Shown: positions 1 through 32,064 of the stretch, piece by piece
Numbering within the stretch: the first letter of the stretch is position 1
Layout of the letters: every line of letters begins with the position of its first letter
IMG/VR virus record: IMGVR_UViG_3300030451_002137
Span: 1 to 32,064 of that record
Reading direction: 5' to 3' (one strand)
Source: a virus
DNA: 32,064 nt
Notes under the pieces: generated by a model
What the model saw: the letters and a program-made list of their open reading frames with translations, nothing else
What the model was told of the DNA's origin: nothing
The model's database searches: none
Position numbers and translations under genes: made by a program

Positions 1-1
1 G

Positions 2-100
2 GTCTTGTCAGTAGGCATCAAGACCGATTACAAAATGAAGGTCAAGTTTAACCCCCAGACCTATCTACAGGGTCAATTTAATTATAACAGATATTTCTAA
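2..100 (+). CDS. 3' end of a rightward gene entering from the left edge (partial)
   Basis: Frame 2 is open from the first bases of the window and stops with TAA at 98-100, giving a 32-residue C-terminal fragment that ends in QGQFNYNRYF. The other two plus-strand frames close quickly. The stop sits 8 bp from the stop of the convergent 360-aa gene, as expected where two operons meet. The fragment contains alternating polar and hydrophobic residues (DYKMKVKFNP) like a beta strand, but I do not recognise the family. It is the only sign in this window of a rightward gene left of the virion block, and such a region could hold the capsid or tail genes that are missing here. Confidence 0.55.
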   Translation, partial: VLSVGIKTDYKMKVKFNPQTYLQGQFNYNRYF

Positions 101-108
101 GGTGCAAG

Positions 109-1191
109 TTATGTTTCAGTTAATCCTGTAACTTCGCCAGTTTGTGCTTTTGCTGCACCTAAGTTTGCTGCAGATTGTGATGCTTGTTGTTCAGTTATTC
201 TTTGTACTAATTGTATATCATCAGCTTCACCTAATTGTGAACCAATAAATTGTTCTTCAGTTAATCCTCTACCTTGTGATGCTGCAGCACCCATAAGTCC
301 TGGTACAACTGCTGCTGTAGTTTGAAATACCTCTTTAGCTTTTGTTTGTGTTAATCCTTGTCTTGCAAGACTTGTTGCAAATGCTACATTGACCATACCC
401 ATACCTGCTACTTCCGCTTCAGCTAATATCTGACTAGCAAGTATTTGTCCTTCTAATATATCTTTTCCAACTTTAGGTGATATAAACATTGTAAATATAA
501 CTTCATCAGGAAACTCAATACCAAAATTGTCTAAGTATGCTTGTTTAACTTCAGGTATATTATTAATAATACCTTCATAACCTAGTTCTAATCTTGTACC
601 AAATTCATCTGGAGATACATCACCTGCAATAGCAGCTACTATATCATCTGCAAACACAGATGGATTTAAGTTGTAATCTCTTAAATAACTTTGCATAGTA
701 TCTACTGCAGATAAATATTCTACTTCTGTCATTCTTAAAACACCTGTTTCTTTATTTCTAATGCCAGGATATACTTTATCCATTAAAGGATTTGCTCTCA
801 TCTCATCTAACGCTTCTTCCATATCTTGTGTTTCTGTGTACGCTAGTAACAGAACATCTACTAATCTTGAATCTAAATATGGGTATCTTTTAGCCATTTC
901 TTCTTTAGTGCTAAATTTAGCTTTAGGTGGTTCTATCTCTTCTAAATTTCCAGATGCGGTAATTCTAAATTCATTTGCAGAAAATCCTGGTGAATCTCCT
1001 TGATATTCTTCTGTAACAACGCCAACTTCTTCTCCACCCTTAAAACCTTCTCTTCCAGGTATTACACCTCTTAATAATCTGCTTAATTCTGATTCTGGTT
1101 CGCCATCAGGTCCTATTGGGTCTGTTGGTCTTGCCACATTGTTTGCTGTGGTTCTTGCACCATTTGGTCCTAATACTACTACTTGTGCCAT
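109..1191 (-). CDS. Putative virion structural protein, 360 aa
   Basis: Last gene of the leftward virion block. ATG at 1191 follows a good ribosome site (AGAGGTAATT). No catalytic motif is visible. The N-terminus is Gly/Pro-rich and probably disordered. Residues 103-111 (YPYLDSRLV) match a motif in the N-terminus of the 2072-aa protein. The middle (about 155-260) is helical, with a GDVSPDEFGTRLELGYEGI stretch resembling a segment I have seen in large actinophage structural proteins (recall, not a search). The C-terminus is Ala/Gly/Gln-rich, which is common at the tails of phage structural proteins. The stop is 8 bp from the convergent partial gene. A virion role is inferred from position and style. 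Confidence 0.6.
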   Translation of the reverse strand: MAQVVVLGPNGARTTANNVARPTDPIGPDGEPESELSRLLRGVIPGREGFKGGEEVGVVTEEYQGDSPGFSANEFRITASGNLEEIEPPKAKFSTKEEMAKRYPYLDSRLVDVLLLAYTETQDMEEALDEMRANPLMDKVYPGIRNKETGVLRMTEVEYLSAVDTMQSYLRDYNLNPSVFADDIVAAIAGDVSPDEFGTRLELGYEGIINNIPEVKQAYLDNFGIEFPDEVIFTMFISPKVGKDILEGQILASQILAEAEVAGMGMVNVAFATSLARQGLTQTKAKEVFQTTAAVVPGLMGAAASQGRGLTEEQFIGSQLGEADDIQLVQRITEQQASQSAANLGAAKAQTGEVTGLTET

Positions 1192-1193
1192 AA

Positions 1194-2438
1194 TTACCTC
1201 TTATAAATTGTTGATGCGTTAAACACACCAGATATATCTTGTGTTAAACTTCTGGATGCTTTTGTCAATATTTCTTCTTGTACAAAAGGAGTATCTATAT
1301 ATTCTTGATACATAGATGTTTCAAAATCTTCATAATTACCTTGAAATTTTTGTGCTTTCCTAGCAACAACCATTTTTTGTCCTTCTGATAATGTTGTCTG
1401 TCCTAATATATTTCTTGTTAAACTTTCAAAACTTGAACCCCAGTTGCCATATTTACTACCTTTTGCAAAAGGGTATAAAGCATCTGCTGCTTTTTGTAAA
1501 TCTTCTTTAATTAATGTTTCATTAGTAGTTGTATTAAATTCAGCATCTAATCGTAATTTACTTGCAATTTCATCTAGCTTACCATTTGCTCTATATCCAT
1601 CTAAAAGTAATGGTCCACCATATTCTAATATTAAACTTTCTGCTGCAGAGTAACCATTTCGTGTTTGTTTTATTTTGCCAATGTATTTTTGATATTCTTC
1701 TGGAAGAATTGATTTACCACCCATTAATTTTAATCTAGCAGAATCGCCTAAGTTCTTAATAATATCTCCTGCTTCAGCTTCTGTTAATTTACCAGTAGTA
1801 ACTGCTGTATTTAGTTCAGCAATTAAATCATTAACACCTTCTCCTGCTAAACCTGCACCACCTGAATACAATTTATAATAAGCCAAGTTGTCAGCAATAA
1901 TTTGTGCAGCTTCATCTGGAAATCTATTTTCAAACTCTACCCATGCTCTTGCTTCAGCTGTAGGATTGTCTTTATAAAAACTTGTTTCTTGTAATATTTC
2001 TATAGGTACAGTATCTAAATCTAATACAGCTGCTAAACCATACGCATACAACATATCTAAATCTAAATAATGGTCGCCATAAAATTTTGCTTTTATTTCC
2101 ATTTGATTTTGTGTTACTGATAACAACGCTTCAGGTGTAGTAAATCCTGTTTCTTCTAATTCTGCAACTGTCATCAATTCACTCATACCTTGCCAATGTT
2201 CTATAAATACAAACTCTCCATTAGCTTCATCAAGTGCATCTATGCTGTCGTATGTAGCATCAATAACATGTCCAGGATTTAACATATCTGGATTATCTAC
2301 CTTTAAATATATAGGCATTAATCCTGCTTTGTTACCTTCAGTATCATATACTTGCATATATATAACACCATACAAAACACCTGCTACAGATATAAGTTCA
2401 TCTGGTTCTACAAACTCTGGTTTAAAATTGTCTGCCAT
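1194..2438 (-). CDS. Putative virion-associated protein, 414 aa
   Basis: The gene abuts its neighbours: its ATG overlaps the stop of the 1814-aa gene at 2438 and it ends 2 bp before the 360-aa gene, so all three are probably translated from one message. The protein is acidic and mostly helical. It starts with a short beta-rich region (about 15-50) and has a Gly-rich stretch (GGAGLAGEG, about 195-205). I see no signal peptide, membrane segment or catalytic motif and do not recognise the family. Assignment to the particle rests only on its place between two presumed structural genes. Confidence 0.55.
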   Translation of the reverse strand: MADNFKPEFVEPDELISVAGVLYGVIYMQVYDTEGNKAGLMPIYLKVDNPDMLNPGHVIDATYDSIDALDEANGEFVFIEHWQGMSELMTVAELEETGFTTPEALLSVTQNQMEIKAKFYGDHYLDLDMLYAYGLAAVLDLDTVPIEILQETSFYKDNPTAEARAWVEFENRFPDEAAQIIADNLAYYKLYSGGAGLAGEGVNDLIAELNTAVTTGKLTEAEAGDIIKNLGDSARLKLMGGKSILPEEYQKYIGKIKQTRNGYSAAESLILEYGGPLLLDGYRANGKLDEIASKLRLDAEFNTTTNETLIKEDLQKAADALYPFAKGSKYGNWGSSFESLTRNILGQTTLSEGQKMVVARKAQKFQGNYEDFETSMYQEYIDTPFVQEEILTKASRSLTQDISGVFNASTIYKR

Positions 2439-5400
2439 TAATATCCTATGCTTTCAAATTCTTCAGCTAACTTAATATAATTGTCAACAGTATATAAATA
2501 CTCTTCGTTTCCATTGTACAACAATTCATCATTTTTTTGCCACAATGGTAAATTGTTTATTTGATTCATTTGATTGTAAATATTTTTCTGATAATTTTCA
2601 GTTCCATATTCTTGTTGTGCCATATTAAAATTATTATTTATACTGTCAAATTGTGCATTGTATTTAGGATTATATGTATTAACTCCATCAAATATATCTA
2701 AATTGTTTTGTGCATATCTTGACATGTTTATTATTTCTTTTTTATTTTGATTGTATTTTTGATTGTATAGACCAACACCTTCTTCTATACCATAACCTAC
2801 ACCTTGAACTACCTTTTTACCAATGTACCCTGATAATGAATGGTCCTCTTGCCACTCCAAACCTTTCCATACATTTTTACCTGTACTTGTCCAAAATCGT
2901 TTCCATGCACCATCTCCTGGATTATCATCTCTTAACTCTTTCATAAGTTTTTGTGTGTCACTAAATAAATCACCTTCTTTTACTAATCCAACCATCAAAG
3001 CACCTATTTCAGCAGCAGCATACATAGCTAATAAACCGCCAACAACTGGTGCTGCTGCAGTTCCTGCTAATGCACCACCTGCTGCAGCAATTCCAAATTT
3101 ACCAAATCCTTTTTTAAATCCAGTTTGTATTACTTTGCTTTTAGACAACAATCCACCTACTGGTTTAATAGCTGCTACTGCTATCTTGTCAGCAAAATCT
3201 ATTTTCTCTAATAATCGTAATGCACCACCTACTGGTTTAAATGCAAGTTTAAATATTGAAGGAGATTTTTTTGCTACATTAGCAATATCTGTTGGTGTAA
3301 CTCTTCTGTGCCTTCTAAGACCATTATGTTCATTGTTATATCCTGAATTACTTGGGTTTACAGTATCACCATAATTTGTAGTATTGACTGAATAATTTAT
3401 TCTATTAGGGTCGCCAGTATTACCAACTGGATATATGTCGTGTGTCCAAGCATCTGCATTTGTTGCATGAGATGTTGTGTTTTGCCACAACCTATTATTT
3501 CTATTTTGTAATTCATATATTTCTACACCTGTATCGGTTGGACTTGGTTTAGCAGTTAATGGTTCACTTTCCATAACTTGTGTAAGAAATGGATTGTAAG
3601 TATCTATTGTTCCTTCTGGTGGTATTTCTGTACGAGTAAAATTAAAGTTTTTATCTCTCATTATATTATTAAAATCTATTGCATCTTCAACATCACCGAC
3701 AAAAGTAACTGTAGAATCACTTGTAAATCTTACTTCTTTAACTTCAAATTCATCATTATTTAATCTATCTACTACTTTTATAAATTCTTTTTTTCCTGTA
3801 GTAGGATTTACAGTAGGATATAACCAAAATTCTCTTAGCATTGAAGTGTTTCTATCTCTTGCTGTTTCTAGTTGTTCTGGTGTAAATACAATTTCAAGAT
3901 GTTCATTAATTATATTTACTACTTGGTCTGGAGTAAATTCAGGACTGGTAAACATAATATCTCTTAACACTCCATTAATATCCATAGTTGCAGTAATGTT
4001 TATTGTATCTCCAAAACTATTTTTTAAAACTAAATCTACATTTTCAAATACTACACCACCCATATTGTCTTGTGTATTTCTAAATCCTTGAAGTTCATCT
4101 AAAACATCATTTAATAATATACTTATATCACCATTTTTAAATGGTTGTGCAGTAATTCCAGTTTGTACACGAATAGGATTATTTATTACTGGATTTATTC
4201 TTACACCTTCATCTAATAACAATTCTTCTGCTTCAACAAAAGCATCAGTTAGTGGCATATTTATTCTTTGGTTAAATCCAAATAACACATTAACTCTTCT
4301 GTTTCTTAATAAACTACCTAATGTTTCTCCCCATGTTTTGCTATACATACTTGCATCAGGGTCATCATCAACTACTTTTAAAAATCCAAATGATTTAGCT
4401 ATTCTGCCAGGGAGAACTCTAAGTGTTGGAATATTACCATCAGTACCAACTGATTCAGGCAAGAAAGCATCACCATCTACAACTTTGTTTTCATCTGTTA
4501 TTCCATATATTTCCATAAGACTTTTTATAATTGCAGAATCTTTAACAGCATATTGTGGAACTAAAGCATCACTTAATAATTGGCTCATTCCACTTTGCGT
4601 ATCGCTAGTAGGTAAGTTATCTACATAATGATGTATTCTTAATTCCCCTGTGTCTGCATCAAAAGAAAATGCAACTTGTGTGTAATGTCTTGTGTATGTA
4701 CCTTGTTCTGAACCATACTCTATATACTGGCTCATACCTATATCAAATTCTAAAATATGTATTCCCTGTGCATCTACAGGTGGATATGTTTTTACAGGTG
4801 CAACATCTAAATGTAATATTTGAGCTTTAGGTAAATTAGTTACTTCATCAATATTGCTTAATCCCATTACGAAATTATCGCTGCCTTGCTGTAGTATTCT
4901 ATTAGCAATCAATAAATTTCTTTTAAATATATCTTTTGTGTTTTCATTAACAAATGGTATAACAGTTGTGCCATCCATTCTTTGTAAAAATTTATAAGCG
5001 TATAATCTATGCTCTGGGTCCGAGGTAACAAAAGTATTTACTATATCTACCGCATCTTCATAATTCATACCAGACATAAATGAATTACCTTGTGTCAATC
5101 CCATAACAGCTAACCTATAATCATCATATTCTGTTAAATCAAAAAATCGTACACCATCACTTACAGCGTATGAACCTCGTTCCATGTCAGTTACATTTTC
5201 TATTTGTACATCATCACCTAAATAATCAGCTCTAAATGCAGGTGAATCATCATTATTTATTGCATCAAGTAATTGACTATATGGTCCTGTACGACTTCGC
5301 ACATTTGCATTATTTGCTCTTGCTTGTTCTTGTTGACCTATTTCAGTTTGTGTGTATCGTAATGTTGCATCTACTTCATCTGCATCAATTCCTAAACTTT

Positions 5401-7882
5401 CCTCTAAACTTTGTAAATTTTCTTTTATGTTTTTTGCAAGTTCTTCCATTTTTAATGTTAAGTCAGGCATATCTATTCTTGTGTCACCAAAAACATCTAT
5501 GCCATCCATTGTGATAAGACTATCTATAAACACTAAATTGCTTTTTATATTTGTAGGTAAGTTTTCAAATAGAGGTGTAGCATCAAATTTTTTGTATAAA
5601 TTGTATAATAATTCAGGATTGTGTTCAGCAATTTCACTTAATTTATAAATTGTTCCAGGTCCTATATCAGCACCTGATACTTCTGGAAACCCTGATGGTG
5701 GTTCTGACAATGTAGAGCCAGGTAATAATTCGTTAAACAAATCTAATACTCTAGCAACTGCAGCACCATTTGTTTCAGATAATATGTTTCCTTTATCTAA
5801 ATTTTTTATTTTTTTTCTTACATCTTCTGTGTAATCTACATTACCTATTCTTCCATCAAAATAAACATCTGGTAATACATTTTTATTACCTCTTAATATA
5901 AACAACATATTCCATAAATCATCTGCATTTTTGTTAGATGTGTTTAGAAAAATAAAACCACCTTTGTCATTTGCAGGTATGGCTAATAACTTACCTTCAT
6001 TATCGTAGTAATCTCCACCTAAAAATTCTTTTAACAAATCTCTTGCAAACTCTTCTTCATATCCAGTTGTTGCCATAGCTTTTCTTAGTCGTACATAAAA
6101 ATCACTATAATGCGTAGGTTTATTACTATCCCATCCTTCTATAGATGGGTATCTTACTTTTCTTTGTTCGTAACCAAGTGCAGGATTGTATATTAAATTA
6201 CCATTAGAATCTCTAAGTTCTTTTTTTATATTTAATGGATTCATAATAAAACCTAAATCAGTATTAGAAAATCTTTGCAACATATAGCTTTTGGCAAAAT
6301 CTGTTGAATATTTACCTAAACTTTTTTTTGTTGGTATGTTTCCACCAGTTTGTTTTGCTAATTTTTTTATGTATCTATATTGATTAGTTGTTAATATACT
6401 ACCTTTATCAACTTCTCTAAACTGTCCTGAAGAATCTACCCAAGTTGCTTTTGAAGTTAACTGTATAAATCTTGCATCTTTTAAAGATGATGAAAGTGGT
6501 GTAAATACTTTTGTAATTACTTTAGGATTATCTATATATTCAGGAAGAATTAATACTTCTATATCATTCATGCTTCCGCCATCTGATACTCTTGTATCAG
6601 TTGTAGTTAAACCTTCTAAACCTTTGTTCATGTCTTTATATTCTTCTCTGCCAGGCAATAACATAGCACCAAATCGTTGATATAAATTTATTAAGTGCGG
6701 CATTCCAGGTGCAACCATGGCAGTTAAAGGTATTTTATGTGCTTTCATATGTTTCATTAATGTTTTTACTGGACTATTTTCACTAATAAGAAATTTATTA
6801 AATACTTTACTTTTAAATGTATTAACTCTTATGTCATTTAACAATGTTGCAAAACCATCAGCACTAGCAGGATTAATAAAATCCCATTCAAAATAAACAT
6901 GTTGTTCTGGATAACCCATTTCTTTAATTATTTCAATAAGTGCTGTATTATCAATTTTTAAAGCTAATCTTTCTCCTCTATCTAAATCAAATAATGTAGC
7001 AAATAAATATTTAAGTGAACCAGAATCTACAACAGCAGAATCGTTAATACTAATGTTCATTCTACCTTGTGCTACACCTGCAGGAACACCACCTATGTTT
7101 TTCATTTGTCTAAAAAAATTAATAGTTTGTGTATTTATACCTTCAAGAGCTAACAATTTATCACCAGGAACTAATTTAAAAGTAAATTGAGGTACTAAAT
7201 TATTATTGCCACCTGGAGAAGTATTTTCTAATAATGTAAATAATTTATTTTCAGCATTTGTTTTAGTACCATTTGCAGGTGGTGTATCTATAAATTGATT
7301 AAACTCTTCTAGTGTCATATTCCATTTCATAGTTCCATCTCTATAGCCAATGTGTGAAAACTCTGATTCTATTGAAAAATATCCTTCATTTATTCCGAAG
7401 ATTAATGCGTTATAAATATCTGGTGCATCTTGTTGGAGTTGAAAAAAGTTAAAATCTATTGCATCTCCTACATATGTACCGCTACCTGTCATCATTCCAA
7501 TAACTCTGTTTAATATAGCGTTGTGTAATGAGTTTCCTTTACCATCTAATTTCACATCAAATTCACCTGCAAAATCTGGTATCTTGTCTAATTCAGGTTG
7601 TGTTAAACCAGAATTATCATCAAATGTTTCTAAATAAAAAGAATTTGGGTCATCAATGTCAACAAAAATTCTATTATCACTTTTTTCTACTCCTAATATT
7701 TCGTAGAAAATTCTATCAGTCATTCCATCTACATCTAACCCTTTATCTTCTACAATAATTTGTTTTGCATTAATAAATTCTTTGTAATACAAATCAAATA
7801 TTTCAGCATATTCATTAAAAAATTGTGATAATATTTCTAATTTTTTTAACTCATTAAGTTCTTGTGCTTTTTCTATTGACAT
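2438..7882 (-). CDS. Giant virion protein, 1814 aa, with C-terminal hydrophobic segment
   Basis: A single uninterrupted frame covers 5.4 kb. The body (1-1500) is soluble, Asn/Asp-rich and without a recognisable enzyme motif. From about residue 1521 the character changes: a basic patch (GLRRHRR), two KPVGG motifs about 24 residues apart, then a Gly/Ala-rich hydrophobic stretch at about 1596-1634 (AAAGGALAGTAAAPVVGGLL and following), which could insert into a membrane. A polar tail rich in Asn, Gln and Tyr ends the protein. Size and architecture fit an ejected internal virion protein or a tail-tube/tape-measure substitute, but no homology is certain. The start overlaps the upstream stop (TAATG) and has no clear ribosome site, so it is probably translationally coupled. 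Confidence 0.65.
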   Translation of the reverse strand: MSIEKAQELNELKKLEILSQFFNEYAEIFDLYYKEFINAKQIIVEDKGLDVDGMTDRIFYEILGVEKSDNRIFVDIDDPNSFYLETFDDNSGLTQPELDKIPDFAGEFDVKLDGKGNSLHNAILNRVIGMMTGSGTYVGDAIDFNFFQLQQDAPDIYNALIFGINEGYFSIESEFSHIGYRDGTMKWNMTLEEFNQFIDTPPANGTKTNAENKLFTLLENTSPGGNNNLVPQFTFKLVPGDKLLALEGINTQTINFFRQMKNIGGVPAGVAQGRMNISINDSAVVDSGSLKYLFATLFDLDRGERLALKIDNTALIEIIKEMGYPEQHVYFEWDFINPASADGFATLLNDIRVNTFKSKVFNKFLISENSPVKTLMKHMKAHKIPLTAMVAPGMPHLINLYQRFGAMLLPGREEYKDMNKGLEGLTTTDTRVSDGGSMNDIEVLILPEYIDNPKVITKVFTPLSSSLKDARFIQLTSKATWVDSSGQFREVDKGSILTTNQYRYIKKLAKQTGGNIPTKKSLGKYSTDFAKSYMLQRFSNTDLGFIMNPLNIKKELRDSNGNLIYNPALGYEQRKVRYPSIEGWDSNKPTHYSDFYVRLRKAMATTGYEEEFARDLLKEFLGGDYYDNEGKLLAIPANDKGGFIFLNTSNKNADDLWNMLFILRGNKNVLPDVYFDGRIGNVDYTEDVRKKIKNLDKGNILSETNGAAVARVLDLFNELLPGSTLSEPPSGFPEVSGADIGPGTIYKLSEIAEHNPELLYNLYKKFDATPLFENLPTNIKSNLVFIDSLITMDGIDVFGDTRIDMPDLTLKMEELAKNIKENLQSLEESLGIDADEVDATLRYTQTEIGQQEQARANNANVRSRTGPYSQLLDAINNDDSPAFRADYLGDDVQIENVTDMERGSYAVSDGVRFFDLTEYDDYRLAVMGLTQGNSFMSGMNYEDAVDIVNTFVTSDPEHRLYAYKFLQRMDGTTVIPFVNENTKDIFKRNLLIANRILQQGSDNFVMGLSNIDEVTNLPKAQILHLDVAPVKTYPPVDAQGIHILEFDIGMSQYIEYGSEQGTYTRHYTQVAFSFDADTGELRIHHYVDNLPTSDTQSGMSQLLSDALVPQYAVKDSAIIKSLMEIYGITDENKVVDGDAFLPESVGTDGNIPTLRVLPGRIAKSFGFLKVVDDDPDASMYSKTWGETLGSLLRNRRVNVLFGFNQRINMPLTDAFVEAEELLLDEGVRINPVINNPIRVQTGITAQPFKNGDISILLNDVLDELQGFRNTQDNMGGVVFENVDLVLKNSFGDTINITATMDINGVLRDIMFTSPEFTPDQVVNIINEHLEIVFTPEQLETARDRNTSMLREFWLYPTVNPTTGKKEFIKVVDRLNNDEFEVKEVRFTSDSTVTFVGDVEDAIDFNNIMRDKNFNFTRTEIPPEGTIDTYNPFLTQVMESEPLTAKPSPTDTGVEIYELQNRNNRLWQNTTSHATNADAWTHDIYPVGNTGDPNRINYSVNTTNYGDTVNPSNSGYNNEHNGLRRHRRVTPTDIANVAKKSPSIFKLAFKPVGGALRLLEKIDFADKIAVAAIKPVGGLLSKSKVIQTGFKKGFGKFGIAAAGGALAGTAAAPVVGGLLAMYAAAEIGALMVGLVKEGDLFSDTQKLMKELRDDNPGDGAWKRFWTSTGKNVWKGLEWQEDHSLSGYIGKKVVQGVGYGIEEGVGLYNQKYNQNKKEIINMSRYAQNNLDIFDGVNTYNPKYNAQFDSINNNFNMAQQEYGTENYQKNIYNQMNQINNLPLWQKNDELLYNGNEEYLYTVDNYIKLAEEFESIGY

Positions 7883-8073
7883 TACAAATTACTTGCTAAA
7901 CTCATAGCTTCTTCTATTTCATCTATAGAAACTGTTTCATCCTTATCTAAAAACATAGTCCACAACTTTTCGTTTTTAAAACCATACTTCATTAACTCTT
8001 TAGGTTTATTTTCAACAAAAAGTTCAACTTCTTTTTCATCTGCTAATGTCATTAAATAATGTACTTCAATCAT
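7882..8073 (-). CDS. 63-aa protein with a single EF-hand-like motif
   Basis: Small acidic protein lying between the 304-aa and 1814-aa genes with one-base stop/start overlaps at both ends. Residues 43-54 (DKDETVSIDEIE) fit the 12-residue EF-hand calcium loop: Asp at loop positions 1 and 3, Thr at 5, Ile at 8, Asp at 9 and Glu at 12. Amphipathic helices lie on each side (EKLWTMFL before, EEAMSLA after). The usual Gly at position 6 is Val, so binding might be weak. A calcium-dependent role in particle assembly or stability is an inference. Confidence 0.65.
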   Translation of the reverse strand: MIEVHYLMTLADEKEVELFVENKPKELMKYGFKNEKLWTMFLDKDETVSIDEIEEAMSLASNL

Positions 8074-8987
8074 TAAAAGAATCTCCTCTTTTCTGGCTTG
8101 TTTTTTTCCTTAATAGTATTTCTACTTTTAGGTTTCATCCTACGAACATCAGCTAACATATTAAAATAATCTTGTCCATTTTGCATAGGATTTGTTTCTG
8201 GTGGTAAGTTCTGCACTTTAGGATTTAATGAGTAACTACCTGGTCGTGTGTATTTATCAAATTTTAAATCTGATGTGTCACTAAATCTAGGAGTTACTTC
8301 TTCTGGTTTTACCTCATCTGATTGTTCCTCTTGCTTTACCAATTCTGGTTTTCTTGGAAACCTAGTGTTTGGTACAGGCATAGGGTCAACAAATGGTTCA
8401 TTTTTATAAAAGTCTTTATCAACAACACTAAAATCTTCTGCTTGTACTTGTCCTGGTTGCATTACTACTTGTAGATTTGCTACATCACTTAAATACCATT
8501 CAAAAAACTCTTCTTTATTTCTAAATCCTGTAGCAATATAATCTGTTATTGCACCTGTATATATTTCTGTTGCAATAGTCATACCATCTCCATATTCTAA
8601 TTTGCTACCTATAGGATTATCACGACTTCCTGTACCAGTAATAAAGCGTTGTGCAACATTATTCATATTTTCTAATGCAGGTAAAAATGCTTCAGCAAAA
8701 CCTTCTTGGTCTTTTATGTCTGCATATTCAGGGTACATTTTAATATTAAATATGTAAGAACTAACTATATCTTCATCATCCATTAGCATAAACTCTTCAG
8801 GTCCTGGTCCTTCTGGTGTCTGGTCGTTTAATTCTTCACCACTTCTAATAACAAGTTCGCCACTTGCCATAAATGCGTATTCTTTGTCATCATCAAAATA
8901 TTGACCTTTTGCTAAAGTAACTAAGTCATTACGCATTTCTTCTACAGTTTTTCCTCTCCACCAATCTAATGGTCCAAACTCTTCCAT
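8073..8987 (-). CDS. Putative virion protein, 304 aa
   Basis: Helical N-terminal half (residues 1-190), then a Pro- and Glu-rich linker (about 195-245) and a basic end (KPKSRNTIKEKNKPEKRRFF), which suggests a flexible scaffold or nucleic-acid-contacting tail. The N-terminal LDWWRGKTVEEM...DLVT resembles LDW...GKTVSDI...DIVT at the start of the next protein upstream (562 aa), so the two may share a docking element. Starts and stops overlap by one base with both neighbours. The family is not recognised. Confidence 0.55.
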   Translation of the reverse strand: MEEFGPLDWWRGKTVEEMRNDLVTLAKGQYFDDDKEYAFMASGELVIRSGEELNDQTPEGPGPEEFMLMDDEDIVSSYIFNIKMYPEYADIKDQEGFAEAFLPALENMNNVAQRFITGTGSRDNPIGSKLEYGDGMTIATEIYTGAITDYIATGFRNKEEFFEWYLSDVANLQVVMQPGQVQAEDFSVVDKDFYKNEPFVDPMPVPNTRFPRKPELVKQEEQSDEVKPEEVTPRFSDTSDLKFDKYTRPGSYSLNPKVQNLPPETNPMQNGQDYFNMLADVRRMKPKSRNTIKEKNKPEKRRFF

Positions 8988-10675
8988 TATGTATTAACAC
9001 CTCCTCCAGTAAGATAGTTTTGTGCGTTCATAAATCTGTTTTGAAATTTTGCTGCTGCAGTTCTTAATCCATTATTAGTATTAACTGCACCAATCCTACC
9101 TGCTAATTCTGTTTCTAATATTTTATTAAATTCTAACTCTGCGTTGTAAGTTTCTAATTTAGGTTGATTATATTTTTCTCTTAAATATTCTTCTGTAGCA
9201 GATATGTACTGTAAACCAGTAGATGTTGTTCTTATTCTTTCTTCTTCTACTGCAGTTTTATATTCTTCATATTCTGCTAATGCTTTTACATATAAACTTT
9301 TGTCCTCAAAATCTTCTATCTTTGGTGGTTCTGTGACAGTTGCTAGTTTTTCTTCTGAAGGTAAAACGCTTTGAAACAAATCAATTTGTTTATCTATTTC
9401 TGCTTCTCTTCTAGCTTCTTTTTGTCTTGTTTCTAATAAATATTTACCAAATCTTACTGCATCTGATGATGTCATAGTTAATCCCAATTTATTAAAATAA
9501 GAAGATAGTTCTGCTTCCATTTCTACTTCAGAAGGGTTAACTAAATTATAAGACCTTTTTTTCCAATATGGAGTACCTGCACCTGATAGAGTATCTATCT
9601 CATCTATTTCAGTTTTCTTATCTATTAAACTTTTGACAACACCTTTTTTGTTAGAACCAAATCCTAAGTTATCCCAATGTGAAAAATCTGAATTATAATC
9701 TGTAACTAAATTGTCGTACATATCTGGATTCAAAGCATTTGCTAAAACGCTGTTATTAGCTTCTGACATTAATAACGCTAGAAAAGTTATCTCAACATTA
9801 TTACTACTTAACCTTCCTTCATTTTCTATTAGTGGTGCATATTGCTCTCTATCAATAAGAATCATAAAATCATGTAATTCTTTTATCTGTGATGCAGACA
9901 ACTCTAGTGCTAATTTATCTGCATCTCCTAACTTAAATACTGCATTAACAATGTTTCCTGCTCTGTCTGTTATAGGGTCGCTTTCTAAATCATAAGCACT
10001 TACAAAAACACCATCTTTACCAATAACATATCCCTCTGACAATCCATAATATTCACTTGCAACTTGTCCTTCTGCTGTTGCTTCAAAACTAAGAAAATCT
10101 TGTGCGGTTAATCCTGTTATTTCTGAATCTACAACAAGTGCATTTACAGCAGATTCTTTTTGGTCAGAATCTTCAAATATTTGATACAACATAAGCAATT
10201 CTGATGTGTCAAAATTTAAAATTTCTTGATTATAAAGTTCATCCCCCATAGCATTTGAAGTTGCTTCATCTACTTTTCTAAAAGCGTTGTAAATTACTGT
10301 GTGTAAATCAGGTATTGTGACTGCATCTGCAGCACCATACTTATAAAATGCAGGACCAGATAATTCTGAAAATTGACCTTCTCGTATAATAGTTGCTAAT
10401 GCGTTTTCTTCTTTAGTAAGATTTATTCCATAATCTGCACTATTTTCTAATAAGTCAGACAATGTTAATGGTTGTAATGGTTCTCCTTCATATCCTGTTC
10501 TTTGAGCATTTGAAGCATCAAATTCCGCAACAATTACTACAGTCACAATATCTTCAATAATATCTGATACTGTTTTCCCTATTAATTCTTCAGGGTTTGC
10601 TTTATACCAATCTAATAACTCACCCCAATATATTCTCCTACCTTCTTTTTTATCTGATTCAACATAAACACTCAT
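8987..10675 (-). CDS. Putative virion protein, 562 aa, coiled-coil rich
   Basis: Follows the 2072-aa gene after a 3-bp gap and overlaps the 304-aa gene by one base. The protein is acidic and helical. A long charged segment from about 400 to 500 (clusters such as EEYKTAVEEERIR) is likely coiled coil. The C-terminus, RFMNAQNYLTGGGVNT, carries the Phe- and Gly-rich ending often seen on phage structural proteins. No catalytic or membrane motif was seen. Function is inferred only from context: a structural, neck or internal core protein. Confidence 0.55.
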   Translation of the reverse strand: MSVYVESDKKEGRRIYWGELLDWYKANPEELIGKTVSDIIEDIVTVVIVAEFDASNAQRTGYEGEPLQPLTLSDLLENSADYGINLTKEENALATIIREGQFSELSGPAFYKYGAADAVTIPDLHTVIYNAFRKVDEATSNAMGDELYNQEILNFDTSELLMLYQIFEDSDQKESAVNALVVDSEITGLTAQDFLSFEATAEGQVASEYYGLSEGYVIGKDGVFVSAYDLESDPITDRAGNIVNAVFKLGDADKLALELSASQIKELHDFMILIDREQYAPLIENEGRLSSNNVEITFLALLMSEANNSVLANALNPDMYDNLVTDYNSDFSHWDNLGFGSNKKGVVKSLIDKKTEIDEIDTLSGAGTPYWKKRSYNLVNPSEVEMEAELSSYFNKLGLTMTSSDAVRFGKYLLETRQKEARREAEIDKQIDLFQSVLPSEEKLATVTEPPKIEDFEDKSLYVKALAEYEEYKTAVEEERIRTTSTGLQYISATEEYLREKYNQPKLETYNAELEFNKILETELAGRIGAVNTNNGLRTAAAKFQNRFMNAQNYLTGGGVNT

Positions 10676-10678
10676 GTA

Positions 10679-13600
10679 CTAATCCCCATACCTCTTGTTA
10701 TTTGTTTCTCTATAAAATACACCATAATACATATTACTCCAATGGTAGTCTGGAGATGGATATTTTCTAATCAATTCCATAGCATATGCGTGTAATTCAT
10801 TTCTAATATCATAAGCCCAATCTCTTTCACCAACGACATATGCACCATCAACAACTTGATTTGGTGGCACAGTTATACCTTTGTAAGTACCACCATTTCT
10901 TTGTAATCTAATAAATCTATCTCTTTCTTTTAGATACATTTGTAGTGGTATATTTGTAGGACTTTGACTAAAAAACTCATCTTTATCCCATTGATATGCT
11001 TCTACTATTTTCTGTTCCCATTCAGCAGGGTTAACAGTTTCACCTAATGAACCAAATGCTTGTACACCATACTCCAATTCTTTTTCAGTTCTAAATCTGG
11101 ATAAAACACCTTCTGGGTCTGTAATATTAGGATTTGCTTTTATTCTTGCTTTTTCTTGTTTTAATTCAAGTTGTAACAATGTTTGTTTTAATAAATTTCC
11201 ATACTGACTTGGCTTTAATCTTTCATTAGCATCTAAATAAGCATCATAAGAAAACTCATCATCCCAACTATCTGGAAAATGATAAATACCTGTTAATGGA
11301 AATTTATTTAACAATGGTTCATTTTCTTCTGATGACCAAAATTTATACGCATCTTTTGTTACAGGTCTATTACCAACTCTTGCTGTTTTTCTAGCATTTA
11401 GCGGTACAGGGTTTATACCATACTTATCAATAAATTGATTAGTTGTTGTGTAATAATCGTAATCATTTTCTACTAACATCTCTGAATACTTTTGTGTTAA
11501 TGCTTGTATCTGCCACCATCTACCATCTTTATCTTCTAATTCATATCTTGGTTGTACACCAGTAGGTAGTGAAAACTTAGCACCACCTCTAAATATCCAA
11601 TGATTTGATGCAGCTTGTTCTGCTTGTTCCCATGCTTTATCTTGCGATACAGGGTCATCAGGTGTCCATTCACCTGCATAATATAACATTGTGTATATAT
11701 CCATTACTGTTCCAAAATAAGCATTTGCATATTCTTCATTGTCTAAAATATCTCTAGCAATATCAGAACCTTTAATAATATCTCTAGCCCAACCTACTTG
11801 GTCTAATATTGAAAATCTTTCTCTTCTATCTCCAAAAGAACCTAATATAAATTCTTCTAATGTTTCTGGTGGATTAACCCCATAACGATATGTAAATGTT
11901 CTATAAGGAACAGTTACCGACCAACCAAAACCAGGAGAATAACCATTAGCAGCTACTAAGTTAAGTCCTGATACATAACCTTGTGGTCTAACTCTTACAC
12001 CTTCTTCCATATAATTGTCACCTAAAAATGCAGTCTGTAATGGTCCGCCTACTTTACCTAATGCACTAGACATATTTTTATCTCCTTGTTCTTGCAATTT
12101 TCTATTTAAAAATTTAGGTATTCCTAATGTCATAATATTAAATACATCAACCCAGTTAAACATTAGTTCACCTGATACTGGGTCCTCTTCAAAAAATCCA
12201 TTTTGACTATCCCATGGTTTACCTTCTTCACCTGCTTGAATAGCTAAATTTGCTCTATAAAATTTTTGTGGATTGTCTTTAACTAAGTTAGACCATGTTT
12301 TGGGAACTTCTGCCCATATTTCTGGAAATGGAACATAAGTTTTAAATACATCTGATGCCACATGTCTATCAGAACTTGCATATAACAAATCACTTACAAA
12401 CTCTAACGCTTTTGATTTCAATCTAAGGTCCATATCATCTAAAGTCATAATTGATTCTTTAGGGTCAATAGGTGTTGTTTCTATAGCATTTTGTATTTGT
12501 TTATTTAAGTCAGAACCTTTTAACCATTTATTAGCAAATACTGCTAATTCTTGTCTTGCATCTTTTGTTAAAAATGGTATTTCATCTTTTGATAAATGAA
12601 AATACGCCCATTTAAATAATGGCTCTCTGTTTAAAGTGTCTGATGGTCTTGTAAGCAACATACTGTAAGCATCTCTTAAAAATATATCTAGTGCTTCTCC
12701 AAGATTTTGTGCTTTAACTCCATCTGTCAGATACTCTTTGTTCATGTTTCCTGCAAGTTCTGCAGCACCCAATTTTAAATCTACAATATCTTTTTGAAAT
12801 GCTTTTTTAAAGGAAGGCATAAAACTATTAATAAAACTTTTTTTAGCAGTATTTATATTTACTTTTCTTGCAAACTCTACAAAATCTTCGCCATCTATAA
12901 ATCCACCATTAGCAATAAAATCTAATACTTGTCTTGAACCTTGTGATAAATCTACTTCGTATGTGTGAAATAAAAATTCGCCTTCATCACTTTTTTTAAG
13001 TATGTCGCCATATCTACTCATTATCTCGTTACCTGCATCATCAAATATTTTTATTGTAGGATTTCCTTGTAGTTGACCTATTCTATATGCTGCAGCTTTA
13101 ACATACTTTTCTATACCGCCTTCTTTAAGTAATTCTTTACGCATATTAAAATCTTCAGATTTTTTAATAAGCTGTTCTATGTATTCTTTTCCTGTTTTTG
13201 TATTCTGCAACCAACTGACTGTTTCATCTACACCATCCCTTGCAACACGAATATGTAATTCATCAGTTGCTAAATTTAATATTCTTGTAGTAAAAAACCT
13301 CCACCATTCAGGTCTTATGTTTCCACTTGCATCATATTTAGTAACTGTGTCGTAAAAATCATCTCTAATTTGATTTCTAGTTCTACCAGGTCTAAGTCTT
13401 TGTATTATAGATTGGTCTGCTGATGCTTTCATAAATTCATCAGTATGTTTAAAAAATGTTCCATTAACTCTTGCAGATGCAAATGTTCCAGGAGAAGAAT
13501 CTACAATTTGTTTTAACACACTAAAATTTTCTTGATATAGATATTCCATTACATTTTTATTTACTACTGTGTACATATCTACATCTGATGTTAAATAATC

Positions 13601-16600
13601 TTTAATACTTCTTGTTTTTGCAGCAGCAGCTTCTGTAACTTCTTCAGTAAGATATATAAGATAACCTTCATCTATTTCATCTAATAATGGTTTTAAATCA
13701 TTTGGTAAAGCGTTACCTAAACTATCAATAACATTTCTAGGAATAAATACTGATTGTTGATGTCCTTTTATTCCTAGTATTATTGTATTTTGTATTTGCC
13801 TTATAGTGTCACGAAGTGCTAAATCACCTTCTTTTGTAATTTTAGGAACTGCAACGCTAACATCAAAATTCCATACTTTGTTAGTAGCATCCCAATAATA
13901 TCCTAAAACATGTCGTTCCTTTTCTAACAATGCTTTAACTTTAGGGTCAGATATATAATCTTCTAATATTATTTTTAAAGCATTTTCTCTACTTGTGTTG
14001 TTTATTAATGCTTGTTGATTTACATAATCATCTGTAATTGTTTTTTGTAATGGCTTGTAAGGTGAAACATAACCTATTGTGTCATCTGCATATTTAAGTG
14101 GGTCTTTTTGATTTAATGCAAAAGAACCACCTGCTGTATCTGTAGTGTTTATCATAGCTGATAGCTCATCAGCAACTTGACTTACTGTTTTTTTATTTAT
14201 TACACCATCATCTAAAAGTGTTTTAAGTTCTCCTACAATATCTTCAAACTCCCAATATCTTGCATCATCACCTTGTAAAACAGCTTTTAAGTACCGACCA
14301 CCTACTTGACCTTCTATATTGACACCTAAATTTAAAGTTTTTAATATTTGTTGTATTTCTTCATAACTAACTTTTTTTAAACCATCAATTAACTCATCAT
14401 TACCTAAAAGTTCTACAATGTCTGCAACTTCATCTTTCATAATTCGTGTGTTAAAAATAACATTTTTTGTAGAATCAACAAGAGTAACAGTTGGGTTGTC
14501 TGCTCTACCTAACATTTTCATCATAAATGGATTTAACAGATGATATTCATATGGATGGTTTACTACTGTAGGCACACCTTTAAAAAACATTCTTGCGTGT
14601 TCTTCTCCAGGAACACGAATTGCTAACGCTGCTCTAAGCATCCAAGCAGGTTTTAACACTCTTTGTTGTACAATGTCATTGTAAATAAAACGCAGTCTGC
14701 CTTCTGGTGCAATTTGTTCTATTCCTCTTGTTCTCCAAGATTTTTCAAGTCCTCTTTTTGGTATCTTTGCATATTGCAATATTTCTTGTGCTGTTTCCCA
14801 CGACATAGGTTGAGAAAACACTTCTCTCATACGACTACCTCTAGGTCCAACTACTCTTCTAAAAGTAGATGTTGCTCTAAGTAAATCTTCGTAATCTGGC
14901 AATACCGCATAATGTTCTGCCATTTCTCTTAAAGAAAATGCTGTAGGTACTGCTTCATTTATTTGACTAATAATATTTCCATCTGCATCAGTAATAGAAG
15001 ATGTATTAATTTTTGTTCCAGGAAACTGCAAAGGTATTCCTTTTTCGCCATAAAAATACATTCTTTCTCTACTTTCATCTTGAAATACTTTTAGTATGTA
15101 ATCAAATAATTCATCTTCATCTGTTAAATCAGGATTAGATTTTTGTATAGAATCTTCCATAGTTTTAAATACTTTATTTACTACAGCATTTACTTCATTT
15201 TGATTCGTAGCTTTTAATAATTGAAATATTATTTCATCTCTTTGTGCGTAATCAGCACCTGATATTTTCATTAATCTATCTAAATTATCTGCTGTTTCTG
15301 TCATTAGATTTACAGATGCAATTCTTGATGGTGCTAAACCAAATGCTCTTTTAAGTTTTACTGGTAATACACCTGTTAACTGTCCTGTTAAACCAACAAC
15401 ACCACCAAAAGGATTATTAGTTCTTTTACCTATTAACGCACCAATAGTTCTACGAAGTGGTGCAATATCTGTAGATTTAACACCAGGTAATGTTTCAATA
15501 AGTTTGTTAGCTAATGTTGGTAATGCTTTTGGTTGTACTGGTAATTTGTTAAGAGGTCTTGTATTAATTAATTCATTCATTACTTTTGCATTAAAATAAG
15601 TGCCAGAATATGGTGCTAGTAATATACCTTCTAAATCACCACCACGCATAAGACTTTTAACAACTTCACGCATAACATCTTCATCTTTAACACCTACTAA
15701 TAATTTTTTAACATAGGGGTCTATGTTTCTAAGTTGCGGTATGTCGTTTAATCTAGCAATAGAATCGTTTTTGGTAAGACCAGTAATAAAATCTGCACCC
15801 CATTTTGAATTTAATATTTCATCTGCGGTTTTACCAAAAACCATTCTTCTAGCTTCTTTACCAGTTTTTCCGAATGGTAAAGCAGTTCTAATAGCTCTTC
15901 CACCTTTTGTAGTTCTATTTACATATGCTGTTCTTTCTGCTGTAGATACAATAGACCTTGCACCTGATTTAACACCTGCACCATAAGCAAATAACCAGTT
16001 AGTAGGGTCAGCACCTAATCTAAATACACCATCTACTAAAGCTGAAGTTAAAGAATAAGCAACAGAACCTTTTGGTGCATAAGTACCTGCAAGTATTCTA
16101 CCTGGAGATATATTTACATCTCCTGCAACTTTTGTTTCATATTTAAATTGATTTTCATCTTCTGAAAACTCTTGTGTTATAGGATTTCCATAAACTGCTG
16201 CTGCTTCTCTTTTAGCAATTCTTGGTGATTTTCCCTGTTGTAGTGCTTGTTTATAAATTTCTGTGCTTTCTAATTCTAAAGAATCTGGTAAAAATCCAGT
16301 ACCTAAGTTTCTTATACCATATTTTTCTTTTGATTCTTTTGCTCTAGCAAATTCTGTTAAACCATATTCTTCTCTAGCTCTTTTATACTCATCAGCAAAT
16401 TTATCTCCTAAAGATACTCTTCTATTTATATCACCTAATTCTTTAGTAAAAGCTACACCTGCAAATCCACTTTTTAAAACACCCTTAACTATATTTGTAT
16501 CTGTAGCTTGTGATGCAACTGCTGCTGATTTAAAACCTCTTGATATTGCTTGAAAAGGTGCTTCTAAAGCTAACATAGCACTTTGTGTAAATCTTTTAAA

Positions 16601-16897
16601 TGGATTTACATCAGTAATTACTTTTTCTCTGTCTTGTTTTTCTTGTGAACTAAATTGTTTTGCAGCAACATCTAATAACATTTCATCATCTGCATCTATA
16701 CCCATTTGCGGTAAATATGCAACTAATCGTTTATCCAATGTAGGATATGTACGACTTATATCTGCTGCTCTTTCTGCTACTTCAGGATTTCCAGTTAGTT
16801 GTTTTGTAAATAACGCTTCTTCTTTTTTATTAGCAGTAGATTGTTTAGAGTAATATTCTTCCAATCCTGGTGGAATAAAGAAATATGGTTTTACCAT
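10679..16897 (-). CDS. Giant virion protein, 2072 aa
   Basis: The longest gene of the window, an intact 6.2-kb frame with its ATG overlapping the stop of the 126-aa gene. Residues 51-59 (YPTLDKRLV) share a motif with the 360-aa protein. Further on are segments of a type I recall from about 2000-aa structural proteins of actinobacteriophages: a stretch around 280-305 (AYSLTSALVDGVFRLGADPT) and one near 760-790 (AIRVPGEEHARMFFKGVPTV). That recall is not a search. There are several moderately hydrophobic patches but no clear enzyme motif. It probably forms part of an internal core, an injection apparatus or a tail component. There is no recognisable ribosome site, so coupling to the upstream gene is likely. 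Confidence 0.65.
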   Translation of the reverse strand: MVKPYFFIPPGLEEYYSKQSTANKKEEALFTKQLTGNPEVAERAADISRTYPTLDKRLVAYLPQMGIDADDEMLLDVAAKQFSSQEKQDREKVITDVNPFKRFTQSAMLALEAPFQAISRGFKSAAVASQATDTNIVKGVLKSGFAGVAFTKELGDINRRVSLGDKFADEYKRAREEYGLTEFARAKESKEKYGIRNLGTGFLPDSLELESTEIYKQALQQGKSPRIAKREAAAVYGNPITQEFSEDENQFKYETKVAGDVNISPGRILAGTYAPKGSVAYSLTSALVDGVFRLGADPTNWLFAYGAGVKSGARSIVSTAERTAYVNRTTKGGRAIRTALPFGKTGKEARRMVFGKTADEILNSKWGADFITGLTKNDSIARLNDIPQLRNIDPYVKKLLVGVKDEDVMREVVKSLMRGGDLEGILLAPYSGTYFNAKVMNELINTRPLNKLPVQPKALPTLANKLIETLPGVKSTDIAPLRRTIGALIGKRTNNPFGGVVGLTGQLTGVLPVKLKRAFGLAPSRIASVNLMTETADNLDRLMKISGADYAQRDEIIFQLLKATNQNEVNAVVNKVFKTMEDSIQKSNPDLTDEDELFDYILKVFQDESRERMYFYGEKGIPLQFPGTKINTSSITDADGNIISQINEAVPTAFSLREMAEHYAVLPDYEDLLRATSTFRRVVGPRGSRMREVFSQPMSWETAQEILQYAKIPKRGLEKSWRTRGIEQIAPEGRLRFIYNDIVQQRVLKPAWMLRAALAIRVPGEEHARMFFKGVPTVVNHPYEYHLLNPFMMKMLGRADNPTVTLVDSTKNVIFNTRIMKDEVADIVELLGNDELIDGLKKVSYEEIQQILKTLNLGVNIEGQVGGRYLKAVLQGDDARYWEFEDIVGELKTLLDDGVINKKTVSQVADELSAMINTTDTAGGSFALNQKDPLKYADDTIGYVSPYKPLQKTITDDYVNQQALINNTSRENALKIILEDYISDPKVKALLEKERHVLGYYWDATNKVWNFDVSVAVPKITKEGDLALRDTIRQIQNTIILGIKGHQQSVFIPRNVIDSLGNALPNDLKPLLDEIDEGYLIYLTEEVTEAAAAKTRSIKDYLTSDVDMYTVVNKNVMEYLYQENFSVLKQIVDSSPGTFASARVNGTFFKHTDEFMKASADQSIIQRLRPGRTRNQIRDDFYDTVTKYDASGNIRPEWWRFFTTRILNLATDELHIRVARDGVDETVSWLQNTKTGKEYIEQLIKKSEDFNMRKELLKEGGIEKYVKAAAYRIGQLQGNPTIKIFDDAGNEIMSRYGDILKKSDEGEFLFHTYEVDLSQGSRQVLDFIANGGFIDGEDFVEFARKVNINTAKKSFINSFMPSFKKAFQKDIVDLKLGAAELAGNMNKEYLTDGVKAQNLGEALDIFLRDAYSMLLTRPSDTLNREPLFKWAYFHLSKDEIPFLTKDARQELAVFANKWLKGSDLNKQIQNAIETTPIDPKESIMTLDDMDLRLKSKALEFVSDLLYASSDRHVASDVFKTYVPFPEIWAEVPKTWSNLVKDNPQKFYRANLAIQAGEEGKPWDSQNGFFEEDPVSGELMFNWVDVFNIMTLGIPKFLNRKLQEQGDKNMSSALGKVGGPLQTAFLGDNYMEEGVRVRPQGYVSGLNLVAANGYSPGFGWSVTVPYRTFTYRYGVNPPETLEEFILGSFGDRRERFSILDQVGWARDIIKGSDIARDILDNEEYANAYFGTVMDIYTMLYYAGEWTPDDPVSQDKAWEQAEQAASNHWIFRGGAKFSLPTGVQPRYELEDKDGRWWQIQALTQKYSEMLVENDYDYYTTTNQFIDKYGINPVPLNARKTARVGNRPVTKDAYKFWSSEENEPLLNKFPLTGIYHFPDSWDDEFSYDAYLDANERLKPSQYGNLLKQTLLQLELKQEKARIKANPNITDPEGVLSRFRTEKELEYGVQAFGSLGETVNPAEWEQKIVEAYQWDKDEFFSQSPTNIPLQMYLKERDRFIRLQRNGGTYKGITVPPNQVVDGAYVVGERDWAYDIRNELHAYAMELIRKYPSPDYHWSNMYYGVFYRETNNKRYGD

Positions 16898-17278
16898 TTA
16901 CGAATCCAGTAATTGGTCAAATATAGGGTCTGGAAATATGTTCCTTGCTGCCATTAAAAAATTATCTACTGTATTTGTAACAATAGGTTCTGGACCATTA
17001 TTACCTGGACCAAATGGAATACCTGCTGTAATAGGTTCACTTGGTCTATTTGTAGGTGCTGATAATGAAATAGGTTGTGGTGTAACACCTCTATTTATTG
17101 GACCTGGAGGACCAGTATCTATAGGTGCAGTTCCACCAACTGCAGCTATTTGATTTTCTATAGCTGTAGTTTGTCCTGTTGGGTCGCCTTCTTTTCTAGG
17201 TGGTGCAACAATATCTTGATACGCACCTCCACCTGTCATGTCAGTTGCTTCTTTAAGTTCTTTGCTTTTTCTTACCAT
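16898..17278 (-). CDS. Pro/Gly-rich 126-aa protein downstream of portal
   Basis: Low-complexity protein rich in Pro, Gly, Thr and Ile with a short basic start (MVRKSKELKEA) and a hydrophobic C-terminal helix (NFLMAARNIFPDPIFDQLL). It overlaps the 67-aa gene by 7 bp and ends at the start of the 2072-aa gene. Small disordered proteins with one terminal helix at this place could be scaffold or connector partners of the portal. I do not recognise the family. Confidence 0.55.
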   Translation of the reverse strand: MVRKSKELKEATDMTGGGAYQDIVAPPRKEGDPTGQTTAIENQIAAVGGTAPIDTGPPGPINRGVTPQPISLSAPTNRPSEPITAGIPFGPGNNGPEPIVTNTVDNFLMAARNIFPDPIFDQLLDS

Positions 17279-17475
17279 AATTTATCTCCTAAATCTGGAT
17301 TGTATTCATATTCAAATACTAAATTTATAAAAAAATGTGGATGCGGTGTTGGCAAAGTAATAAATTGTTTCATTACTGTACTTGAATTATTTTCTTCTCC
17401 AACATATACATCTTCTGACCAATCTTCTTGATTTATAATATCAAAAAATGTTTGTACTACTTTATCTTCATCCAC
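17272..17475 (-). CDS. 67-aa hypothetical protein between portal and downstream virion genes
   Basis: Acidic, with an aromatic-rich second half (HPHFFINLVFEYEYNP). It overlaps the portal gene by 8 bp and the next gene by 7 bp, so all three are translated as a coupled set. No known motif was seen. Its reality is supported by the tight overlaps on both sides and by the absence of a competing frame. Confidence 0.5.
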   Translation of the reverse strand: MDEDKVVQTFFDIINQEDWSEDVYVGEENNSSTVMKQFITLPTPHPHFFINLVFEYEYNPDLGDKLW

Positions 17476-19255
17476 CAGGAACTCCTTGTGGTTGTGGTGG
17501 ACCTGCTTGTCCTAATGCACCTAATACTTGTGCTATACCTGCAGGTTGACCACCTGGTCCTGGAGGAATTTCTGGTCCTCCTTGTCCAAGTAGTGCTTGT
17601 TCTTCTGGTGAAGGTTCTTCACCTTCTGCTGTATAAAATTTGTCTAATATCTCTGACATCTTTTGTGGATTTTTTCTAATTTCTATAGCTGCCAATGTAG
17701 CTTTAGGATTGCCTTGTGCAGCTTGTGACATTAATGATTCAAACAATACTGTTTCTGCTTTTTCTGCAGATATACGCTGTTGTATTTTTGTAATGTTATC
17801 TAAACCATCCATGTTTTCTTGTAAAGTTTGTGTGTCAATAATTCCTTGTTGTTTTAATTGCAAACCTGTAATAATTTTTTGTGGCTCATCAAAACCTGCC
17901 ATAACACCATACACTCTTCGTGTTTCGTAAACTTCTTTTATATCATTGTTAGGTGTATAGCTTTCTTTGTAAGCTGTGCCTTTGTGCCTACCTGCAATAG
18001 GTTTTCTTGTGTTGCCAAACATAACTTCATCATATTCAAGTCGTTTAGCATCTAATTCTTGTAACGCTTCTTTAAGAACTGTTTGATATTCTCTTACATG
18101 TAGAGATGCAGATTGTCCTAGTTCTTCTAATCCTCTACCAGTAACAAAAGCGTTTGGAGATTGTCCATCATCTGATACAGGATATGCTGCACCAAGTCGC
18201 AGGTGTCTTTCAAGTCTATCTACTTGTTGAAATAATTGATAAGGTAAATTGTTGACTGGCTTTGACACTTGCGAACCAGGTGTTAGATAGTTAACAGCAA
18301 ATCTGCCTTTTCTATATTTTCCTGATTCAATCTCACCAACAATATTTGTTTCTGTAAATACTGCATCTTCCATAGCAATAGTTCCAAGTATGTTAATCTT
18401 TGCCATGTTTGCCATAAGACCTGTTATGTGTTGAAACTGTGATTGCATTTGGTCAAACGCATATCGTTTTGCTATAACAAAACAAGGACCTGATGACAAT
18501 ATGTTTGGCATAAAATCTATAATTTTTTTGTTTTCTGGTAAAAACACATATGTGCCTTCTTTATCTTTATATTCAACAACTACTTTTCCATGTCCTGTTG
18601 AGTTAGCCCAACTACCTGCTCTATCTGTAGAATCTAATAAAGCAGAGTATGGATTTTGAAATCCATTATTATCTTCTGCTTGATATATGTATGGTTTAGC
18701 TTCAGGATATTGTTCTGCTAGTAAATTATGCGGAACTCTACGAATTATTGCTAACTCACTAGGTTGTTGGTCATTACCAAATGTTCCTGGATAGCAAGTA
18801 AAAGGGTCTTGTAATTCTGCATATGGATATGGGTTTCCATCTTTATCTCTTCTGTGTCCTATAGTCCAAACTACAAAACCATAACCTGGCAACCATCTAG
18901 CTGCTTGTGGTAATTGCATATGTAGTTTTTGAAATTTGTCGTATGCTAAAACAATTCTTTCCAGTTTTTCTGATTTTTTTCTAGCTCTTTCGCTATCTTT
19001 TTCATTTATAATATCTACTTTTAAATCAGGACTTCTACCAAGTTTTTGTGCAAATCTTTCTAATGCAGTTAAAAATAAATTAGGTGCAGGTAACTCGTGA
19101 TATTCAACATTAACACTATTACCTAACAATGCTTTTACTGCTGCTTCTCCACCATTCATAATGTCACGAATCCTAGACCTATCAATCATTTGTTCTTGAT
19201 TGATTACTCTTAGGTAATCTATTTTGTCATAAAGTGTTTCGCTATTAAGTGGCAT
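17468..19255 (-). CDS. Putative portal protein, 595 aa
   Basis: The gene directly follows TerL (adjacent at 19255/19256), the usual place of the portal, and the length is in the normal range. The protein is mostly helical with a central mixed region. The C-terminal 50 residues are extremely Pro/Gly/Gln-rich (GGPEIPPGPGGQPAG) and probably unstructured. By family knowledge it would form the dodecameric ring at the packaging vertex through which TerL pumps DNA. Identification rests on position, size and general composition rather than on a diagnostic motif. Confidence 0.7.
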   Translation of the reverse strand: MPLNSETLYDKIDYLRVINQEQMIDRSRIRDIMNGGEAAVKALLGNSVNVEYHELPAPNLFLTALERFAQKLGRSPDLKVDIINEKDSERARKKSEKLERIVLAYDKFQKLHMQLPQAARWLPGYGFVVWTIGHRRDKDGNPYPYAELQDPFTCYPGTFGNDQQPSELAIIRRVPHNLLAEQYPEAKPYIYQAEDNNGFQNPYSALLDSTDRAGSWANSTGHGKVVVEYKDKEGTYVFLPENKKIIDFMPNILSSGPCFVIAKRYAFDQMQSQFQHITGLMANMAKINILGTIAMEDAVFTETNIVGEIESGKYRKGRFAVNYLTPGSQVSKPVNNLPYQLFQQVDRLERHLRLGAAYPVSDDGQSPNAFVTGRGLEELGQSASLHVREYQTVLKEALQELDAKRLEYDEVMFGNTRKPIAGRHKGTAYKESYTPNNDIKEVYETRRVYGVMAGFDEPQKIITGLQLKQQGIIDTQTLQENMDGLDNITKIQQRISAEKAETVLFESLMSQAAQGNPKATLAAIEIRKNPQKMSEILDKFYTAEGEEPSPEEQALLGQGGPEIPPGPGGQPAGIAQVLGALGQAGPPQPQGVPGG

Positions 19256-21172
19256 CTATCTCCAATTATCTAAATCCATATTACTTGTTTCGTACCCTGT
19301 AAAGCTAGGATTATAATCGTACCCTAGTTCTGCAAAGCGTTCTTTTTGCATACGCCTAATTGCTCTCATTGGAAACCAACTAGCCATAACTATATCAGTC
19401 TTTGTACCTACTGTCTTGCTTTTATTTTTAGCAGAACTAAAATACACCAACTGACTTGTATATAAGTTTACCTTCTCTTGTGCTTCAAAGCTAAGATATG
19501 GCAAAGAAATATTTTTTTCTTGAAACATTGGTCGCATAGCTGTAACACCATAAAGAGGGTCAAATTTGTTTTTAAAAGTTTCGTGACCTTCTAAAAATAT
19601 ACCATGACTAGATGCAAACTCTCTGATACTTGTATCTTGTCTTATTGCTTTTTGAAATCCATTTTCTTCTATAACCCAATGTGATAAATTGTATTTTAAC
19701 CACCACTCTTTAATAATATCTAATGCTTGTGGAATACCACCACCTAAACTGTTGTTCATATCTACCATGTATAATTTATTTTCTACTGGTTCATACGCCC
19801 ACAAAAAAGCAGCTTGATAACCTGTAGATGCAGGGTCTAGTCCTGCTATTAATCTTGTACCATGTGGTATATGTCCTATGTCACGCTTTTGGTCACGACA
19901 CTCTTCTATTTCTACTCTGTCAAACAAAGCAAGACCATCAGGCATAGCTACATTAAGATAAACCATTTCATATATTGCTCTACCACCTGTAGTTTCTGCT
20001 GCTCTTTTTCTATCCATCAACCATTTGTAAGTTCTTTTACCAGACCACAACATACAATCTACATGTTCATCTTCGTTCCAGTCAGGTAAATTACAAGCTG
20101 TGTCGTGTGCTTCTTCTACTATTGTTTTCCAAGATTCGTTATCTAACAAATGAGAATATAGGTCATCATAATGTTGCCTAGAACCAATTACAACCATAGC
20201 TGTATGTTCCTCTTTACGACTAGACAATGTTGTTGTCCACCAACTTCTTGTGTTTTCTCTTGATGCAGGTTGCATAGTAGAAGTATGGTCCTCAATGTCA
20301 TCTGCAATAATTAAGTCACAGTCACGAGAAAGTATTTTACCACCACGACCAATGCCTACCATTGTAGGTGATTTAATACCTGTAACTGTTCTAGTGCCTA
20401 CAGTAAAACCACTTTGTGACCAGGACTTACCAGTTCTAGTAGTAGGTTTAAACTTTGGTCCTGGTCCACATATTTCCTCTATTAACAATTCGTTACTTTC
20501 TAGTTGGTCAAGTACAGAACCTATTGCATTCTTTGCAATCTCTTCGTTACCGCCAACCCACAAAATACGAATGTTAGGTTTCGTGCATATGAGCCACACA
20601 GCAAAATGTATTAATAAATCTGTTTTACCATGTCGTGGAGGTGACAGTATCATTTGTTGGTCGCCATTTTCTATAGCATCTAAAATAGAATTAATCCACT
20701 TAATATGAAACTCTGGTGTTTCGTATGGTTCTCCTGTTTCTGTTTGAAAATATCTATCTCTAAATTTACTAAAATTCTCTAATGATTTTTCTGCAACTTG
20801 TGGTAATTCCCATTTGTCCTGTGCAGCTTTTGTTTCTAAATCTTCTATGTATGCGTTGTATGCCATAGATACAGCAGCAACAGTTGTTCCTAATATTTTT
20901 GCTACATCTGTTAATGTATTTTTTTCTTTAAGTATTTCTTCTGCTAAACCAGATTCAACAATGTCGTTGTAAACTTTACCTCTGCGTGATTCAACATTTT
21001 TACTAGGTATAGATAATTCTTTATCTTCTTGTTTCCATTCTATGCCTTTGTCTTTGGCTCTTTTCTTTTGCATCTTAATTCTATTAGAACATCTATCGCT
21101 GCAAAATTTGGACCTTCCTTTAGGCAATACTCTATGACAACCTCCTGCGTAACATAATTTATTATTTGTCAT
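19256..21172 (-). CDS. terL: Terminase large subunit with N-terminal zinc-finger and HTH
   Basis: DNA-packaging motor. The ATPase has Walker A PPRHGKT (178-184), Walker B LIIADDIED (287-295) and a coupling-type motif VIGSRQH (328-334). The RNase H-like nuclease has acidic residues in GLDPAST (D446), IEEN (E502/E503) and TDIVMASW (D593). Before these lies an extra N-terminus: four cysteines (C7, C12, C24, C28) of a zinc-finger type, a basic linker, and a helix-turn-helix-like segment (TDVAKILGTTVAAVSMAY, about 88-105). At 638 aa it is longer than many TerL proteins, mainly because of this extension. No separate small terminase gene was found next to it, so the extension may do the DNA recognition (inference). 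It overlaps the 31-aa gene upstream by 11 bp. Confidence 0.93.
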   Translation of the reverse strand: MTNNKLCYAGGCHRVLPKGRSKFCSDRCSNRIKMQKKRAKDKGIEWKQEDKELSIPSKNVESRRGKVYNDIVESGLAEEILKEKNTLTDVAKILGTTVAAVSMAYNAYIEDLETKAAQDKWELPQVAEKSLENFSKFRDRYFQTETGEPYETPEFHIKWINSILDAIENGDQQMILSPPRHGKTDLLIHFAVWLICTKPNIRILWVGGNEEIAKNAIGSVLDQLESNELLIEEICGPGPKFKPTTRTGKSWSQSGFTVGTRTVTGIKSPTMVGIGRGGKILSRDCDLIIADDIEDHTSTMQPASRENTRSWWTTTLSSRKEEHTAMVVIGSRQHYDDLYSHLLDNESWKTIVEEAHDTACNLPDWNEDEHVDCMLWSGKRTYKWLMDRKRAAETTGGRAIYEMVYLNVAMPDGLALFDRVEIEECRDQKRDIGHIPHGTRLIAGLDPASTGYQAAFLWAYEPVENKLYMVDMNNSLGGGIPQALDIIKEWWLKYNLSHWVIEENGFQKAIRQDTSIREFASSHGIFLEGHETFKNKFDPLYGVTAMRPMFQEKNISLPYLSFEAQEKVNLYTSQLVYFSSAKNKSKTVGTKTDIVMASWFPMRAIRRMQKERFAELGYDYNPSFTGYETSNMDLDNWR

Positions 21173-21257
21173 AGTTTCTGCATTTCTTGTTTTTGCACTT
21201 TAATTTAAGTTTGACCACCTGCAAATATTCCTGACAAGCAGGACAGGTTACTTTCAA
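21162..21257 (-). CDS. 31-aa zinc-ribbon peptide, TTG start
   Basis: A short frame fills the apparent gap between TerL and the 46-aa gene. It starts with TTG directly after the TAA of the 46-aa gene and ends 11 bp inside the TerL start (ATGACAAATAA). The peptide begins MKVTCPACQEYL and ends CKNKKCRNYDK, a CxxC...CxxxxC zinc-ribbon pattern. There is no ribosome site, so re-initiation after the upstream stop is needed. The conserved cysteine spacing and the overlap style argue that it is real. Confidence 0.55.
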   Translation of the reverse strand: MKVTCPACQEYLQVVKLKLKCKNKKCRNYDK

Positions 21258-21398
21258 TTATTTTTTGCGTTTGGGTAGTTTTTTAATTTTGCCATTGTGT
21301 GTTCTTGCAAACCTATGTGTTTTAGTTTCCATACTAGGTATGAGTGTTCCACTATAAGTTTTGCCACCCCACTTCCAACTAACTTTTCTACCTGCCAT
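21258..21398 (-). CDS. 46-aa basic phage protein
   Basis: ATG at 21398 follows a strong ribosome site (AAGGAGAAATT). The peptide starts MAGRKVSWKWGGKTYSG, continues with TLIPSMETKTHRFARTHNG and ends in a run of lysines (KKLPKRKK). It is highly basic and rich in Trp near the start. I recall very similar tiny proteins next to terminase genes of marine phages, without a function. Its position at the head of the late block suggests a DNA- or RNA-binding accessory of packaging or late expression (inference). Confidence 0.7.
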   Translation of the reverse strand: MAGRKVSWKWGGKTYSGTLIPSMETKTHRFARTHNGKIKKLPKRKK

Positions 21399-21407
21399 AA
21401 TTTCTCC

Positions 21408-21665
21408 TTACCACATCTTACAAGACCAGTACCTTGCACTTGTCTTGTCTGTAGCTGTATCACATTTATGTCTTGCTCTAAATGATTTTCTAGCTTCTGG
21501 GTTATCTTTTCGTATCTCCATGTTTGGGTCGCCAAACATAACCTTTTTTACTTTCTTACCATCTTTAACATAAACTTTAAATTTTTTACGACCATACCCA
21601 GGTTCACCTTTACTAATCCTAGAAGGTTTATTAAGCGTAACTGATTTACCTTGGTACTCCGCCAT
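21408..21665 (-). CDS. 85-aa conserved marine-phage protein (MAEYQGKSVTLNKP type)
   Basis: Starts MAEYQGKSVTLNKPSR and ends RARHKCDTATDKTSARYWSC. The middle is basic (GYGRKKFKVYVKDGKKVKKV), followed by FGDPNMEIRKDNPEARKSFR. This pattern is one I recall from many marine phages as a small conserved protein (possibly the DUF6321 group), usually close to structural genes. Its function is unknown. The two C-terminal Cys residues and the Arg/His could bind metal. The start is 2 bp after the stop of the 22-aa gene. Confidence 0.75.
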   Translation of the reverse strand: MAEYQGKSVTLNKPSRISKGEPGYGRKKFKVYVKDGKKVKKVMFGDPNMEIRKDNPEARKSFRARHKCDTATDKTSARYWSCKMW

Positions 21666-21667
21666 AA

Positions 21668-21736
21668 TTACATTTTCTTTGGTTTACGACCACTTTTTGC
21701 GTAGGTCTTTTTTTTACCTTTTTTTGTATAAGGCAT
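21668..21736 (-). CDS. 22-aa lysine-rich peptide
   Basis: ATG at 21736 has a very good ribosome site (AGGAGAACAA before ATG). The peptide starts MPYTKKGKKKTYAKSGRK and ends PKKM; almost half of it is Lys or Arg. It is the first frame of the contiguous late block, 2 bp before the 85-aa gene. It may be a leader peptide for translation of that gene or a genuine basic mini-protein. It is too short for composition to decide. Confidence 0.55.
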   Translation of the reverse strand: MPYTKKGKKKTYAKSGRKPKKM

Positions 21737-21762
21737 TTGTTCTCCTGTTGTTGCTTATTGTT

Positions 21763-21768
21763 ACTATA
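21763..21768 (-). promoter_or_regulatory. Possible -10 element of the late leftward promoter
   Basis: On the minus strand the sequence TGTTATAGT gives an extended -10 (TGn then TATAGT) about 27 bases upstream of the 22-aa start. TATAGT is also the -10 hexamer of the rightward promoters. There is no good -35; that place is taken by the UUCG hairpin. The site could therefore be activator-dependent or not a promoter. Confidence 0.3.
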
Positions 21769-21774
21769 ACACAA

Positions 21775-21794
21775 AACTCCACCGAAGTGGAGTT
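21775..21794 (-). terminator. 8-bp hairpin with C(UUCG)G tetraloop, terminator- or attenuator-like
   Basis: On the minus strand AACTCCAC and GTGGAGTT form a perfect 8-bp stem closed by TTCG, the extra-stable UUCG tetraloop. It is followed by TTTGTGTT. This resembles an intrinsic terminator with a modest U-tract, placed just upstream of the late block. Leftward transcripts starting further right would have to read through it. Confidence 0.6.
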
Positions 21795-21897
21795 CTGTTC
21801 GTACAGTATGTCCATTACTGTTATGAAAGAAAAAAAATAAACTTGAATCAATCACATAATCACAAGTGCTATATGATGAAAAGCATATTCTTTTCTC

Positions 21898-21946
21898 TTA
21901 GTTATAAATATTTATCTATAACTAAAACTTAGGACTTTCCTAAGTT
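21898..21946. other. Two adjacent perfect hairpins in the late leader
   Basis: TTAGTTATA (21898-21906) pairs perfectly with TATAACTAA (21917-21925). Immediately after, AACTTAGGA (21926-21934) pairs with TCCTAAGTT (21938-21946) around a 3-base loop. The second one is followed on the minus strand by TTTAG and is weakly terminator-like. No reading frame covers them. They lie between the 29-aa gene and the late block and may be protein-binding sites or transcript processing elements. Confidence 0.55.
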
Positions 21947-21966
21947 AAAAATAGTATAACGAATGC

Positions 21967-21999
21967 TTTGCACTAGGTGCAAAAAAAAATTTTTTTTTA
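21967..21999. other. GCAC/GTGC hairpin followed by an A9T9 tract
   Basis: TTTGCAC-TAG-GTGCAAA forms a 7-bp stem, and nine A and nine T follow it on the plus strand, themselves a palindrome. Read rightward it could act as an imperfect terminator; read leftward it lies just after the stop of the 29-aa gene. The A/T tract is also a strong bend or easy-melting element. Confidence 0.5.
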
Positions 22000-22086
22000 T
22001 TGACACTTAGAACATAATCCATCTACAAGTTCATCTTCCCAATAAGGATTCCAACAATTATCACAATCTTGTACATGTATGTCCAT
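21997..22086 (-). CDS. 29-aa zinc-ribbon peptide
   Basis: Starts MDIHVQDCDNCWNPYW and ends DGLCSKCQ: two CxxC pairs (C8/C11 and C25/C28) with 13 residues between, a minimal zinc ribbon or rubredoxin-like knuckle. ATG is at 22086. There is no good Shine-Dalgarno at normal distance (AGGGG lies about 18 bases away, within a hairpin), so translation may be structure-controlled. It stands alone, upstream of the late block on the same strand. The pattern of four cysteines makes chance unlikely despite its length. Confidence 0.6.
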   Translation of the reverse strand: MDIHVQDCDNCWNPYWEDELVDGLCSKCQ

Positions 22087-22099
22087 AGATTTTAGTATA

Positions 22100-22129
22100 G
22101 CAACCCCTGCTGTTGCCAGTAGGGGTTGT
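22100..22129. other. Strong GC-rich hairpin
   Basis: CAACCCCT (22101-22108) pairs with AGGGGTTG (22121-22128) across a 12-base loop; flanking bases (AGTATA / TACTATA) can extend it imperfectly. No U-tract follows on either strand. It stands exactly before a CACAAACAAA leader box, where the other leaders have a promoter, so it may be a control site for the downstream RNA or the leftward 29-aa gene. Confidence 0.5.
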
Positions 22130-22143
22130 ACTATACACAAACA

Positions 22144-22207
22144 AAGAAAGGAGGGCTATGAATTAAGTTTGTTCCAGGAGGAACGAATCACTAATCATGC
22201 CTTTCTT
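22144..22207 (+). ncRNA. Candidate structured RNA A with two Shine-Dalgarno sequences
   Basis: AAGAAAGG (22144-22151) pairs with CCTTTCTT (22200-22207) to close a domain holding a second hairpin, GTTCC-AGGA-GGAAC (22171-22184). AAAGGAGGG (22147-22155) stands 2-3 bases before ATG AAT TAA, a two-codon frame, and AGGAGG (22176-22181) is in the hairpin. No real gene follows. A CACAAACAAA box like that of the early leaders precedes it. The length is tRNA-like but there is no T-arm consensus, so I do not call a tRNA. Confidence 0.4.
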
Positions 22208-22249
22208 ACTAAGTTATTATAACATAAATTAAATTAATACAAGTAAAGC

Positions 22250-22316
22250 TGCAGGGTTTCTGTGTGAATATGCGTAGGCGAAAGGAGGAAATTCCTACTA
22301 TTACAAAAACCCTGCA
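22250..22316 (+). ncRNA. Candidate structured RNA B closed by a 10-bp stem
   Basis: TGCAGGGTTT (22250-22259) and AAACCCTGCA (22307-22316) are perfectly complementary. Inside, GTAGG (22274-22278) pairs with CCTAC (22294-22298), and between them lies GAAAGGAGG (22280-22288), a complete Shine-Dalgarno. Only a 21-codon frame (22270-22335) crosses it, starting upstream of this SD, so the SD serves no visible start. The long closing stem indicates a selected RNA structure or a DNA cruciform site. Confidence 0.45.
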
Positions 22317-22681
22317 CTTAAATAATAGCATTTAAAAAGAAAGGTGGTATAGTAGGAAAACAAGCAGAGGTTTCTTCTTGCTTTTAGAAAAGGAATCTTG
22401 ACAATAAAGACAGCAAACAAAGTGGATTAGCAAGACCATGATAACTTGGGTAATAGCCAATTACTTCACATATTGAAAATGAAATCAGTAATCATCTTTA
22501 CTGCTGTAAGTTAAAGAAAAGAGCTAATCAAAAGCGACAGACTAAGGATGTATTACTGACTGTTACTAAACTTTAGTTCATTCTGGTTGGGAGGGAGTGA
22601 CACAGGGTTAGAACCACTCAATTCTTTTAATATAAAGTAATTAAACATAATCACTTTATAAGTTACCTTTACTAGCAATTA

Positions 22682-22881
22682 GGTACACCACTATATGTAG
22701 TACCTCTATATAGAGTACCCCTTAACAGCATATATTTAGAGGGTGTACATACATACATAAGGCACCCCACATTTAACCCCCCTATATCTTGTATATCCCA
22801 TAAAACCACTATATATTGTGGTACTATATGCGGTAGTATTTGCCTACATACATACCATATGTTGTGCCACTAGATGTAGTA
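22682..22881. repeat. Cluster of inverted/direct repeats (ACTA...TAGT), operator- or origin-like
   Basis: CCACTATATGTAGTA (22688-22702) recurs with one change as CCACTAGATGTAGTA (22867-22881). Both contain ACTA-N4-TAGT palindromes, and a third, TACTA-N7-TAGTA, is at 22822-22838. Also present are GGTAC-N13-GTACC (22682-22704), the perfect palindrome CTCTATATAGAG (22704-22715), GGGTG/CACCC (22741/22763) and ACCAC/GTGGT (22805-22822). TACATACAT repeats occur at about 22746 and 22844. The arrangement fits iterons or multiple operator sites. Confidence 0.5.
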
Positions 22882-22967
22882 TGTATCAATATGTATCCCT
22901 TTTGTTTCTAAACTGTGGGATGGTGTGCTAACTATCAATAAGTAGAATCCTGGTAACAATAGAAGAA

Positions 22968-22990
22968 CAACACACACATACACACACACA
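22968..22990. repeat. CA dinucleotide repeat
   Basis: A run of CA units interrupted once by TA lies just upstream of the first early promoter. Alternating purine-pyrimidine tracts can unwind or adopt unusual helix forms; no role can be assigned here. Confidence 0.7.
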
Positions 22991-23025
22991 GATAAGCCCA
23001 GTATTACTTAGGTTATTTTAAATAC

Positions 23026-23054
23026 TTGACAAGATATTCCACATAGTGTATAGT
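23026..23054 (+). promoter_or_regulatory. Early promoter P1
   Basis: TTGACA (23026-23031), 17-bp spacer, TATAGT (23049-23054), with TAGTG directly before the -10. The leader contains GACAAACAAAATTGATTGGAGGAATC before ATG at 23087, close to a duplicate of the leader of P3. It is the first promoter of the rightward block. Confidence 0.85.
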
Positions 23055-23086
23055 CCTTTAGACAAACAAAATTGATTGGAGGAATC

Positions 23087-23470
23087 ATGAAAGAAATTAA
23101 GTATGGTAAGTCAACAGTTTTAGCAACTGCAGTACTACTAAGAAAAGTTAGAGAGAATCTATCAAAACTAGAAGAAATGAATTGGGAACAAGGTAAACCT
23201 GAAAGCCATAATTTATTAACTAGCCATGAAGATTTTTTCAAGCTAACACAACTATCAGATAATCTATTAGAGCTTATAGATATTGATGGTAGCTTTGTAG
23301 ATGAAATCACTAGAGATGGTGGAGATATTAGCGTTAATATTTATGACCATTCTGGAGATGATACTGGATTAAGTCCGCAGTTATTTACAACTGGAATCTA
23401 TAGAGATAGTGAATTAAGTAGCGACTGGTTAACCTGGTATCGCGATACTAAAGAAAGTAAAGAAGCATAA
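23087..23470 (+). CDS. 127-aa early protein, unknown function
   Basis: First gene of the rightward block, behind promoter P1 and a strong ribosome site (TTGGAGGAATC). I chose ATG at 23087; a frame start 15 bases upstream overlaps the ribosome site. The protein has a helical N-terminal half (KSTVLATAVLLRKVRENLSK), an acidic middle and a Ser/Asp-rich end. There are no catalytic motifs and I do not recognise it. As the first gene expressed after infection it is a candidate host-takeover factor (inference). Confidence 0.75.
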   Translation: MKEIKYGKSTVLATAVLLRKVRENLSKLEEMNWEQGKPESHNLLTSHEDFFKLTQLSDNLLELIDIDGSFVDEITRDGGDISVNIYDHSGDDTGLSPQLFTTGIYRDSELSSDWLTWYRDTKESKEA

Positions 23471-23475
23471 GGTAA

Positions 23476-23504
23476 TTGACAAGTGTAGTCCATTAGTGTA
23501 TAGT
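23476..23504 (+). promoter_or_regulatory. Early promoter P2
   Basis: TTGACA (23476-23481), 17-bp spacer, TATAGT (23499-23504), preceded by TTAGTG. A CACAAACAAATTGACTGGAG leader follows and leads to ATG at 23536. Confidence 0.85.
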
Positions 23505-23535
23505 GGACTACACAAACAAATTGACTGGAGAGAAT

Positions 23536-23787
23536 ATGAAAAAATTAATAATAAAATTACTTGTTATGTTATCAATAACTAGCACTAATTTAGAAAAAAA
23601 ATATTTAAAGAAATATGGCATACAATGTTTTCGCAGTAGTGAATGTGAATGGGATGGGGATGGAGATTTAATTCTCTGTGAATGCGAACAGAAAAATATA
23701 TTCAGAAGAATTGCGAAAAGTATTGGCAATATTATTTGGAGATTAGAGAATTGGGAATACTATTTGGCAAATAAGAGGAAGAAATAA
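23536..23787 (+). CDS. 83-aa small protein with signal-like N-terminus and four Cys
   Basis: Own promoter (P2) and ribosome site CTGGAGAGAAT before ATG. The start MKKLIIKLLVMLSITSTN is basic then hydrophobic, like a short signal or membrane anchor. Then come cysteines at 32, 37, 48 and 50 around an acidic stretch (EWDGDGDL), and a basic aromatic C-terminal helix (RRIAKSIGNIIWRLENWEYY). It may be a membrane-targeted early protein acting on the host envelope, or a small metal-binding protein. The family is unknown. Confidence 0.65.
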   Translation: MKKLIIKLLVMLSITSTNLEKKYLKKYGIQCFRSSECEWDGDGDLILCECEQKNIFRRIAKSIGNIIWRLENWEYYLANKRKK

Positions 23788-23833
23788 AAACTTTTCCCCT
23801 ATAGAGCAAACATAAGAAATTGGAGGACAAAAT

Positions 23834-24031
23834 ATGTTAAGCCCAGAAGAAAAAGCAGCTAAGTTACAACAACTAGCAGCAGCAAGTTTCAGCGACTTGG
23901 TTGATGAATCATCAATACAAGATGACATTAAAGATGTTGTTGAAACAAATATCGGTGGTGGTAGTGTCAGCGAAAAGTTAATTAGTGAATTAATAACTTT
24001 AGTTGATAATCACTATGGACTTGACAACTAA
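23834..24031 (+). CDS. 65-aa acidic helical early protein
   Basis: ATG at 23834 follows TTGGAGGACAAAAT. The protein starts MLSPEEKAAKLQQLAAASF and contains a glycine hinge (NIGGGSVSE) between two helices. No own promoter of the P family precedes it, so it probably depends on P2 read-through. The last codons and stop overlap the -35 box of the next promoter. Function unknown. Confidence 0.65.
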   Translation: MLSPEEKAAKLQQLAAASFSDLVDESSIQDDIKDVVETNIGGGSVSEKLISELITLVDNHYGLDN

Positions 24032-24049
24032 ACACACATAGTGTATAGT
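24021..24049 (+). promoter_or_regulatory. Early promoter P3
   Basis: TTGACA (24021-24026), 17-bp spacer, TATAGT (24044-24049) with ATAGTG before the -10. The -35 lies inside the end of the 65-aa gene, which stops at 24031. The leader GCAAATTGATTGGAGGAATC repeats that of P1 almost exactly. Confidence 0.85.
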
Positions 24050-24080
24050 CGTTAATACAAGCAAATTGATTGGAGGAATC

Positions 24081-24353
24081 ATGAGTAAAGTAAAAACTAA
24101 CAGTACTGGAAGTATGTCCAGGACTTTTGAAGATGGTGTAATACTTTTATATAGTTACAACACAGTTGTAGGTTATGTAAAAGATGGCAGAGCGGTTATA
24201 TGTTCTGGACCATATTCAGCAACAACAAGCAAACACTTATTCAATTATCGTGAGGAATTTGGTATTGATAAAGAAGATACTTTTGAATATGCTGCATTCG
24301 TAAAACGAGCAGAATTAGATGGTGTAAATGTCAGAGGTGGATGGAATGGCTAA
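24081..24353 (+). CDS. 90-aa early protein, unknown function
   Basis: Starts with ATG at 24081 behind the P3 leader and a GGAGGAATC ribosome site. Contains a beta-rich first half (RTFEDGVILLYSYNTVVGYV) and a mixed second half ending in GVNVRGGWNG. No motif was recognised. It overlaps the next gene by 8 bp. Confidence 0.7.
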   Translation: MSKVKTNSTGSMSRTFEDGVILLYSYNTVVGYVKDGRAVICSGPYSATTSKHLFNYREEFGIDKEDTFEYAAFVKRAELDGVNVRGGWNG

Positions 24354-24540
24354 AGTATCAGTAGAAGTAGCAATAACTAAAACTTATGTCATAGAAGGAT
24401 TGCAACGCAACGAAGTTTATGACTTAGTTAATGATGAGCATACACAGTCTTTATACCTGGAAGATATTAAAGCAGGTAATTTAGATGATGAGTATGTCAA
24501 AGAAGATATAAGAATAGTAAGCACAATGGAGCAAGAATAA
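24346..24540 (+). CDS. 64-aa acidic early protein
   Basis: I chose ATG at 24346 (MAKVSVEVAITKTYVIEG), which overlaps the stop of the previous gene, with AGAGGTGG upstream as ribosome site. The protein is acidic with an alternating beta start and a helical rest. Function is unknown. The next promoter begins a few bases after its stop. Confidence 0.65.
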   Translation: MAKVSVEVAITKTYVIEGLQRNEVYDLVNDEHTQSLYLEDIKAGNLDDEYVKEDIRIVSTMEQE

Positions 24541-24545
24541 GGTAT

Positions 24546-24574
24546 TTGACAACTGTACACAAATAGTGTATAGT
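24546..24574 (+). promoter_or_regulatory. Early promoter P4
   Basis: TTGACA (24546-24551), 17-bp spacer, TATAGT (24569-24574), with AATAGTG before the -10. The leader TACAAAGAAACTGGAGGTAAT leads to a GTG start at 24602. Confidence 0.85.
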
Positions 24575-24601
24575 AATAAATACAAAGAAACTGGAGGTAA
24601 T

Positions 24602-25009
24602 GTGAAAGCATTTAAAATCAAGAAAACTATGGTACAAGAATATGTATCATTTGGAGAAACTAGAGAAGATGCAATAGCTAACTTTGAAGATTCACAAGGT
24701 TATGACTTTGACCAGGTGGAGATTAATGGTGAATTATTTGCGAATGGTGATGTTATTGATGGCAAAGTTACTGCAACTTCATTAGGTAGCGGTAACTTTA
24801 TAATCTTTAATCAAAAAGATTGGAAATTCGCTAAAGCTATGTGGTTACGAAATCATGATGATTCTATTAAGATTCGTGAATATGATGGAGAGATTGCTGA
24901 TGCACACGAATTATCCGCTAATCAGGTTGCTGCTGATGAATCTATTAAGAATGAGATACACGAAATAGCAGATAGATACAGTAGAAGGTTCGTTACTCCA
25001 GTCAAGTAA
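24602..25009 (+). CDS. 135-aa early protein with GTG start
   Basis: The ribosome site CTGGAGGTAAT is followed by GTG at 24602. An ATG three bases earlier is directly followed by TGA and cannot be used. The protein begins MKAFKIKKTMVQEYVSFG, then FGETREDAIANFEDSQGYDF, which resembles small phage proteins with a beta-hairpin/helix fold. The C-terminus is helical and basic. No catalytic motif was seen. It has its own promoter (P4). Confidence 0.7.
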   Translation: MKAFKIKKTMVQEYVSFGETREDAIANFEDSQGYDFDQVEINGELFANGDVIDGKVTATSLGSGNFIIFNQKDWKFAKAMWLRNHDDSIKIREYDGEIADAHELSANQVAADESIKNEIHEIADRYSRRFVTPVK

Positions 25010-25030
25010 CATACCAAGTATTATGCACAC

Positions 25031-25058
25031 TTGACAAGATTAGTTAAGTGTGTATAAT
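25031..25058 (+). promoter_or_regulatory. Promoter P5 (consensus -10, 16-bp spacer)
   Basis: TTGACA (25031-25036), 16-bp spacer, TATAAT (25053-25058). This is the only member with a consensus -10. The leader GACAAGCAAACAAGGAGGAAT leads to ATG at 25086, the head of the long overlapping operon. Confidence 0.85.
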
Positions 25059-25085
25059 ACTATAGACAAGCAAACAAGGAGGAAT

Positions 25086-25241
25086 ATGCCAAACTATTAT
25101 CCTGATGTACATGTGGAAAGATGCAGCAAAGATGACTGCAGCAGACCAGTTGACAGAGGATTAGGAATTAATAAGAAGACAGGTATGAAATACCTAACTT
25201 ATTTGGAATATTGCAAACAACACAACAAAGAGGAGAAATAA
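25086..25241 (+). CDS. 51-aa zinc-binding-type protein
   Basis: Start ATG at 25086 behind CAAGGAGGAAT. Cysteines at 13 and 18 and a C-terminal YCKQHN (C43, H46) make a C-x4-C...C-x2-H pattern, fitting one zinc site. Its stop overlaps the start of the next gene (TAATG). First gene of a string of overlapping small genes. Confidence 0.65.
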   Translation: MPNYYPDVHVERCSKDDCSRPVDRGLGINKKTGMKYLTYLEYCKQHNKEEK

Positions 25242-25549
25242 TGGGAAGAATGTACGCAGAAGGTATAGCAGCAACTGATATACCTTTAGAAAGACAAATA
25301 AAATGGCACTTGACTGGTAACTTTTATCCAAGACATGATGTTCGTTTAGTAGATGTTGCAGTTAAGTCTATCAATATCTATAACGAAAACATATGGGATA
25401 TTGAGTTTAATGACAATAGTTGCCTGGACCAGGAACTACCACTAGCAGAAGGTATAGAGTTTAGAGGTAAAAACACTATCACTCCTGCAGAATGTATTGA
25501 AGTATTGAAATTAGATAGTTGGTTAGAGCCACTAAGAGAGGAAGGATAA
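25241..25549 (+). CDS. 102-aa hypothetical protein
   Basis: ATG at 25241 overlaps the previous stop and has AGAGGAGAAATA as ribosome site. The protein (MGRMYAEGIAATDIPLERQI) is mixed alpha/beta and acidic in its second half. No motif was recognised. A longer frame start 30 bases upstream lies inside the previous gene and lacks a ribosome site. Confidence 0.65.
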   Translation: MGRMYAEGIAATDIPLERQIKWHLTGNFYPRHDVRLVDVAVKSINIYNENIWDIEFNDNSCLDQELPLAEGIEFRGKNTITPAECIEVLKLDSWLEPLREEG

Positions 25550-25803
25550 TGGCAAATCCTAGAGAATACGAATATCCAGTTAGAGATTATGGTGTAAGAA
25601 TATATATAAAACCATTAGATGCTATTGATTTATCAGTAGTGTGTGATGAAACAGAAATAGGTGATAGAGCAAGAGAACATGCTGATTATATTATTGCTGA
25701 AGTTGTTGACCAAGTTAAAAAACAACTTGATGACATAGAGTTAGGTAGTGGTATAGCAGTTGTTGAAAAACGACCTGCAAACTGGATGGATGATGACAGA
25801 TAG
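25549..25803 (+). CDS. 84-aa hypothetical protein
   Basis: ATG at 25549 overlaps the previous stop; GAGGAAGGATA precedes it. Begins MANPREYEYPVRDYGVRIYI and is acidic. It has a predicted beta start, a helical middle (EHADYIIAEVVDQVKKQLDD) and a short beta end. The family is unknown. It overlaps the next mini-gene by 11 bp. Confidence 0.65.
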   Translation: MANPREYEYPVRDYGVRIYIKPLDAIDLSVVCDETEIGDRAREHADYIIAEVVDQVKKQLDDIELGSGIAVVEKRPANWMDDDR

Positions 25804-25900
25804 TCTATGTATTGTATGCAAAACTAATCCACAAGAATTTAAAATTGTGGATTCAGTTTTAGTGTGCTGCTTAGATTGTGATTATAAAGAGGAGGAATAA
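25793..25900 (+). CDS. 35-aa zinc-ribbon peptide
   Basis: Begins MTDSLCIVCKTNP and ends VCCLDCDYKEEE: CxxC at 6-9 and CCxxC near 25-29, a minimal zinc ribbon. The start lies inside the previous gene (11-bp overlap) and the stop overlaps the next start, the same style as its neighbours. No separate ribosome site is obvious, so it is probably coupled. Confidence 0.6.
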   Translation: MTDSLCIVCKTNPQEFKIVDSVLVCCLDCDYKEEE

Positions 25901-26130
25901 TGGCTTGGACTTATGAGAACGAACAAGAATGGATGAACATACAAAAATATGACATGGATGTAAATATTACTTGTAAGCTATGCCAGGAAGTATTGACACA
26001 CAAGTCAAAACATAATGGTATGCCATTAGTTGTAGGTCCAGTATGTAGCGACTGTAACGCAGTACATGTTATACCGCATAGACTATTAAAATTGGAAAGA
26101 CAAACATTAAATAAGGAGAAAAATGAGTAA
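25900..26130 (+). CDS. 76-aa zinc-ribbon protein
   Basis: ATG at 25900 behind GAGGAGGAATA. Contains CKLC (26-29) and CSDC, two CxxC pairs about 20 residues apart, then a basic helix (HRLLKLERQTLNKEK). A classic small zinc-ribbon fold, likely for nucleic-acid or protein contact. It overlaps the SGNH gene by 8 bp. Confidence 0.65.
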   Translation: MAWTYENEQEWMNIQKYDMDVNITCKLCQEVLTHKSKHNGMPLVVGPVCSDCNAVHVIPHRLLKLERQTLNKEKNE

Positions 26131-26803
26131 AAAAATTGTATTGCTAGGAGATAGCATTATTGACAATACATTATATGTAGAGAAACATGATGTAGAACAG
26201 CATCTAAACACATTATTAGAAGATGACACTATTGTTAATCATTCTATTGATGGAAGTACAACAGTTGATGTTTTAAATTTTATATCGACATGTGCGTTTG
26301 ATAAAGATACTACACACTTTGTTATTAGTGTTGGTGGTAACAATTTATTAGACAAAAAACAATTTTTGTTAGATACAACTATTGATGATTGGTACAAAAC
26401 TATGCTGATACAACAGGATATATATTCTGAAATAAGTCCAGACTTAATGAATGTATTGACATACACACATTATTCAGGATATATGTTAGATGTTGAAAAG
26501 ATTGCAGTTCTTCTTCAGTATCGTTATCCAAAAGCAAAGATAATGTTTTTAGGATTGTATGAAGGTAATCCATCCTGGAATCCAGAGTGGAAATCAGTAG
26601 AACACTTGTTGCCAGGACTAATTAATACACATAATGAAAAACTGCAGCATATGATTGGTTCACTATCAGACAATGGTATTAGTGCAAGTTATATAGATAT
26701 AACAAACACACTAAAACAAGAGGACTATTTTAATGACATAGAACCAAACGATAGCGGTGGACTATTGATTGCAGAAAAAATATCCACACATATAACTGAA
26801 TAG
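26123..26803 (+). CDS. SGNH/GDSL-hydrolase-like protein, 226 aa, altered catalytic block V
   Basis: Block I is VLLGDSII with the nucleophile Ser11, block II has Gly44 (SIDGST), and block III is SVGGNN (69-74). These match the SGNH/GDSL fold, whose enzymes cleave ester bonds in lipids or acetylated sugars. Block V, normally DxxHP, reads NDIEPND (204-210): the catalytic His is Glu207 and the Asp three residues before is Asn204. The protein may thus be a weakened or re-purposed hydrolase, or use another His. There is no signal peptide, so it is cytoplasmic. Ribosome site AAGGAGAAAA. It is the only large protein in its stretch of mini-genes. Confidence 0.8.
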   Translation: MSKKIVLLGDSIIDNTLYVEKHDVEQHLNTLLEDDTIVNHSIDGSTTVDVLNFISTCAFDKDTTHFVISVGGNNLLDKKQFLLDTTIDDWYKTMLIQQDIYSEISPDLMNVLTYTHYSGYMLDVEKIAVLLQYRYPKAKIMFLGLYEGNPSWNPEWKSVEHLLPGLINTHNEKLQHMIGSLSDNGISASYIDITNTLKQEDYFNDIEPNDSGGLLIAEKISTHITE

Positions 26804-26842
26804 TATGTTATACTATATACATAGTTATACAAAAGGATATTA

Positions 26843-27007
26843 ATGTATAAAGTTGAAAGTATATCCATATATGGTGGAACAATGGTGTGGGAATTTGATT
26901 CTCTTGATTTAGCTAAAAACAAAGTAAGGGAATTAAAAGACAATGGTAACACAAACCATTTTATCATTACGCTATACGATATGGATAAGCAAGAACTAAT
27001 TAAGTAA
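26843..27007 (+). CDS. 54-aa hypothetical protein
   Basis: ATG at 26843 with AAAAGGATATTA before it. It starts MYKVESISIYGGTMVWEFDS, then has a short helix (LAKNKVRELKD) and a beta strand, and looks like a small ferredoxin-like or beta-alpha-beta unit. It is preceded by an AT-rich spacer with TATACT and TATACA but no -35, so a middle promoter is possible but unproven. Confidence 0.55.
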   Translation: MYKVESISIYGGTMVWEFDSLDLAKNKVRELKDNGNTNHFIITLYDMDKQELIK

Positions 27008-27036
27008 ACAAACAAAAGAATAGTAGAGGAGGAAGA

Positions 27037-27267
27037 ATGGCTAATATATTTGATGAGCCAAAGCTACTTAAAGCATGGTGCATTAAGTTAGCTAACGCAT
27101 GTGGAGGACAGAAAGTAGAGAAATCTATTGTCCTTACGCAGCTTAATACTAAACGCATAACAGAACTCTTAGATGAGTTTGTCCAGGACCATAACGAAAA
27201 CACAATAAGAGTTGCACAAGAATTAGATAATGGTATAGTGGACAATACAAACAAGGAAGAGGAATAA
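27037..27267 (+). CDS. 76-aa hypothetical protein
   Basis: Strong ribosome site (AGAGGAGGAAGA). A leader with AAACAAACAAAAG, like the early boxes, precedes it. The helical protein starts MANIFDEPKLLKAWCIKLAN and ends acidic (KEEE). No motif was seen. Its stop overlaps the next start. Confidence 0.65.
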   Translation: MANIFDEPKLLKAWCIKLANACGGQKVEKSIVLTQLNTKRITELLDEFVQDHNENTIRVAQELDNGIVDNTNKEEE

Positions 27268-27380
27268 TGAACAGACAACAAAGAAGAAAAGCTAATAGTA
27301 AAAAAGGTGGTATGTACAGAGGTTTAAAAAGACCTACTGCTGATGGTGTAGCTAATGGAGGTAAGAAAAGATATGGTTAA
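27267..27380 (+). CDS. 37-aa basic peptide (MNRxQRR type)
   Basis: Begins MNRQQRRKANSKKGG and ends GGKKRYG; very basic. Peptides beginning MNRxxRR are common in phages (recall) and could bind nucleic acid. The start overlaps the previous stop (TAATG), with GAAGAGGAATA as ribosome site, and the end overlaps the next start. Confidence 0.55.
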   Translation: MNRQQRRKANSKKGGMYRGLKRPTADGVANGGKKRYG

Positions 27381-27489
27381 GCATCCACAACATGACACAT
27401 ATTTGTACTGGAAAAAAAATAAAGAAAGTATAAGACAAAGAATCATATCAAATTTTAATTTGAGTAAAGATTGGAAAGGTATTACATAA
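27373..27489 (+). CDS. 38-aa basic peptide
   Basis: MVKHPQHDTYLYWKKNKESI with a basic helical end. Both ends overlap neighbours, in the same pattern as the surrounding genes; GGAGG lies about 15 bases upstream. No motif was seen. It may be real because of the gap-free tiling. Confidence 0.45.
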   Translation: MVKHPQHDTYLYWKKNKESIRQRIISNFNLSKDWKGIT

Positions 27490-27614
27490 TGGATTTATGC
27501 AGACATAATCAAATAATAATTAGTAATGGTAATTCATGGTGTGATGACTGCGGAGAATCTACTGGTGCTATTTATAAACCAGAGGTGTATTTACATGATG
27601 AGGAGAACTTATAA
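27489..27614 (+). CDS. 41-aa zinc-ribbon-like peptide
   Basis: Begins MDLCRHNQIIIS and continues WCDDCGES. Cys4 and His6 with a CxxC form a C-x-H...CxxC site, typical of tiny phage zinc ribbons. Start and stop overlap the neighbours by one base. Confidence 0.55.
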   Translation: MDLCRHNQIIISNGNSWCDDCGESTGAIYKPEVYLHDEENL

Positions 27615-27784
27615 TGTCCTGGAGTGAAACATATTACGAAGGATTAACCGAGTATGAACACGAGGTTAATAACAAGTGGTTCAATGATACATTATCTTTA
27701 TTAAAAGAGGATGGCGTATTACATGTTCCTAATATTAATAAAACATTTAACAAACAAGGAGAAGAGATACAATGTCATTCTTAA
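27614..27784 (+). CDS. 56-aa hypothetical peptide
   Basis: Starts MSWSETYYEGLTEYEHEVNN; acidic and aromatic, no recognised motif. ATG overlaps the previous stop, with GAGGAGAACTTATA as ribosome site. The end overlaps the membrane protein gene by 13 bp. Confidence 0.55.
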   Translation: MSWSETYYEGLTEYEHEVNNKWFNDTLSLLKEDGVLHVPNINKTFNKQGEEIQCHS

Positions 27785-27999
27785 TAGAATATTATGCCTA
27801 TGTTATGGTCAGCATATTGACAGTTGTTGTGATACTAGGACTATTTACTGTGTACATAGCGGCTATGACACTATGGGAGAATAGACCATATTTTAAAGTA
27901 AGAGTAAAAGAAGAAGAACGACTTAGACATTTTAAATTGTCAGATGAGTTTTTAAAGGAAATAAATAAGATGCAAAAGGAAAGTGGTATAGATGAGTAA
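27772..27999 (+). CDS. 75-aa single-pass membrane protein
   Basis: Ribosome site AAGGAGAAGAGATACA. Residues about 9-33 (YVMVSILTVVVILGLFTVYI and on) form one strong membrane helix, followed by a basic and then acidic cytoplasmic-type tail. Small one-helix proteins can be holins, spanin parts or membrane-anchored takeover factors. Its distance from the lysin (over 2 kb) makes a holin role only possible. It is the clearest membrane protein in the window. Confidence 0.65.
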   Translation: MSFLIEYYAYVMVSILTVVVILGLFTVYIAAMTLWENRPYFKVRVKEEERLRHFKLSDEFLKEINKMQKESGIDE

Positions 28000-28204
28000 A
28001 GATACTGAACTATCTATTAAGTTAGGAGAAGTCCAGGACCTAATAGAGAGAAACAATACAGACAGAAAAATATTATTAGAGAAGAGAAATATTATTATTA
28101 AGCAATTAAAGAGAGCAGGATGGTCAGCAATTAGAATAGCAAAACATATTGGCATGACTAGAGATTTTGTTTACAAAGCAATAGACACAGTAGAGGAGGA
28201 ATAA
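27992..28204 (+). CDS. 70-aa helix-turn-helix protein
   Basis: Coiled-coil-like start (LGEVQDLIERNNTDRKILLE) and a C-terminal HTH: KRAGWSAIRIAKHIGMTRDF, then VYKAI. It resembles small sigma-factor-4-type or resolvase-type HTH modules. It may regulate phage promoters. It overlaps the previous gene by 8 bp and the next start by one base. Confidence 0.7.
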   Translation: MSKDTELSIKLGEVQDLIERNNTDRKILLEKRNIIIKQLKRAGWSAIRIAKHIGMTRDFVYKAIDTVEEE

Positions 28205-29091
28205 TGGCTAAGTTTAACTTAGACAATTACGAAACAGTAGAAGATAGATTAAAAAAATATTGGCAAGATAATCCAAATGGTACGATTACAACAGATGTTG
28301 TACACATTACTGATGATGGTTCTTGCGTAACTATTAAAGCATACATACATGATGATAAAGGCAATCTTGTTGCTACAGGTATTGCACAAGAAACTAAAGG
28401 ACAAGGTGGATTTGCTAACGCTGATGCCTGGATGGAAAACTGCGAAACATCTGCAATAGGTAGAGGATTGGCTAACTGGAAGTATCAAGGTAATACAAAG
28501 CCAAGACCAAGTAGAGAAGAAATGTCTAAGGTTCAGGTAGAGAAGAAACCAGTTAAGAAACCTACTAAACAAGAACAAGCAGCTATGGATAAGGTAGTTG
28601 ATGAGATGGTAAGCAAACCGAAGAGTGCGACTGGTGATGTTGGTAAGCAGCTTAATCAATTACTTGCAGCTATGATTCCAGATGAATCATTACGACAAGA
28701 AATAAAAGCTAAAGCATACAATGAATTAGTTAGTAATGGATTAGCAGACAAAGACATAAAGTCCTGGACCAAAGAGAACATGGATGTCTTTATGACTAGA
28801 GCAGAAGATATGTTTGATATGCAATTAAGTATTGATAATAAACTTACCCTAAATAATGATTCTGATTTAGTAGAAGAAGTATTTGGTGATGTTAAAGATT
28901 TATCAGTTAAGATACATCCTAATTGTGAAACCAAGACTTGTGTAATAGAGGACAATAGGGAGAAAAAAGCAAGTGACCCTGATAGGTTTGGTAAGATTCC
29001 AGACTTTGCATGTTCTAACTACAACAACGCAGGTGGTTGTGGTAAAGGATGGTGGATTGGTAACGAAGATTTACCAACAGAATGGCTATAG
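28204..29091 (+). CDS. Putative ERF/Rad52-like single-strand annealing protein with C-terminal zinc motif, 295 aa
   Basis: The N-terminal ~100 residues (NYETVEDRLKKYWQDNPNG, then TDVVHITDDGSCVTIKAYI and ETSAIGRGLANW) match a widespread phage protein that I associate with ERF/Rad52-type annealing or ssDNA-binding proteins; the ETSAxGRxLA motif is the best marker. A charged linker (100-140) leads to a helical domain. The C-terminus has four cysteines (C241, C246, C270, C279) around a GKGWW motif, a likely zinc ribbon. A PD-(D/E)XK nuclease nearby fits a recombination pair. Ribosome site AGAGGAGGAATA. The ERF assignment is recall, not a search. Confidence 0.55.
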   Translation: MAKFNLDNYETVEDRLKKYWQDNPNGTITTDVVHITDDGSCVTIKAYIHDDKGNLVATGIAQETKGQGGFANADAWMENCETSAIGRGLANWKYQGNTKPRPSREEMSKVQVEKKPVKKPTKQEQAAMDKVVDEMVSKPKSATGDVGKQLNQLLAAMIPDESLRQEIKAKAYNELVSNGLADKDIKSWTKENMDVFMTRAEDMFDMQLSIDNKLTLNNDSDLVEEVFGDVKDLSVKIHPNCETKTCVIEDNREKKASDPDRFGKIPDFACSNYNNAGGCGKGWWIGNEDLPTEWL

Positions 29092-29378
29092 ATGATGGTA
29101 TATCAATTAATGTGGATAAACTTAAAGCTAAGTTGCAGGAGAGATACCCTGACCACAACTTTGATATACCACCAGAACCAGATAGAAAGTGCAAACAACA
29201 AATAGGATGTAATAGATTAAACAATATTACATATACAGACAAAGAAGGAAATACATATTGTGGAAGAAGATATAAAGAAACAGAAGAAGGAAACCCTTAC
29301 AAGTGGCAGTACAGAGAATGTCATGCACTCCTCCAGTCAGCAAGACAAGGTGGAGAACAAAGAGAGATACCTTTTTGA
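29082..29378 (+). CDS. 98-aa Cys-rich protein
   Basis: Helical start (VDKLKAKLQERYPDHNFDIP) followed by cysteines at 37, 43, 60 and 80, a possible zinc site (RKCKQQIGC...YC...ECH). The ATG lies inside the end of the annealing-protein gene (10-bp overlap). Its conserved look and place suggest an accessory of recombination or replication, but the family is unknown. Confidence 0.6.
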   Translation: MAIDDGISINVDKLKAKLQERYPDHNFDIPPEPDRKCKQQIGCNRLNNITYTDKEGNTYCGRRYKETEEGNPYKWQYRECHALLQSARQGGEQREIPF

Positions 29379-29610
29379 AGATTACGAAAACAGAGAAATT
29401 ACAGTACCAACTCAACAATGTATTATCTGTGGTAAAGATGGTCAAGTAAGCGGAGTTAAAAGACAAGACTGGATAACTTTAATATGGTCAGACCCAAGAG
29501 AACGACCATCTATACAAGACCTTATGCCATATTTGTCAATAGATGATAGAGAACAAATAATTACTGGTACACATCCAAAGTGTTTTGAAACATTAGGAGA
29601 AGAAGAATAA
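29323..29610 (+). CDS. 95-aa zinc-binding-type protein (start uncertain)
   Basis: The frame is open across the end of the previous gene. ATG at 29323 is one choice; GTG at 29350 and weaker starts upstream are possible. The body has CIICGKDG, then a Trp-rich stretch and a late Cys (HPKCFET), fitting a zinc site. It ends in acidic residues (GEEE). Its stop overlaps the next start. Confidence 0.55.
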   Translation: MHSSSQQDKVENKERYLFEDYENREITVPTQQCIICGKDGQVSGVKRQDWITLIWSDPRERPSIQDLMPYLSIDDREQIITGTHPKCFETLGEEE

Positions 29611-29738
29611 TGAAATGTAAAAAGTGTCAAGGAGAATTGTCAAGAGGTTGGAGGAATGGCGACCATGATGATGATTTAGTTGCTTGTCATAATTGTCAAA
29701 AACAATGGTATGTAGATGAATACTTTGGAGAACATTAA
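29610..29738 (+). CDS. 42-aa zinc-ribbon peptide
   Basis: MKCKKCQGEL near the start and CHNCQKQW near the end: two CxxC pairs about 20 residues apart, with a GW-rich turn between. Start and stop overlap the neighbours (TAATG); GAAGAAGAATA is the ribosome site. Confidence 0.65.
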   Translation: MKCKKCQGELSRGWRNGDHDDDLVACHNCQKQWYVDEYFGEH

Positions 29739-30214
29739 TGAGCAATACACATAAAGATAGTTACGAATCCAGGAATAGTGGAGAAGATATGGCAGATATA
29801 GCCATGCAAAACTATTTGAAAAAAATAGAATTGGTAGAGTATAAAGATTACCTACGCATAGGAACAGACCCTAAAATTAATAAGCTAGATTTATTCTGGT
29901 ATGCAACAGAAATATTATTGTTACCTGATTATATTGTTGTACAAAAAGGACACATATTTTTTGTAGAGGTAAAAGGTACTAAGCGACTTAAAGCAACAGA
30001 TTATTATAAGATACAAGAAATGGACTGGAAAGGCAGCAAGTACAGAGAAGTTAAAGTTGGATTAATGTACTTCAGTAATAAAAACGCAGAACCTAAATGG
30101 TATCCTGCTAATGTATTAGTAGATATATGGAAAGACCCAGATATACCTATGAAGTATTACCCAGAATTAGATTTTAAAGGAAACAAAAAAGCATACAAGG
30201 AGATACCATACTAG
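29738..30214 (+). CDS. PD-(D/E)XK-family nuclease, 158 aa
   Basis: The motif is PD at 63-64 (LLPDYIVV), then FVEVKG with E77 and K79, i.e. PD-x12-ExK. Glu16 in SGEDMAD can serve as the extra metal ligand, and a conserved-type Gln93 follows. This is the restriction-enzyme/resolvase fold, cutting DNA with Mg2+. Size and pattern are close to Holliday-junction-resolvase-like or VRR-NUC-like phage nucleases. It stands next to the annealing protein, so recombination or branched-DNA clean-up before packaging is likely. Confidence 0.75.
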   Translation: MSNTHKDSYESRNSGEDMADIAMQNYLKKIELVEYKDYLRIGTDPKINKLDLFWYATEILLLPDYIVVQKGHIFFVEVKGTKRLKATDYYKIQEMDWKGSKYREVKVGLMYFSNKNAEPKWYPANVLVDIWKDPDIPMKYYPELDFKGNKKAYKEIPY

Positions 30215-30234
30215 AATCTATTATCTTATCCTGC

Positions 30235-30627
30235 ATGATGTACATAACTGGACCGCTTACTCCAGACATGTTACAAGATTATAAATGGTGTGACAATACT
30301 AATGAAAAAGTACAACAAGTTTCTAATTGGCTACCCCTAGTCAACACTTTTTTTGAAGAAGAAGATACACAACAAGCATTGTTAATTATTTATTGTGAAA
30401 GCAGAGGTAAACCTAATGCTGTTGGACATAACAAAAATAAAACATATGACATGGGATTGTGGCAATTTAACGACACAACATTTGCATGGTTACAAGGTAA
30501 GTTAATTAATATGACTGGTAGTTGGAACAGGTTTGACCCTATATTTTCTACAAAACTTGCTAGTTGGCTAGTGTATAATGATGGATGGCATCATTGGAAT
30601 AGTAGTAAACATTGTTGGGGAAGGTAG
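30235..30627 (+). CDS. Lysozyme/transglycosylase-type lysin, 130 aa
   Basis: The motif IIYCESRGKPNAVG with the likely catalytic Glu55, then YDMGLWQFND (71-80), matches the Glu-centred lysozyme/lytic-transglycosylase fold (ES-G-NP-A...GLWQ) and would cleave the glycan strand of the cell wall. Cysteines 19, 54 and 127 could form a disulfide. The C-terminus is Trp/His-rich. ATG at 30235 has no ribosome site. A perfect AAGGAG stands at 30197-30202, 5 bases before an in-frame ATA at 30208, so the true start may be ATA. From there the N-terminus would be LESIILSCMM, a short hydrophobic, signal-like stretch. See findings. Confidence 0.75.
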   Translation: MMYITGPLTPDMLQDYKWCDNTNEKVQQVSNWLPLVNTFFEEEDTQQALLIIYCESRGKPNAVGHNKNKTYDMGLWQFNDTTFAWLQGKLINMTGSWNRFDPIFSTKLASWLVYNDGWHHWNSSKHCWGR

Positions 30628-30639
30628 TATAATAAAACT

Positions 30640-30768
30640 ATGTCAGTATATGCAAAAGCTATGGCACAAAAAGCTATGGAACAAAAACAAAATAATTTTA
30701 AAGAAACTGGAATATACGAAACAAATATACAGAGAAAAAAAAGAGAATCTAAACTTCAACAAAAATAG
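30640..30768 (+). CDS. 42-aa basic peptide
   Basis: MSVYAKAMAQKAMEQKQNN with KxxxK periodicity, then a basic end (RKKRESKLQQK); probably one amphipathic helix. It starts 12 bases after the lysin stop. GGGGAAGG is about 16 bases upstream, further than usual. It may be real or a chance frame. Confidence 0.4.
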   Translation: MSVYAKAMAQKAMEQKQNNFKETGIYETNIQRKKRESKLQQK

Positions 30769-30773
30769 CCGAT

Positions 30774-30802
30774 TTGACTTTTTTTTGATTATGTGGTATA
30801 GT
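30774..30802 (+). promoter_or_regulatory. Promoter P6 before the last rightward gene
   Basis: TTGACT (30774-30779), 17-bp spacer that is T-rich at its start, TATAGT (30797-30802), with GTGG before the -10. The leader TACAAACAAACGAAAGGAG contains the same box as the early leaders and leads to a TTG start at 30833. Confidence 0.8.
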
Positions 30803-30832
30803 GAATTATACAAACAAACGAAAGGAGTTACT

Positions 30833-31207
30833 TTGAGTAACGAAATACCAGTAGAAGAACTGAAAAGAAACGAACTACTACAGAATGCACGAAATGGTGA
30901 TTGCTTTATTTTTGGAGATAGAGTAGATACCATTTGGGTTAAAGAAATTAATCACGAAGAACTATCTTCAGGAGAAGTTGGTAGTGGTTATCAAATTGAT
31001 TTTGTAGATGGTACTCAACTTAAATTATCTACTATACAGTTATTTAGCATCTTAGGTGATAGAGATTTAACTGGAATGGATAGAAGTAGATGGACACTTA
31101 TGGAAAGAAACAAAGATACTTGGAAAGGAACAGTAAGAGAACAAGCAGTCTATCACGATTTGCATAATCAAAAAGTATTTGATGCTACTTGGTTAGAAGA
31201 AGAGTAA
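30833..31207 (+). CDS. 124-aa protein with TTG start, own promoter and terminator
   Basis: TTG at 30833 stands 6 bases after AAAGGAG; the frame is open further upstream, but the promoter P6 and the ribosome site fix this start. Begins MSNEIPVEELKRNELLQN. Contains a beta-rich centre (DCFIFGDRVDTIWVKEI, then YQIDFVDGTQLKLS) and ends WLEEE. No motif was recognised. It is a self-contained unit with its own promoter and a strong terminator, so it is expressed independently of the operon. Confidence 0.7.
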   Translation: MSNEIPVEELKRNELLQNARNGDCFIFGDRVDTIWVKEINHEELSSGEVGSGYQIDFVDGTQLKLSTIQLFSILGDRDLTGMDRSRWTLMERNKDTWKGTVREQAVYHDLHNQKVFDATWLEEE

Positions 31208-31220
31208 CAAACAATAAATT

Positions 31221-31252
31221 AAACCCCTGCCAATTTGGTGGGGGTTTTTTTA
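31221..31252 (+). terminator. Intrinsic terminator of the rightward block
   Basis: AAACCCC (31221-31227) pairs with GGGGTTT (31241-31247), extended inside by UG/UG wobbles and CCA/TGG around an ATT loop, and is followed by a run of T. It stands 14 bases after the 124-aa gene and overlaps the stop of the convergent phosphoesterase gene. Confidence 0.9.
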
Positions 31253-32064
31253 TAGTATCTTTAAGTTATCCCAACCTTTAGCATTGACTGTAAAGGTTAG
31301 CACTCCAGGATGCGACCACATACCAGTCCTTGCAGTAAAGTCTATTGATTTATCTAAACTAGGAGATTGAAACCAGGTCCTATCACCTTGCTGCTTACTT
31401 CTAAAATGATGGTAGTGACCAGTCACAAGAATTTGACATTGACCTGCAGGAAGAAAACCATACATCTGTCCTTTCCACCAGTTCTCAATTTTATTTTCTG
31501 GATTATTACCGCCACCTCCAGTCATATGTCCATGTGTCCAACCACAAGTGATACCTTTTATATCCATAACTTGATGAAAGCCATCAGGTATTTCAACTGA
31601 TACTTTTTTGTATCTATCTGGATTAGCTTTCATTATTTCTTCACATATCTGCAAGTGCATAGTATCAGAGTTATCTAATCTATTGGTATAGACTTGACCT
31701 TTATTACTGCGTGTCATCTCACCATGATTACCTGGACTACCTGCCAGGACCAACTTATCTGCAAGTGGTAAGAAGGTATCAATAGTTTTCATAATCATTG
31801 ACCTTGCTAGTGCGTATTGCTCAATGAGTGTCAAAGAAACATTGAAGGGTTGGCTATCGTAAAAAGCGTTTGTACAATTTTCGGTGAGGTCACCTAATCC
31901 TATCATATAGATTTCATCTATCTGAACACCTATCTTCCGCAGTTCTTTAATTCTATTTACTGCATCTTGTAAAGCTATATCGTATCTTTTAATTGTATTC
32001 TCTACGCCATAGTCACGCTTACCCAACTGCCAATCTGCCATAAAAAACAAAAAAGCGGTGTCAC
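31250..32064 (-). CDS. Metallophosphoesterase (calcineurin-like), 5' end outside the window
   Basis: The motifs run in family order: ADWQLGK (Asp plus a Gln where the usual pattern has DxH), GLGDLTE, SPGNHGE, then GWTHGHMTGG and GHYHH. This is the dimetal core of calcineurin-like phosphatases and Mre11/SbcD-type nucleases. The frame remains open to the right edge (residues DTAFLFF before MADW), so the real start lies beyond 32064. Gln in the first motif also occurs in actinophage members I recall. A role in DNA end processing or nucleotide/phosphate chemistry is likely; the exact substrate is unknown. It ends at TAA 31250-31252, convergent to the rightward block. Confidence 0.85.
   Translation of the reverse strand, partial: DTAFLFFMADWQLGKRDYGVENTIKRYDIALQDAVNRIKELRKIGVQIDEIYMIGLGDLTENCTNAFYDSQPFNVSLTLIEQYALARSMIMKTIDTFLPLADKLVLAGSPGNHGEMTRSNKGQVYTNRLDNSDTMHLQICEEIMKANPDRYKKVSVEIPDGFHQVMDIKGITCGWTHGHMTGGGGNNPENKIENWWKGQMYGFLPAGQCQILVTGHYHHFRSKQQGDRTWFQSPSLDKSIDFTARTGMWSHPGVLTFTVNAKGWDNLKIL

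Follow-up and report, generated by a model that had tools for sequence, protein, structure and literature searches.

The divergent gap between the late and early genes of a marine-type phage contains a segment, B, which we conclude is a predicted minus-strand gene for a small RNA about 73 nt long. Judged from this DNA and its relatives, B rather probably specifies a phage-encoded anti-Shine-Dalgarno (aSD) small RNA that would occlude ribosome-binding sites, preferentially those of early phage genes and possibly also those of host mRNAs; the neighbouring segment A is a probable second element of this strand, either a leader or a small RNA. The stretch analysed, called the window here, is a viral record of 32,064 bases. 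Its late genes, including the terminase, lie on the minus strand, its early genes lie on the plus strand from 23087, and A and B sit in the gap between them (Table 1).

Table 1 Features of the divergent gap, in coordinates of the window
Feature	Position	Strand	Basis or content
PB, extended -10 promoter TGCTATTAT of B	22322..22330	-	TGnTAnnnT upstream of B in 61/68 dereplicated relatives; predicted start about 22316
Predicted small RNA B, about 73 nt, 5' end 22316	22244..22316	-	Covarying outer stem TGCAGGGTTTTTGT/ACAGAAACCCTGCA, then U-run, around the aSD hairpin
Inner hairpin GTAGG-AATTTCCTCCTTTCG-CCTAC	22274..22298	-	15-nt loop at 22293-22279, near-invariant
CCTCCTTTC, 9-nt match to 16S rRNA 3' tail (anti-SD)	22280..22288	-	Sequence; its antisense is the SD-like GAAAGGAGG
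PA, TTGTAT-N15-TATAAT with extended -10 TGTTATAAT, reads into A	22216..22242	-	Extended -10 in 56/68 relatives
Segment A, long hairpin AAGAAAGG...CCTTTCTT	22138..22209	-	3' side carries CCTCCTTTC (22154-22146), then UUUGUUUG
Middle 'SD' (22176)	22171..22184		Apex of inner hairpin GTTCC-AGGA-GGAAC; not conserved as SD
Hairpin H, GC-rich	22101..22128	-	GNRA tetraloop (GCAA) on minus

A sequence-only reading of the gap had drawn attention to three perfect Shine-Dalgarno (SD) sequences on the plus strand, AAAGGAGGG (22147), AGGAGG (22176) and GAAAGGAGG (22280), in segments closed by an 8-bp stem (AAGAAAGG/CCTTTCTT, 22142-22149 with 22200-22207) and a 10-bp stem (TGCAGGGTTT/AAACCCTGCA), and to an ATG-AAT-TAA frame. 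Sequences, stems and frame are all present as it described, no conserved gene follows the SD-like sites, and folding is far beyond chance when compared with shuffled sequences (z -8.4 for 22091-22240 and z -3.2 for 22247-22318). The concentration of SD sequences had been called odd; the sites do cluster, but the total of RGGAGG in the window is close to expectation (11 found vs 10.2 expected). Conservation separates the three sites: that of B is near-invariant, that of A is usually kept, and the middle one is not conserved. The proposal of a short structured RNA tied to the SD/anti-SD interaction, rather than a coding remnant, agrees with the turnover of starts and frames past A and with B, where no member has a start codon after GAAAGGAGG on the plus strand. 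What has to be revised is the strand. The letters had been taken as full anti-SD complements that might bind the 30S subunit, but for B the predicted RNA is the opposite strand, and its loop is itself the anti-SD CCUCCUUUC. SD-like letters between genes can reflect an antisense RNA encoded opposite them, and the three apparent sites would mostly be of this kind, having been read from the strand opposite to a conserved gene for a small RNA.

The B hairpin among relatives

No DNA relatives were found among named phages, the best terminase matches being about 22-26% identical. A terminase search gave 80 loci, about 40 of which contain a homologue of 22000-22360, and many more relatives were gathered by anchoring on hairpin B or on two conserved downstream motifs; counts across relatives refer to related sequences, not to independent events. 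B is present once per genome in 18 of the 20 records tested, whose terminases are 56-98% identical to that of the window. The B hairpin pattern has no match in prokaryote genomes (GTDB). When the pattern was relaxed, a single GTDB match appeared, in Chthoniobacter, and it was attributed to chance because its flanks are unpaired. Other stem types of B were searched for in viral contigs and none was found, no tRNA or tmRNA was detected, and Rfam, at gathering and permissive thresholds, gave no credible family and no weak match to an aSD small RNA.

The loop of B, on the minus strand, reads AGUUUCCUCCUUUCG in relatives and AAUUUCCUCCUUUCG in the window, and contains CCUCCUUUC, the anti-Shine-Dalgarno sequence that many bacteria have as the 3' tail of their 16S rRNA. 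These 15 nt remain near-invariant when about 90 distinct sequences are compared. Some of the relatives were gathered by means of a pattern of which the loop formed part; sets anchored on the terminase or on E give the same loop, and a scan allowing loop changes but demanding GGAGG agrees with them. The loop variants seen (the window, L009, L067/L209 and L237) are all outside the 9-nt match to the 16S tail, and where the loop is one base shorter (L250), the missing base is outside the aSD core. Around the loop, the inner stem covaries (GTAGG/CCTAC, GTAAG/CTTAC, GTGGG/CCCAC, GTGAG/CTCAC and GTTGG/CCAAC), and the outer stem turns over almost completely among relatives while the loop stays. RNAalifold on a wide alignment recovered the inner stem only; the outer stems, which do not align across lineages, were assessed instead by a per-sequence stem search and in a homogeneous subset. 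Covariation of the stems in relatives, the check suggested beforehand, is found for the stems of B. Two marks of aSD-loop small RNAs are present at B: a CCUCC-type motif in the unpaired loop of a covarying hairpin, and an own promoter and terminator, the latter two as sequence signals.

Some relatives without B (L199, L208/L233 and L210) have different hairpins behind TATAAT-like boxes (TGCTATAAT in L210), with loops UUUUACCUCCUUU, UUGCCUCCUU and GUUUCCUCCUUUA that contain CCUCCUU, which gives the appearance of a replaced aSD small RNA. Over all loci collected, the box-plus-hairpin arrangement occurs in 18 distinct forms with CCTCCTT, compared with at most 2 for each of 32 same-composition permutations, namely those that do not overlap the B loop. 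Because CCUCCUU loops recur in this way on different hairpins, the loop rather than the remainder of the RNA appears to be selected.

Strand and termination of B

A pair that is G-U in the RNA of one strand is A-C in that of the other, so that wobble pairs reveal the strand of B. The strand was tested because B is flipped relative to A in two relatives (L064 and L146) and because B, as read on the plus strand, is antisense to both flanking genes in L126-type loci (L096/L126/L130/L136/L141/L152). Read on the plus strand, the internal non-Watson-Crick positions of 57 distinct outer stems comprise 41 A-C (G-U on the minus strand) vs 2 G-T. Pairing judged sequence by sequence is better on the minus strand in 42/47 and on the plus strand in 4/47, and in the homogeneous subset 96.9% of cells are paired on minus vs 90.7% on plus, both far above slid controls. 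The folding energy of B is equal on both strands. An extended -10 element (TGnTAnnnT) precedes B on the minus strand in 61/68 relatives and on the plus strand in 3/68 (shuffle mean 5.3), and a U-run follows the outer stem in 44/47. In the L126/L130/L152 lineage, the B hairpin is found between a TGnTAnAAT-like box and a separate strong minus-strand terminator (T7-9), flanked by genes of its own strand. Since wobble pairs, promoter, U-run and this genomic context agree, B is assigned to the minus strand. We note that PB has no good -35 box, that a consensus scan called neither PA nor PB, and that after many outer stems the U-run amounts to just three or four residues; termination at B may be partial.

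The strand also bears on an alternative that we regard as unlikely, in which the plus strand is functional as a 30S-binding decoy or as a 5' stabiliser with untranslated SDs, as is STAB-SD of the Bacillus cry3A mRNA. Perfect GAAAGGAGG sequences lacking start codons and the better folding of A on the plus strand would suit such a role, and STAB-SD does bind the 30S subunit without translation (PMC4113751). However, the conserved structure, promoter and U-tail of B, like its wobble pairs, are all on the minus strand, its plus strand would be antisense to both neighbours in L126-type phages, and it is flipped relative to A in L064/L146. STAB-SD resembles the present case in being an untranslated SD-like sequence (PMC4113751). 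The polarity is opposite: the SD of STAB-SD belongs to the transcribed strand, close to the 5' end of its mRNA, whereas the SD-like letters at B lie antisense to the predicted RNA, whose structure and promoters are on the CCUCC strand. The ribosome-decoy and 5'-stabiliser ideas, which we had followed in the literature, were set aside once the strand was turned. On the plus strand, B could by energy also form a GNRA/bulge fold (GGAG-GAAA-CUCC), which was rejected on covariation.

It is improbable, in our judgement, that A and B are merely terminators or 5' leaders of leftward transcripts with an incidental CCUCC loop. Such a role would account for the U-runs after the stem and for the position of A directly downstream of PA, yet terminator loops need no conservation and the B loop stays near-invariant even where the stems of different lineages are unrelated; moreover, in L126-type phages B precedes a separate strong terminator. 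As a side observation, the B gene is inverted in place together with its promoter relative to A in L064 (360-441) and L146 (10205-10286), which suggests that B is an autonomous unit.

Predicted targets and known aSD RNAs

For early genes of the window, the B loop is predicted to pair with sites such as TTGGAGGAATCATG and AGAGGAGGAATAATG at -14 to -15 kcal/mol, more strongly than a generic 16S tail used for comparison at the same sites (-11.6 to -12.6), and for most late genes the values are -3 to -9 (exceptions, 7882 and 8073). Over 73 loci, with gene starts called crudely, the mean loop-RBS energy is -10.4 kcal/mol for 377 early-side ORFs vs -5.6 for 176 late-side ORFs, and -10.5 vs -6.0 when only ORFs of at least 120 codons are taken, a contrast that mostly mirrors SD strength and would in part be seen with any CCUCC loop. 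On early genes, the native flanks of CCUCC outperform 40/40 shuffled flanks. As the early (rightward) genes have strong GGAGG(AA) sites and the late genes mostly do not, early mRNAs, together with host mRNAs with strong SDs, would be the likeliest targets.

Alternatively, by mimicking the 16S 3' end, the conserved loop of B might bind not mRNA but a protein, e.g. S1, bS21, IF3 or a phage factor. Near-identity at all 15 loop positions exceeds what SD pairing needs and speaks for such a mimic; the loop flanks UUU and UUUC, however, give better pairing with early ribosome-binding sites than shuffled flanks, and the alternative hairpins keep CCUCCUU, not the whole loop. We consider protein binding unlikely and prefer pairing with mRNA. 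In the action proposed for B, the RNA would be transcribed leftward from the extended -10 element, with the GC-rich outer stem and U-run as terminator. The hairpin would display the 15-nt loop that copies the 16S rRNA 3' tail (CCUCCUUUC), and the loop would pair in trans with ribosome-binding sites (AAAGGAGGAA) and block 30S binding. The likeliest effect would be lowered translation of early phage mRNAs and strong-SD host mRNAs, with late mRNAs spared. A wider picture, which we offer as a tentative possibility, is a lineage-wide switch in which a 16S-tail-copying RNA, made from a promoter that points leftward where early and late genes meet, would out-compete the 30S subunit at the GGAGGAA sites of early (and host) mRNAs, weak-SD late mRNAs would escape, and the aSD loop would have been re-invented on unrelated hairpins. 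If a widespread lineage of uncultured marine phages does encode a near-invariant aSD small RNA, these viruses would have a means of controlling translation broadly through rRNA mimicry, and early-gene switch-off in them could be tested with one 73-nt RNA.

The cuckoo/CcsR RNAs of Rhodobacter carry an aSD signature common to several small RNAs; they are bacterial, and no sequence relation to B was found (no Rfam match). The SisA-D small RNAs of Caulobacter share the aSD signature (PMC12559287); these are likewise bacterial and without a sequence relation to B in Rfam. Comparable to B are alpha-r14 NfeR1 of Sinorhizobium, a trans-acting small RNA that silences mRNAs by covering the translation start, and its AbcR1/2 siblings, in which stems are variable and an unpaired aSD motif is ultraconserved (PMC10746234). 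However, NfeR1 has three hairpins, each with CCUCCUCCC, and is encoded on a bacterial chromosome, whereas B has one hairpin with a 15-nt loop, its CCUCCUUUC is identical to the 16S tail, and it is found in phages; the triple CCUCCUCCC is absent from B, which has no Rfam family at the gathering threshold and is not placed in alpha-r14. C-rich loops of the staphylococcal small RNAs IsrR and RsaE discriminate SDs in AT-rich genomes (PMC9410917), but these RNAs have several C-rich regions, are chromosomal and differ from B in architecture. The c4 antisense RNA of phages P1/P7, which blocks translation at the RBS through its loops (PMC12197685), is a phage RNA like B, but it has one mRNA target (ant) and is not a 16S-tail mimic. 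Taken together, B would act like bacterial aSD small RNAs, a kind known in bacteria, but lies outside the known families. We found no phage-encoded 16S-tail mimic in the open-access literature, which is weak evidence of novelty as subscription papers are mostly outside that scope.

Segment A and neighbouring elements

On the minus strand, segment A starts about where PA would begin transcription, and an extended -10 element lies ahead of it in 56/68 relatives, compared with 3/68 on the plus strand (shuffle mean 6.7). The minus strand of A carries CCUCC in 40/68 and a weaker UCCUU/CUCC tract in 14/68. By energy, A folds better on the plus strand in 20/21, and its wobble counts are about even (G-U/A-C, 6:4), so that the promoter is what assigns its strand. 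We take A, with its weaker aSD tract, for a probable second leader or small RNA of the minus strand, although its strand is less certain than that of B.

On the plus strand, starts and frames past the SD of A are not conserved: lengths run from 2 to >30 codons, close relatives differ by frame-changing indels, and one clade has no start codon at all after this SD. This turnover ruled out a coding explanation for A. A scar of deleted genes, as had been suggested, or a plus-strand start-stop minigene site like lambda bar, is very improbable. The ATG-AAT-TAA frame is well spaced in the window (start 22159) and short frames occur in many relatives, but a bar-type minigene has a conserved start and immediate stop after the SD, and here neither start codon nor frame is conserved; a start codon is always missing at B, none of the relatives keeps an intact gene at this place, and the stems show covariation. 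The middle SD-like site reads CCAGAAGG in most relatives, and we therefore regard it as incidental.

The CACAAACAAA box at 22137, which had been likened to a box of the early genes, corresponds, when read on the minus strand, to the U-rich tract UUUGUUUGUG that follows A, and elsewhere on the plus strand the motif may belong to early-gene leaders. ACAAACAAA is enriched in the window (6 found vs 1.4 expected), mostly on the plus strand and in the early half, with positions including 23062, 23512, 27008 and 30810 (+), at least one of them in an early-gene leader. The tetraloops of hairpin H on the minus strand are GCAA (136), GCGA (18) and GTAA (5), and are of GNRA type only when read on this strand.

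Several other elements were observed nearby. At 21997-22086 on the minus strand, an ORF encoding a 29-aa zinc-ribbon-like protein (CxxC...CxxC) has no SD and an extended -10 element, TGCTATACT, 7 nt before the ATG; relatives have the same layout, which suggests leaderless translation. A separate conserved RNA is located at 22356-22606 on the plus strand, with the motif GGGAGTGRCACAGGGTTAG and long-range, pseudoknot-like covariation (CCUGC/GCAGG, CCAGC/GCUGG and CUGGC/GCCAG). It folds better on the plus strand in 70/84 and has no Rfam match. About 50 relatives have it, with its own promoter-like box, but lack A and B. An insertion of ~85 nt within it (about 22486-22568), closed by TCAGTAAT/ATTACTGA, is found in the window and L015 only among the aligned relatives. 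Downstream of this RNA, at 22690-22880, repeated palindromes of the ACTATATATAGTACC type are kept in relatives and are possible operator or origin sites.
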